Below are positions 1 to 51,067 of a stretch of DNA of 51,067 nucleotides, in pieces. The stretch comes from Bacteroidota bacterium (GTDB lineage Bacteria; Bacteroidota; Bacteroidia; NS11-12g; UBA9320), in assembly GCA_018700895.1 (NCBI GenBank), contig JABIUV010000041.1, positions 1 to 51,067 on the forward strand. Direction: 5' to 3'. The number at the start of each line of letters is the position of its first letter. Position 1 is the stretch's first letter. Position numbers and translations under genes: made by a program. The notes under the pieces are model-generated. The model had not been told where the DNA came from. It saw only the letters and a program-made list of their open reading frames with translations, and made no database searches.

Positions 1-1
1 A

Positions 2-997
2 GACACTTTTGATGGTTTAGCTGACTTAAAAAATGGAATTATAAAAACACCATTAGACCCCAGGGTTACCTTTAGCGATGATCCATTAAGGATGATGCGT
101 GCAGTCAGATTTGCTACTCAGCTCAACTTTCGTATCGAAAAAAAAACTTTTGATGCTCTAAAAACAGAGGCAAATCGCCTGTCTATTATTTCACAAGAAC
201 GGATCACTGACGAACTCAATAAGATAATACGCTCATCAAAACCAAGTATTGGCTTCAAAATACTCTTTGATGTGAAGTTGCTACATTTATTCTTCCCTGA
301 GCTAGTTAAGCTAAAGGGTGTAGAATTCAGAGAAGGCAAGGGGCATAAAGATAATTTTTATCACACGCTGCAGGTGCTGGACCAAACCTGCGAGAAAACA
401 ACCGACCTATGGGTTCGTTGGGCAGCCATACTGCACGATATAGCCAAACCACCTACTAAGCGTTTTGTGAAAGGAGAAGGCTGGACATTTCACGGTCACG
501 AGGACAAAGGCTCTCGTATGGTGAAACCCATCTTCAAACGACTGAAGCTGCCCTTGGGTGAGCATATGCGAAAGGTTATTAATTTGGTCAGATTACACCT
601 TAGACCCATTGCACTTACTAAGGAACATATTACCGATTCTGCAGTAAGACGCTTAATATTTGATGCAGGAAAAGACCTCGAAGACCTCATTATCTTGTGC
701 AAAAGTGATATTACCACCAAAAACAAGGAGAAACAAAAACGCTTTCAGGCCAACTTGGTAAATGTAGAAAAAAATATTGCCGAAGTAGAGAAGAGGGACC
801 GCATACGCAATTGGCAGCCGCCTATAGATGGTCAGCAGATTATGGACTTGTTCGCTATACAACCGGGGAGAGAGATTGGGATAATCAAAACAGCCCTAAA
901 AGATGCTATTTTGGATGGGGTGATTGGCAATGAGTATGAGGAGGCATATAATTTTGTGTTAGAAAAAGGAAAAGAATTAGGTTTGCATGAACAATGA
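2..997 (+). CDS. cca: CCA tRNA nucleotidyltransferase (3' portion)
   Basis: Adds or repairs the 3'-terminal CCA of tRNAs from CTP and ATP. The reading frame is open from base 2, so the gene starts before the window; 331 residues are present and roughly the first 140 (the NTase head with its DxD metal site) should lie upstream. Near the beginning, DPLRMMRAVRFATQL is the conserved head-to-neck segment of class II CCA enzymes and poly(A) polymerases. An HD domain follows in the middle (GHKDNFYHTLQV, then AAILHDIAKPP with the HD pair). The length fits Bacteroidota enzymes of about 470 aa that carry a C-terminal HD domain. The stop overlaps the next start (ATGA at 994-997), so it is translationally coupled to the PRiA4_ORF3-like gene, with miaA after that. 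An in-frame ATG at 92 is internal, not the true start. Confidence 0.93.
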   Translation, partial: DTFDGLADLKNGIIKTPLDPRVTFSDDPLRMMRAVRFATQLNFRIEKKTFDALKTEANRLSIISQERITDELNKIIRSSKPSIGFKILFDVKLLHLFFPELVKLKGVEFREGKGHKDNFYHTLQVLDQTCEKTTDLWVRWAAILHDIAKPPTKRFVKGEGWTFHGHEDKGSRMVKPIFKRLKLPLGEHMRKVINLVRLHLRPIALTKEHITDSAVRRLIFDAGKDLEDLIILCKSDITTKNKEKQKRFQANLVNVEKNIAEVEKRDRIRNWQPPIDGQQIMDLFAIQPGREIGIIKTALKDAILDGVIGNEYEEAYNFVLEKGKELGLHEQ

Positions 998-1593
998 GTT
1001 TGGTTTTTAGATTTAAAGTAACGTTTGAGGACGTAAATGATGTAGAGCGAATAATAGATGTAGGAGCAAAGCATACATTCCGTGATTTTCATAACAAAAT
1101 ACAAGAGGCGATTAATTTTGATAAAGTACGGACAGCCTCCTTTTACAAAGCCAATGACTCGTGGCGTGGTGGAGAAGAATTTTGTACAGACCCTAAGCCT
1201 AGTGCCAAAGCAGCAGGAGCTAGTGAGCTTGGTAAGTTCATAGACGATCCTCACCAAAAGTTTCTATATAATTATGATCCCGCTGAAGGTGATTGGAATC
1301 TAAGAGCAGAGGTAATCAAACTTTTCAGAGCTGAAACTGGCGTGGAATATCCGCACATAGCCAAGAGCAATGGCATAGCACCCAAACAATTCGTGGACCC
1401 CAAAACCATCATTGACGACCCTAGTGCTAAGCTATTCAAAGAGGCAGATAGCCTCATAGAAGGATTGCACGATGAGCTAGATGATGACGAGGACGAGGAA
1501 GAAGAAGATGATGATTTCAATCTCTTTGGAGATCAAGTAGATGAGTCAGAAATAGACGAATCTCAAATAAACGATGATAAGCCCTTAGATTAA
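994..1593 (+). CDS. PRiA4_ORF3-like / IS1096 passenger TnpR-like domain protein, acidic tail
   Basis: A 199-aa soluble protein of unknown biochemical role. Residues 1-100 resemble the plasmid pRiA4b ORF-3-like domain: an N-terminal FRFKVTFEDV strand, the FRDFHNKIQEAI helix, and YKANDSWRGGEE followed by FLYNYDPAEGDW. The C-terminal 45 residues are very acidic, with a run of about 14 D/E residues near 160-174, and are probably disordered. There is no transposase or recombinase beside it, so the IS passenger name is historical. It lies between two tRNA-modifying enzymes and overlaps cca by four bases, which suggests co-expression and perhaps an RNA-linked role; that is inference. Its poly-acidic tail creates a poly-Ser reading frame on the other strand, which is not a gene. 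Confidence 0.8.
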   Translation: MSLVFRFKVTFEDVNDVERIIDVGAKHTFRDFHNKIQEAINFDKVRTASFYKANDSWRGGEEFCTDPKPSAKAAGASELGKFIDDPHQKFLYNYDPAEGDWNLRAEVIKLFRAETGVEYPHIAKSNGIAPKQFVDPKTIIDDPSAKLFKEADSLIEGLHDELDDDEDEEEEDDDFNLFGDQVDESEIDESQINDDKPLD

Positions 1594-1612
1594 TATTTAA
1601 TTCGCCCTCCAT

Positions 1613-2506
1613 TTGACCAAACATTTAATAGTAATCGCGGGACCTACGGCGGTAGGTAAAACCCGGTTTGCAATAGAAGTTGCGAAGCATTTCAACACGG
1701 AAATAATATCGTGTGATTCCCGACAATTGTACAATGAGCTCAATATTGGTGTAGCTCGACCTACCGAGCAGGAACTCAGTGAAGTGAAGCATCACCTCAT
1801 AGCAACACATAGTATTCACGACCATTATGACGCGGGAAGCTACGCCCGAGATGTGGATGCTAAGCTAGCAGAACTCTTTGAAGAACACGACACCGTGATA
1901 ATGACTGGTGGAACGGGCCTTTATATAAGAGCAGCCATACAAGGGCTCACTAACTTACCTGCTCAAAATGAGCAACTTAGGCAGCAGCTGAGCTTCATAC
2001 TCAATGCGGAAGGGATAACCGCATTACAAGATATTGCCGAAGGATCAGGAGTGAGTCGCGAAAAGGTAGATTTTGACAATCCGCAACGCCTGATGCGGGC
2101 CATAGAGATAGCACAAGGCGAAGCACCTGAAGAGCAACTGGGCAAGCAAACAGACTATGATGCCTCCTACTATTTCATAGATAGAAATCGTAATGAGTTA
2201 TATGATCGTATAAATGTAAGGGTAGACGAAATGCTCAAAGAGGGTTTTGAAAATGAAGCACGCAGCGTTTATACTTATAAAGGTCTAAATGCACTGAATA
2301 CGGTAGGATACAAAGATTTTTTTAACTATTTTGACGGAGAAGCGACGCGTGAGTATGCCATCCAAAAGATGAAACAACATACACGTAACTATGCCAAAAG
2401 ACAGCTTACGTGGTTTCGGAACCAAGGGCACTATGAGCAGATAACTCCAGATGTGGAACTGTTTATCAAAATTCTAGAACTCAAAGAGTTTCGAAAACAG
2501 AGTTAG
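1613..2506 (+). CDS. miaA: tRNA dimethylallyltransferase
   Basis: Transfers dimethylallyl from DMAPP to N6 of A37 in tRNAs reading UNN codons. At 297 aa it is full length. The P-loop GPTAVGKT is at about residues 10-17, DSRQLY at about 36-41, GGTGLYI at about 99-105, and the C-terminal part carries NTVGYKDFF and KQHTRNYAKRQLTWFR, the tRNA and substrate-binding region. The start codon is TTG, which places the P-loop at the usual distance from the N-terminus; no upstream ATG fits. It follows cca and the PRiA4_ORF3-like gene by 19 bases and probably shares their transcript, giving a small tRNA-maturation operon. Confidence 0.97.
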   Translation: MTKHLIVIAGPTAVGKTRFAIEVAKHFNTEIISCDSRQLYNELNIGVARPTEQELSEVKHHLIATHSIHDHYDAGSYARDVDAKLAELFEEHDTVIMTGGTGLYIRAAIQGLTNLPAQNEQLRQQLSFILNAEGITALQDIAEGSGVSREKVDFDNPQRLMRAIEIAQGEAPEEQLGKQTDYDASYYFIDRNRNELYDRINVRVDEMLKEGFENEARSVYTYKGLNALNTVGYKDFFNYFDGEATREYAIQKMKQHTRNYAKRQLTWFRNQGHYEQITPDVELFIKILELKEFRKQS

Positions 2507-2708
2507 GTTGGTTTTATACCATTTGAACAAAAGAATAATATATATCTCTAGTTTCTTTCCGAATCTTACATCGTTAGAAAAAATGACCATAACTTATTCC
2601 TCCGCTAAACCTGTGGCGACACGCGGACGGCTATGCTAATTTATTCTGCCTTGTAATCTTAGAGCATATTCCTAGATATTTATGGGCCTTTCTATCATTC
2701 ATTTGTTA

Positions 2709-2831
2709 CTACTGCCTCATTTTGAGCAAGTAGATGAGCAACTTATAACGACCCCAGAGTAGTAGGCCTAGAATTATCGTGGCGATACCTAGATACAGTA
2801 ATAATTGGGAGTCTGATAGAGATTCTTGCAT
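2709..2831 (-). CDS. Small single-pass membrane protein (40 aa)
   Basis: A short reading frame starting with ATG three bases after the FKBP gene's stop codon on the same strand. The product begins MQESLSDSQLLLYLG, continues with a hydrophobic stretch (about residues 10-27, rich in I, L, A and G), then WGRYKLLIYLLKMRQ at the C-terminus. It looks like one transmembrane helix with a basic, probably cytoplasmic, tail. Tight spacing to the FKBP lipoprotein and clean hydrophobic patterning favour a real gene, but I do not recognise a family. The 200 bases beyond it, up to miaA, hold nothing I can identify. Confidence 0.55.
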   Translation of the reverse strand: MQESLSDSQLLLYLGIATIILGLLLWGRYKLLIYLLKMRQ

Positions 2832-2834
2832 TGC

Positions 2835-3290
2835 CTATCGTACTTCAAATAATTCAATATCAAATGCCAATACAGCATTTTCGGGTATTCGACTACTTGG
2901 CGGGTTGCTACCATAAGCCAAATGTGATGGTATAAAAAGTCTTCCTGCACCACCTTCTTTCAGTTTTGGAATACCTATTTGCCAACCTTGAATTACCCCA
3001 GAAAGCGGAAAAGTAGACTGCTCACCTCTATCATAGCTACTATCAAAGATATCGCCATTGAGTAAGTATCCCTTGTAATGTACGGTAACGTCATTGGCTA
3101 TATTGGGCTGTGCTCCAGTTCCCTCTGTAGTGATAATATAGTACAGGCCTTCTTCGGTTTTTTCGGCAGTGAGATTATTGTCAGCCAGGTATTGTCTGAT
3201 TTCCTCGTCATTGGCCATAGTGAAATCTTCTTCCTTGCAGCTGCATAGTGTGAGCGTAAATAGTGCTAGTGCGATTATAAATTTATTCAT
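2835..3290 (-). CDS. FKBP-type peptidyl-prolyl isomerase lipoprotein
   Basis: Catalyses cis-trans isomerisation of prolyl bonds, probably in the periplasm while anchored to a membrane. The 151-aa product has a lipoprotein signal ending in LCSC (Cys18), a linker, then one FKBP domain from about residue 60 to the end: VTVHYKGYLLNGDIFDSS, a central PLSGVIQGWQIGIPKLKEG loop, LFIPSHLAYG and a closing AFDIELFEV strand. These match the active-site elements of the family (YxG, FD, GVIxGW, IP..LAYG). It lies three bases downstream of the decayed DUF5723 gene and three bases upstream of the 40-aa membrane protein, so it was the distal part of a lipoprotein/DUF5723/FKBP operon whose first two genes are broken. 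Confidence 0.94.
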   Translation of the reverse strand: MNKFIIALALFTLTLCSCKEEDFTMANDEEIRQYLADNNLTAEKTEEGLYYIITTEGTGAQPNIANDVTVHYKGYLLNGDIFDSSYDRGEQSTFPLSGVIQGWQIGIPKLKEGGAGRLFIPSHLAYGSNPPSSRIPENAVLAFDIELFEVR

Positions 3291-3293
3291 TCT

Positions 3294-3691
3294 TTACTCC
3301 TCTTTTTTATTTTTCTTCTTGCAGCCAAAGGTATAATTCCAACCAAACCTTATATCTACTGTTTTTGCTTCTGGCGAAATTACACCTAATAAATTATCTC
3401 CCACAAAATAAAATTGCTCAGCTTATCCAAATCTATCGAGTATTTTCCACGTGAATTTGGTACTGAGGTCTCATCAATCTGAGCGAGGCTAAGTTTACTA
3501 CTTGAGTACGATATGTTAGTGGAAGACATCAAGGGCGTACCAAGGTGCCATTTACAATCAGGGATAAGAGCAGGATTGGTACTAAGTCGCTGGGGTAGCG
3601 GTGCCATATTGTAGAGTGTCAATTTATTCTGAGCCAGTGAAGCTCCAGTACAAATCAGTAAAATTATCGTGGTTAAAATTTTATTTTTCAT
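3294..3691 (-). pseudogene. DUF5723-family protein, internally deleted
   Basis: Remnant of a secreted DUF5723 protein, a Bacteroidota family usually about 450-500 aa and predicted to be a beta-barrel. The N-terminus is intact: signal peptide to about residue 20 (GASLAQ), then LTLYNMAPLPQRLSTNPALIPD, the characteristic start of the family. After about residue 95 (KLSNFILWE) the frame hits a stop at 3386. In a second frame, immediately downstream, the original C-terminus survives from about 3425 to 3294 as DNLLGVISPEAK, then VDIRFGWNYTFGC and a lysine-rich end. About 350 central codons are therefore missing, with the join out of frame near 3410-3425. The residual ORF could still yield a secreted 101-aa peptide, but not a barrel. 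Its ATG overlaps the TGA of the decayed lipoprotein upstream. Confidence 0.85.
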
Positions 3692-4186
3692 TCGTCTAAG
3701 TATTGTTCTACTAGTACTTCTGCTTGCACCCCTATTTGTATTAGTATAGTATAATCATTGAAAAATTTAACATCAGATTGGCTGCCGTTTTCAAAAAAGG
3801 GGTATCAAACGTAGCACATATTCTAATCTTATTAGCTTTTAGTGTTTTGCTTATTCGCGATTTATCTGTGAGGATGTCTGTTGTTTTTGGATTTGCCGCT
3901 ACTACTCGCCCATCAGAACCTACGTTAGCCAAAGGTAGAATTAACTGATCGGTGATAATTAGTAAGTTGAGTATCGTATTAGAGATACTATCTTCACAAT
4001 ATAACTGTGCAGACACGTCTACAGTAAATCAGTCAAACTTAAGTTGGAGTATGCCAAAGGGACTGCGATGATAGGGTCCCATTGTATTGCGTCTACATCA
4101 TTTATCTTGTTTACCGTCTCTCGTATATCGGAGAAACAACCAGAAAGTAATGAAGCAATTGCAAGAGAGGTTATTAATTTCTTCAT
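3688..4186 (-). pseudogene. Outer-membrane lipoprotein partner of DUF5723 protein, deleted and frameshifted
   Basis: Three frame segments in order reconstruct one decayed lipoprotein. (1) From ATG at 4186: a lipoprotein signal ending SLLSGC, then IQWDPIIAVPLAYSNLSLTD, a segment typical of Bacteroidota lipoproteins paired with DUF5723 genes; it stops at DLL. (2) A second frame from about 4025 to 3797: LYCEDSISNTILNLL, LPLANVGSDGRVV and ICATFDTP. (3) A third frame after a T6 tract (A6 on the plus strand, 3793-3798): GSQSDVKFFNDYTILIQIG and a C-terminus QYLDE ending in a TGA that overlaps the next ATG. The first junction hides a large deletion (relatives are several hundred residues); the second is corrected by one extra T. 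It was clearly co-transcribed with the DUF5723 gene. Confidence 0.8.
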
Positions 4187-4188
4187 AT

Positions 4189-4196
4189 TATATTTG
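4189..4196 (+). promoter_or_regulatory. Candidate Bacteroidota -7 box for DUF423/sixA
   Basis: TATATTTG matches the Bacteroidota sigma-A -7 consensus TAnnTTTG exactly and lies 24 bases before the DUF423 ATG. It sits just outside the start of the divergent lipoprotein pseudogene. No good -33 TTG is seen at 17-23 bases, so confidence is moderate. Confidence 0.4.
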
Positions 4197-4220
4197 TTTC
4201 ATAAGGTAACAATAATAAAC

Positions 4221-4613
4221 ATGAATAATCAGAGTACGCATTTACACCTTCGTGTTGGAGCTGCATTGTGCGGTTTATATGTAGTTTTAGGTGCATTTGG
4301 AGCACATGGGCTTGAGCATAAGTTAGCCGCAAATCAGTTAACAACATACCACACTGCACTTCGCTATCTGATTATCCACGCACTAGCATTAATCATTACA
4401 AACTTCACATATGCCCATTGGGGAACAGTAAAGCGGTATTCTAATCTCTTTTTTTATCTAGGGATGCTACTCTTTTCGGGTTCGTTGTTAGTACACGCTA
4501 CTAGAGATTTATGGGGTTTAGATGTCAATTTATTTGCGTTAACGGCACCCATAGGCGGGTTATGTTACATCATAGGCTGGGTGTTTTATTTGCTAAAAAT
4601 AGGAAAGCAATGA
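4221..4613 (+). CDS. DUF423 family membrane protein
   Basis: A 130-aa inner-membrane protein of the DUF423 (YgdD) family, whose function is unknown. Four hydrophobic segments are visible: about residues 12-30 (LCGLYVVLGAFGAHGLEH, the family signature), 45-62, 72-90 and 100-125. The start is ATG at 4221; the frame is open further upstream, but that extension covers the divergent pseudogene and lacks family similarity. The stop overlaps the sixA start (ATGA, 4610-4613), so the two are coupled. Confidence 0.92.
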   Translation: MNNQSTHLHLRVGAALCGLYVVLGAFGAHGLEHKLAANQLTTYHTALRYLIIHALALIITNFTYAHWGTVKRYSNLFFYLGMLLFSGSLLVHATRDLWGLDVNLFALTAPIGGLCYIIGWVFYLLKIGKQ

Positions 4614-5095
4614 AACGAGTCATCCTTATGCGTCATGCTAAGAGCAATTGGGATAACCCAACGTTGACAGACCATCAACGTGTGTTAAATCCACGGGGTA
4701 GGAGAGATGCTCCTCAAATGGCAGATAGAATTGTGAATCACGGTATTATTCCTGAATTGATATTGGTGTCTGATGCCACGCGAACACAAGAGACTTGGCA
4801 ACTTGTTTCGACCGCATTAGGGAATGCACAAACTAAGTTTGACAAGGAATTATACTTGGCTTCCTCTAGCACTATCATCTCAAAACTAATGAAGTTAGAT
4901 AATCTCATAGATACTGTGATGCTTCTAGCTCATAATCCAGGAATTACCGAGGTGTTCTATGACTTAGCAGGCGTAAGCATAGACAATGTTCCAACTGCCG
5001 GAGTGGGTTGCATACAGTTTAATTGTGATAAGTTTTCCGAATTGTTAGACTGCAAGAAAGAGTTAATCTACTTTGATTACCCTAAACTGGGTTAG
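4610..5095 (+). CDS. sixA: Phosphohistidine phosphatase SixA-like (histidine phosphatase superfamily)
   Basis: Predicted to dephosphorylate phosphohistidine residues in phosphorelay or phosphotransfer proteins. The 161-aa product starts MKRVILMRHAKSNWD, with the RHA/RHG catalytic histidine motif at residues 8-10; the second conserved element LLAHNPGI (about residue 106) supplies the other active-site histidine. NPRGRRDAPQMA and LVSDATRTQETW fit SixA rather than phosphoglycerate mutases. Length is normal for the family. It overlaps the DUF423 gene by four bases, and its stop overlaps that of the convergent lipoprotein gene. The substrate here cannot be determined from sequence. Confidence 0.9.
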   Translation: MKRVILMRHAKSNWDNPTLTDHQRVLNPRGRRDAPQMADRIVNHGIIPELILVSDATRTQETWQLVSTALGNAQTKFDKELYLASSSTIISKLMKLDNLIDTVMLLAHNPGITEVFYDLAGVSIDNVPTAGVGCIQFNCDKFSELLDCKKELIYFDYPKLG

Positions 5096-5952
5096 TAACT
5101 ATATCTGAATGCTCTGCCGTTTACCGTAATACCTACAGTTTGGTCACAAGTATTATCTCCATCTGGATCAAAATCAATAGCGATTTCAGATATGCTTTTT
5201 TCTAATTTTACATCTATAATACCCGCTTTGATGTATTGGGCACACGATAATTCGTAGTCTTTTTGAAGAGGTTCTATGATACTAAGCGTAAGTTTCTCGT
5301 CAGGAGTGTTTATCTCTAATTTTCCGTCAAAGTCCAATTCGTCGTCTACAATGCCCACTCCACTATCTGAAATACATGTTATAGAAAGGTCCGCAATTAT
5401 GGTAACTGGATTTTCATCCTCCAGCGTCAAAATGAGCTCGCCACAATGTAATTTGAGTTCTTTCTCGCTCACACGTGAAATTAATATGGAACCTTTGAAT
5501 TCACACATTTCAGACCCATCTCCCGAATAGAATGGCGATTTCTCATCGAATGTGAGTGTAAGCTTGGCATCAACTTCACTGTACGGTTTGTCAAGCTGTA
5601 ACCTAATTATACCCGCTCTATATTTATTGTCTTTGCAGAGCAATCCGTGAGGCTCTAGTCCTAGGCTTCCGAAATCTATGAGTGCTTCTATACCGTCACC
5701 GTCATCAAAGGTGGGGTCGATAACTTCAACTACTGCATCTGCAGGCATAAGTGATTCGTCTCGCTTCATAAATAGGTGGGATGAAGATGCAAAATCTTCG
5801 ATGACATCAAAAGTGGAGATAACTTCGGACAATGACTTAATAGAGTTCTCAGTGCTTTTGCTTGACTCTGGAATCACCATCGCACTATCGTCTATACAAG
5901 ATGGGAGTGAGCATAAAAGCGTACTAGATATAAGTATGAAATACTTTTTCAA
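5092..5952 (-). CDS. Uncharacterised lipoprotein (286 aa)
   Basis: Secreted lipoprotein with signal peptide ending SLPSC (Cys19), then an acidic, Ser-rich linker and a beta-rich body. Two parts look alike in composition: one with a DFGSLGLEPHGLLCKDNKYR segment near residue 95 and a later one near 185-200 with DLSITCISDSGVG; such modules with paired cysteines are common in Bacteroidota surface lipoproteins. I do not recognise a named domain. It stands alone on the minus strand between sixA and priA, so context gives no functional clue. The stop overlaps the sixA stop by four bases. Confidence 0.85.
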   Translation of the reverse strand: MKKYFILISSTLLCSLPSCIDDSAMVIPESSKSTENSIKSLSEVISTFDVIEDFASSSHLFMKRDESLMPADAVVEVIDPTFDDGDGIEALIDFGSLGLEPHGLLCKDNKYRAGIIRLQLDKPYSEVDAKLTLTFDEKSPFYSGDGSEMCEFKGSILISRVSEKELKLHCGELILTLEDENPVTIIADLSITCISDSGVGIVDDELDFDGKLEINTPDEKLTLSIIEPLQKDYELSCAQYIKAGIIDVKLEKSISEIAIDFDPDGDNTCDQTVGITVNGRAFRYSY

Positions 5953-5993
5953 TTGCGTAAAATTCTATCAGAACAAAAGTAGTATGACTTTGC

Positions 5994-6012
5994 TAGTTTT
6001 GAATTAGCTTTG
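5994..6012 (+). promoter_or_regulatory. Candidate -7 boxes upstream of priA
   Basis: Two overlapping-phase copies of the TAnnTTTG box occur 29-40 bases before priA: TAGTTTTG at 5994-6001 and TAGCTTTG at 6005-6012. Either could be the -7 element; two alternatives so close together could also be chance in A+T-rich DNA. Confidence 0.4.
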
Positions 6013-6040
6013 AGCAGATTTTTCGGATTAATTACACAAC

Positions 6041-8506
6041 TTGGACACTTATGAGCTTCGGCAGACATTATTCATAGAGGTATTACTCCCTCTAAACCTT
6101 AAAAGTAGCTTTACATATAGGGTGCCTTATGAACTCAATGAGGAAGTAATTATAGGCAAACGCGTAAGTGTACCCTTTGGCAGAAAATCAATTATGGCTG
6201 GGCTCATAGTGGCCATAAGCCAAAAACCTCCTGCTAAGTATGAAGCCAAATACATTTTTGATATCGTAGACAATGAGCCTATCGTAAGTGAGACCCAGAT
6301 TAATTTTTGGGCGTGGATGTCTCGCTATTATATGGCCCCTATGGGATTGGTGTATAACGCCGCGATGCCGGCCGGTCTCAAAATGGAAGGTGAATCGAAA
6401 ATGATACTGCACCCTGAGTATGATAGTAGCAATACCGTGCTAGATAATCACGAGGTACTTATAGTAGATTGTATAAGAGCCAACAAGGAGTTTAGCATAA
6501 GCCAAGCAGCCACAGTGCTCAATTTACCCAAAATTCACAAGTATGTGAAATCCCTATATATGAAGGGAGTCATATTGCTCCAAGAGGATATACAAGAAAC
6601 GTATAAGCCCAAAATCGTAAATTACCTCAAAATTAGCGATACGGTACAAGATAGTAAAACACTCAATATCTTGTTTGACCAATTGGAAAAACGAGCCAAA
6701 AAACAGCTCGAAGCACTTATGACATTTATTGCCAAATATGGTACAGAGGGGGAATGTGAGAAAACAGAACTTGCCAAGCAAGGAGCGAGTAATGCCGCCA
6801 TCAATGCACTGATAGACAAAGATATATTCACTGTAGAAAGTCGTGAGAAGTCTAGAATCACATTTGTGGAAAGCAGTGATAGACTACAAGATTTACAACC
6901 TGCACAGCTCGTAGCCTACGAAGCCATTCAGCAAGCATTTTTAGAACGTAAACCGGCCTTGCTTTATGGGGTGACAGGTAGTGGGAAAACGCATATATAT
7001 TCACATTTTATAAAAGAATACCTGGACAAAGGACAACAGGTGCTTTATCTACTGCCTGAGATAGCACTTACGAGTCAGCTCATCGGGCGGTTGCAGGACT
7101 ACTTTGGCGAGCAGTTAGTGGTATCACACTCTAAATTTAGTAACAATGAGCGAGTGGAGGTATACCAAAGTATAGCAAGAGGGAAACCTTTACTAATAGT
7201 AGGAACACGCAGTGCTATATTTCAGCCATTTAGTAACTTAGGACTCATCATCGTAGATGAGGAGCACGAAACGAGTTTTAAGCAACACGACCCTGCTCCA
7301 AGGTTTCATGCACGTGATTGTGCTATGTATATAGCCGCCAAAAGCAAGAGCCACGTCATACTGGGTAGTGCGACTCCGCAGGTAGAGTCATTTTACAATG
7401 CTCATCACCATAAGTATGCACTGGTACCCTTAACAGAGCGATACGAAGGTGCTACCATGCCTGTTATTTCCGTGGTAGACATGCAACAGCAAAAAAAGCA
7501 AAAGCGGGTACGAGGCATTTTTAGTGATACCCTGTTACAGGCTATAGCAGATGCCAAATGTAAGGGCAAACAGACCATCCTTTTTCAAAACAAGAAAGGG
7601 TACGTTCCTGTGTTGGAATGTAACGTATGTGCCTGGACACCCAAGTGTGAAAACTGCGATATATCGCTTACTTATTATAAGTATCAGGATAACTTACGCT
7701 GCCATTACTGCGGGTCTACGCACGAGGTGGTGAGCCAGTGTGCTGCTTGCGATAACAAAGGAATAGAACTCATAGGCTATGGCACTGAACGGATAGAAGA
7801 TGAGCTAGAGCTATACTTGCCTGATCTGAAGGTCAAGCGAATGGATTTTAACACTACTCGACTCAAAAATGCACACAAAAAAATTATCGATTCATTTGCC
7901 GCAGGTGAGATTGACGTACTCATTGGTACTCAGATGGTAGCCAAGGGGCTCGATTTTGAGAATGTGAGTACGGTAGGAATTCTGAATGCCGACCATCTTA
8001 TAAATTTTCCGGATTTCAGAGCAAATGAACGAGCCTACAGCCTTATGACCCAAGTAGCGGGACGAGCAGGTAGACGCAAGGAGCAGGGAATGGTGTATAT
8101 CCAAACATCTAAGCCGGATCATTTTATCATTCAAAAAATAGTAGCAAATGACTACCAAGGTATGTACGAAACGGACCTCGTAGACCGCAAAGACTATGAC
8201 TATCCGCCGTTTTTTAGGTTGATTAAAATTCAGATTAAACATAAGAATGCATTGCAATTGTACAAATTGGGAAATATCGCTAAGTCACACTTCATAAGCT
8301 ACTTTGGCGATAGTATGCTCGGCCCTGAAAAACCATACGTTAGCAAAATTCGTAATTGGTATATCCTTAATTTTGTGCTGAAAATAGAAAATAATGGCGT
8401 GAAACTCAAAGAACAGAAGCACAAGCTTGCCGCTGCGGTCATCGTACTGGAGCAAAATAAGGAGTTTAGCAAGGCACGTGTCGTTTTGGATGTTGATCCT
8501 ATTTAG
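6041..8506 (+). CDS. priA: Primosomal protein N' (replication restart helicase PriA)
   Basis: ATP-dependent 3'-to-5' DNA helicase that reloads the replisome at stalled forks. The 821-aa protein has the N-terminal 3'BD (FIEVLLPLNLKSSFTYRVP, residues 11-29), a winged-helix region, Walker A GVTGSGKT at about residue 310, Walker B DEEH at about 405, motif III GSATP, and between the helicase lobes the zinc module with eight cysteines (CNVCAWTPKCENC and CHYCGS...CAAC, about 526-575). The motif GTERIEDEL and the C-terminal helicase motifs VAKGLDFENV and QVAGRAGR follow. The start is TTG at 6041, which puts the conserved N-terminal strand at the family position; no ATG in frame serves. Complete and apparently functional. 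Confidence 0.97.
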   Translation: MDTYELRQTLFIEVLLPLNLKSSFTYRVPYELNEEVIIGKRVSVPFGRKSIMAGLIVAISQKPPAKYEAKYIFDIVDNEPIVSETQINFWAWMSRYYMAPMGLVYNAAMPAGLKMEGESKMILHPEYDSSNTVLDNHEVLIVDCIRANKEFSISQAATVLNLPKIHKYVKSLYMKGVILLQEDIQETYKPKIVNYLKISDTVQDSKTLNILFDQLEKRAKKQLEALMTFIAKYGTEGECEKTELAKQGASNAAINALIDKDIFTVESREKSRITFVESSDRLQDLQPAQLVAYEAIQQAFLERKPALLYGVTGSGKTHIYSHFIKEYLDKGQQVLYLLPEIALTSQLIGRLQDYFGEQLVVSHSKFSNNERVEVYQSIARGKPLLIVGTRSAIFQPFSNLGLIIVDEEHETSFKQHDPAPRFHARDCAMYIAAKSKSHVILGSATPQVESFYNAHHHKYALVPLTERYEGATMPVISVVDMQQQKKQKRVRGIFSDTLLQAIADAKCKGKQTILFQNKKGYVPVLECNVCAWTPKCENCDISLTYYKYQDNLRCHYCGSTHEVVSQCAACDNKGIELIGYGTERIEDELELYLPDLKVKRMDFNTTRLKNAHKKIIDSFAAGEIDVLIGTQMVAKGLDFENVSTVGILNADHLINFPDFRANERAYSLMTQVAGRAGRRKEQGMVYIQTSKPDHFIIQKIVANDYQGMYETDLVDRKDYDYPPFFRLIKIQIKHKNALQLYKLGNIAKSHFISYFGDSMLGPEKPYVSKIRNWYILNFVLKIENNGVKLKEQKHKLAAAVIVLEQNKEFSKARVVLDVDPI

Positions 8507-8518
8507 TTATAATTTTTA

Positions 8519-8546
8519 TTGAATTTATATTCTGGTGCAACCTTTG
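8519..8546 (+). promoter_or_regulatory. Candidate promoter of the DUF1573 gene
   Basis: TTG at 8519-8521 and AACCTTTG at 8539-8546 are 17 bases apart, close to the Bacteroidota pattern TTG-N(17-23)-TAnnTTTG with one mismatch. The ATG follows 30 bases later. Confidence 0.4.
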
Positions 8547-8576
8547 TACTAACTTAGCGGTCTGAATAAGTATAGT

Positions 8577-9005
8577 ATGAAAAATTTATTAATCATCATC
8601 ACACTGCTAACAAGCTACGGAGGGTACGCACAATCTGGAGCCCAAGCGACCTTTGCATCTAAGGGACTTAAACTAGCAGACGTAAAAGAAGGAGCACAGG
8701 TGAAAGTTGTTTGGTACTTTACCAATACCGGAGATGCTCCTCTCAAAATCTTGAGTGCATCACCATCGTGTGGATGTACCTTGGCCGATTACCCTAAGTA
8801 TGATATTGCTCCCGGAGCCAAAGACTCAATAGTAGCAACATTTAATACTACTGACAGACCACATTACAACGCCAAAGGCGTGAATCTTACGAGCAATGTT
8901 GGCGATATATCACTTGTATTTGAAATAAATGTTTTACCTGCTGAAGGCGATATACCTGAAGATGTAGACGTGGAGGAAGAGAACCACGAAGGCCATAATC
9001 ATTAG
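8577..9005 (+). CDS. DUF1573 domain secreted protein
   Basis: A 142-aa secreted protein with signal peptide ending about residue 19 (GGYAQ) and one Ig-like DUF1573 domain. The family signature is clear: VVWYFTNTGDAPLKI, SPSCGCT with two adjacent cysteines at about 64-66, then PGAKDSIVATFNT. DUF1573 proteins are very common in Bacteroidota and probably periplasmic or surface-attached, but no function is proved. The C-terminus is acidic and ends in a His-containing tail (NHEGHNH) that could bind metal ions. The stop overlaps that of the convergent DinB-like remnant. Confidence 0.9.
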   Translation: MKNLLIIITLLTSYGGYAQSGAQATFASKGLKLADVKEGAQVKVVWYFTNTGDAPLKILSASPSCGCTLADYPKYDIAPGAKDSIVATFNTTDRPHYNAKGVNLTSNVGDISLVFEINVLPAEGDIPEDVDVEEENHEGHNH

Positions 9006-9181
9006 TAGGTGTAACCTGTAGCCTCTTGTGGTTGAGTGACAAGTAGCTGCATTTGAGGAAATGAAACAGCTTCGATGTGGTCAGTTTGGTTATTCTGGTC
9101 TTGCCGATTTGTGTTGACTGTCCACGTTCCGTTGAGCAGCACTTCCTCTATTCTATGTGCAAGTTGCTCTGCTTGAGTCAT
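9002..9181 (-). pseudogene. N-terminal remnant of a DinB/DUF1572-like protein
   Basis: A 59-aa frame whose ATG overlaps the murB stop (ATGA, 9178-9181). The first 28 residues, including LAHRIEEVLLNGTW and VNTNRQDQ, resemble the start of Bacteroidota DinB-like (DUF1572) proteins, which have LxxRxxEVLLxGxWxxNTN and run to about 150 aa. The rest does not resemble the family and no continuation is found before the convergent DUF1573 gene. I therefore read it as a truncated remnant that may still be translated behind murB. A genuine short gene of unknown function is the alternative. Confidence 0.5.
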
Positions 9182-10181
9182 ACTACATTTACCTCCATAT
9201 CTAAAGCTATTTGATAACGCTTCCATACACTTTTTTGAATATCCTTAGCAAGTGCAAAAACCTCCGCTCCGTTTGCATTGCCATAGTTTACAAGGACGAG
9301 AGCTTGCTTGGCATGACTGCCGGTGTTGCCTATGCGTTTTCCTTTCCACCCGAGACTTTCTATAAGCCACCCCGCTGGAACTTTTACCTTGCCATCTAAA
9401 GTTGGATAGCTTTTATTTCAGGAAACTTAGCTTTGAGCGTATCAAAATGTGCTTGTTCTATGATTGGGTTTTTAAAAAAACTACCACTATTGCCTAGTTC
9501 CGTAGGGTCAGGTAATTTACTCTGGCGAATAGCTATCACAGCATTACTCACATCTCGAATGGTGGGAGTGGTAACTCCATTTTGGTGAAGATAGTTTTCT
9601 ATATCACCATAACTTGTATTGAGTAGATGATTTTTTTTGGTAAGACGGATACCTATTTCAGTGATGAAATACTGACCTTTCGCATCCTTTTTGAAAATAC
9701 TATCTCTATAACCAAATTTACATTCAGCATTGGTTAAGTAAATAGTCTCGCGGGTTTTAAGATTTACGACTTTTACATAAGTGAGTACATCTTTTATTTC
9801 CTTGCCGTATGCTCCAATATTCTGCATTGGAGCGGCACCTACAGACCCAGGAATTAGACTCATATTCTCAATGCCACCGTAGTTGTTGTCAACACACCAT
9901 AGTACCAGATCGTGCCAGTTTTCGCCACTAGCTACTGCGAGTTCTATGTCATGGTCGTCTTCTGATACGGTGCATATACCTCGGGTTTTATTGATGACCA
10001 CCGTACAATTTACATCTTGGGTTAGCAGGATATTACTTCCTCCTCCTATGAAAAGACAACTTTCTAGCTGAGGAATAACTTCCAGCTGTTCTAATGCGGT
10101 CAGCAATACGATTTCCTTTGCCTCTGCTGCTATGCCAAAGGTGTTATACCTTTGTAAAGATTTGGTGTTTATGCCACTCAC
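9178..10181 (-). pseudogene. murB: UDP-N-acetylenolpyruvoylglucosamine reductase MurB, single-base frameshift
   Basis: MurB reduces UDP-GlcNAc-enolpyruvate to UDP-MurNAc in peptidoglycan synthesis, using FAD and NADPH. From 10181 the frame encodes 261 aa: NTFGIAAEAKEIV, the FAD-binding FIGGGSNILL, SLIPGSVGAAPMQNIGAYG, KFGYRDSIFK and the catalytic-Ser segment NSGSFFKNP. It then stops at 9396 after FPEIKA. Another frame continues immediately as PTLDGKVKVPAGWLIESLGW, GNTGSHAKQALVLVNYGNA and ends DMEVNVV at 9178. One missing base between GC and TAT near 9408-9412 restores KAYPTLDG and a normal 334-aa protein. The truncated product would lack most of the C-terminal domain and its catalytic Glu. 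Since murB is normally essential, sequence error, a second copy elsewhere, or true decay must be distinguished. Confidence 0.9.
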
Positions 10182-10209
10182 AATGCAATATTAATGCGGT
10201 GGTATGGGA

Positions 10210-10217
10210 TATATTTG
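10210..10217 (+). promoter_or_regulatory. Candidate -7 box for the cytochrome lipoprotein
   Basis: TATATTTG, an exact TAnnTTTG match, lies 26 bases before the ATG at 10244 and just upstream of the divergent murB start. No clear -33 element is visible. Confidence 0.4.
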
Positions 10218-10243
10218 TATTTTTCCCAACAAATAGACATACC

Positions 10244-10612
10244 ATGAAAAAAATAGGTACACTAATCTTTATAATTGTAGTTTTAGCTTCTGCTTGTCAA
10301 GACGATGATAAAGATGTAATAATCACGACGCCACAAGAACTTTGCGATAGTTTAGATATACATTACACACAGGATGTGGCTCATGTTTTAGCAAATGCTG
10401 GCTGCTCTGGGTCCTATTGTCACGGTGGTGGATCAGGCGGTGTAAACCTAAGCGATTGGGCTAACACCAAGACTGCAGCAGAAAGTCCTAAATTCCTGAA
10501 AGCGGTAAAACATGAACTAAGTGCAAGCCCGATGCCAAAAGGCGGGCAAAAATTATCTGATGCCGATATAGAAATATTGGAGTGCTGGATAAAAAGCGGA
10601 AGTAGAGAGTAG
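10244..10612 (+). CDS. Small c-type cytochrome-like lipoprotein with CX4CH motif
   Basis: A 122-aa lipoprotein (signal ending LASAC, Cys17) with a single planctomycete/Bacteroidota-type cytochrome domain. The heme-binding site is GCSGSYCHGG, that is C-x4-C-H rather than the standard C-x2-C-H; this longer spacing is the usual form in this family. A distal Met ligand is likely in the SASPMPKGG segment, followed by LSDADIEILECWIKSG, the C-terminal helix typical of the family. It is therefore probably an envelope-anchored electron-transfer protein, though heme attachment is unproved. It starts divergently from murB; the frame upstream of 10244 is open but lacks a signal peptide. It ends directly against the convergent mnmD-like gene with no gap. 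Confidence 0.85.
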   Translation: MKKIGTLIFIIVVLASACQDDDKDVIITTPQELCDSLDIHYTQDVAHVLANAGCSGSYCHGGGSGGVNLSDWANTKTAAESPKFLKAVKHELSASPMPKGGQKLSDADIEILECWIKSGSRE

Positions 10613-11257
10613 CTATCGCATAGCGACGGTCATTTCTCGTTTACCATTGGCTCCAGGTGGATGCTCCGTGGAGTAACCTGCTGCTTTTAAATTGCGTTTG
10701 AGTTGTCCAGCGGCAGAGTAGGTAGTTAGTACACCATTGGGTCTTGTTGCTGCATATAATTTACTAAAAATTCCGGTTTCCCATAATTCAGGCTGCTTTT
10801 TGGGTGCAAATGCATCGAAAAAAATGCAATCATAGTGCTCGTTAGTGAGCGAAACATATTCCAGTTTTTGGGTGGTTTTGTGTATGATAAAGTATTCTGA
10901 AATAGAAACAGGCGTTTCCCACTCAGCTGCGTGTAATTGCTCAAAAAGTTGTTGGTCTTCCAATATTTGGCCGTAGCCTATTTGAGAGATTAGGTCAAAA
11001 GGTACCTGAAAGGGTTCGAAGGTGTGAAAGTGTATTTTTCGTTGGTGCTGGGTAGCGTATTGTGCAGCGAGTATTGCGTTTAATCCTGTGCCAAACCCTA
11101 CTTCTAGCACGCGAATGTTGCCAATTGTGCGGTCTAGTCCTTCTTGCAGAAAAACGTGTCGAGATTCCGATATAGCTCCGTTTCTACTGTGATAGGTTTC
11201 ATCCATACTGGGTATGTATAGAGTGTACTCTCCTGTTTTAGTCTCTTGCAACTCCAT
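10613..11257 (-). CDS. mnmD: tRNA 5-methylaminomethyl-2-thiouridine methyltransferase-like (MnmD/DUF752)
   Basis: SAM-dependent methyltransferase of the Methyltransf_30 family, corresponding to the methylase domain of MnmC, which completes mnm5U34 in tRNA. The 214-aa product has the opening DETYHSRNGAISESRHVF characteristic of MnmC1, the SAM-binding motif LEVGFGTGLNA at about residue 51, an acidic FHTFEPF segment, and the catalytic-side FFDAFAPKKQPELW followed by GVLTTYSAAG. It lacks the FAD oxidase half of E. coli MnmC, as expected of stand-alone MnmD. Start ATG; no obvious operon partner. Confidence 0.9.
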   Translation of the reverse strand: MELQETKTGEYTLYIPSMDETYHSRNGAISESRHVFLQEGLDRTIGNIRVLEVGFGTGLNAILAAQYATQHQRKIHFHTFEPFQVPFDLISQIGYGQILEDQQLFEQLHAAEWETPVSISEYFIIHKTTQKLEYVSLTNEHYDCIFFDAFAPKKQPELWETGIFSKLYAATRPNGVLTTYSAAGQLKRNLKAAGYSTEHPPGANGKREMTVAMR

Positions 11258-11357
11258 AGGTCCAAATATATTTTAAAGTAGGGATGATTACTAATGATGT
11301 TCACGGCATTTTGGATATGGGTTTGCATCATATTTTTAATTTATTATTGCACTACCC

Positions 11358-12083
11358 ATGCAGCCCAAACTTCTATCGATTATCATACCCGTTTACAACG
11401 AGGAAAAAACAATTCATCTCATACTAGACAAAATTCAGAAAGTAGAACTCATTGGAGGAATACAGAAAGAAATTGTGATGGTAGATGATCGTTCGAGTGA
11501 TAACTCTTGGGAACGATTGCAACAATATCGTGATGAGAATCCAAACATCAAAATATCACTGTACCAACACGAGGTGAATAAAGGTAAAGGTGCAGCACTT
11601 CATACGGGAATAAAGGAAGCTGTAGGTGATCTTATTATTATACAAGATGCTGATTTAGAGTATGATCCATTTGAATACAACGAGTTGCTGAAGCCTATAG
11701 TAGATGGAGAAGCTGACGTGGTATATGGTTCTCGTTTTATGGGTGGCAAACCACATCGTATTTTATTCTTTTGGCATAGTATAGGTAATGGGATGCTTAC
11801 TATGATGAGTAATGCATTTACCAATCTGAATCTTACGGATATGGAGACGTGCTATAAACTCTTTAGAGCAGACATCATTAAAGGGCTAAACCTTAAAGAA
11901 AATCGCTTTGGATTTGAACCTGAGGTTACTGCTAAGATATCACGTATACCTCGTATTCGTATTTATGAAATAGGAATATCTTATTATGGTAGAACGTATG
12001 AAGATGGAAAGAAGATAGGCTGGAAAGATGGCGTAAGAGCTCTCTATTGTATACTAAAATATAACACTTGGGCTAAAAGATAA
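11358..12083 (+). CDS. Family 2 glycosyltransferase (polyprenyl-phosphate sugar transferase-like)
   Basis: A 241-aa GT2 enzyme with a GT-A fold: [15 protein letters not shown] at the N-terminus, VDDRSSDNS (nucleotide-binding), [11 protein letters not shown], the metal-binding DADLEYDP (DxD-like) at about residue 94, then YGSRFMGG. It has no transmembrane domain, resembling dolichyl-phosphate mannose synthase-type enzymes that load sugars from nucleotide donors on to lipid carriers for glycan assembly. [10 protein letters not shown] in the second half is a conserved element of this subgroup. The donor sugar cannot be told from sequence. It stands alone, flanked by genes on the other strand. 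Confidence 0.92.
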
Positions 12084-12167
12084 TTGTCCGCAGCTGGTTT
12101 GAAGTTTTAACTAAAGTTTTCAGCTTATGGATATATTTCTAAATCAAAACTTAAATTCTAAAACTGA

Positions 12168-14390
12168 CTAAACAATCTCCTTCTCTTTCTGAGCATTGAC
12201 AAAGAGTACATTGCCTATTTTGTCATAACCCATAAAGTTGGAATGTCCGTCATGCTTCACTTTTTCGTATCGGAATCCCACTACGGTTAGGTCAGCATCA
12301 CGAGATCGTTCATTGATAACTTCTTTATTCGTTACACCTTCCGATTTAGGTATGATCTCAATGTTGTTGGCTGATATTGGCAGTCTACCCGTACTAATGA
12401 GTTCTAGTAATTTTGACTTTTGCTCTTTCATATCTTCTTCAGGATATACAGCGAATAGTTTTATCTGACCACCCTTACTCCAATCGGGATGACCAAGGAT
12501 GATATACGCAATGTAAATCATCAGGTTTGCATTTTGGTAATCGCTACTGGTGATCCAAATATGGATTTCATTGTTAAACCCAAAGTCTTTATCGCTACTG
12601 CTGAGGATGCAGATATCGTAATCTACAGCCTTTGCCAAACCAAGATTTTCAACTATCTCCTTACAGCCTTCTTCTTGATTTTTATTAAACTCGAGCAGCA
12701 TCATATTATTTTCCTGCCCCGATATTCCGGGTAATTGCAATGCCTGATAAATGGTAGCCTTATAGGTAGGGTTTACCATCGTGTCAACGAATACGGAGCT
12801 ATCAGATATCTGAGCCATTTTTACCAATCGGGCGTGATCATCCTTGCCCAATTGACGTGTCTCTGAACTCAAATACCCATCTATATGATGTATATATGTA
12901 CCGAAACCAATGCGGTGCGATATCCATCTCAATAAATCAAATGTCGCAAATCGATCGAAGGAATCCTTACTTATCGCCACTACAGATGGTCGCCAACTAT
13001 CATCAGCATTGCCTTTACGTTTTTGTAAAAATACTTGAAGATTTCTACTAATTTGAAAAATCACACCGCTAAAGATAGAAGCCATATCGCCTTTTTTCTG
13101 ATAACTACTCAATACCAAGTAAATGATAATCATAAGCACTATAGCAGATATCGCATAAGCGGTGTTGATTTTAAACATCAACGCGATACACATTACAGTT
13201 CCCAATAATGAGATATACCAACGACTATTAAACGAAGGCCGATACCCTGGGTTAGAGGCGAAATTTTCGAATAAGGAAATTAAACAAATGGAACCATAGG
13301 TCACCATAAAAAACATCGAAATCACCTCGGCTACGGCATTCACATCACCCATTAGCACGAAGAAGAAAGCGATGATACAAGTAATGAGAGATGCATTTAC
13401 GGGTTCACCGTTGGTCTTTTTGAGTCTGCTAAGCCATCTATTTAGTCGGGGAAGTGGAATTACGCGGTCTAGTGAAATAGCATTGAGTGTTCGTGGTGCT
13501 ACCATCACACTGCCCAAAGCAGAAGAGATGGTAGCTGCGGCTAGACCTATGGGTATGATGGGTCCCCAAAGTGCGATATCAGCCATAATAAGTTGATTGT
13601 TTTCATCGGCGAGTTGAGCTGCTGATGCACTATTGCCAAGCTTAAATGCAATAAATATGTAGATTACCATACCAATGATGGTAGCAGCTAAGGTTCCAAC
13701 GGGAATGGATTTTTTGGGGTCACGCAAATCACCTGATAAGCCTACACCGGCAGTCATACCCGTAAAAGCAGGAAATATAATGGCAAATATTTTGAAGAAC
13801 TCCTTATTCTCTATCCACTTTATACTATCTGCAGCCACAAAACCAGGAACTGTATTCCCTAAGAAGAATAAAGCTAAGGAAACACCTAAAATAGCTACTA
13901 CAATATAAAGTAAGGTCATACCGCTGCTAGCTCCCTTGGTGAGCATAAGCCAAGCGAGCAAGAGGACAGAGATAATACCGATGACTTTCTGTGAAATATC
14001 AAAAGGCAAATAACCGTTTATGAAGGGAAGTATAGGTTTGAATGCCTCAGTAAATGCAATGAGGTAAAAAGCAACACTAATAGCTTGCGAGAGATAGAGT
14101 GCAATACCGATAGCCGCTCCAATAGTGAGACCAAATGAGCGGGATATTATAAAATATTCACCACCACCCTCTACTTTCTGATTGGTTGCTATCTCGGCAA
14201 GTGCCATAGCCGTGGGTATGGTAACCATATGTCCGATTATCACAATGGCTATCGTACCATATACACCTACCTGGCCAACGGAGTAGCCAAATCGTAAGAA
14301 CATAATAGCACCTAAGATGGTAGATATCGCGGTCAGAAAAACGGGTGTCGTACCAAATTTTCCTTTTGGATTAAGTGCACTTGAAGCCAT
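12168..14390 (-). CDS. SLC12/cation-chloride cotransporter-like amino acid permease family protein
   Basis: A 740-aa polytopic transporter of the APC superfamily. The first 450 residues hold about 12 membrane helices, beginning GTTPVFLTAISTILGAIMFLR, the unwound first helix typical of SLC12, and including VEGGGEYFIISRSFG and FTGMTAGVGLSGDLRDPKKSIP. The remaining 290 residues are a soluble cytoplasmic domain (SWRPSVVAISKD onward) like the C-terminal regulatory domain of cation-chloride cotransporters, with an EIIPKSEG...DLTVVGFRYE end. It probably exports or imports chloride or an amino acid with a cation; the substrate is uncertain. Start ATG at 14390. Not obviously in an operon. Confidence 0.9.
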   Translation of the reverse strand: MASSALNPKGKFGTTPVFLTAISTILGAIMFLRFGYSVGQVGVYGTIAIVIIGHMVTIPTAMALAEIATNQKVEGGGEYFIISRSFGLTIGAAIGIALYLSQAISVAFYLIAFTEAFKPILPFINGYLPFDISQKVIGIISVLLLAWLMLTKGASSGMTLLYIVVAILGVSLALFFLGNTVPGFVAADSIKWIENKEFFKIFAIIFPAFTGMTAGVGLSGDLRDPKKSIPVGTLAATIIGMVIYIFIAFKLGNSASAAQLADENNQLIMADIALWGPIIPIGLAAATISSALGSVMVAPRTLNAISLDRVIPLPRLNRWLSRLKKTNGEPVNASLITCIIAFFFVLMGDVNAVAEVISMFFMVTYGSICLISLFENFASNPGYRPSFNSRWYISLLGTVMCIALMFKINTAYAISAIVLMIIIYLVLSSYQKKGDMASIFSGVIFQISRNLQVFLQKRKGNADDSWRPSVVAISKDSFDRFATFDLLRWISHRIGFGTYIHHIDGYLSSETRQLGKDDHARLVKMAQISDSSVFVDTMVNPTYKATIYQALQLPGISGQENNMMLLEFNKNQEEGCKEIVENLGLAKAVDYDICILSSSDKDFGFNNEIHIWITSSDYQNANLMIYIAYIILGHPDWSKGGQIKLFAVYPEEDMKEQKSKLLELISTGRLPISANNIEIIPKSEGVTNKEVINERSRDADLTVVGFRYEKVKHDGHSNFMGYDKIGNVLFVNAQKEKEIV

Positions 14391-14491
14391 GTATTAAGTT
14401 TATATTTTGTAGCAAATGTGCTAAAAAAAATGTGGAGCAAGGTGAATAATTCTTATTCCTATGCTTGTTACCTGAAAACAATTGGCTCGTG

Positions 14492-15793
14492 CTATGTTTG
14501 ATTAAGTCCTTCTTTGTAGGTTGCTAGGCACAATTCTCTAGCAGCTTTATGTTCAACTATTTCTTTAGGATACCTGGGTGTTCCCCACTCCGGTATCCAT
14601 TTTTTAATGTACTTATGCTGCTTGTCAAACTTTTCGATTTGCGTATATGGGTTGAAAATACGGAAGTATGGTGCTGCATCTACACCGCTGCCTGCGGCCC
14701 ATTGCCATCCTCCGTTGTTACTTGCCAGTTCATAGTCAAGGAGTTTTTTGGCGAAGTATGCTTCTCCCCATCGCCAGTCTAGGAGTAAGTGCTTGGTCAG
14801 AAAACTAGCCACCACCATACGTACTCTATTATGCATAAATCCAGTAGCGAAAAGCTCTCGCATTCCTGCATCTACCAAGCCATAGCCCGTTTTGCCTTGG
14901 CACCAAGCTTCATAATGTTTTTCATTTTTAGACCATTTGATTTGGTCGTACTGTGGCTTAAAGGCGTTGCCTACTACATGCGGAAAGTGATGTAGTATTT
15001 GAGCATAAAAATCTCTCCATATCAACTCATTGAGCCACTTTTCGCTCGTTTTTTGCCCTTTTGCGGCTTTGTCACGAATGCTTATGGTTCCAAATCGGAA
15101 GTGAACGGATAATCGCGAAGTACCTTCTATTGCCGGAAAATTTCGTTGTGCTTCGTAGTTTTTAATAATGCCAAGGGTAGTGGACTTACCCGGAAAGGCT
15201 ATATCACTCGATTCAAAACCCATTGCTGGTAATGTAATAATTGGTTTTGGTTCGCACTTGAGCAAATTGTCAACGTAGTCCTTAGTGAGGTAGGGTTTGA
15301 GATGAAAATCGGTCAGTAGAGATTTCCATTTTCGACTATAAGGTGTGTATACTACGTAAGGCGTTCCGTCGTCCTTGAGAACTTCGTCCATTTCAAAAAT
15401 AACGTGGTCTTTATACGTGTTGAAATGTATATTTTGATCTGATAATAATTTGGAGACCTGCTCATCACGCTCTTTGGCATACGGCTCATAATCTCGATTG
15501 GCGAATACTGCTTCAGGTTTGAGTTCTCTCGCTATTTCAGGCCATAAGTCTATTGGATTTCCATAGTAGGTTTTTAAGCTACTTCCTAAGTCTTGGAGTT
15601 CCTTGTTTAATCGTGTGAGTTCTTGATGAATGAACGTAACCCGTGCATCTTTGTTGTCGTCTAGGCGATCCAAAATTTGTCGGTCAAAGATGAAGATGCA
15701 TTGTACCTGTTTACCACTTTTGAGAGCGTGATATAGGGCAGCGTTATCTTCTAAACGCAGGTCGCGTCTAAACCAATGAATTGCTCGGCTCAT
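14492..15793 (-). CDS. phrB: Deoxyribodipyrimidine photolyase / cryptochrome
   Basis: Flavoprotein that repairs UV-induced pyrimidine dimers with blue light. The 433-aa product begins IHWFRRDLRLEDNAAL, the conserved start of the antenna-binding alpha/beta domain. The FAD-binding helical domain shows SRLSVHFRFGTISIR, ELIWRDFYAQI, GYGLVDAGMRELFATGFMHN and RMVVASFLTKHLLLDWRWGE, then NNGGWQWAAGSG and YFRIFNP, all close to class I CPD photolyases. It overlaps the upstream SDR39U1 gene by four bases (15790-15793), an association seen in many bacterial photolyase loci. Confidence 0.95.
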   Translation of the reverse strand: MSRAIHWFRRDLRLEDNAALYHALKSGKQVQCIFIFDRQILDRLDDNKDARVTFIHQELTRLNKELQDLGSSLKTYYGNPIDLWPEIARELKPEAVFANRDYEPYAKERDEQVSKLLSDQNIHFNTYKDHVIFEMDEVLKDDGTPYVVYTPYSRKWKSLLTDFHLKPYLTKDYVDNLLKCEPKPIITLPAMGFESSDIAFPGKSTTLGIIKNYEAQRNFPAIEGTSRLSVHFRFGTISIRDKAAKGQKTSEKWLNELIWRDFYAQILHHFPHVVGNAFKPQYDQIKWSKNEKHYEAWCQGKTGYGLVDAGMRELFATGFMHNRVRMVVASFLTKHLLLDWRWGEAYFAKKLLDYELASNNGGWQWAAGSGVDAAPYFRIFNPYTQIEKFDKQHKYIKKWIPEWGTPRYPKEIVEHKAARELCLATYKEGLNQT

Positions 15794-16674
15794 ATTGTTT
15801 TTAGAGCTTGTTTCAAGTTATGAAGCGTGTGCATGCTTCGAGCTTCTAGCTTAGGAGATGTTACCCGATAGCTGTTGAGTAATGTTGCCGAAGCCTCTCC
15901 TAATGCGAGTTTGAGTAACAAACCAGGAACATTGGGCAGAAAAGCGTAAGCACCTTCGTTTTGAGCGATGGTTTTTACAAAGTCATTCATCTGAAAGGGA
16001 GCAGACCCTACAGCATTATAAATATCTGGAGGTAGTTGGTCCGATAATAAAGACTCTACTAACAGAGCAAATTCATCCTTGTGTGTGTAGGCTGCCCACA
16101 TTTTCCCATTACCAAATGCAGAAGCTAGATAATACCGAGCTAATTTGCCAAGCGTTGCATATACTCCCCCTTGCTTGCTTAGATATAGGCCGATACGAAG
16201 TACACTTCTCTGTCCGTTGTGCAATCCTTCAGACGCTTTTTCCCAATCTACACACAATTGTGCCATAAAATCCATCCCGGCTGGTGAGGTCTCTGTAAGT
16301 ATGGTATCACTACTATCGCCGTAGTAGCCCATTGCACTGGCTTGTATGAAGTGTTTTATAGGAATTTCGTTCTCATTTATAGTATTTACTAGCAGTTGAG
16401 TGCTTAGTATACGCGAGTCTCTTAGATCTTTTTTTCTCTTATTTGTCCAGCGACCACCTATGATTGAGCTGCCCGTCAAGTTTATGATGAATGCCGTATC
16501 AACAAAAGCATTAAGGTCAATATAACTACGGGAGATATCCCAATGGTAGATGTTTTGCTCCATATTAGTTGTGCGTCTGCTCAATATTTTCACGCCATAA
16601 CCTTTAGTTTTTAGGTAATTGCCTAGTTCACTTCCTATAAGTCCAGACCCGCCTGCTATCAGTACATTTTGCAT
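15790..16674 (-). CDS. TIGR01777 / SDR39U1 family epimerase-like protein
   Basis: Extended SDR with the N-terminal NAD(P)-binding motif LIAGGSGLIGSELG, the WDISRSYID segment, NLTGSSIIGGRWTNKRKKDL typical of TIGR01777 and a SAMGYYGDS active-site Tyr region. C-terminal PFQMNDFVKTIAQ matches the DUF1731 extension. The cellular reaction is unknown for this family. ATG at 16674 (giving 294 aa) is preferred over TTG at 16683. The stop overlaps the photolyase start, so the two form an operon; this pairing suggests a supporting role in light or DNA repair, which is inference. Confidence 0.92.
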   Translation of the reverse strand: MQNVLIAGGSGLIGSELGNYLKTKGYGVKILSRRTTNMEQNIYHWDISRSYIDLNAFVDTAFIINLTGSSIIGGRWTNKRKKDLRDSRILSTQLLVNTINENEIPIKHFIQASAMGYYGDSSDTILTETSPAGMDFMAQLCVDWEKASEGLHNGQRSVLRIGLYLSKQGGVYATLGKLARYYLASAFGNGKMWAAYTHKDEFALLVESLLSDQLPPDIYNAVGSAPFQMNDFVKTIAQNEGAYAFLPNVPGLLLKLALGEASATLLNSYRVTSPKLEARSMHTLHNLKQALKTI

Positions 16675-16754
16675 ACGTAACAAAAACGTGTGGCATTCAT
16701 ATTTGTTCTATAGATATAATACAATCTAATGCTTTTGGTTTACTTTGTGCATCT

Positions 16755-17373
16755 ATGGTACGCTATGTTATGATAAATTGCCTATGTATGGTTGCTTTCA
16801 TGAGTTTCGGTCAGGTAGATTCTATCCCCAAAAGAAATTAAAAGTTGAGGTACTCTTTAATGTTACGGATGCACTAGGAAGGGGAGCGGGCAATAGTGGT
16901 TCTAACTCTGTATTAGAGGATCCTATCGTAATAGGGGCGAAATTTTTATCTCAATACAAAGCAAAGGGAATGTGTGTGAATTGTCATACCCTTGGGGCTA
17001 ATTTTAGCCGTGGTGGCGGTTATATGAACCATTTTCACCTATACGAGGTACTGCCAATATAGGATTGGATGTGGTATACGAAGATGAAGGAGTAGGAGGC
17101 GGTAGTTTTCGAATCCCAAACTTAAAAAATGTAGCTCTTACAGGTCCATATATGCACGATGGTCGCTATGCGACATTGGATGAGGTGATAGAGCATTACA
17201 ATAGTGGAATACAGAATACCAAGGAGCTTGATCCTATTTTTAAAGATGGATCTGGCAATATCACACGTTTAAATCTTACATACGTGGAGAAGAAAGCCCT
17301 TGTAGCATTCTTAAATACGCTGACAGATAATACTTTTATCGCAGATCCCAAATTTTCAAACCCTTTTAATTAG
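16755..17373 (+). pseudogene. Di-heme cytochrome c peroxidase (MauG/CCP family), deleted and frameshifted
   Basis: Broken gene assembled from three frames. A signal peptide starts at ATG 16755 (MVRYVMINCLCMVAFMSFGQ) and stops after 25 residues. A second frame carries IVIGAKFLSQYKAKG and MCVNCHTLG, the second c-type heme site, then stops at 17062. A third frame continues GTANIGLDVVYEDEG, IPNLKNVALTGPYMHDGR (the conserved C-terminal peroxidase signature) and ALVAFLNTLTD to 17373. The N-terminal heme domain, about 200 residues, is missing between the first two pieces. The second junction falls in a TATA tract at 17021-17024 and is corrected by removing two bases. No functional peroxidase can be made. 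Confidence 0.85.
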
Positions 17374-17398
17374 TCAAAAAAACGGTGTACTTTGCATC

Positions 17399-17812
17399 GT
17401 GAACGGAACAACCTTACAAATACGTGGATATCACTGTGATGCTTATGGCCACGTAAACAATGCTCGTTATCTCGAATTGTTAGAAGAGGCAAGATGGACT
17501 TTCCTAGAGCCGGCTCTAAAAGAAAATTTTTTTGATACCCGAAATTTGCTCTTCATTGTTGTTAATATCAATATAACATACAAGAAGCCTCTAGTACCTG
17601 CACAGGTTGTAAATATTGAAATTACTGACGTGACCTACAATAATAAAAGTATGGTAGTACGCCAAACCATTACAGACAATCAGACTCATGAGCTTGCCTC
17701 AGAGGCACGGGTGACCTTCGTACTACTCAATAGTAAAACTGGCAAGCCCGAGACGATTACAGATGATATAATTGCTAAATTTGATGAACTAACTGCCCTC
17801 AGAGATGTCTAA
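17399..17812 (+). CDS. Acyl-CoA thioesterase, hotdog fold (4HBT)
   Basis: A 137-aa hotdog-fold thioesterase, predicted to hydrolyse acyl-CoA or acyl-ACP. The motif YHCDAYGHVNNARYLELLEEAR at the N-terminus contains the catalytic Asp and the HVNN element of YbgC/4HBT enzymes (Asp at about residue 14). GTG at 17399 is the start; it lies directly behind a TACTTTG box, like the peroxidase pseudogene before it. The gene overlaps the acyltransferase gene by eight bases, and a second hotdog thioesterase follows, so the three look like one lipid-related operon. Confidence 0.9.
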   Translation: MNGTTLQIRGYHCDAYGHVNNARYLELLEEARWTFLEPALKENFFDTRNLLFIVVNINITYKKPLVPAQVVNIEITDVTYNNKSMVVRQTITDNQTHELASEARVTFVLLNSKTGKPETITDDIIAKFDELTALRDV

Positions 17813-18362
17813 AATTATCGCAAAATGGCTTTTTGAAAGCGTATGGGGTTGGAAGGTAGAAGGGAATACCCCTACTATCCCAAAGTACCTTATTGTAGTA
17901 GCACCTCATACGAGTAATTGGGATTTCATAATTGGAGTGCTATTTCGTAAATTCACTGATGGCTTTAATCCACGCTATCTTGCTAAAAAGGAATTATTTG
18001 TATGGCCTTTAGGATATTTTTTTAGAGCTTTGGGAGGTTATCCAGTGGAGCGTAGTAAAAACACCAATTTTGTAGAAGGACTGATGAAAGTGTATAATAG
18101 GGAAGAACGATTTGCAACTACTATCACACCCGAGGGCACCCGTCGCTATAACGTCAAATGGAAAACAGGATTTTACTACGTTGCTAAAAACGCGAATGTG
18201 CCTATAATAAAAGTGGCTTTTGACTACGGTACAAAAACAGTATTTATAGATGAGCCTTATCATATCACTCAGGGAGTGGATGAAACAATCATTGAGTTTA
18301 AGAAGTATTTTAGTCAGTATAAAGGAAGAAATCCTAAGGATGGAGTGAAATGGCCAGAATGA
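17805..18362 (+). CDS. PlsC-like 1-acyl-sn-glycerol-3-phosphate acyltransferase
   Basis: A 185-aa acyltransferase of the PlsC/LPLAT superfamily. The catalytic HX4D motif is APHTSNWD (about residues 32-39), followed by AKKELFVWPLGYFFRALG and PVER, and the substrate-binding TPEGTRR (about residue 109). The compact size and the WDF after HX4D match the small LPLATs of Bacteroidota rather than E. coli PlsC, so the acceptor might not be lysophosphatidate. It overlaps thioesterase genes on both sides (eight bases before, four after). Confidence 0.88.
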   Translation: MSKIIAKWLFESVWGWKVEGNTPTIPKYLIVVAPHTSNWDFIIGVLFRKFTDGFNPRYLAKKELFVWPLGYFFRALGGYPVERSKNTNFVEGLMKVYNREERFATTITPEGTRRYNVKWKTGFYYVAKNANVPIIKVAFDYGTKTVFIDEPYHITQGVDETIIEFKKYFSQYKGRNPKDGVKWPE

Positions 18363-18781
18363 AATTAGAGATGCCGAAAAAATGGGCATTTAAAACGGAA
18401 ATAGATGTGCGAGTAGGTGACCTAAATTATGGTAATCACTTGGCTAATCAGCAGTTTTTAGCTTTTGCACAAGAAGCTAGGGTGAAGTTTTTTGCTAGTT
18501 ACGGTTATACAGAGTTGGACTTTGGCGGTGTGGCATTAATTCAGGCGGACGCCGCTATAGAATTTAAAGGAGAAGGTCATTTGGGCGATGTCATACAAAT
18601 AACAGTAGCTCTGGAGCAGGCAGGCAGTTCATCCTTTAATATATTTTACCAATTTGTGAATCTTACAAAAGACAAGCTGATGGCAAATATTAGGACGGCT
18701 TTGGTTTGTTTTGACTATGATAGAGGTAAGCCAACTGCCATTAGCGAGATTGCCTTAAATAGCGGAATATTTGACCACTAA
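18359..18781 (+). CDS. Hotdog-fold thioesterase family protein
   Basis: A 140-aa 4HBT protein: VRVGDLNYGNHLANQQFLAF contains the catalytic Asp and the NxxH-like element, and the rest follows the hotdog strands (DVIQITVALEQAGSSSFNI). It is the second thioesterase in this operon and differs from the first in the active-site loop (GNHLAN instead of GHVNN). ATG at 18359 overlaps the acyltransferase stop (ATGA) and is preferred; ATG at 18350 would add three residues. The stop overlaps the end of the convergent thioredoxin gene. Confidence 0.87.
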   Translation: MKLEMPKKWAFKTEIDVRVGDLNYGNHLANQQFLAFAQEARVKFFASYGYTELDFGGVALIQADAAIEFKGEGHLGDVIQITVALEQAGSSSFNIFYQFVNLTKDKLMANIRTALVCFDYDRGKPTAISEIALNSGIFDH

Positions 18782-19189
18782 TTAATACTCCTAGCTAATT
18801 TTAGCAACTCGCCTTTTGATTTGAAACCCACTTCTTTTCGGATAAGTGTTCCATTAGACTTTATGAAGAGTGGAGTAGAAATTTACACCATATCGCCTAC
18901 TCACCAGCATACCATCGGTTTTTTCCATATCCATTTTTATATTAATGAAATTCTCATTGAAAAAACGTCCAACGGCGGGGTCTGTGAATGCTTCTTTTGC
19001 CATACGCTTGCAGGGTCCACACCATTGTGTGTATCCATCTATAAATATGGTTTTACCTGTTGCTTTCGCCTTTTTTTTGGCTGCGGCATAATTACCCGTG
19101 TGAAAAGAAACACCTGAGTTGACATCGTTGCTAAACGAAGATGTGAGGATAAATATGAAGCTAAGAATGAATACTGATACTGATTTCAT
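18778..19189 (-). pseudogene. Thioredoxin-family periplasmic protein, frameshifted
   Basis: A secreted thioredoxin-like protein: signal peptide to about residue 20, KTIFIDGYTQWCGPCKRM with the redox CGPC pair at about 58-61, and DPAVGRFFNENFINIKMDME, as in Bacteroidota DUF255-like thioredoxins. The first frame stops at 18854 after RRYGVNF, just where the cis-proline loop should follow. In the next frame this loop and the C-terminus are present: STPLFIKSNGTLIRKEVG, then ELLKLARSIN and a stop at 18778. One extra base in the A3T3 tract at 18879-18884 explains it; removal gives a normal 136-aa protein. The truncated form would lack the cis-Pro, beta 4-5 and the last helix. Confidence 0.85.
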
Positions 19190-19277
19190 TGGAAGTACTT
19201 GTTCGAATATAGTTGCTTTATCTACGGAACTATTAACATTAATTGTACCAAAATCTTAATATTGCCCCATAAAAATC

Positions 19278-19874
19278 ATGTGGTTTAGTTTTTCGACCAA
19301 CATCTTAATCTTCGTTACCGCTCTAATCTTATTTTTTGTATACAGAAAAGGAAGTATCTCATTATATTATCAACTTTTTGTTGCTTTAATTGGTTTGTCT
19401 TCATTCTTAGCAGCCTTTGGTCATTTGCCCATAATTGAGAAACCTTTGTCGTCGCAGTTATTATACTTCAGTAGGTTGCTCAATTTTGCATCTGTGTTTG
19501 CATTTATTTCGGGCACGCTTATGTTTTTTAACTATTGGCAATCAAATATCATGAGGTTGTTAAACGTAACAGTTTTCTTCGTTTTTGTAACGTGGTTATC
19601 ATTCGACAATGTATTCACGCCAGTAATTATTTACAGTCTAATGGGTATTTTGGTGATTGGGGTGTGGTCATATGTGAATAATTACAATGCACACAGGGAC
19701 GCAGCAATACGCGTAATTTTTGGAATTGTACTTTTGTTGTTGTCAGCAATAGTCTTCACATTGTTTAAATCAAATGATAATTCAGTAGCTGCAGATATTG
19801 GCCATGTACTTGTCTCCCTATCTTTGGTCACCTTTATGGCAGGTTTTAATAAATTGAAAGTATATGAGAATTAG
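19278..19874 (+). CDS. Integral membrane protein (DUF6962-like), 198 aa
   Basis: A hydrophobic protein with about seven predicted membrane helices, evenly spaced from residue 5 to the C-terminus, and short polar loops. Length and pattern resemble DUF6962 membrane proteins, but I base this mainly on the topology, so the family call is weak. No catalytic residues are evident. It overlaps the M28 peptidase gene by 11 bases and so is probably co-translated with it. Confidence 0.75.
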   Translation: MWFSFSTNILIFVTALILFFVYRKGSISLYYQLFVALIGLSSFLAAFGHLPIIEKPLSSQLLYFSRLLNFASVFAFISGTLMFFNYWQSNIMRLLNVTVFFVFVTWLSFDNVFTPVIIYSLMGILVIGVWSYVNNYNAHRDAAIRVIFGIVLLLLSAIVFTLFKSNDNSVAADIGHVLVSLSLVTFMAGFNKLKVYEN

Positions 19875-21300
19875 AATAATATTAGTCCTTACACTAATTG
19901 CTGTGGTAAACATTTGCAGGGCTCAGAGTAGTAATGTCGCATCAGAAAGCACTTATAATGTAAGTGACTCACTTATCATCAGAAGTATTTTTGACGAAGC
20001 ACTTACTAACGGCAAAAGCTATGGACAACTGAGCTACCTCTGTCAGGTAATAGGGAGTAGAATAACCGGCAGTCAACAAGCCGAAGATGCTCTAGCTTGG
20101 GCTCAAAAGGAAGTAGTCAATTATGGGTGTGATCGAATCTACACACAAAGTGTTAAGGCGGAGCATTGGATAAGAGGAGAGAAGGAATGGGTAGCAATAA
20201 GCGAGGATATCGACATGTTGCTCAATGCCTGTGCCTTAGGTGGGTCTGTGGGAACTGATGGACCACTTCAAGCACAAGTAGTGGAGGTGAATGGTATAAA
20301 TGATCTCAAAAGTTATACGAAAGCTGATTTGTATGGGAAAATAGTATTTTACAATGAGCCTATGGAGAAGCGTAAAATAAATACTTTTGATGCTTATGGA
20401 GCTTGTGTTTCTCAACGATATGCCGGAGCAGATGAGGCTGCTAAGTATGGTGCGGTTGGCGTGCTCGTAAGATCTATGACCACACTTACCGATGATTATG
20501 CTCATACGGGAAGTATGGGCTATAAACCAGGTTCACTCAAAATTCCTGCGGCTGCCATTAGTACACAGGATGCGGATATTCTGCATCAGTACATAGTGGA
20601 CAATGGCGGTGCAAAAATCACTATGAACTTAAATTGCTATACTGCATTAGAACCGGTATACACACACAATCTCATTGCAGAGATTCGAGGAACTGAACAT
20701 CCTGAGCAGGTAATTGTATTTGGGGCACATATAGATAGTTGGGATAAGGGAGAAGGTGCTCACGATGATGGTGCGGGTACTGTACAGTGTATGGAGTTAC
20801 TACGTTTATTCAAAAAAACAGGAATAAAACCCAAAAATACCATACGCATGGTACTCTACATGAATGAGGAAAATGGTAATATGGGTGGTAAGACGTATGC
20901 CCAAAAAGTCAAAGAAAACAATGAGTTCCATGTGTGTGCTATAGAAAGTGATAGGGGAGGCTTTAGCCCTAGAGGCTTCAGTATAGATGGGAGTGATGCT
21001 CAAATAGCGACAGTTGCAGCCTGGCAAGGATTATTAGAAGGTTACGGATTGCATTATTTCAAAAGAGGATACGCTGGAGTAGACATTGGGCCACTCAAAA
21101 AAGAAGAGAACAAGGTGAATTCTAACTTATTCTTAATGGGTCTATACCCAGATTCTCAACGCTATTTTGACTATCATCATTCGGATGATGATGTTTTTGA
21201 CAATGTAAATCAGCGTGAGTTAGAACTGGGTGGAGCAAGTATGGCAGCTATGGTGTATCTCGTAGATAAGTACTGGTATCTTTTTAGCACATCTAAGTAA
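19864..21300 (+). CDS. Secreted M28 family metallopeptidase (carboxypeptidase Q-like)
   Basis: Periplasmic or secreted zinc peptidase of 478 aa. Signal peptide to about residue 20 (NICRAQ). A protease-associated (PA) domain sits at about 120-250, inserted before the catalytic part. The metal ligands of M28 are visible: GAHIDSWDKGEGAHDDGAG (His and Asp, about 288-306), MNEENGNMGG (Glu pair, about 336) and ESDRGG, with a final YHHSDDD His. The arrangement matches human plasma glutamate carboxypeptidase-like enzymes, so it probably trims amino acids from peptides. It is coupled to the upstream membrane gene. Confidence 0.93.
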   Translation: MRIRIILVLTLIAVVNICRAQSSNVASESTYNVSDSLIIRSIFDEALTNGKSYGQLSYLCQVIGSRITGSQQAEDALAWAQKEVVNYGCDRIYTQSVKAEHWIRGEKEWVAISEDIDMLLNACALGGSVGTDGPLQAQVVEVNGINDLKSYTKADLYGKIVFYNEPMEKRKINTFDAYGACVSQRYAGADEAAKYGAVGVLVRSMTTLTDDYAHTGSMGYKPGSLKIPAAAISTQDADILHQYIVDNGGAKITMNLNCYTALEPVYTHNLIAEIRGTEHPEQVIVFGAHIDSWDKGEGAHDDGAGTVQCMELLRLFKKTGIKPKNTIRMVLYMNEENGNMGGKTYAQKVKENNEFHVCAIESDRGGFSPRGFSIDGSDAQIATVAAWQGLLEGYGLHYFKRGYAGVDIGPLKKEENKVNSNLFLMGLYPDSQRYFDYHHSDDDVFDNVNQRELELGGASMAAMVYLVDKYWYLFSTSK

Positions 21301-21381
21301 ATCTCTCGTCGTTCCACCTCAAATCTTGAAGCTGTTAATCTGAGATTAATAGCCGTTAAATTGTACAAATAGTAAATTCTG

Positions 21382-21412
21382 TTGTGAATATAACGGGTCT
21401 TTAGTACCTTGG
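21382..21412 (+). promoter_or_regulatory. Candidate promoter of the 248-aa barrel gene
   Basis: TTG at 21382-21384 and TACCTTGG at 21405-21412 are 20 bases apart and match TTG-N(17-23)-TAnnTTTG with one mismatch. The ATG lies only four bases beyond, so the transcript would be almost leaderless. Confidence 0.3.
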
Positions 21413-21416
21413 CACT

Positions 21417-22163
21417 ATGAAAAATGTGCTGTCATTCCTAATAGTCGCTTGTTCTTTGCCTAGTTTGGCTCAATTAAGCCTTAATAACGCGGGTGTTGGT
21501 TTTAATTTTAATATCGGTCAAAGAGTGCCTAATGGTGCATTTGAGGCATTTTTCCCTGAATCAGCCTCCAATATCACTCGAACCTACAATGGGAGTCTAT
21601 CGCGTGTGTTTAGTGAATATAGAGTAGGTTTTGATGTTGAAAAACGCAAGGCTATGTACTTGGAAGCTACCTTATTGCAAGGTACGGATTATTACTCCTC
21701 ATATGATTATGAGTATGGTAACTCCAATGATTCTAGCTATAGCAGAAATACGAGCATAGATGTCAGCAGTTCCTTAGTTGGATTGCGAACGATGCTGAGA
21801 CTCAGTACTCCACAAGAACGAAGAGCTTTTGTAAGTGGCAGTTTTGGTGTGGAATGCCTTGGGGCATATGACGTAGGTGCTGAATTCAATGAGTCATATT
21901 CCTCGAGCAACTGGCGGACAAGCGTAAATATTAATGAATCTACAAAGAAAACTTCAGACCAGATCAACTCATATGCAAGTATTAACTTGGTGCAAGAGGT
22001 CGGTCTCTCTGTAAAATTAGGAAAGGAGGATAAAAACTATCCGCTAGATCGTATTTATGTGCAGACCCATTTTCAAGCTCTTAGTAACTTTACTATCCTA
22101 GGAGAAGAAGTTAATCGTTACAGAACATTCGGTATTAGCCTCTCACTCAATTATCAGTTTTAG
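21417..22163 (+). CDS. Outer-membrane beta-barrel protein, 248 aa
   Basis: Secreted protein with signal peptide ending PSLAQ (residue 19) and a body of alternating hydrophobic strands separated by Ser/Tyr/Asn-rich turns (SSYDYEYGNSNDSSY), typical of small Bacteroidota outer-membrane barrels of 8-10 strands. It ends TFGISLSLNYQF, the C-terminal aromatic signature recognised by the BAM machinery. I do not recognise a specific family. It stands alone and converges with the 1459-aa gene; an inverted repeat covers both stop codons. Confidence 0.82.
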   Translation: MKNVLSFLIVACSLPSLAQLSLNNAGVGFNFNIGQRVPNGAFEAFFPESASNITRTYNGSLSRVFSEYRVGFDVEKRKAMYLEATLLQGTDYYSSYDYEYGNSNDSSYSRNTSIDVSSSLVGLRTMLRLSTPQERRAFVSGSFGVECLGAYDVGAEFNESYSSSNWRTSVNINESTKKTSDQINSYASINLVQEVGLSVKLGKEDKNYPLDRIYVQTHFQALSNFTILGEEVNRYRTFGISLSLNYQF

Positions 22164-22205
22164 TAGACTATGATGCCGGTGCTAACCAAAACTATAGTCT
22201 ACTAA
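22160..22205. terminator. Shared inverted repeat across two convergent stop codons
   Basis: Perfect 12-base arms, TTAGTAGACTAT (22160-22171) and ATAGTCTACTAA (22194-22205), flank a 22-base loop. The left arm includes the TAG of the barrel gene and the right arm the TAG of the convergent 1459-aa gene, so each gene ends in the same hairpin. A bidirectional transcription end is the likely role; there is no strong U-run. Confidence 0.5.
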
Positions 22206-25200
22206 TCTAGTTTACTCAAAAAACTACTTACAGTCCTTGGACTAGCGGTACGTATCCTAAATTTACCTTTATTCATTTTCGGTCCTTTCTCCTTCAGTAA
22301 TGCATTGAATTCTTTGTCGGTACTGCCTACTGTTACGCTGCCTAGGTAATAGTCGATATAGAACCAATCGTACTTGGTTACTTCCATATAGAAGGTGTAC
22401 CGCGTGGAGCTACGTCTTTTTGATATAGCTATGCGTGCATCTACTTGCTTATTGACTTGCTTACCGCTTATGGTAGCTATATGTATAGGATCGTAGCTAA
22501 TGAACTGTTTTCTTAGCGGAGAGTAATGCAATGATATGTTGCTAAAGAACATCGTTCTATCCAGAGGACCAGAAGGTTTTATTATGCCTAATGCACTGGC
22601 ATCTTCCAAAGCCTTATCTAGTTTTTTGTCATCCAAGTATTCGGACATAGCTTTCTTGGTCATTTCGCTATTGTTATCTGCCAGCGAGTTGCCAGCTCCA
22701 CTTTCGTTTATGACAACCGCCATTCTGTCCAGGCATTCTTGGGGCAACTTAATATTTAAAGCCAGAATACTATTAATTATAAAACTGGAATCAGAAGGTA
22801 GTTTTCGGATATTTCCGGCCATTAAGCCATTAAAGTTTTCATCCACTTCCATTCCGAAATCAATCTTACCTTCACTATACACCTCTTTTGTGGCGTCATT
22901 GTATGAGAGGTAACTTCCACGCATACCGTTTTCCAGTAGTTTCATACTGTCGCCTACATAGAATGTGGTGTTATTTTCGTCATAAAAGAATACACCTGTA
23001 TCAACTGTTAAGTCTAAGTCGGCATAACTACGTTTAAAGTTGAACATTGTAGGATATATATGTATGCTGTCATTTGCTATACTTACAGAAGCGTACATTT
23101 TACGCCTATCTTCATTAAATATCTCTTCGGCAGGAATGATCACATTCTGTGGGTCGGGTTGACCACTATATCTGAACCAAGAACTTGGATATAGATCGAG
23201 AGAATGTAGCGGTTTTACGTATCCGTTAAATACAAGGTCCTCTTCATTACTACGTATTTCGGTTTTCCCTTTGTACCCAATTTTGGGGCTCACGGCAAAC
23301 CCAATAGAATCTTGAACAAAACCAGATATTAGCAAGGTCGTATCACCCTTTCCCTTTACCCTCATCTTGTCGAAATATAATACTTGACCTGTGTTATTCT
23401 TATCCTTGTATTTGTAATAGCCATTTCCTCCTATAGCATACCTTCCTGTAATTTTTAGCTTTGTATCATATAGATAATGGTATTTGTCACTTCTGTTGGC
23501 AATTAGCTTGCTTTGCTCTAGTGGCTGCATATCTGCATCTTCTTTGATTTCTACATTGCCATCTTTAGGAAATGCTCTACTATCTGCTACATCAATATAA
23601 GGGACATTGTTGGCATATATAATTCCCGCTTCAATGTCGAAGAGTGCCTTTGTACTTTCAAATCGCAAGCCCTGTTGCTCGTACTTTGTGCTTACAAAAT
23701 ATGATTTCTCTTTAGCCAGTTGGGGTCCTTTATTGAGTTCAATGGTTTGGGCTTTCATATCCCACTTGTACTCATCCATAGTGCTAGCGTATGCATTGTA
23801 AGGAAGCTTGGTAAGCTTACCTTTTTCGTTCTGTATAAAGTCACCTAAATGCGTGGTAAAGTCAACATCTGCATTCATGTTTTCTGATGCAAAGGCAATT
23901 TTATCGTTCGTAATAGCACCTATCTCAATAGCTGCAACATTAGCGGTTACGCGATTGGGTTTGTAGCGGATATCTTGAGAAGTCATTTTGGCGTTGTCCC
24001 ATTCTAATATTCCACTCCCTGATAATTCTTGACTAGTTTGTACTAGATTTCCTGTGAACTGTTGATTATCGCGTAGTACGCTTACTGTATGGCCGTTTGT
24101 ATGTATGAGCATAGAATCGTGGTCGGGTATCCACTTGGCTAGTACATCAGTAGCAGAGACATTTGGATATTTCCCGTTTTCGGTAAGGGTATATGTCTCG
24201 GCAGCCGCGGTTGTATACTTGGGTGTCATTAATATATCTTGTGAAGCAAGCACCCCCCCCTCAAAATCGATATCACCTTTCGCGGTAAAACCCTCTTCAC
24301 TAAGTTTTATGGCTATATCACCCGATCCTTTGCCTCCATACATAGGGTAACTTGCTGCGGGCTTTTCGAAACCGAGAGAGTAGTCATCCATAATTTTTGC
24401 TTCGTATCGGAATTCTGGAATTATACCACCAGATTTAAATATTCCAGGGAAACTTAAGTCCTCTGTCTCAAAGTTATCCATATTCTCTATGGTAAAAGGG
24501 TCTACTTCAAAATAAAAATCTTCCTTATCATAAGCACCGTTGTGAATGCTCGCTTTGTCATACGTTATCTTGGATCCTTTTTTACTAGTAAATCGTGGGT
24601 ACTCTGAAAAATCTTCTAAACCTGATTTGTTATTGGATTTATCTATTTCAAGCGTTCCGTTTATATCGGTGATAGCTGATTTTACCGCGACAAAACCCGA
24701 TTTACCAGAGCGGTCTTCGGTATAAATTACCATTTCTTCAATATGGTCACTCGAAATGTCAAAGGTGAAATAATCAAACTCAAAATTATCTGCGTAGAAA
24801 TCAAATTTCCCTGCAGTAACTTTCCCTCCAAATGTCATTCTACGTTTATGCTTAAGTGTAACCATTTGCTCGTGAGGATATACATATACACTCTGACTAT
24901 CGCTTAGTCTAAAGGCTCTCACACCCTCTATAATAAAGGTATTATTGATGAGGTTTAAAAATGCATTAGGACGTGCACTTATCTGTGATGAAAATCTTAT
25001 GACGTCGTAATCTGCTAGTTTTAAGTGAGATAGTACTGCATGATCCAGTTTTGTTCTTATTTTGATACTGTCTGATGCAGGGTTAAAAAAGAGGTATCCA
25101 AGATCTGCCAATTGTACAATTTGAGGTTTTAAGTACATCTGTTTACTACCCATCCAATTAGCATATTCAGTAAATGTAAACTCACGTTTGCGATGTTTAA

Positions 25201-26581
25201 TTACAAAATCTCTCATTTTACTTAGGGGATGGTATTTGAGCATGCCACGGGGTATCTTTTCATAGCGTATCTCTTTATAAAAATCTTTAGACTCCATAAA
25301 AGCCTTGCTGTCATTCCCCGTCATATCAAATGTGATTTGTGGGAGTTCTAGGTCCCATATCACTTGGTCCACAAAGATGTCTATCTGCTGATCATTGTTA
25401 AAAAGGGGTGCTTGCTCTAGGCCATTTTTACCTCGAGTCATTATGAGTTGCTTTCGGTCCATATTAAGATTGAAACGCAGCTTTGGATGAAAAATGGTGC
25501 CACTATCCGTTAAGATTATAATTTCTGTAGATAGTGCATTTATCCTGTCGTCCTTGAGGCTGAAATAGTCAGATTTGGCAATTACCCTTAGTTTACCTTT
25601 GTAGAAAATCTGGACAGATGAGGGATTTGTCGGCGTACCGTTTGCTATGATTTCTGCACCCTTCATAGCATATCCTCCCTTGAATTTTACTCTACCATCT
25701 AAGTATGATCCCAACTCTAAGTCTGAGGTGAAAGATGTAAACTGGGGGAATTGAGATTTTGATAAATCTACTTTATTAATATTATCGGCACTAGATACTC
25801 TATCTTTAAAATTGCCATAAAGTGGTTGGTCTAAGAAGTCTTTGTTTTGAAAGAGTACCGTATCTATTTCTATTTCTCCTCGGTCAAATCTTAAGGTGTA
25901 GCTTCCCTCTATTTCAGCATAAATATTGTCTGGGCTGAAGCCCACACGTTCCCAGGTTACTTTGCCTTTGGTTCCTTTCCACTGATCTGTATCTAAAAAA
26001 TAGCTGCCGCTGGTATTATATATTTTTAGTTCATCTACTAATGCTTCGCAAGTTAGGTCGATATTCTTGAAGGCTATTCGCACTCTGTTGTTTTCAAATA
26101 AGAATCGATAATTGTCAGAACTTGCGTACCACTCTTTAGATTTAGATACATATATCGTATTGTCCTTGAATAAATTACGAGACGCGGTCATTAGAGTAAT
26201 AAAGGTCTTATTCCCAGATTTTATAGCTGGCACAAGGGCTTTCGACCAACTGATATACTTAGGTTCATCAATAGAGTCTTTGGCGTATAGCATCGTCTCC
26301 GTGAATAGCATGAAATGTGCAACTTTCATCTCGTTAAAGAGCATTTGGTTGGTAACGTTTATGATATTACGTTGCTCAGGTTCTACAAACTTAGCGGAGT
26401 CCCATTTTTCGGTAAAGGTCTTTATAATATCCTTACTATCAGGCGAGTCGTCCGTTTTTAGAAAATCCGTAAACTCCTCTATAAAAACATCTGGCTTACG
26501 CGAAAAAGAACGCGGCTGGGCAAAAGCCGACACAGTGACAAGAAGTAAAGTGAATGATAATAGGTATGATCGTAATCTCAT
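22202..26581 (-). CDS. Very large secreted protein of unknown function (1459 aa)
   Basis: A signal peptide (ends SAFAQ, residue 22) precedes about 180 mostly helical residues, then more than 1200 residues of short beta-strands separated by polar turns, with many KGKT/DG/NG-type turns and recurring strands such as ARPNAFLNLINNTFIIEGVR and GFVQDSIGFAVSPKIGYKGK. This periodic beta pattern resembles LptA/OstA or TamB-like stacked folds more than a globular enzyme, but I see no named domain. It begins one base after prmA and lies in the same direction as lptD, so an envelope role is plausible (inference). A run of eight C at 24253-24260 (G8 in the coding strand) sits within the frame. Full length appears intact. 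Confidence 0.85.
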   Translation of the reverse strand: MRLRSYLLSFTLLLVTVSAFAQPRSFSRKPDVFIEEFTDFLKTDDSPDSKDIIKTFTEKWDSAKFVEPEQRNIINVTNQMLFNEMKVAHFMLFTETMLYAKDSIDEPKYISWSKALVPAIKSGNKTFITLMTASRNLFKDNTIYVSKSKEWYASSDNYRFLFENNRVRIAFKNIDLTCEALVDELKIYNTSGSYFLDTDQWKGTKGKVTWERVGFSPDNIYAEIEGSYTLRFDRGEIEIDTVLFQNKDFLDQPLYGNFKDRVSSADNINKVDLSKSQFPQFTSFTSDLELGSYLDGRVKFKGGYAMKGAEIIANGTPTNPSSVQIFYKGKLRVIAKSDYFSLKDDRINALSTEIIILTDSGTIFHPKLRFNLNMDRKQLIMTRGKNGLEQAPLFNNDQQIDIFVDQVIWDLELPQITFDMTGNDSKAFMESKDFYKEIRYEKIPRGMLKYHPLSKMRDFVIKHRKREFTFTEYANWMGSKQMYLKPQIVQLADLGYLFFNPASDSIKIRTKLDHAVLSHLKLADYDVIRFSSQISARPNAFLNLINNTFIIEGVRAFRLSDSQSVYVYPHEQMVTLKHKRRMTFGGKVTAGKFDFYADNFEFDYFTFDISSDHIEEMVIYTEDRSGKSGFVAVKSAITDINGTLEIDKSNNKSGLEDFSEYPRFTSKKGSKITYDKASIHNGAYDKEDFYFEVDPFTIENMDNFETEDLSFPGIFKSGGIIPEFRYEAKIMDDYSLGFEKPAASYPMYGGKGSGDIAIKLSEEGFTAKGDIDFEGGVLASQDILMTPKYTTAAAETYTLTENGKYPNVSATDVLAKWIPDHDSMLIHTNGHTVSVLRDNQQFTGNLVQTSQELSGSGILEWDNAKMTSQDIRYKPNRVTANVAAIEIGAITNDKIAFASENMNADVDFTTHLGDFIQNEKGKLTKLPYNAYASTMDEYKWDMKAQTIELNKGPQLAKEKSYFVSTKYEQQGLRFESTKALFDIEAGIIYANNVPYIDVADSRAFPKDGNVEIKEDADMQPLEQSKLIANRSDKYHYLYDTKLKITGRYAIGGNGYYKYKDKNNTGQVLYFDKMRVKGKGDTTLLISGFVQDSIGFAVSPKIGYKGKTEIRSNEEDLVFNGYVKPLHSLDLYPSSWFRYSGQPDPQNVIIPAEEIFNEDRRKMYASVSIANDSIHIYPTMFNFKRSYADLDLTVDTGVFFYDENNTTFYVGDSMKLLENGMRGSYLSYNDATKEVYSEGKIDFGMEVDENFNGLMAGNIRKLPSDSSFIINSILALNIKLPQECLDRMAVVINESGAGNSLADNNSEMTKKAMSEYLDDKKLDKALEDASALGIIKPSGPLDRTMFFSNISLHYSPLRKQFISYDPIHIATISGKQVNKQVDARIAISKRRSSTRYTFYMEVTKYDWFYIDYYLGSVTVGSTDKEFNALLKEKGPKMNKGKFRIRTASPRTVSSFLSKLD

Positions 26582-26582
26582 G

Positions 26583-27398
26583 TTATGCTAATATATATCG
26601 TGTTTGGAGCCAATTGTTGTCCGTGTTCTTTTCAGTAAGTTTCAATCCGTGTGCCAAAGCTGCTTTTTCCTGTTCTTCGAGATCATCTTCTAGAAATCCG
26701 CATAAAATTAGAGTAGCTCCAGGGTTCATACGTTTAATAAATTCGGGCAATAGCCGTAGGTTGATGTTTTTTACAATGTTACTTACTATGATATCGAAAT
26801 TGATGTGCAGATGCTCCAAAGTATCTGCTCTTATAATTTGAACGTTTTTAGTGTTGTTTAATTGTACGTTTTCTGTGGTGTTTTCTATGCAATTTGGGTC
26901 ATAGTCTATGGCCACTACTTGTTTGGCTCCTTTTTGCGAAGCTAATATAGCAAGCACTCCACTACCGCATCCCATATCTAATACTGCTTTGCTCGTACAG
27001 TCTAATTTTTCAAGACTTATACCACTGAGTCTTGTAGTCTCGTGATGGCCCGTACCAAAAGCCATTTTCGGCGAGATGATAATATCGTGTTTTAGTCCTT
27101 TAGTTTGGTGAAATGGTGCTCTTACTTGTATATGTTCACCCATTAGGGCTTCTTTGAAATTTTCCTCCCAGGTTGCATTCCAGTTTTGCTCTTCTATTTC
27201 TAAAATTTGCTCTGAAATAACACCGAAGTTTTGAAGCAGCTGGTCCACTTCTTGTTTGTTGAATAATTCACTTTTACAGTATGCAATCAGTCTTCCTTTT
27301 TCGTAGGATGTTCCTTCATATCCTAATTCTTGAAACAAGAATGACAGCGTTTCCTCTAAGGAACTATCGCAAATAGTATGTACGGCGGTATACTTCAT
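26583..27398 (-). CDS. prmA: Ribosomal protein L11 methyltransferase
   Basis: SAM-dependent enzyme that trimethylates ribosomal protein L11. The 271-aa product has the short N-terminal substrate-recognition domain, the linker NWNATWEENFKEAL, FGTGHHETTR at about residue 111, the SAM motif VLDMGCGSGVLAI at about 138 and VSNIVKNINLRLLPEF near 205, corresponding to the NI.a motif of PrmA. The stop is one base before the start of the giant secreted protein gene, a coupling also likely to carry transcription. Confidence 0.94.
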   Translation of the reverse strand: MKYTAVHTICDSSLEETLSFLFQELGYEGTSYEKGRLIAYCKSELFNKQEVDQLLQNFGVISEQILEIEEQNWNATWEENFKEALMGEHIQVRAPFHQTKGLKHDIIISPKMAFGTGHHETTRLSGISLEKLDCTSKAVLDMGCGSGVLAILASQKGAKQVVAIDYDPNCIENTTENVQLNNTKNVQIIRADTLEHLHINFDIIVSNIVKNINLRLLPEFIKRMNPGATLILCGFLEDDLEEQEKAALAHGLKLTEKNTDNNWLQTRYILA

Positions 27399-27499
27399 TA
27401 TTACATTGCAATATTAACATCTGGGAGGAGTTACTGTGTAGCTAATAAACATTTGTTGCTAACACGTACACGGAGCAACCGTTAAAGCTATAAGATTAC

Positions 27500-30139
27500 T
27501 TAAAAATCAAACCAACTTCTACGTCGGTTGAGTTTTAGGTCTTGAAGGGTTCCGCTCTTTACGTTTATACCAAAACTAAACATCTGTCGGCCAATAGGAT
27601 ACCACTCAAAATTCATCTGCCAGCAATGCAAGTCTCTGAAAAGATTGATGCTTGTAATTGCTAGTTCCTTGTTGGTAATATTATAACCACTGTTTACCCC
27701 TATTTTCCAATTTTCGGTAAGTTTTATATCGCCATTAAAGGTGAGACTCTGTGTAGTACTACTCTCCAGCAATACAGTGCTTCCTGTTCTGAAATTGTAG
27801 TTGATATTCAGACTCCAAGGTAGGTTAAAATCTACATAGTTTTGGAGGTTGTCATTTATGAATTCTAACTCACGATCATCAGCGTTTTCAGATTCTTTTT
27901 TCTTGAACGCGTCGGGATTCAGATTGGTAGATATTGCAAATCGTGTGCTTTTGAAATTGCCTAGCTGTCCCACCTCATTAAAAGCATACTCCTTACGACG
28001 AAATTCTTGAGTTCCTGTAGTATCAAGTTCGTAGTTATAGGGGTCAAAAGTGGTACTGAATGTCATCCTAATCTTATTTAGAATGGTAGTATTTCCGCTA
28101 ATGCTTAAGTTAGCAAGATTAAAAGAATCTGCTTGAAAATTGTAACCACTTGATATATTCAGGCTTTCTATAATTTTAACCTTTTTCACCCCGCCATTTG
28201 TAGTGTCTTTTGCGGATAATACTTTGATTTCTAGGTTATTACCCAATCCGAAGTTGAGTGATGCCTGCTTTCCTAGGGTAGGTCTACCTACTACGCTGTT
28301 GTCAAAAATGTCGTAAGTGTTCAGGTTGAAGTTAGAATCTAGATATTCGCGATAACCATTTTCCTCGCCTGTGCTGAAGTCAGGGTTAAATGCCGCACTT
28401 ACATTGGGACGCATTACGTGGCGTATAGCTCTTAGTTTTTTTTCTTTGGCAAATGTTTTGGTTCCGTACAGTATGGTACTCAAGCTTAAACTTGTTCTAT
28501 AACTAAACAGACGTTCAAAGCCTCCTACTTGTTGGTCTATTAATGTATCCTGTGCACTATTGTAATACCTATTCAGAGTGCTAAAATTCCAATATTCATT
28601 AAAACTGAAGCTAGGTGATACCGTGACCCATTTCATCGCCTTGAATGATGTAGCAATAGGTATGGCATGACTCACCCCATTTCTGAAATCGGCACCCAGA
28701 TTAGCCGGTGTAGATAGTGTAGGTCTTCCAAATACTTCTCCTATTCCTGATACTAATACGGTGTCTACCGTTTTTAGTTCATTTTTGAATGTACTTTGGT
28801 AAGATATACCGAGATTATTGAAAAAGCTTTTGGCTGTTTTGTTGTTACTCTTAAAATTTTTAAAAGGCATCTGTCTACTCACGTTAGCGGTGAGTTGGGG
28901 TAAAGACATAGTAAGGTCACCTGTAGTAAGATTCTGATTCATATTACTCACCAGACTTACATTAAGCTTTCGATTAAAAAAACTACGTCCCCAGTTTATG
29001 GATGAGTTAGAGGTTGTACTTATTAAGTCATCATAGTTAGTCGTATTATTCTTTAAGAAGCTACTTGTCACGAATCTCACATTTGCCCCAAAAGACGTCC
29101 CTGGTTTAGCTTTTCCGTCTCGGGTATAAGACCAAGTAAGATTATAATCCTTCTTAACGCTGTACGTTGGTGACTCGGGTTCTCCTGTTTTGAAATTAGA
29201 ATAACGAAAGGAGAGGTTGCCTCTATACTTATACTTGCGATAATAATTGGAACGTATAGACGCTGCCCAGCTCCCTCTACTGTACAAATCGCCACCTATT
29301 TGCAAATCAAAATATTCACTAACCGGGAAATAATATCCCAGGCCTCTTACGTTAAATCCTTGGTCCTGAGACTCACCAAAGTTAGGAAAGATGATTCCGT
29401 GTTTTTGTTTTTCGGGAATGGGGAAAAACCCAAACGGAACTACTAACGGTGTATTGATATCGGCTATCACCAAGTTAGCAGGACCCGTAATGATTTGTTT
29501 TTTAGGGACAACTTTTATCTTATCAGCACTGATATAGAAATGGGGATGAGGTAAATTGCAGGTTGTAAATCGGGCATCCTTAACGTAGATGTTTTCCAGA
29601 CTATCCCTAAGTACTTTTTCTCCGTGTATAAATCCGTCTTTTTCGGTGGTCAGCACTCCGTACGAGATACCTTTTTTAGTTTCAAAGTTGTACTTCATCG
29701 TGTCTGCCTCGTATACTTTTCCTGCATCTTCAAAAGCAGGACGTCCCACGTATTTATTTGTGGAGTCGTTTATTATTCCTGTCGCAAATACGTCTTTATT
29801 ATCAAAATCAATTACGATGTACTCGGCATTCAACTTTACATCTTGATAAAAAATCTGAGCATTGCCGTATAGGTAGGCTTTTTTGTTTGGCAAGTCTAGA
29901 ATAATAGAATCGTCTGCCTCATATTCTACTGTAGCATCCAGGTCCGATTTGTGCTCAGCTATATTAAATGCAATACTATCGGCTGGCTGGTTCAGGTTAC
30001 TAGAATCTGTTCCGAGAGCTGCTGTGGCCGAGTCTGCCGAGTTTTGCGATGCTGAGCTTAGATTGGGTTCTAGTCGTTGCTGTGCTGTAGCTTCGTAAGC
30101 CATAGCCGTAAATAGTATTACGGCGAGTGATAAACGCAC
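27500..30139 (-). CDS. lptD: LPS-assembly protein LptD (OstA-like)
   Basis: Outer-membrane barrel that with LptE inserts lipopolysaccharide in the outer leaflet. After a signal peptide (RLSLAVILFTAMAYEATAQQ) comes the OstA/LptA-like jellyroll, about residues 70-280, with LPNKKAYLYGNAQIFYQDVK and KADTMKYNF-type repeats, then a plug-adjacent PFGFFPIPEKQKHGIIFPNFG segment, conserved in Bacteroidota LptD, and a long beta-barrel ending RRSWFDF. GTG at 30139 is chosen because it begins a normal signal peptide; a longer GTG start at 30250 would place 37 unlikely residues in front. Only the Bacteroidota variant matches; E. coli-type cysteines are not evident. The MCE gene is transcribed divergently. 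Confidence 0.88.
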   Translation of the reverse strand: MRLSLAVILFTAMAYEATAQQRLEPNLSSASQNSADSATAALGTDSSNLNQPADSIAFNIAEHKSDLDATVEYEADDSIILDLPNKKAYLYGNAQIFYQDVKLNAEYIVIDFDNKDVFATGIINDSTNKYVGRPAFEDAGKVYEADTMKYNFETKKGISYGVLTTEKDGFIHGEKVLRDSLENIYVKDARFTTCNLPHPHFYISADKIKVVPKKQIITGPANLVIADINTPLVVPFGFFPIPEKQKHGIIFPNFGESQDQGFNVRGLGYYFPVSEYFDLQIGGDLYSRGSWAASIRSNYYRKYKYRGNLSFRYSNFKTGEPESPTYSVKKDYNLTWSYTRDGKAKPGTSFGANVRFVTSSFLKNNTTNYDDLISTTSNSSINWGRSFFNRKLNVSLVSNMNQNLTTGDLTMSLPQLTANVSRQMPFKNFKSNNKTAKSFFNNLGISYQSTFKNELKTVDTVLVSGIGEVFGRPTLSTPANLGADFRNGVSHAIPIATSFKAMKWVTVSPSFSFNEYWNFSTLNRYYNSAQDTLIDQQVGGFERLFSYRTSLSLSTILYGTKTFAKEKKLRAIRHVMRPNVSAAFNPDFSTGEENGYREYLDSNFNLNTYDIFDNSVVGRPTLGKQASLNFGLGNNLEIKVLSAKDTTNGGVKKVKIIESLNISSGYNFQADSFNLANLSISGNTTILNKIRMTFSTTFDPYNYELDTTGTQEFRRKEYAFNEVGQLGNFKSTRFAISTNLNPDAFKKKESENADDRELEFINDNLQNYVDFNLPWSLNINYNFRTGSTVLLESSTTQSLTFNGDIKLTENWKIGVNSGYNITNKELAITSINLFRDLHCWQMNFEWYPIGRQMFSFGINVKSGTLQDLKLNRRRSWFDF

Positions 30140-30519
30140 AATCGTAACTCTGCGGAATGCATAATATGGATATGTATTGATAGTACGTAGATGCACGACT
30201 TTTAATCTAGTAGCAAAAGAACAACATATATGGAATATTACGTCAGACACGCTTCATAATATGGATGATTCGTACTGCTATTTCGATGTGACATAGCTAA
30301 TGCTCTTTTAAGACAAGGATAGCTTCGATAAGAGGAGGAAAAGGGATTTTGCCTTGGCTTCACGTTTTAATATCGTTGCTTAACCCAATAGCGTAGACAA
30401 TATTTGGTGTTTTAAAATATAAAAGAAGCCGATGCTATCGGTATATTTGACCCAAGTTTGGTTTAAAACACGAGATGGGTGTTAGATGAATCAATAAATA
30501 CTAACGAAGAAAAAAAAGC
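30140..30519. other. Intergenic region between lptD and the MCE gene
   Basis: About 380 bases separating divergent genes. No credible ORF or RNA was found. It should hold both promoters; TATATTTG at 30442-30449 (plus strand) is an exact TAnnTTTG match 70 bases ahead of the MCE start, but without a convincing -33 element. Confidence 0.35.
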
Positions 30520-31470
30520 ATGGCAATTTCAAAAGAAAGTAAAGTAGGTATACTGGCGGCATTTGCTATTACGGTACTAGTAATCGGCTATAATTTTATG
30601 CGAGGTGAAGATTTATTCACTACTACTAATGAATACTACGGCAAATATGAGAAGATAGAGGGTTTGTTTAAGTCTAATCCTGTACTTATCAACGGGTACA
30701 AGGTAGGAAGCGTAAGCAGTGTAAATATGGATAATGCTACACTTGAACTCACTGTTGGGATTCTCATATCAGAGGAAATTAAAATACCGAAAAATTCGAT
30801 AATGAAAATTGTGAATAATGATATGATTGGGAGCAAAGCAGTCGAAATTATTTTTGGAAATAGTAAAGAACTTGCTGTAGATGGCGATTATTTTATTGCG
30901 GAACAAGATCAGGGTATCGCACAAGCAGTAAGTGGGGTTTTAGAGCCGCTTACTAAAAGCGTTAGTTCGGTGCTGGGCAATATAGATACTGCCATTGCAG
31001 GTGCAGACTTAGAGTCTACACTGCGTGATGCTTCTTTAGCCCTTCGCTCATTTAAAGAAACTGCAGATAAGCTGAATAACTTACTCAATGGTAAAGATGC
31101 ACAGATATCAGCCATACTCAATAATGTAGAAAAAACAACAGATGGCCTTAGTGGCCTCAGTCCGAAGATAGACGGAATACTTACTGAAATAGACGCTACG
31201 AGTAAAGAGCTATCAGCTATTGAGTTCGAAGCACTAGCTACTCAAGTAAAGTCACTTGCCACGGAGCTAGAGAAAACAACTGCCGCAGTAAATGGAAAAG
31301 AAGGCACACTTGGAATGCTCGTAAACGACAAAGAACTCTATACCAAGCTAGATGCCACAGTAGCTAAACTGAAATCACTACTGGAGGACATTGAAAAGTA
31401 TCCACGCAGATACACTGGTGTAACGGAGCGTCAACGCAAAAAAGGAGATAAGGCAAAAGGAGTGGAGTAG
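30520..31470 (+). CDS. MCE/MlaD domain protein
   Basis: A 316-aa inner-membrane-anchored lipid-transport subunit. One TM helix (about residues 8-24) precedes a MCE domain at about 38-118: YEKIEGLFKSNPVLINGYKVG, LTVGILISEEIKIPKNS and GSKAVEIIFG follow the family. The rest is a long helical region (residues 130-300) rich in Leu/Ala heptads, forming the hexameric tunnel seen in MCE proteins. No ABC permease or ATPase (mlaE/mlaF) is nearby. Divergent from lptD, as expected for an outer-membrane lipid locus. Confidence 0.9.
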   Translation: MAISKESKVGILAAFAITVLVIGYNFMRGEDLFTTTNEYYGKYEKIEGLFKSNPVLINGYKVGSVSSVNMDNATLELTVGILISEEIKIPKNSIMKIVNNDMIGSKAVEIIFGNSKELAVDGDYFIAEQDQGIAQAVSGVLEPLTKSVSSVLGNIDTAIAGADLESTLRDASLALRSFKETADKLNNLLNGKDAQISAILNNVEKTTDGLSGLSPKIDGILTEIDATSKELSAIEFEALATQVKSLATELEKTTAAVNGKEGTLGMLVNDKELYTKLDATVAKLKSLLEDIEKYPRRYTGVTERQRKKGDKAKGVE

Positions 31471-31494
31471 GAAGTTTGTTTTAAGACAATTCCT
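31469..31494. terminator. Possible bidirectional terminator between MCE gene and pyrD
   Basis: AGGAA...TTGT and ACAA...TTCCT form an interrupted hairpin that overlaps the MCE stop codon and lies between the two convergent genes. The stem is imperfect and no clear U-run follows, so this is tentative. Confidence 0.3.
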
Positions 31495-31510
31495 GATTTA
31501 ACCTAATGTT

Positions 31511-32521
31511 TTACAACTGCCCCAATTGCTTTACCAATCCTGGTCCAGAGTATATAAATCCGGTGTAAACCTCAATTAAATCGGCTCCCGCGTCTAGTTT
31601 GGACTGACCACTCTTTTGGTCTTCTATGCCACCTACACCTATTATGGTCATATCCGACTTAGAGCGTATGTGCTTCACAAAGGAGTTGGATACTTCCAAA
31701 ACAGGTGCTCCACTTATGCCACCTGCACCTATTTCCTCTACTATTTTTTTATTACTCTTAGCCAATATGGTCCGATCTATGCTTGTATTCGTAGCTACTA
31801 TTCCCTCAAAATCAATCTCCGATTGTAAGGCTATAATTTCATCTAGCTGAGTGAAAGTAAGGTCAGGAGCAATCTTCAAGTAAAGTGGTTTCCACTCATC
31901 TTTCGTTTTTCTGATTTCTATAAGGGCACTGATGATTTTTTTGAGCTCTGCCTTATTTTGTAGTTCCCTGAGGTTAGGTGTATTGGGTGAGCTTACATTT
32001 ACTATGAAAAAATCTGCAAGTGAATATAAGCCTTCATAGCATTTTACATAATCATCTACGGCATTCTCGTTGGGAGTCGTCTTGTTTTTGCCTATATTGA
32101 TACCAATCTGCATATCACAATCACGGTGCTTTTTCCGGAAAGTGTCGAGCCTAGATTTCAAGGCCTTTAGACCCTCGTTGTTAAATCCCATTCTATTAAT
32201 AAGGGCTCTATCCTTGGGTAGTCTGAATAGGCGTGGTTTGGGATTGCCACCTTGAGGTCTTGGTGTTACGGTTCCTACCTCTATAAATCCAAAATTGAGT
32301 GTATATAGCTCCTCTAGGAACTTTCCGTCTTTATCAAATCCCGCAGCAAGTCCCGCCTTGTTTTTATAGGTAAGGCCGTCTACTATTTTTTGCTCTGCCT
32401 CAAACTGAAAACTGTTTTTTACCAATGGCAATTTACTGAAGTACTTAAAAAGTCGCATCGTCGTATAATGAGCCTTTTCGGGGGCGAGCAAAAAGAATAT
32501 GCTTCTGAGAGTGAAATACAT
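31511..32521 (-). CDS. pyrD: Dihydroorotate dehydrogenase (quinone), class 2
   Basis: Oxidises dihydroorotate to orotate with FMN and passes electrons to membrane quinone. The 336-aa product starts with a hydrophobic, membrane-associating N-terminal helix, then AGLAAGFDKDGKF, GTVTPRPQGGNPKPRLFRLP and INRMGFNNEGL (FMN binding), NVSSPNTPNLRELQ with the catalytic Ser, TNTSIDR and IGVGGI. The ATG at 32521 is taken because it follows a promoter-like box; TTG at 32542 adds seven residues. A single-gene transcript, convergent with the MCE gene. Confidence 0.94.
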   Translation of the reverse strand: MYFTLRSIFFLLAPEKAHYTTMRLFKYFSKLPLVKNSFQFEAEQKIVDGLTYKNKAGLAAGFDKDGKFLEELYTLNFGFIEVGTVTPRPQGGNPKPRLFRLPKDRALINRMGFNNEGLKALKSRLDTFRKKHRDCDMQIGINIGKNKTTPNENAVDDYVKCYEGLYSLADFFIVNVSSPNTPNLRELQNKAELKKIISALIEIRKTKDEWKPLYLKIAPDLTFTQLDEIIALQSEIDFEGIVATNTSIDRTILAKSNKKIVEEIGAGGISGAPVLEVSNSFVKHIRSKSDMTIIGVGGIEDQKSGQSKLDAGADLIEVYTGFIYSGPGLVKQLGQL

Positions 32522-32526
32522 TGCGG

Positions 32527-32557
32527 CAAATGTGTGTTTCAATCATTTAATAACAAA
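32527..32557 (-). promoter_or_regulatory. Candidate pyrD promoter
   Basis: On the minus strand TTTG (32554-32557) and CACATTTG (32527-32534) are separated by 19 bases, matching the Bacteroidota -33/-7 pattern with one mismatch (CA for TA). It lies five bases from the ATG at 32521. Confidence 0.35.
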
Positions 32558-32616
32558 CCAGAACCTGAAAAATAAGTGTAATTCTATTTTTACTCTTTTA
32601 TCATCATAATGGTAAG

Positions 32617-32632
32617 CACTTAGTAGTAAGTG
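32617..32632. repeat. Small palindrome in the pyrD-sdhC intergenic region
   Basis: CACTTA-GTAG-TAAGTG is a perfect hairpin in the 405-base divergent spacer between pyrD and sdhC, where a regulator could bind. The rest of that spacer is A+T-rich and holds only the two promoter candidates; a 61-codon frame in it (32732-32917) is not credible. Confidence 0.3.
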
Positions 32633-32875
32633 TTTTGTCTATAACAAATAGCTATGTAATTTATGTTTGACTTTTTGTACTTGTCTATAATTGTCATATT
32701 TTCAACTATGCTGAGTTAATACGTTAAAGTTTTGATTGACTGTACAGATAATAGGTGTCTTGTCTTAAATTGCAAATATTACTGCTTTATAAAGACCGAA
32801 ATTACTACTGAATTAAATCAAGATTTCGAAATATTATTAATCTTGGGGCAACGCACTTTCAATATCCTAAAAAAA

Positions 32876-32908
32876 TTTGAGGTCGTTCTAAACACATTGT
32901 TAATTTTG
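32876..32908 (+). promoter_or_regulatory. Candidate promoter of the sdh operon
   Basis: TTTG at 32876-32879 and TAATTTTG at 32901-32908 are 21 bases apart, agreeing with TTG-N(17-23)-TAnnTTTG. The sdhC ATG starts 18 bases beyond. Confidence 0.5.
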
Positions 32909-32926
32909 TTGTTCTAAAACTGTAAT

Positions 32927-33616
32927 ATGGCAAGCAAAAAACAAGGTTTATCAAGTATCGGTCGTAAAGCAATTATGGCCCTTACCGGTTTCTTTCTGAT
33001 GTTCTTTTTACTACAACACTTGAGCATCAACATGATTTCTATAGTAGATGGAGATTTATTCAATGAGGTTTCGCACTTCATGGGTACTAATCCACTCGTG
33101 CAATTTGTATTGCAACCCGTACTTATATTCTCAGTGATATTTCATTTTGCTTGGGGTATGTATTTGGAGTATCAGAATAATCAAGCTCGTGAAGTAAAGT
33201 ACGCTATGTATAAAGGGAGTGCCAATGCGTCTTGGATGAGTCGTAATATGATTGTCTCTGGATTGGCTGTCCTAGCATTTTTAGCGTTGCACTTTTATGA
33301 TTTTTGGATCCCAGAGATCAACGTAAAATATGTACAAGGTGATATGAGCGGTATGCTGCCTGGAGCAGATGAGTTTAGATACTACGAAGAGTTGGTACAC
33401 AAATTTGCAGGACAACCCATCAGAGTAGCTTTATACGTAATTTCATTTGTGATGCTGTCACTCCACCTGTTGCACGGCTTCCAATCGGCATTTCAATCAG
33501 TCGGATACAATAGCACGAAGTATACACCACTGATCAAAAAGCTAGGTAACATTTTTGCGATAGCAGTACCAGCAGGATTTGTTCTTGTAGCTTTAGTTCA
33601 TTTTTTTAATCACTAA
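32927..33616 (+). CDS. sdhC: Succinate dehydrogenase cytochrome b subunit
   Basis: Membrane anchor of B-type succinate:quinone oxidoreductase; it binds two hemes b and reduces menaquinone. The 229-aa product has five membrane helices and the TIGR02046 pattern: KAIMALTGFFLMFFLLQHLSIN (first heme His), a FHFAWGMYLEYQNNQAR loop, HFYDFW and SLHLLHGFQSAFQSVG with further His ligands. It is the first gene of sdhCAB, as usual in Bacteroidota, and no separate sdhD exists. Confidence 0.95.
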   Translation: MASKKQGLSSIGRKAIMALTGFFLMFFLLQHLSINMISIVDGDLFNEVSHFMGTNPLVQFVLQPVLIFSVIFHFAWGMYLEYQNNQAREVKYAMYKGSANASWMSRNMIVSGLAVLAFLALHFYDFWIPEINVKYVQGDMSGMLPGADEFRYYEELVHKFAGQPIRVALYVISFVMLSLHLLHGFQSAFQSVGYNSTKYTPLIKKLGNIFAIAVPAGFVLVALVHFFNH

Positions 33617-33662
33617 CACCTCAGAGTCTTAACTTAACACTTAAAACTTTTAATTTAAAAAT

Positions 33663-35678
33663 ATGTCAACAATAGACGGAAAAGTACCAGCGGGACCCAT
33701 TAAAGATAAGTGGACAACCTATAAGGATAAAGTAAACTTAGTAAATCCAGCCAACAAGCGTAATATTGATATTATCGTGGTAGGTACAGGGCTTGCAGGT
33801 GGAAGTGCTGCAGCTACCTTGGCAGAACAAGGATATAATGTAAAAGCATTTTGCTATCAAGATTCACCGCGAAGAGCACACTCTATCGCAGCTCAAGGTG
33901 GTATAAATGCAGCAAAGAACTATCAAGGTGATGGTGATTCTACTTACAGACTTTTTTATGATACCGTAAAAGGTGGAGATTACAGAAGTAGGGAGGCTAA
34001 TGTGCACAGACTGGCAGAAGTTAGTACCAATATTATAGACCAGTGTGTAGCTCAGGGTGTTCCTTTTGCCAGAGATTATGGTGGATTGCTTGATAATAGA
34101 TCATTTGGTGGGGTATTGGTTTCCAGAACCTTTTATGCCAAAGGACAAACAGGTCAGCAACTGCTACTAGGAGCATACTCAGCAATGAACAGACAGATTG
34201 CTCGTGGAAAGATTCAGATGTTTAACCGACACGAGATGCTTGACCTCGTTATAGTAGATGGTAAAGCTCGTGGAATCATTGCTCGTAACCTAGTGACTGG
34301 CGAGATAGAAAGACATTCGGCTCACGCTGTAGTATTAGGAACAGGTGGATACGGAAATGTGTTCTTCCTCAGTACCAATGCGATGGGGAGTAACACCACT
34401 GCAGCTTGGAAAACCCACAAACGTGGAGCATACTTTGCAAATCCGTGTTACACACAAATACATCCAACGTGTATCCCACGTAGTGGCGACTATCAGAGTA
34501 AGCTTACTCTAATGTCAGAGTCGCTTAGAAATGACGGACGTATTTGGGTTCCTGGACGCAAAGAAGATGTAGAGGCTATCCGCTCAGGAAAGTTGAAACC
34601 AACAGAGATAGCGGAAGAAAACAGAGACTATTACTTGGAGCGTAGATATCCTGCCTTCGGTAATCTAGTGCCACGTGATGTAGCAAGTAGAGCTGCTAAA
34701 GAGCGTTGTGATGCAGGTTTTGGTGTAAATGCAACAGGTGAGGCAGTTTATTTAGATTTCGCTGCGGCTATAGTGCGATATGGAAAGGAACAGGCATTAT
34801 TGAAAGGAGAAAACAATGCCACTGATGCACGCATTAAAGAATTAGGAAAAGAAATAGTAAAGGCCAAGTATGGTAATCTCTTTGATATGTATAAGCAAAT
34901 CACGGCAGATAACCCATACCAAACGCCAATGATGATATATCCTGCCGTACATTATACGATGGGAGGCCTTTGGGTAGACTATAACTTGATGACATCAGTA
35001 CAAGGTTGTTATGCCATCGGAGAGGCCAACTTCTCAGACCACGGAGCGAATAGACTAGGAGCATCGGCCCTTATGCAAGGTTTGGCAGACGGTTACTTCG
35101 TATTGCCATATACCATTGGCGACTATCTATCAAACGATATCCGTACAGGTAAAATATCTACGGACACACCAGAATTTGCCGAAGCAGAAGAAAACGTGAA
35201 GCAACGATTAGAGAGTCTCGTAGGGAATAATGGAACCAAATCTGTAGACTATTACCACAAGAAACTAGGTAATATTATGTGGAATAAGTGTGGTATGAGC
35301 AGAAACGAGCAAGGTCTCAAAGAAGCTATCGCAGAGATAGCAGAGCTAAGAGACGATTTCTACAAAAATGTAAGTGTACCAGGTGGAGCGTATGAGCTCA
35401 ACCAAGAGCTAGAAAAGGCAGGTAGAGTTGCTGATTTCTTAGAGTTGGGTGAATTGTTTGCTAAAGATGCTTTGGATAGAAACGAAAGTTGTGGCGGACA
35501 TTTCCGTGAGGAGTCTGTAGAAGTAGGTGGTCCACAAGATGGCGAAGCTCTACGAGATGATGAAAATTATGCCTACGTCTCTGCTTGGGAGTATAAAGGA
35601 AAGCCAAGTGATGCAGTCCTTCACAAGGAAGAACTGACCTTTAATGATATAAAATTAACGCAAAGAAGCTACAAGTAA
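33663..35678 (+). CDS. sdhA: Succinate dehydrogenase flavoprotein subunit
   Basis: Oxidises succinate to fumarate with covalently bound FAD in complex II. The 671-aa product shows the FAD dinucleotide motif [19 protein letters not shown] at about residue 40, the histidyl-FAD segment [15 protein letters not shown], and catalytic [12 protein letters not shown] and [21 protein letters not shown]. Length agrees with the Bacteroidota B-type enzymes. It lies 46 bases after sdhC and one base before sdhB. Confidence 0.97.
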
Positions 35679-35679
35679 T

Positions 35680-36432
35680 ATGGATAACATGAATCTTACA
35701 CTCAAAATTTGGAGACAAAAAAGTGCCAACGATAAAGGCAAGATGGTAGACTACAAAGTAGCTGGTATCTCTGAGCATATGTCTTTTTTGGAAATGATGG
35801 ATGTTCTGAATGAGCAGCTTATCAATAGTGGAGAAGAACCGGTTTCTTTTGACCACGACTGTAGAGAAGGAATATGCGGCAGTTGCTCTATGTTTATTAA
35901 TGGAGAAGCCCACGGTCCAGTAAAAGGAACGACAACGTGCCAATTACATATGCGTAGTTTCAATGATGGTGATACGATATACATAGAGCCATTCAGAGCG
36001 AAAGCATTTCCAGTAATCAAAGACTTGGTGGTAAACCGAAGCTCTTTTGATAGAATTCAACACTCTGGAGGTTTTATATCTGTAAATACGAGTGGAAATA
36101 CGCAAGACGCTAATGCTACACCTATACCTAAACATGATGCGGATCTAGCAATGGATGCTGCTGCGTGCATAGGCTGTGGTGCTTGTGTAGCAACGTGTAA
36201 AAACAGTAGTGCTATGCTATTCGTAGGAGCCAAAGTTTCACAATATGCCTTATTACCACAAGGGCAGGTAGAAGCTAAGGAGCGAGCACAGAATATGGTT
36301 GCCCAAATGGATGCAGAAGGATTTGGTAATTGTACCAATACTGGAGCTTGTGAGGTAGAATGTCCCAAAGGCATTTCGCTAAGCAATATCGCGAGAATGA
36401 ATCGTGAGTTTTTGAGTGGAGCTATAAAGTAA
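35680..36432 (+). CDS. sdhB: Succinate dehydrogenase iron-sulfur subunit
   Basis: Passes electrons from FAD to heme b through three clusters. The 250-aa product has [19 protein letters not shown] with three cysteines of the [2Fe-2S] site and a fourth in [21 protein letters not shown] for [4Fe-4S], and [20 protein letters not shown] for the remaining cluster. The start is one base after the sdhA stop; the gene ends the operon, ahead of a hairpin at 36455-36472. Confidence 0.97.
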
Positions 36433-36454
36433 GTTCAGATTCACTTCTTGATAC

Positions 36455-36472
36455 ATTCCGCTGTCGCGGAAT
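36455..36472. terminator. Hairpin after sdhB, possible terminator or repeat
   Basis: ATTCCGC-TGTC-GCGGAAT is a perfect seven-base stem with a four-base loop, in the 182-base spacer between sdhB and ribE. No U-run follows, so it could be a dispersed palindromic repeat rather than a Rho-independent terminator. Nothing else is seen in the spacer. Confidence 0.4.
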
Positions 36473-36614
36473 ACTCGAAATGACAAGAGCTTCGATAACT
36501 AAAAGCATTGTTGTAAAGTACTTTGTCAGTGCAAGTAATTTTGTAGAAAAGTGAAATTTATCGAGAACGGAGTAATGCCAAAGCTTAAACTTAGACTTAA
36601 ATTTAATCTTATCC

Positions 36615-37223
36615 ATGTTCAGCGGAATAATAGAAACCATAGCAACCCTAAAGCTCATAGAGCAGGAGGGAACTAATATCACCTTCACTTTTGAGAGTGA
36701 GTTTACTCATGAGCTTAAAATAGACCAAAGCATAGCTCACAATGGAGTGTGCCTTACTGTTGTGGCTATAGATGATGACGACTATAAGGTTACAGCGATA
36801 GACGAAACACTCAGACTTACCAATCTTGGTAAGTTGAAAGTAGGAGATAAGATCAATTTTGAGCGATGTATTCGTATGAATGATCGCCTAGATGGCCATA
36901 TCGTACAAGGACACGTGGATGGCAAAGCACACGTTCTATCTGTCACCGACAAAGATGGAAGCTGGGAGTATGAGTTTGAGCTCGACAATGACTTTACAGA
37001 CATTAATGGTCACGCACCAGATAAGCTCATCATACACAAGGGATCTGTTACCATAAATGGTACAAGCCTTACCGTAACTCACGTATCTGACCGTACATTT
37101 GGTGTAGCCATCATTCCCTATACGTACAAGCATACCAATTTCCATACGCTGCTAGTAGGTAGTACGGTGAATATAGAGCTAGACGTACTTGGTAAGTATG
37201 TCGCGAGGTTAACGAGTAAGTAG
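36615..37223 (+). CDS. ribE: Riboflavin synthase, alpha subunit
   Basis: Converts two 6,7-dimethyl-8-ribityllumazines to riboflavin and its precursor. The 202-aa product starts MFSGIIETIATL, then NGVCLTVVAID, GHIVQGHVDG at about 95 and GTSLTVTHV, IPYTYKHTNFHTL and VNIELDVLGKYVARL, the duplicated lumazine-binding domain pair. No FMN riboswitch is visible in the leader; this is unlike many riboflavin genes in other phyla. Confidence 0.95.
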   Translation: MFSGIIETIATLKLIEQEGTNITFTFESEFTHELKIDQSIAHNGVCLTVVAIDDDDYKVTAIDETLRLTNLGKLKVGDKINFERCIRMNDRLDGHIVQGHVDGKAHVLSVTDKDGSWEYEFELDNDFTDINGHAPDKLIIHKGSVTINGTSLTVTHVSDRTFGVAIIPYTYKHTNFHTLLVGSTVNIELDVLGKYVARLTSK

Positions 37224-37248
37224 TGCTTTTTTTTCTTATTTTCGGGCG

Positions 37249-37563
37249 ATGACTTATGTATCATTAGCCTTACTATTTCTGTTAGCTCTTGTCGTATCTT
37301 TTTACATCCAACTTAGAAGACAATTGGTTTTGGGATATGATTACTTTATAGAAACAAGAGAAATCAGTAAATTTAGACTTGATGAACTTAACTATAGTTT
37401 TCAATCTGATTTTTGCGTTTCTTTGATTAAATTACAAGAAGATCAGACCTTTATGGAATTCCGTTGTGTAAAGGAGAAGTTTGGTGAGTTGAGTAAATTA
37501 CGAACCATTCTATTAATCGGAATTACCTTATTCCTGGCCTCTTTACTTTTTCAAATAATATAA
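37249..37563 (+). CDS. Small membrane protein (104 aa), unknown
   Basis: Two membrane helices frame a soluble loop: residues 2-22 (YVSLALLFLLALVVSFYIQL) and about 83-102 (ILLIGITLFLASLLF). The central loop is mixed-charge with YDYFIETREISKFRLDEL. I do not recognise a family. It lies four bases upstream of the YARHG lipoprotein gene and so is probably co-transcribed with it. Confidence 0.65.
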   Translation: MTYVSLALLFLLALVVSFYIQLRRQLVLGYDYFIETREISKFRLDELNYSFQSDFCVSLIKLQEDQTFMEFRCVKEKFGELSKLRTILLIGITLFLASLLFQII

Positions 37564-37567
37564 AGCA

Positions 37568-38620
37568 ATGAAAAATCTTATCCTAATCAGCGTGCTGTTC
37601 TTAGCAGCCTGCACGTCTGCCATCAAAGACGAAAAAACCGAAAAAGAAAACCCCGCAACTGCAGAACCGGAGGTGATGGAGGATTTTCGACCGGAGCCAA
37701 CTGAGAATTTATCGGTGCAATCCAGAGAAGATCTGATTGGTTATTGGGTGGGGTGGTTTGAGCATAATCTTTCGGAAACAGAAAAGCAAGCATTGTACGA
37801 TGTGGGAGACTATCCAAGCTATAATAAGATTAATATTTCAGTAGACAGAATAGAAGAAGATAGTGTTTTTGGACATAGCGTAGTAGCTAATAACAATAGG
37901 CCCTTTAAAGGTGTTCTGGAGTCTACCGATGCGTATTATGCATTTGATGTGCTGGAGCCAGGAGATGATAAACATGATGGGCGTTTTAAGTTCAGAATAG
38001 AACGAAACGACTCATTTGTTAACGGTAATTGGATGGCATTTGATAACACCTTAAAGGTTTACAAAAGAAAATACAAGCTTAAAAAAAGAATTTATAAGTA
38101 CGACGCCACAAACGAGTTAGAAGATTGGTTCGTAGATGAAGAAAAGCATCCTGAGAGGGATTCTATTGATCTTGTAAATCTTTTGGACGGTAGGTCGTGG
38201 GAAGAAGCTCTCAAAAGCTTTAATGGTCATTCAGACTCGGTGATGCAAAGAATGACATAAGATGATAAGTTAGAAGAGCTTGAACAATTATTGGCAGAAA
38301 TAAATGAAACAGAATATGAGTTCTATATGGCCACTGATATGTCAGTTGATTTGAATTCAAGTACTGATACTCTAAAGGGAGAAGTAGTATACGAGATGTC
38401 CAAAGCAGACATTTATATTCTTAGAAATTCCATTTTTGCTCGACACGGGTATTCATTCAAGAAAAAAGATTTACGAAGCTATTTTGATAGAATGTCTTGG
38501 TATATCCCAGTCCACGCCAACATACGGGCAGAGTTGACAGAATTAGAGAAAAAAAACATAGAAATTCTCCTCGCCTACGAAGAGCATGCAGAGGAATACT
38601 ATGATTCTTTTGGCCGCTAG
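37568..38620 (+). pseudogene. YARHG-domain lipoprotein interrupted by an in-frame stop
   Basis: One coding frame carries a lipoprotein signal (FLAACTS, Cys15), a linker with Pro/Glu, a beta-rich middle (LIGYWVGWFEHNLSETEKQAL, HDGRFKFRIERNDSFVNGNW), then a TAA at 38258-38260, and continues in the same frame with DDKLEELEQLLAEINE and a C-terminal YARHG domain (ILRNSIFARHGYSFKKKDLR, then FDRMSWY). Removing the stop gives 350 aa. A single base change such as CAA or GAA to TAA explains it. Alternatives are two cistrons (the downstream half would begin at TTG 38291 and lack a signal) or stop read-through. The function of YARHG proteins is unknown, but most are extracytoplasmic. Confidence 0.8.
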
Positions 38621-39244
38621 ATGAAATCCAAAGTACTTAATGGTTTATTACTAGCTATTCTGGCTTGGTTTAGCTACTTGCTCCTTCTTATTTCATTACA
38701 ATACATCCCATTCAGCAGCGATGCGGCGTTCTTGCGTATCAAGATAGATGAAGTAAAAATTTGGTATTACATACCTTTTTTTAAATTTCATGTATTTACA
38801 TCAGCTATCTTATTGATAGCTGGTTTCACGCAATTTAGTAGGTGGATTAGAACCAAGTTTAGAAATGTTCATCGCTACCTCGGATGGGCTTATATCGTGA
38901 TTTTATTGCTGTTTTCAGCACCTTCAGGCTTGGTGCTTGGTTATCACGCCAATGGAGGATGGACCAGTCAACTTGCTTTTATGCTTTTGGGAGTGCTCTG
39001 GATTTATACTACTATCCGAGCCTTGAGGTTTGCCATCAAGAAAGACTGGCGTAGACACCAGAACTTTATGATACGCAGTTACGCACTAACCCTATCGGCC
39101 ATCTCCTTACGATTATTTAAGTATGTCATCGTTTTTATTTGGCATCCACTGCCAATGGATACGTATCGATTAGTGGCGTGGTTAGGCTGGGTAGTGAATC
39201 TTGTAATAGCTGAGGTGATTATTTATAGAAAGGATAAGAGATGA
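38621..39244 (+). CDS. DUF2306 membrane protein
   Basis: A 207-aa integral membrane protein with six or so hydrophobic segments; FKFHVFTSAILLIAGFTQF, RNVHRYLGWAYI, GFLALGVLWIYTT-type helices and KKDWRRHQNFMIRSYALTLSAI correspond to the DUF2306 family, whose conserved His and Arg residues lie near helix ends. The role is unknown. Its ATG follows the TAG of the YARHG gene directly. Confidence 0.87.
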   Translation: MKSKVLNGLLLAILAWFSYLLLLISLQYIPFSSDAAFLRIKIDEVKIWYYIPFFKFHVFTSAILLIAGFTQFSRWIRTKFRNVHRYLGWAYIVILLLFSAPSGLVLGYHANGGWTSQLAFMLLGVLWIYTTIRALRFAIKKDWRRHQNFMIRSYALTLSAISLRLFKYVIVFIWHPLPMDTYRLVAWLGWVVNLVIAEVIIYRKDKR

Positions 39245-39247
39245 CCG

Positions 39248-39547
39248 TTATTTATCACGCTTATTAGTCAAATCTATTACTAATTGGTCTAGTTGTGTGC
39301 TATCTGCACGCAAACTTTCGATATAGTCTTTAGCCTTACTTTTTTTGATATGCTTGACCATTCTGTTGGCTGTTTCAATGTCTATATCTGGAATGGTGAT
39401 GTATGATTCCCAGTCACGAGCACTCGATTTAAATCCTTTCGGAAAATGACCACGCTTATGTTGTTCAAACTGCATAGCAAAGTCGGTGGTGCTTCCGGTG
39501 TAAAAGGTTTCGGTGGATTTGGAATGTATGATATAGAATGTTGCCAT
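39248..39547 (-). CDS. GIY-YIG nuclease-like protein
   Basis: A 99-aa protein with the GIY-YIG fold: TFYIIHSKSTETFYTGSTTD supplies the two beta-strands with the YIG/YTG variant, then QHKRGHFPKGFKSSARDW with Arg and the Tyr-containing helix. Such small GIY-YIG proteins are abundant in Bacteroidota; whether they cut DNA is not known. It converges with DUF2306 (three bases between stops). Confidence 0.85.
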   Translation of the reverse strand: MATFYIIHSKSTETFYTGSTTDFAMQFEQHKRGHFPKGFKSSARDWESYITIPDIDIETANRMVKHIKKSKAKDYIESLRADSTQLDQLVIDLTNKRDK

Positions 39548-39576
39548 AATTATGGGTGTAAAGGTAATACGTATTT

Positions 39577-39610
39577 AAAAACAAAAAGCCCCAACTGGAC
39601 CAGTTGAGGC
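39577..39610 (-). terminator. Rho-independent terminator for the tRNA-Leu transcript
   Basis: Read on the minus strand: a stem GCCTCAACTGG pairing with CCAGTTGGGGC (overlapping loop) directly followed by TTTTTGTTTTT. It lies nine bases after the tRNA-Leu 3' end. Confidence 0.75.
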
Positions 39611-39619
39611 TATGATTTG

Positions 39620-39703
39620 TACTCGGGACGGGACTTGAACCCGTACGACCGTGAGGTCATTGGATTTTAAGTCCAACGTGTCTACCAATTCCACCACCCA
39701 AGC
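39620..39703 (-). tRNA. tRNA-Leu (UAA anticodon)
   Basis: An 84-base class II tRNA: acceptor GCTTGGG pairs with CCCGAGT (with G-U pairs), the anticodon stem TTGGA/TCCAA surrounds the loop CTTAAAA with anticodon TAA, a long variable arm follows (GACCTCACGGTC), then the T-arm containing GGTTCAAGTCC. CCA is not encoded. A decayed second copy lies 73 bases upstream in the transcript direction. Confidence 0.95.
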
Positions 39704-39756
39704 ATACAATCTGCATTAAACAGATTATAAAATCGTTATACATCTACTAAATGCAA

Positions 39757-39777
39757 CCCGACAATTCGGGATTTTTT
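39757..39777 (+). terminator. Hairpin with T-run between the tRNA-Leu copies
   Basis: CCCGA-CAAT-TCGGG-A-TTTTTT. It looks like a plus-strand terminator, but no plus-strand gene ends nearby, so it may be a remnant or a repeat related to the palindrome at 39827. Confidence 0.45.
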
Positions 39778-39857
39778 ACTTGGTACGACCGTGAGGTCAT
39801 TGGAAATTAAGTCCAAAGTGTGTACCTCCCGATAGCTATCGGGACCACCACTCAAGC
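39777..39857 (-). pseudogene. tRNA-Leu pseudogene carrying an inserted palindrome
   Basis: Decayed duplicate of tRNA-Leu(UAA). The anticodon arm (TTGGA-CTTAATT-TCCAA, anticodon still TAA), variable arm (GACCTCACGGTC) and both acceptor ends are recognisable, but the T-arm, about 20 bases, has been lost and an 18-base palindrome has been inserted in the D-loop. It cannot fold as a functional tRNA. Confidence 0.8.
39827..39844. repeat. Perfect 18-base palindrome
   Basis: TCCCGATAGCTATCGGGA reads the same on both strands. It interrupts the D-loop of the tRNA-Leu copy. I saw no other copy in the window; palindromes of this type are dispersed repeats in some Bacteroidota (recollection, not verified). 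Confidence 0.75.
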
Positions 39858-39918
39858 GTATAAAATCTCCAAATCTATGATTTGGGAAGATTTTAACGTA
39901 CTTAAAATACGTAGCAAC

Positions 39919-39943
39919 AAAAAAAGGGATAAATCCCCTTTTT
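39919..39943. terminator. Terminator following tRNA-Gly
   Basis: AAAAAGGG...CCCTTTTT palindrome with A/T runs on both sides; on the minus strand a T7 run follows the stem, seven bases after the tRNA-Gly 3' end. Confidence 0.65.
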
Positions 39944-39949
39944 AGTTTG

Positions 39950-40022
39950 AGCGAAAGACGAGATTCGAACTCGCGACCCCCACCTTGGCAAGGTGATGCT
40001 CTACCAGCTGAGCTACTTTCGC
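39950..40022 (-). tRNA. tRNA-Gly (GCC anticodon)
   Basis: A 73-base tRNA with acceptor GCGAAAG/CTTTCGC, D-arm GCTCAGCTGGTAGAGC, anticodon arm CACCT-TGCCAAG-type with loop TTGCCAA (anticodon GCC) and T-arm GAGTTCGAATCTC. CCA is not encoded. It precedes the tRNA-Leu copies on the same strand. Confidence 0.97.
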
Positions 40023-40107
40023 TTAATTTACTTGTGAAAGAACGTTGTATCTCTTGCTAAGCGGCTGCAAAAATAAACCGCAATTTTACTCCTGCAACGA
40101 GTTTTTA

Positions 40108-40698
40108 CTATTTTTTTAATATTTCAATAAAGTACTCTTTGCCTTGCCGTGGAGCTATGCTGTCTACAGATATTTCTAACCGTAATATTTCAAATTGTGT
40201 GTTAAACAATTTGCGATATTCTTCTTCCGTTCCACCGTACGGTGGACCTTCTGTTTTTGGTGTATTAAATAATACTCCTGCGATTTTTCCGCCTGGTTTC
40301 AGAATACTATGCATCTTACTCACGTAAGCTGCTCTCAGCTTTGGCTCGATAGCACAAAAAAAGGTTTGCTCCAGCACAAGGTCAAAAGTTTTATCCAGTT
40401 CAAAAAAGTCAGCAAGGAGATATTGACTCACAGGGAACTCAGGGTTACGCTTAACAAAGTTTTGCTTTGCTTCCGGAGCATAATCTAGGGCGTAAACATT
40501 GCGATATCCTTGGCCATAAAGATAAGCAACCTCATAAGCATTGCCAGCCCCGGGAACTAGGATATAAGCATTTTTATCATAATTTGTTTCTACAAAGTCC
40601 GTGTGGATTTTATTTGGATATCCGATATCCCATCCTGTTTTATTGTTCAGGTATCGGTTATTCCAATACGCTGCATTTAAGGTATTATCCTCCTGCAT
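40108..40698 (-). CDS. TPMT-family SAM-dependent methyltransferase
   Basis: A 196-aa methyltransferase of the thiopurine S-methyltransferase family: AYWNNRYLNNKTGWDIG at the N-terminus, VPGAGNAYEVAYL as SAM-binding motif I (about residue 48), VLEQTFFCAIEP and YEEYRKLF-like C-terminal part. Bacterial relatives methylate small thiols, selenium or tellurium compounds; the substrate here is unknown. The start overlaps the upstream barrel gene by 14 bases, so the two are coupled. Confidence 0.9.
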   Translation of the reverse strand: MQEDNTLNAAYWNNRYLNNKTGWDIGYPNKIHTDFVETNYDKNAYILVPGAGNAYEVAYLYGQGYRNVYALDYAPEAKQNFVKRNPEFPVSQYLLADFFELDKTFDLVLEQTFFCAIEPKLRAAYVSKMHSILKPGGKIAGVLFNTPKTEGPPYGGTEEEYRKLFNTQFEILRLEISVDSIAPRQGKEYFIEILKK

Positions 40699-41677
40699 TG
40701 GTATCTCTTTTGGGACCGTCAGACTTTATTGTAGGTACTTTTTTCTTGATGGGCGTTGGTGTAGATGGAGTGGAAGTCCTGCCGGGAGTACCTTTTATTC
40801 CGCCTCCTGTCTGTGTATTTGTGCCGTTGTTACTTTTACCATTGGTAGTAGATGTTGGGGCCATATCCTTGTAGCGTGTATTCTGCGGTGATGTAGGTTC
40901 TGTTCTACTTCTATTATTGGCTTGATTTTGATAAGTGTATGTTTTAAAAAGGTGAATTCTAAAACCAACATTGATGAGTAAGAGATCGGTTTTTACATTT
41001 TGATAATTATCATAACTTATTTCATTGCTTCCTTCTACTCTTACAATATCTTGTAGTGGTAAAGCGATACCCGTTTCCCCAAAAGTATAAGTAACGCTGC
41101 TCTCTAATGAGAAACCGTCAGATACTTGATAATTTACCCCAACACTTCCACCATAATGAAATCGCTTTGTGTGTACTATTCTGTTGGTAATATCTATAGC
41201 TTCGTATTCAAGGTTTTGAGTGGGTTCATTTAGTGCGAGCGTTTGGAAGGTGGTATAATTACGATGTCCTGCAAGGAAGTCTATATATGGTGTAACTCTG
41301 CTGCCTTCCGGTACATAGTTGAGTCGAGCCATGCCAATTAATCCGTACATACGGTTGGTAGCTGTGACTGTAGCTCCTCCAGGTAAGGTGTTGCCATCAT
41401 CTACTACGACAATATTTTCAAAATCGCGTGTCCCTAATTTCGCAAAATCCATTCGAGCACCCACTTGAAAGTTGACAGGTGATTTGTAGGGCATTTTTCT
41501 GCTTAAATATGAGAAGTGTATGCCAAGCCCATCGTTATAGTCAATATATTGTAATTCGCTTTGCGGACAAGCCCAATTTAGCCCTATGCCCAGAGATCCT
41601 TTACCTACTTGTCCCGTTTGCTGGGCAAATGTGTTAATGCTGAAGAGTGTAATCAGAATGGTAAATGCTTCTTTCAT
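40685..41677 (-). CDS. Outer-membrane beta-barrel protein with low-complexity C-terminal tail
   Basis: A 330-aa secreted protein with signal peptide ending NTFAQ. Residues 20-255 form a small barrel (GSLGIGLNWACPQSE, LIGMARLNYVPEGSRVTPYIDFLAGH, LLLINVGFRIHLF, the last being the normal barrel end). A C-terminal extension of about 75 residues follows, rich in Thr, Pro, Asn, Gly and Lys, probably disordered and unusual after a barrel. The end overlaps the TPMT-like gene by 14 bases, so the tail may have arisen by loss of the original stop codon. I do not recognise a specific family. Confidence 0.8.
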   Translation of the reverse strand: MKEAFTILITLFSINTFAQQTGQVGKGSLGIGLNWACPQSELQYIDYNDGLGIHFSYLSRKMPYKSPVNFQVGARMDFAKLGTRDFENIVVVDDGNTLPGGATVTATNRMYGLIGMARLNYVPEGSRVTPYIDFLAGHRNYTTFQTLALNEPTQNLEYEAIDITNRIVHTKRFHYGGSVGVNYQVSDGFSLESSVTYTFGETGIALPLQDIVRVEGSNEISYDNYQNVKTDLLLINVGFRIHLFKTYTYQNQANNRSRTEPTSPQNTRYKDMAPTSTTNGKSNNGTNTQTGGGIKGTPGRTSTPSTPTPIKKKVPTIKSDGPKRDTNAGG

Positions 41678-41704
41678 ATCTTGTAATGTTCAAATATAGT
41701 GCCG

Positions 41705-42031
41705 TTACTTCAGTTTTGGGTTGTTTTGATGGCGTGTGGCATCGCGTTTTGTTTTTTTGTCCAAATTCTTAGCCAGAGCTTGCTCTAAATCTATATCACA
41801 TTGATTGGCCAAACACATCAACACAAATAGAACGTCAGCCATTTCATCTCCTAAGTCTACTTTTTTATCCGAGGTCTTAAAACTTTGCTCACCATATTTT
41901 CTGCTCATAACTCGAGCTACTTCGCCCACTTCTTCCATTAATATAGCTGTATTGGTAAGTGGGTCAAAATATCGAACGCCTACAGTTGTAATCCATTTGT
42001 CAATAGTAGCCTGTGCTTCTTTTATGGTCAT
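41705..42031 (-). CDS. MazG-like nucleotide pyrophosphohydrolase
   Basis: A 108-aa all-alpha NTP pyrophosphatase. The metal-binding helix motif EEVGEVAR (EExxE, about residues 33-40) and GDEMADVLFVL (ExxD, about 62-72) are exactly those of MazG/iMazG proteins. Its short length fits house-cleaning enzymes that hydrolyse abnormal dNTPs. Lies between two barrel-type genes; probably independent. Confidence 0.92.
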   Translation of the reverse strand: MTIKEAQATIDKWITTVGVRYFDPLTNTAILMEEVGEVARVMSRKYGEQSFKTSDKKVDLGDEMADVLFVLMCLANQCDIDLEQALAKNLDKKTKRDATRHQNNPKLK

Positions 42032-42064
42032 AAAGGCAAAGTAACACAGCTTTACGCAAATAGG

Positions 42065-44533
42065 CTAAAATGCCCACGAACTATTTTCAGCATCAAACGG
42101 TGTGATTAGGAATTTGAAGCCAGAGCGAAAACCTTGTTTGTTGCTTTGTGACACCACGTAATGTACACCAAACTTAAATCGAACCTTACCTATTCTAAAT
42201 AATCTACTCGCCCCAGTGTGCAATTCTGCGTATTGAAAATTACGTTCTGGTACATAGAGCAGCCCGCCACCGCCGGATAGACGGATGTTAAGCTGTTTTA
42301 ATCCGGGTATTTTACTCGTGATAAATCCATTGAACTCGTGATTATAGTGCGACTCAAAAAATCCTTCAAATACAGGGAAGGTGCTGTCTATCAGTTGGTA
42401 ACCAAACATAGGTGGTAAGAAGAAGTAAGGGTCTCCTCCCCGTTGATATCGATAATCCATAGCAAGCATAATGGTGGTATCCAAAAAGGAACCTATCTGT
42501 ACCTTGTACTCGCTCGTGCCAAAGATCCCTAAGTTTATGCGTTGATTTACACCCAATTCGATGTACTTAAAATCGGTAGTGGATTGGAAGAGATTAGGTG
42601 CCGCTTGCTGGTAATACAAACTAAAGGTGGGCCATCGTGATCCTAAAACTATTTTTTCTTTAGGTTCTTGTATATAAAGTTGTTTTGGGGTGTATGTTAA
42701 TCCAATACGAATTACGCTGCTACCGTTTACATCAAAATCTAAGGTAGGGTTTTCTAAGTTGCTGAATGTGCTATCAAAACGAGGGTTGAATTCAAAATCA
42801 GTAAGGGGCTTCCTGATATTGCTAGATAGCGATGTGCCAAGATATAATCCGTTAATAAGCTCAATAGAGTGACCAATACGAATGGTATTAGTTTCAAAAA
42901 AATTCGCTCGGCCAAACACATCTTGAAACGTGGCAAAGCTATTCACCACGTTGAACTCATTGTAGTAACCAATATTGATATTACCAAGCTTTTTGGGATT
43001 ATACCTAAAGTTGATATATGCACCGCCTTTCAGGTCATTGTTTCTAAAGCCATAGTTCAAGGCTGGAGACACGTAGAGCTTCTTTCTACTTTCAAAAGTT
43101 TTGGAATAGCTCAGACCATAGCGTAGCCTAAATCCGCCTATGGCCAGTGGATTTATCATGGCGAGTGCCGGGTCAAATCTCCATAGCACCTTTTTGTCAC
43201 GATTTATGTGACCTTGACCATCCCACAGCAGATTAGGAATTGTAATCCGATTAAAAGCGGAATCAAGCGAATCTAAATACCATTCGCTGGTGGTAATACG
43301 CAATAGACTGTCTTTGTAGGCTATAAACTTGGCCTCGTCTGTAGTTAGTGGTACGGGCCTGATGGTAGACCAATAGGATGTGTCACGTTCATAAGCACTA
43401 TCTTGGGTTACACCAACCTCGGCATTGAAAAATCGCTTAGCGTAAGTACTGTCAAATGAATGTTCGGTAAATAAGACTTGGGCTTTACCATCTGTAATGT
43501 CACGGTTGGTTTTCATTTGCCATTCTAGATTTTCCTCTAGCAGCAGCCACTTATTTTGTACTTCACCGTAGTATTGCTCTATGTTGAATTTATGGTACAC
43601 GATTAGCGACCGTTTGGGTACCGAAAGATTCACGTATTTCAATCGCCAAGTTTTATCCCAGATGTGTATTTCGCCAGTAAAAAGAGCATTTCCTGCCTTC
43701 TTAGGTTTCACTTGTATGCGGTAGTACTTGTCACCATTGTCGGTAATTGTAGAGCCTAATAACTTGAATCTATAATTCAAAAAGGCCGTATTGTTCAAAG
43801 GACTTACGTATGAATTGTCTCCCAGTTTTTTTACGAAAATGAGATTGTCATAAAAATTGAAATTGGCATCTGTAGTGTTGGTGTACATCAGGCTACTCTG
43901 ACTCCCTAAGCGTTTTGCGGCAACTTTTACCTGTTTGAAATCCCTCGGCAGTTGGGTATATTGAATAAACTTTCCTTCAAAATAATTTGCGTTTGGAATG
44001 CTGTCGTTTTTTGCTTGAACAACCGCTAGGTCATCAGCATCTCGCTCTTTCTCTTTGTCATCATCCTCGTCCATTTTGGTGACGGTTATTTTCTCCTTAC
44101 TCTTTACGTATATCGTTCGCTTTTGGTTAGTGAACTGGTTTTGGTATAGCTCTTTTGAGTCTATTGCATTTCGGATGATTTGATAGGAGAGGTCCTTCCG
44201 TTTGTTCATTACAGTGACCATCTTGAGCTGGTCTGAGTCTTCTGTGAGGGTAATGTTTAATGTCGTACTGCCCTTCACCAGTTGGTCTACTTGTACACTT
44301 TTATAACCCACGTACTGAAAACTAATGCGGTGTACACCTTTGGCCAGTCTTAGTTCATACCTTCCTGTATTATCGGTAACGGTTCCACCTCCATTCTGGA
44401 GTCTTACCATAACTCCGGGTATTGGAGTAGCTAGAGTGTCGGTCACGTAGCCCCTTACCAGATTGTATTCTTGAGCATAGGTTGCACTAATACTGCAAGC
44501 TACTATTAGGAGTATGCCCAAGAGTTTCTTCAT
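42065..44533 (-). CDS. DUF5686 family outer-membrane protein with carboxypeptidase-like regulatory domain
   Basis: An 822-aa protein: signal peptide (ATYAQ), a CarboxypepD_reg-like domain at about 24-110 (VRGYVTDTLATPIPGVMVRL, TDNTGRYELRL), then a DUF5686 body with NKRKDLSYQIIRNAI and KRSLIVYHKFNIEQYYGE, and a long C-terminal barrel ending SSWAF. It is widespread in Bacteroidota, and of unknown function; the domain order resembles TonB-dependent receptors but no plug is evident. It runs alone, divergent from gpmI. Confidence 0.88.
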   Translation of the reverse strand: MKKLLGILLIVACSISATYAQEYNLVRGYVTDTLATPIPGVMVRLQNGGGTVTDNTGRYELRLAKGVHRISFQYVGYKSVQVDQLVKGSTTLNITLTEDSDQLKMVTVMNKRKDLSYQIIRNAIDSKELYQNQFTNQKRTIYVKSKEKITVTKMDEDDDKEKERDADDLAVVQAKNDSIPNANYFEGKFIQYTQLPRDFKQVKVAAKRLGSQSSLMYTNTTDANFNFYDNLIFVKKLGDNSYVSPLNNTAFLNYRFKLLGSTITDNGDKYYRIQVKPKKAGNALFTGEIHIWDKTWRLKYVNLSVPKRSLIVYHKFNIEQYYGEVQNKWLLLEENLEWQMKTNRDITDGKAQVLFTEHSFDSTYAKRFFNAEVGVTQDSAYERDTSYWSTIRPVPLTTDEAKFIAYKDSLLRITTSEWYLDSLDSAFNRITIPNLLWDGQGHINRDKKVLWRFDPALAMINPLAIGGFRLRYGLSYSKTFESRKKLYVSPALNYGFRNNDLKGGAYINFRYNPKKLGNINIGYYNEFNVVNSFATFQDVFGRANFFETNTIRIGHSIELINGLYLGTSLSSNIRKPLTDFEFNPRFDSTFSNLENPTLDFDVNGSSVIRIGLTYTPKQLYIQEPKEKIVLGSRWPTFSLYYQQAAPNLFQSTTDFKYIELGVNQRINLGIFGTSEYKVQIGSFLDTTIMLAMDYRYQRGGDPYFFLPPMFGYQLIDSTFPVFEGFFESHYNHEFNGFITSKIPGLKQLNIRLSGGGGLLYVPERNFQYAELHTGASRLFRIGKVRFKFGVHYVVSQSNKQGFRSGFKFLITPFDAENSSWAF

Positions 44534-44701
44534 GAGATTTTAAATGAGTATAACGTACCTGGAGTTTTAATGTTACAAATGTGTTCTGAAATTTGTAAGT
44601 AAGTGGATGTAATCGATTAATGAAACACAAATGTTGGTGGAAGTGTCTAAGCTTTGTGTCAAGGTCTGAATAAATTCCTACGCTATTATTAATAGGAATA
44701 A

Positions 44702-44709
44702 TAGCTTTG
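44702..44709 (+). promoter_or_regulatory. Candidate -7 box for gpmI
   Basis: TAGCTTTG fits TAnnTTTG exactly and lies 11 bases before the gpmI ATG. No -33 TTG was found at the expected distance. Confidence 0.4.
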
Positions 44710-44720
44710 CATCGCATATA

Positions 44721-46226
44721 ATGGATAAAAAAGTAATACTATTAATACTAGATGGATGGGGAATCGGTAATAAGGATGCGTCAGATGCTATTCATCAAGC
44801 AAAGACACCTTTTGTAGATAGTTTGGCAACAAATGCCGCGAGTGCTACACTCAAAACGTACGGAGAAAATGTAGGGTTGCCTGATGGCCAAATGGGAAAC
44901 TCCGAAGTAGGGCATATGAACATAGGAGCCGGTAGAGTAGTATGGCAAATGCTCGTGCGTATCAATAAGGCATTTGCTGATAAGGCCGTTCTAGAAATGG
45001 ATAACTTTAAAAAGATAATAGAACTAGCTCAAGATAATCCTACACGAAGTATCCATCTTATGGGCCTAGTAAGTGATGGTGGCGTGCATAGTAGCTTGGA
45101 GCATCTCAAAGCTCTGAATGGTATACTGAAAGAGCAAGGCTTAGACGATAGGGTGTATATTCACGCCTTTACCGATGGAAGAGATACGGATCCTTACAAC
45201 GGACTGGGTTATCTGAATGAGGTGGTAGGAGATGAAGGCTTTGGAAATGCGACGCTTGCTAGTATTACGGGGAGATATTACGCTATGGATAGAGATAAGC
45301 GATGGGAAAGAACCCAATTGGCTTACGAAGCAATGGTAAATGGCAAGGGCGAGAAGGAAGATAATTACCAAGCAGCGATACAAGCAAGCTATGATGCGGG
45401 AGTCACGGATGAGTTTATAAAACCTATCATCCTGAGCGATACTATGGTGAAGGAAGATGATATTGTATTGTGTTTCAACTTTAGAACAGACAGAGGACGT
45501 CAGATATCGACTGTGCTTACACAACAGGATATGCCAGAGTACGGAATGAGTACCTTGCCACTTCATTATTTCACTATGACGGAGTACGATAAGACTTATA
45601 CCAACTTAAATGTACTCTTTGATAACCAAGACCTTAAAAATACACTCGGTGAAGTACTAAGCAAGGCGGGCAAAACACAACTGCGTGCTGCTGAAACAGA
45701 GAAATATCCGCACGTCACCTTTTTCTTTAACGGAGGTAGGGAAGAACCTTTTGAGGGAGAACAACGAAAAATGGCAAATTCGCCTAAGGTTGCTACGTAT
45801 GACTTGCAGCCAGAAATGAGTGCTGTCGAACTCACCGCCAAGGTGCAAGGCCATATTCGTGAGCATACGCCAGACTTTGTATGTCTAAACTATGCTAATC
45901 CAGATATGGTAGGACATACGGGTGTTTTTGATGCGATCACTAAAGCATGTGAAACGGTAGATGGATGCACGCAAGAGATGGTTCAGATGGCACAAGAATT
46001 GGGCTATAGTGTAATTGTAATAGCCGATCACGGCAATGCTGACAAGGCAACCAATGAAGATGGGTCGCCTAATACCGCTCATACTACTAACTTAGTGCCG
46101 ATATATGTGGTTGATAATGATATCCGCGAAGTGAAATCAGGAAAACTCGCCGACATAGCACCTACTGTACTGCAACTGATGGGTGTGGAAGATCCTTCAG
46201 ATATGGATGGTGTTTCGCTGCTTTAG
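44721..46226 (+). CDS. gpmI: 2,3-bisphosphoglycerate-independent phosphoglycerate mutase
   Basis: Interconverts 3- and 2-phosphoglycerate in glycolysis, with two Mn ions. The 501-aa product has LLILDGWGIG with a metal Asp, the phosphoserine motif GNSEVGHMNIGAGR (Ser about 62), HAFTDGRDTDP, CFNFRTDRGRQ, YANPDMVGHTG and ADHGNADK with remaining metal ligands, and a normal length. Complete; it stands alone. Confidence 0.97.
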   Translation: MDKKVILLILDGWGIGNKDASDAIHQAKTPFVDSLATNAASATLKTYGENVGLPDGQMGNSEVGHMNIGAGRVVWQMLVRINKAFADKAVLEMDNFKKIIELAQDNPTRSIHLMGLVSDGGVHSSLEHLKALNGILKEQGLDDRVYIHAFTDGRDTDPYNGLGYLNEVVGDEGFGNATLASITGRYYAMDRDKRWERTQLAYEAMVNGKGEKEDNYQAAIQASYDAGVTDEFIKPIILSDTMVKEDDIVLCFNFRTDRGRQISTVLTQQDMPEYGMSTLPLHYFTMTEYDKTYTNLNVLFDNQDLKNTLGEVLSKAGKTQLRAAETEKYPHVTFFFNGGREEPFEGEQRKMANSPKVATYDLQPEMSAVELTAKVQGHIREHTPDFVCLNYANPDMVGHTGVFDAITKACETVDGCTQEMVQMAQELGYSVIVIADHGNADKATNEDGSPNTAHTTNLVPIYVVDNDIREVKSGKLADIAPTVLQLMGVEDPSDMDGVSLL

Positions 46227-46294
46227 GTTGTCTCGAATAAAAATCACTTCAATAAGTAATCCATGACCAATAGAGAGGTGCAGCACATTAGTCA

Positions 46295-46858
46295 TTATAC
46301 CTCACTTGTCCAATCAGAGTGATACTTTTTGCCCGAAGAGTCGTCCTTTCGCTCATAGGTATGTGCTCCAAAGTAGTCGCGTTGAGCCTGAATAATATTG
46401 GCTGAGCTATCTGCTATCTTCACTCCGTGAAAATAATTTAATGCTTCCATTAAGCAAGGCGTATGCAACTCACTTGCTATACAACTTGTTACTACTTTTT
46501 GAATAGCAGCGTGAGATGCCTTGAGTTGGCTAGCCCACGGCTTGGTAAATAGGAGTGGAGTGTCGTTGGTTAGCGTGCGAGCTATCTCTTTCATCAGGTC
46601 TGATTTTATGATGCAGCCTTCTGTCCATATTTGAGCAATGTTGCTTAGTCTCACATTCCATTTATGCTTGTCTGATACGTTTTTGATGAGCGAAAACCCT
46701 TGATGGTGATTGATGATACGACTAAATTGGTAAGCCTCCTTTAGTTCATCTGCGTTTATGTCACATCTGTGTTTCTTGCTTCCGAATACTTCCGCGGCTT
46801 GTTGTCTGGTGTCTTTAAAAAAGGAGAGGTAGACCTTTGCTACATAAAATTTCCCCAA
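46295..46858 (-). pseudogene. gnd: 6-phosphogluconate dehydrogenase, C-terminal remnant
   Basis: Of a normal 470-aa 6PGDH, only the helical C-terminal part remains (187 aa by frame): AYQFSRIINHHQGFSLI, NVRLSNIAQIWTEGCIIKS and the C-terminal IIQAQRDYFGAHTYER signature with a final HSDWTSEV. The NADP-binding Rossmann domain and the catalytic Lys region are missing; an in-frame TAA lies just before, and only TTG 46858 could start it. It abuts the TetR promoter, so the loss probably accompanied arrival or rearrangement of the export operon. Not functional as a dehydrogenase. Confidence 0.85.
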
Positions 46859-46889
46859 ATTTTATGTCGTTATTAAAAAACAATAGTAA

Positions 46890-46897
46890 TACTTTTG
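46890..46897 (+). promoter_or_regulatory. Candidate -7 box for the tetR/export operon
   Basis: TACTTTTG matches TAnnTTTG exactly, 13 bases before ATG 46911. It lies between the gnd remnant and tetR. Confidence 0.4.
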
Positions 46898-46910
46898 CGT
46901 TGTGGAAGTA

Positions 46911-47579
46911 ATGCTATCAAACTTAACCTTTATTATCAATACCAAAACCTGCCTCAAAAGCCCCGTGGAGTCAGATCTAGGCAAGAGAATACTGCTCGAG
47001 AGCATCAATCTGCTAGACGAGATAGGGCTGGAGCAATTCACCTTTCGTAAGCTCGCCAAAAACATCGGCTCTACAGAGGCGTCTATTTACCGTTACTTTG
47101 AGAATAAGCACAAGCTATTGCTCTTTTTGGTAAACTGGTATTGGGGCTGGCTGGAGAGTAAGATACTTCTACTTACCCACAATCAAACATCGAGTTACCA
47201 GAAACTAGAGACCGTAATAGAGTTGCTAGCATCACCCATTGAGAAAGATGATAGTATTGCCTACATCAACGAGGAAAAGCTTTATAGGATTATCATCAGC
47301 GAAGCTCCCAAAGCATACCTTGTGAAGGAGGTAGATGCTGAAAATCTAGAGGGCGTGTTCTTAGGTTACAAAGGACTATGCTCCATACTCGCGGGTTTCA
47401 TACTCGCTATTAATCCCAAGTATAGTCACGCCAATTCACTTGCAAGCACCATCGTAGAAACGTGCCATAACCAAGTTTATTTCAGTAAACACTTACCTAG
47501 ACTTACCAACTTACAGCAAGATGATCACTCATCGCTCAAGGACTTTGTATTGCACCTCACAGCCTCCACCATTCAATAA
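46911..47579 (+). CDS. TetR/AcrR family transcriptional regulator
   Basis: A 222-aa DNA-binding repressor of the TetR type. The N-terminal HTH appears at about residues 24-68: GKRILLESINLLDEIGLEQF, TFRKLAKNIGSTEASIYRYF, ENKHKLLLFLVNWYWGWLE, close to the family consensus. The rest is the all-helical ligand domain. ATG 46911 is preferred; GTG 46902 would add three residues. It is the first gene of the ABC-HlyD-TolC operon (30 bases before the ABC gene), so it probably controls that export system. Confidence 0.9.
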   Translation: MLSNLTFIINTKTCLKSPVESDLGKRILLESINLLDEIGLEQFTFRKLAKNIGSTEASIYRYFENKHKLLLFLVNWYWGWLESKILLLTHNQTSSYQKLETVIELLASPIEKDDSIAYINEEKLYRIIISEAPKAYLVKEVDAENLEGVFLGYKGLCSILAGFILAINPKYSHANSLASTIVETCHNQVYFSKHLPRLTNLQQDDHSSLKDFVLHLTASTIQ

Positions 47580-47609
47580 AATTTAGACCAAAGAGAACAA
47601 TAGAATTCA

Positions 47610-49247
47610 ATGAAACCGATACAACGTTTTTGGGGATTACTCAGACAGGACAAGAGAGACCTGCTATACCTTTATTTGTATGCCATTTGTAATGGTATTA
47701 TCAATCTGTCATTGCCCGTTGGTATTCAGGCTATTATGGGCTTGGTACTTGCTGGCAGATTAAGCACTAGCTGGATGATACTTACCTTCATAGTGATGAT
47801 GGGTGTAGCTATAGCAGGTGTTTTTCAGATTATGCAGCTTTATATAGTGGAGATATTGCAACGCCGATTATTCGCTCGTGCAGCGTTTGACTTCGCGTAC
47901 CGCATACCCAAGTTTAGAATTAAAAAACTAGGCAACTACTACGCACCAGAGTTGGTCAATCGTTTTTTTGATACGGTTACTATTCAAAAAAGCCTTAGTA
48001 AGATACTGATGGACTTTAGTACCTCTATTCTCCAGATTATTTTTGGATTGATACTACTCTCGCTGTATCACCCTATATTCATTGCCTTTGGGTTTGTATT
48101 GCTCTTAGTACTGTTTCTAATCATATACATTACAAGCAAGCCCGGTATGCGTACCAGTTTGGCTGAGAGTAACAATAAGTATGAGATGGCGTTTTGGCTT
48201 ACGGAGCTAGCACGTGCCTTGCCCACATTCAAGTTAAGTGCGGATTCTAATCTCAATCTTACACGTACAGATGATATAGTGCACAAGTATGTAGATTCTC
48301 GTAAAAAGCACTTTCGCGTATTGCTTGGGCAGTATGCCAGCGTCATAGGGCTCAAGACCTTGGTTACTGCGGGGCTGCTTATCGTAGGGGCATTACTGCT
48401 TATACAAAATGCGATTACCATAGGGCAGTTTGTAGCCTCTGAGATTGTGATTATCCTCATACTCAACTCATCTGAAAAACTTATAATGAGTATGGAGGCG
48501 ATATACGATGTGCTTACATCTATAGAGAAATTGGGTAAGGTTACGGATATGCCTATAGAAAAGGATACACGAGGAGGTATGGAGCTAGATCACACTCAGC
48601 TTATCGGGATAGAAGTACAACACCTTGATGTATTTGGTGCCTTGGAACAAAATAAAATCAATGAAGACATTAGTTTCAAAGTACCACCTGGCAGCAATAC
48701 GTGTCTCACTGGTGATGCAGGTAGCGGTAAGTCTACCGTAATGAAAATTCTAAGTACTACGATAGATAATTACGAAGGCTCAATATTATACAATGATGTG
48801 CCTATACAAAACCTAGACTTAGGAAAATTGCGTAAAGATATCGGTTACATTTTCGCGGAGCAGGAGATATTTTACGGTAGTTTTATAGAGAATATTTCAC
48901 TGGGTAGAGAAGGAATAAGTGATAGCGATGTGATAAGTATTGCACAGGAAGTAGGATTAGACAAATTGGTACAGAGTTTCCCTGAGGGATATCATCACGT
49001 AGTACTCAATTCCGAAAGAGTGTTTTCGGGTACGGATAGGGTTCGCCTACTTGTAGCTCGTGCCTTAATAGCAAACCCTAAGTTGGTGTTTGCAGAAGAT
49101 GTATTCTCAGGACTAAAAGAGGAGTATGCATCCAAGCTACTATTGCTGCTACTGAATAAATGTAAGGATAAAACCTTAGTGATTGTATCTAATAATGAGC
49201 GAGTGATGAAGGAGTGTAACAATATTATAAATCTAATAAACAGATAA
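47610..49247 (+). CDS. ABC transporter (type I secretion-like), degenerate nucleotide-binding domain
   Basis: A 545-aa half transporter: six TM helices in residues 20-300 (PVGIQAIMGLVLAGRLS, RIPKFRIKKLGNYYAPELVN, a segment typical of Bacteroidota HlyB/PrtD-like proteins) then an NBD. Walker A is intact (GDAGSGKST, about residue 367), but the Q-loop Gln is Ala (YIFAEQEIF), the signature reads FSGTDRVR instead of LSGGQ, Walker B/catalytic residues read VFAEDVF rather than xxxDEP, and the H-loop His is Asn (VIVSNNER). Relatives in this Bacteroidota family seem to be similarly degenerate (recollection). There is no peptidase domain. Operon with HlyD and TolC genes suggests export of a peptide, lipid or drug; substrate unknown. 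Confidence 0.88.
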   Translation: MKPIQRFWGLLRQDKRDLLYLYLYAICNGIINLSLPVGIQAIMGLVLAGRLSTSWMILTFIVMMGVAIAGVFQIMQLYIVEILQRRLFARAAFDFAYRIPKFRIKKLGNYYAPELVNRFFDTVTIQKSLSKILMDFSTSILQIIFGLILLSLYHPIFIAFGFVLLLVLFLIIYITSKPGMRTSLAESNNKYEMAFWLTELARALPTFKLSADSNLNLTRTDDIVHKYVDSRKKHFRVLLGQYASVIGLKTLVTAGLLIVGALLLIQNAITIGQFVASEIVIILILNSSEKLIMSMEAIYDVLTSIEKLGKVTDMPIEKDTRGGMELDHTQLIGIEVQHLDVFGALEQNKINEDISFKVPPGSNTCLTGDAGSGKSTVMKILSTTIDNYEGSILYNDVPIQNLDLGKLRKDIGYIFAEQEIFYGSFIENISLGREGISDSDVISIAQEVGLDKLVQSFPEGYHHVVLNSERVFSGTDRVRLLVARALIANPKLVFAEDVFSGLKEEYASKLLLLLLNKCKDKTLVIVSNNERVMKECNNIINLINR

Positions 49248-49252
49248 TTGCA

Positions 49253-50611
49253 ATGCTAAATATTTCAAAATCAAGTATACGTGAATCTGTATGGAGTGAA
49301 AGTTATACCTCACTGAGTGAGGTGAAGAATAACTTGGCGAGGCGATTTTTTTTCAAGCTCATAATCGTACTTTTTTTAGTTGTTGTGGTGATGTTATTCC
49401 TGCCATGGACTCAAAATATCCAAAGCAAGGGATATGTGACGACATTAAGACCCGATGAACGACCACAAACCATACAAAACACCATACCAGGTAAAATAGA
49501 AAAGTGGTACGTGCAAGAGGGAGATTTGGTAAGTAAAGGAGATACGATACTCTATCTTACGGAGGTAAAGACCGAGTACTTTGACCCCAATCTGATAGAA
49601 CGAACCAAAGAGCAGGTAGAAGCCAAAGCTGGCGGAATAAATGCGTATGAAAATAAGCTAAAGGCACTGGATAATCAGATACACTCGCTCAATGATCTAC
49701 AGAAGCTTAAAATACGGACCATAGATAACAAGGTGAAACAATCTCAACTACAAGTATCTACTGATAGTGCTAGCTGGGAAGCCGCTAAAATAGACCTGCG
49801 AACTGCAAAAGAACGACTTGCACGTCAGGAGGAAATGTACGAGCAAGGACTAATATCGCTCACAGCACTGGAGACACGCAGGCTCAAGCTTCAAGAAACC
49901 AAAGCTAAAGCCATAGAAAAGGAGAATAAGTACGGCTTGAGCGTAAATATGTACATTAATACGCTCATAGAGCAGGATCAGGTAATCAGTGAGTTTGCCG
50001 AAAAAATAAGTGATGTAGAATCTAAGAGAAGCACCGCAGGCAGCGAATTATACAACGGACTCAGCGAAATGGCTAAAATGAAAAACCAATTGGCTAATTA
50101 TGAGATGCGACAAGACTTTTACTACGTACTCGCACCGCGTGATGGCTTTATTACGCAAGCGGTGCAGGCAGGTATAGGCGAAAACATCAAAGAGAATACG
50201 CCTATTATTACCATACTGCCCGAGCATTGGACTAAGGCGGTTGAGATATATGTAGACCCTATTGACCTTCCGCTTATCAAAAAAGGTAACGAGGTAATGT
50301 TTTTATTTGATGGATGGCCCAATATTGTATTCACAGGGTGGCCGGAGCTTACATATGGTACCTTCCCCGGTACGGTAAAGGCCATAGATTATAACATAAG
50401 CCCTAATGGTAAATACCGTATACTCATAGAGGAGTCTACCACAAAGCCTTGGCCCGACGAGGTACGTGTTGGCTCGGGAGCAAGGGGAGTAGCATTGCTG
50501 AATAGAGTGCCGGTATGGTACGAGTTATGGCGACAGCTCAATGGATTTCCACCTGATTATTATACAAACCAAAATGAAAGTAATAATGATGAACAAAAGG
50601 GTAAGAAGTAG
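49253..50611 (+). CDS. HlyD family membrane-fusion protein
   Basis: Periplasmic adaptor that joins the inner-membrane ABC exporter to a TolC channel. The 452-aa product has one TM helix at about 31-53 (FKLIIVLFLVVVVMLFLPW), a lipoyl-like half (GKIEKWYVQEGDLVSKGDTI), a long coiled-coil hairpin (about residues 115-285) with regularly spaced Leu and Lys/Glu, the second lipoyl half (VLAPRDGFITQAVQAGIGE) and a beta-barrel domain ending LWRQLNGFPPDYYT. It follows the ABC gene by five bases and overlaps the TolC start. Confidence 0.92.
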   Translation: MLNISKSSIRESVWSESYTSLSEVKNNLARRFFFKLIIVLFLVVVVMLFLPWTQNIQSKGYVTTLRPDERPQTIQNTIPGKIEKWYVQEGDLVSKGDTILYLTEVKTEYFDPNLIERTKEQVEAKAGGINAYENKLKALDNQIHSLNDLQKLKIRTIDNKVKQSQLQVSTDSASWEAAKIDLRTAKERLARQEEMYEQGLISLTALETRRLKLQETKAKAIEKENKYGLSVNMYINTLIEQDQVISEFAEKISDVESKRSTAGSELYNGLSEMAKMKNQLANYEMRQDFYYVLAPRDGFITQAVQAGIGENIKENTPIITILPEHWTKAVEIYVDPIDLPLIKKGNEVMFLFDGWPNIVFTGWPELTYGTFPGTVKAIDYNISPNGKYRILIEESTTKPWPDEVRVGSGARGVALLNRVPVWYELWRQLNGFPPDYYTNQNESNNDEQKGKK

Positions 50612-51067
50612 CATCTTAGGCCTATTCACAGCACTTTGCAGTGTGGCACAAGTGCCAGATACCTTCTTGTTCAATGAACTTGCATTTTTGCGACAGGCGA
50701 GGGACTATGCACCGACAGTGCTTAGCAGTAACTTAGAAGTCGATATTCAAAATCAAGAATTTCTGGCTGCCAAGGGTGCATTTGAGCCTAAGTTGGCAGG
50801 TAAATATAATCTGAAAAACTTTGATAATAAAACCTATTACAATAAACTCAATACCGGTCTGAAACTCAAAACGCCACTCGGGATAAAAGTAGATGGTGGA
50901 TTTACGGATAACAGTGGCGTCTTTCTTAATCCAGAAGCTAATGTTCCTGTGCAAGGTTTAGCCTACGCTGGCATAGAGGTGCCGCTTGGGGCAGGACTGT
51001 TTACTGACGAAGAGCGTACCCATATAAAGCAGCAACGACTGGAGACAGATGCCGCGGCATTGCTAAA
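50574..51067 (+). CDS. TolC family outer-membrane efflux protein (5' portion)
   Basis: The frame runs off the window end, so only the first 164 codons are seen; the full gene should be about 450-500 aa. A signal-like N-terminus (SSILGLFTALCSVAQ) precedes helical LRQARDYAPTVLSSNLEVD and beta segments (YYNKLNTGLKLKTPLGIKVDGGF; GIEVPLGAGLF), typical of the N-terminal half of a TolC protomer. The start is ATG at 50574, in frame with alternative ATGs at 50586 and 50589. It overlaps the HlyD gene by 38 bases. Confidence 0.85.
   Translation, partial: MKVIMMNKRVRSSILGLFTALCSVAQVPDTFLFNELAFLRQARDYAPTVLSSNLEVDIQNQEFLAAKGAFEPKLAGKYNLKNFDNKTYYNKLNTGLKLKTPLGIKVDGGFTDNSGVFLNPEANVPVQGLAYAGIEVPLGAGLFTDEERTHIKQQRLETDAAALL

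Follow-up and report, generated by a model that had tools for sequence, protein, structure and literature searches.

The lipoprotein and DUF5723 genes of the window (the whole 51,067-nt stretch of DNA analyzed, which makes up the whole of C40, one of the 59 contigs of a 2.42-Mb Bacteroidota genome) are very probably two adjacent pseudogenes, produced by two separate internal deletions on the branch leading to this species, in an operon that is old and conserved in the family. Pseudogenes formed by internal deletion are common, and the event is ordinary gene decay of a known kind, in a module that is unusually conserved and unstudied; a literature search found no paper naming DUF5723. Almost all genomes of the family keep the lipoprotein–DUF5723 pair, which makes the species a natural knock-out of what appears to be a conserved surface module, and comparison with its sisters could help to find the module's role. 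A single draft assembly of one uncultured species was the sole source for the locus, and a search for a second genome of the same species found none.

Remnants of the two genes

The remnants were mapped by tblastn of full-length relatives onto window positions 3291–4220. Five collinear fragments were found, three from the lipoprotein gene, each in a different frame, followed by two from the DUF5723 gene, again in different frames (Table 1). The first-pass annotation had described both genes as keeping their ends and losing their centers, with the ends in differing frames and the ATGA coupling preserved, and was correct in all of this, including the coordinates. The ATGA overlap between the lipoprotein stop and the DUF5723 start lies at 3688–3691. 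The FKBP gene, which had been called intact, is indeed complete, and its alignment with relatives covers the whole length. The intact counterparts at the same locus in related genomes are 538–541 aa (lipoprotein) and 448–463 aa (DUF5723, PF18990), and the window copies of both lack most of the frame. FKBP and DUF423 are 930 nt apart in the window; in G010 and G015, both sister species, the interval measures 3040 nt.

Table 1. Features of the operon and its edges in the window
Feature	Position	Strand	Evidence
FKBP-type lipoprotein, intact, 151 aa, last operon gene	2835-3290	-	Pfam FKBP_C E 2.5e-23
DUF5723 pseudogene 3' remnant, codons ~414-454 + stop	3294-3421	-	tblastn 46-60% identity; profile E 2.7e-11
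Join 2 (DUF5723), CTGAGCAAT, putative 9-nt direct repeat	3413-3421	-	
DUF5723 pseudogene 5' remnant, codons 1-~92, signal peptide	3413-3691	-	tblastn 42-51% identity; profile E 8e-28
Lipoprotein pseudogene 3' remnant part 2, codons ~506-538 + stop	3688-3795	-	tblastn, profile
T6 run, site of lipoprotein frame shift (net +2 or -1)	3793-3798	-	
Lipoprotein pseudogene 3' remnant part 1, codons ~429-506	3795-4028	-	tblastn 48-53% identity; profile E 3e-23
Join 1 (lipoprotein), TTTACTG, putative imperfect direct repeat, one mismatch	4022-4028	-	
Lipoprotein pseudogene 5' remnant, codons 1-55, lipobox LLSGC	4022-4186	-	tblastn 41-55% identity; profile E 3.4e-16
DUF423 gene, intact, divergent, marks upstream edge	4221-4613	+	Pfam DUF423 E 5.4e-19

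The open frame of the lipoprotein 5' remnant stops at a TAG (4019–4021) created by the join. The frame is broken a second time at the T6 run, as had been noticed from the sequence; the lesion was then described as affecting one base, which holds only if it is a deletion. By itself, this lesion could be a sequence error. The open frame of the DUF5723 5' remnant reaches position 3386, giving 101 aa that score 20.2 bits against Pfam, under the 26.8 cut-off. The DUF5723 proteins of intact relatives match PF18990 end to end (E 3.6e-80), and only ~37 model positions, at one end, were matched by the window copy.

Both 5' remnants retain a start codon, a signal peptide and their coupling, and they break just 2 of 32 invariant columns, which might suggest that the short frames (a 55-aa lipopeptide and a 101-aa secreted peptide) act as novel small proteins. 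However, one of the new ends is a stop codon created at the join and the other a tail read out of frame, and short intact versions of either gene, sought in 38 genomes of the family, were found in none, the intact relatives all being full length. A new function for these peptides is most improbable, and we treat the fragments as remnants of decay.

The rate of decay was assessed by a relative-rate comparison with G010 as the sister and G011 as the outgroup, counting own-unique amino-acid changes. The lipoprotein remnants had 30 such changes versus 14 in G010, and the DUF5723 remnants 23 versus 11, a difference that was not significant in any comparison; FKBP showed no excess, with 8 in each. 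The remnants changed at up to ~2x the rate of the sister, most clearly for the lipoprotein, while FKBP was not faster. The excess is modest and varies with the species compared, being weaker against G007; the lipoprotein was accelerated in most comparisons. Of 62 columns without variation among the relatives, 7 are broken in the remnants, compared with 0 of 48 for FKBP. Most of the remnants' divergence is still at third codon positions, suggesting that constraint persisted along much of the branch until the loss. The loss may be recent, or some constraint may be left on the 5' stubs.

Joins and a possible deletion mechanism

Relative to G010, ~1126 nt are missing from the lipoprotein gene and ~963 nt from the DUF5723 gene. 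Short direct repeats were looked for at the deletion ends, and each join appears to sit in a short stretch homologous to both sides, of ~7 nt (one mismatch) and 9 nt, respectively, a pattern that slippage between short direct repeats would leave. At join 1, the left reading is GAT TTA CTG (D-L-L) and the right reading TTT ACT GTA (F-T-V), where relatives have F-P-V. At join 2, CTGAGCAAT is read from the left as AAG CTG AGC AAT (K-L-S-N) and from the right as CT GAG CAA TTT, or (P)-E-Q-F. Neither the sisters nor any other living relative retains the ancestral repeat arms, so the arms were deduced from the overlap coding. When random deletions of equal size were placed in the sister operons, the ends shared at least 9 bases in 3–6 per 100,000 cases and at least 7 bases in 55–70 per 100,000.

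Bacterial pseudogenes can form by deletion between short direct repeats, through slipped-strand or RecA-independent deletion. The present case shares with known examples the gene-internal deletion, the joins in apparent short repeats, the seemingly drifting remnants and the intact neighbors, but differs in that two adjacent genes of one operon are affected, in a module that is elsewhere maintained throughout the family. Most likely, an operon encoding a lipoprotein, a predicted DUF5723 outer-membrane barrel and an FKBP lipoprotein would have lost the center of its first gene (~1.1 kb) and, in a separate deletion, that of its second (~1.0 kb), each presumably by slippage or end-joining between the short repeats. 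The remnants would have drifted faster afterwards, with the lipoprotein remnant bearing the frame lesion. FKBP expression could continue, as both the operon's 5' end and the FKBP gene itself have survived. Presumably the loss was tolerated either because the cell had ceased to need the module or because, once one gene was lost, the other was left idle.

We also considered whether an assembly or consensus error had produced the gaps. The locus is represented by one draft assembly, and a frame break in murB (9181–10259, - strand), near 9408–9414 relative to G010 and detaching the last ~77 residues, hints at single-base errors. MurB is usually essential, and the break could be either a real lesion or a sequence error; it is a warning that sequence errors may underlie single-base lesions such as the one at the T6 run. 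However, two separate ~1-kb gaps joined in apparent 7–9-nt repeats are atypical of assemblers, and the apparently faster substitution in the remnants takes time. An artifact is thus very improbable, and both deletions are very likely real.

Another explanation is a general deletional decay of the genome, in which case the losses would say nothing special about the module. The same 51-kb window does contain a peroxidase remnant in addition to the frame-broken murB, but most genes between 9 and 27 kb of the window are full length compared with G010, the genome is as large as those of its relatives, and the peroxidase locus is eroded in G010 too. General decay is a serious rival, although less likely than not. 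The peroxidase remnant consists of the last ~113 codons of a cytochrome-c-peroxidase-like gene (17032–17370, + strand), which encodes 367 aa in G007, and has a fragment of another upstream gene in front of it (16829–17370, + strand, for the whole); the eroded G010 locus is at C71:28278. The window also encodes a 1459-aa protein (22202–26581, - strand) that has no Pfam match and is 73% conserved in G010.

Conservation of the operon in the family

Profiles of the lipoprotein and DUF5723 were searched in 38 genomes from 10 genera. An FKBP ortholog was found in 16 of 18 relatives within the genus, and the gene order in these 16, where contigs reach, is pcnB-like, pRiA4b-like and miaA on one strand, followed on the opposite strand by FKBP, DUF5723 and a ~540-aa lipoprotein (absent in four), with DUF423, the same neighbor as in the window, and a histidine phosphatase beyond. 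A tree of seven flanking proteins grouped the species with the intact sisters G007, G010 and G015 (support 98/97). Outside the genus, the lipoprotein adjoins DUF5723 in 19 of 19 genomes, the DUF5723 match in G022 being partial. The window's genome is the only one of the 38 with a demonstrably broken DUF5723 gene.

Within the genus, a full-length lipoprotein is present in 12 relatives, and the locus is cut by contig ends in G006 and G008. Four closely related species (G001, G004, G017 and G018) have no lipoprotein at the locus and keep a 457-aa DUF5723; no full-length lipoprotein copy was found elsewhere in these four genomes. The tree requires two changes for lipoprotein loss, showing that the lipoprotein was lost at least twice, whereas a broken DUF5723 gene was seen only in the window's species. 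In the lipoprotein-less clade, a conserved ~45-codon frame replaces the lipoprotein between DUF5723 and DUF423 (L035, L037, L039 and L041). It resembles the start of the lipoprotein weakly (8.1 bits, a score exceeded by 1 of 2000 shuffles) and may tentatively be regarded as a lipoprotein remnant.

The first-pass annotation had proposed that the two proteins worked together and that their module had become dispensable. A link between them is supported by their adjacency across 10 genera, their translational overlap and the occurrence of a paralogous pair in G004 and G018, suggesting that the two proteins had a joint role at the cell surface. Mutual need is not supported, since the lipoprotein-less clade keeps DUF5723 and the two thus need not be lost together. 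It is plausible that the whole module became dispensable in this species, but that clade lost the lipoprotein only, and general decay is a rival reading, as other genes of the window are eroded too.

Possible nature of the intact module

In the BAM complex of Bacteroidota, BamG and BamH are described as core components, with BamG2–BamH2 as a pair of paralogs encoded in a putative operon (PMC12611786, PMC12578637). The lipoprotein–DUF5723 pair resembles these in that it appears to combine a FadL-type barrel with a lipoprotein that has two acidic residues among the first six after the cysteine. The barrel assignment comes from a low-confidence model (pLDDT 50) that resembles FadL-type and other 14-strand barrels. 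For surface lipoproteins, at least two acidic residues are expected within the six that follow the lipid-anchor cysteine (PMC12578637), and these are present: relatives' lipoproteins have C-IKDITD and C-VSEITD, the window remnant has C-FSDIRE and FKBP has C-KEEDFT.

The pair differs from BamG–BamH in the lack of a sequence match, a profile of 16 DUF5723 sequences having matched no solved chain, BamG included, at E up to 10. The structural match of the DUF5723 model to BamG (Z 17.9–18.7) is tied with those to FadL, CymA and OmpG, and kinship with BamG is unproven. Nor was BamH recovered in a fold search with the lipoprotein model, which gave only scattered beta-rich matches with TM < 0.3. A DUF4270 lipoprotein (G000:C27) and a weak Toluene_X match (G000:C59) were considered as BamH and BamG, respectively, and dropped, as no solved relative was found for either.

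The best solved relative of FKBP is the peptidyl-prolyl isomerase of the type 9 secretion translocon (6h3i chain B, E 3.1e-31), a lead to the possible nature of the module. We speculate, with considerable doubt, that the three operon products (lipoprotein, DUF5723 barrel and FKBP) are parts of an accessory complex at the surface, akin in design to the BamG–BamH canopy or the type 9 translocon, and that the two types of loss are natural stepwise dismantlings of it. If so, the losses in the genus, of the lipoprotein alone or of lipoprotein and barrel, would reveal which part depends on which.

Paralogous genes were also observed. Relocation of the lipoprotein within the window's genome was considered and rejected, the only candidate being a distant ~680-aa paralog on C6 that is common to many relatives. 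A second lipoprotein–DUF5723 pair, of 690 and 567 aa, is found in G004 (C18; L166 2499–6286) and also in G018 (C69; L167), and is absent from most relatives as far as seen. On C6 of the window's genome, the ~680-aa paralog is followed by a 401-aa outer-membrane protein, and the counterpart of this outer-membrane gene in G007 is split into frames of 134 and 272 aa (L164 3942–7170; L168 4743–7985).
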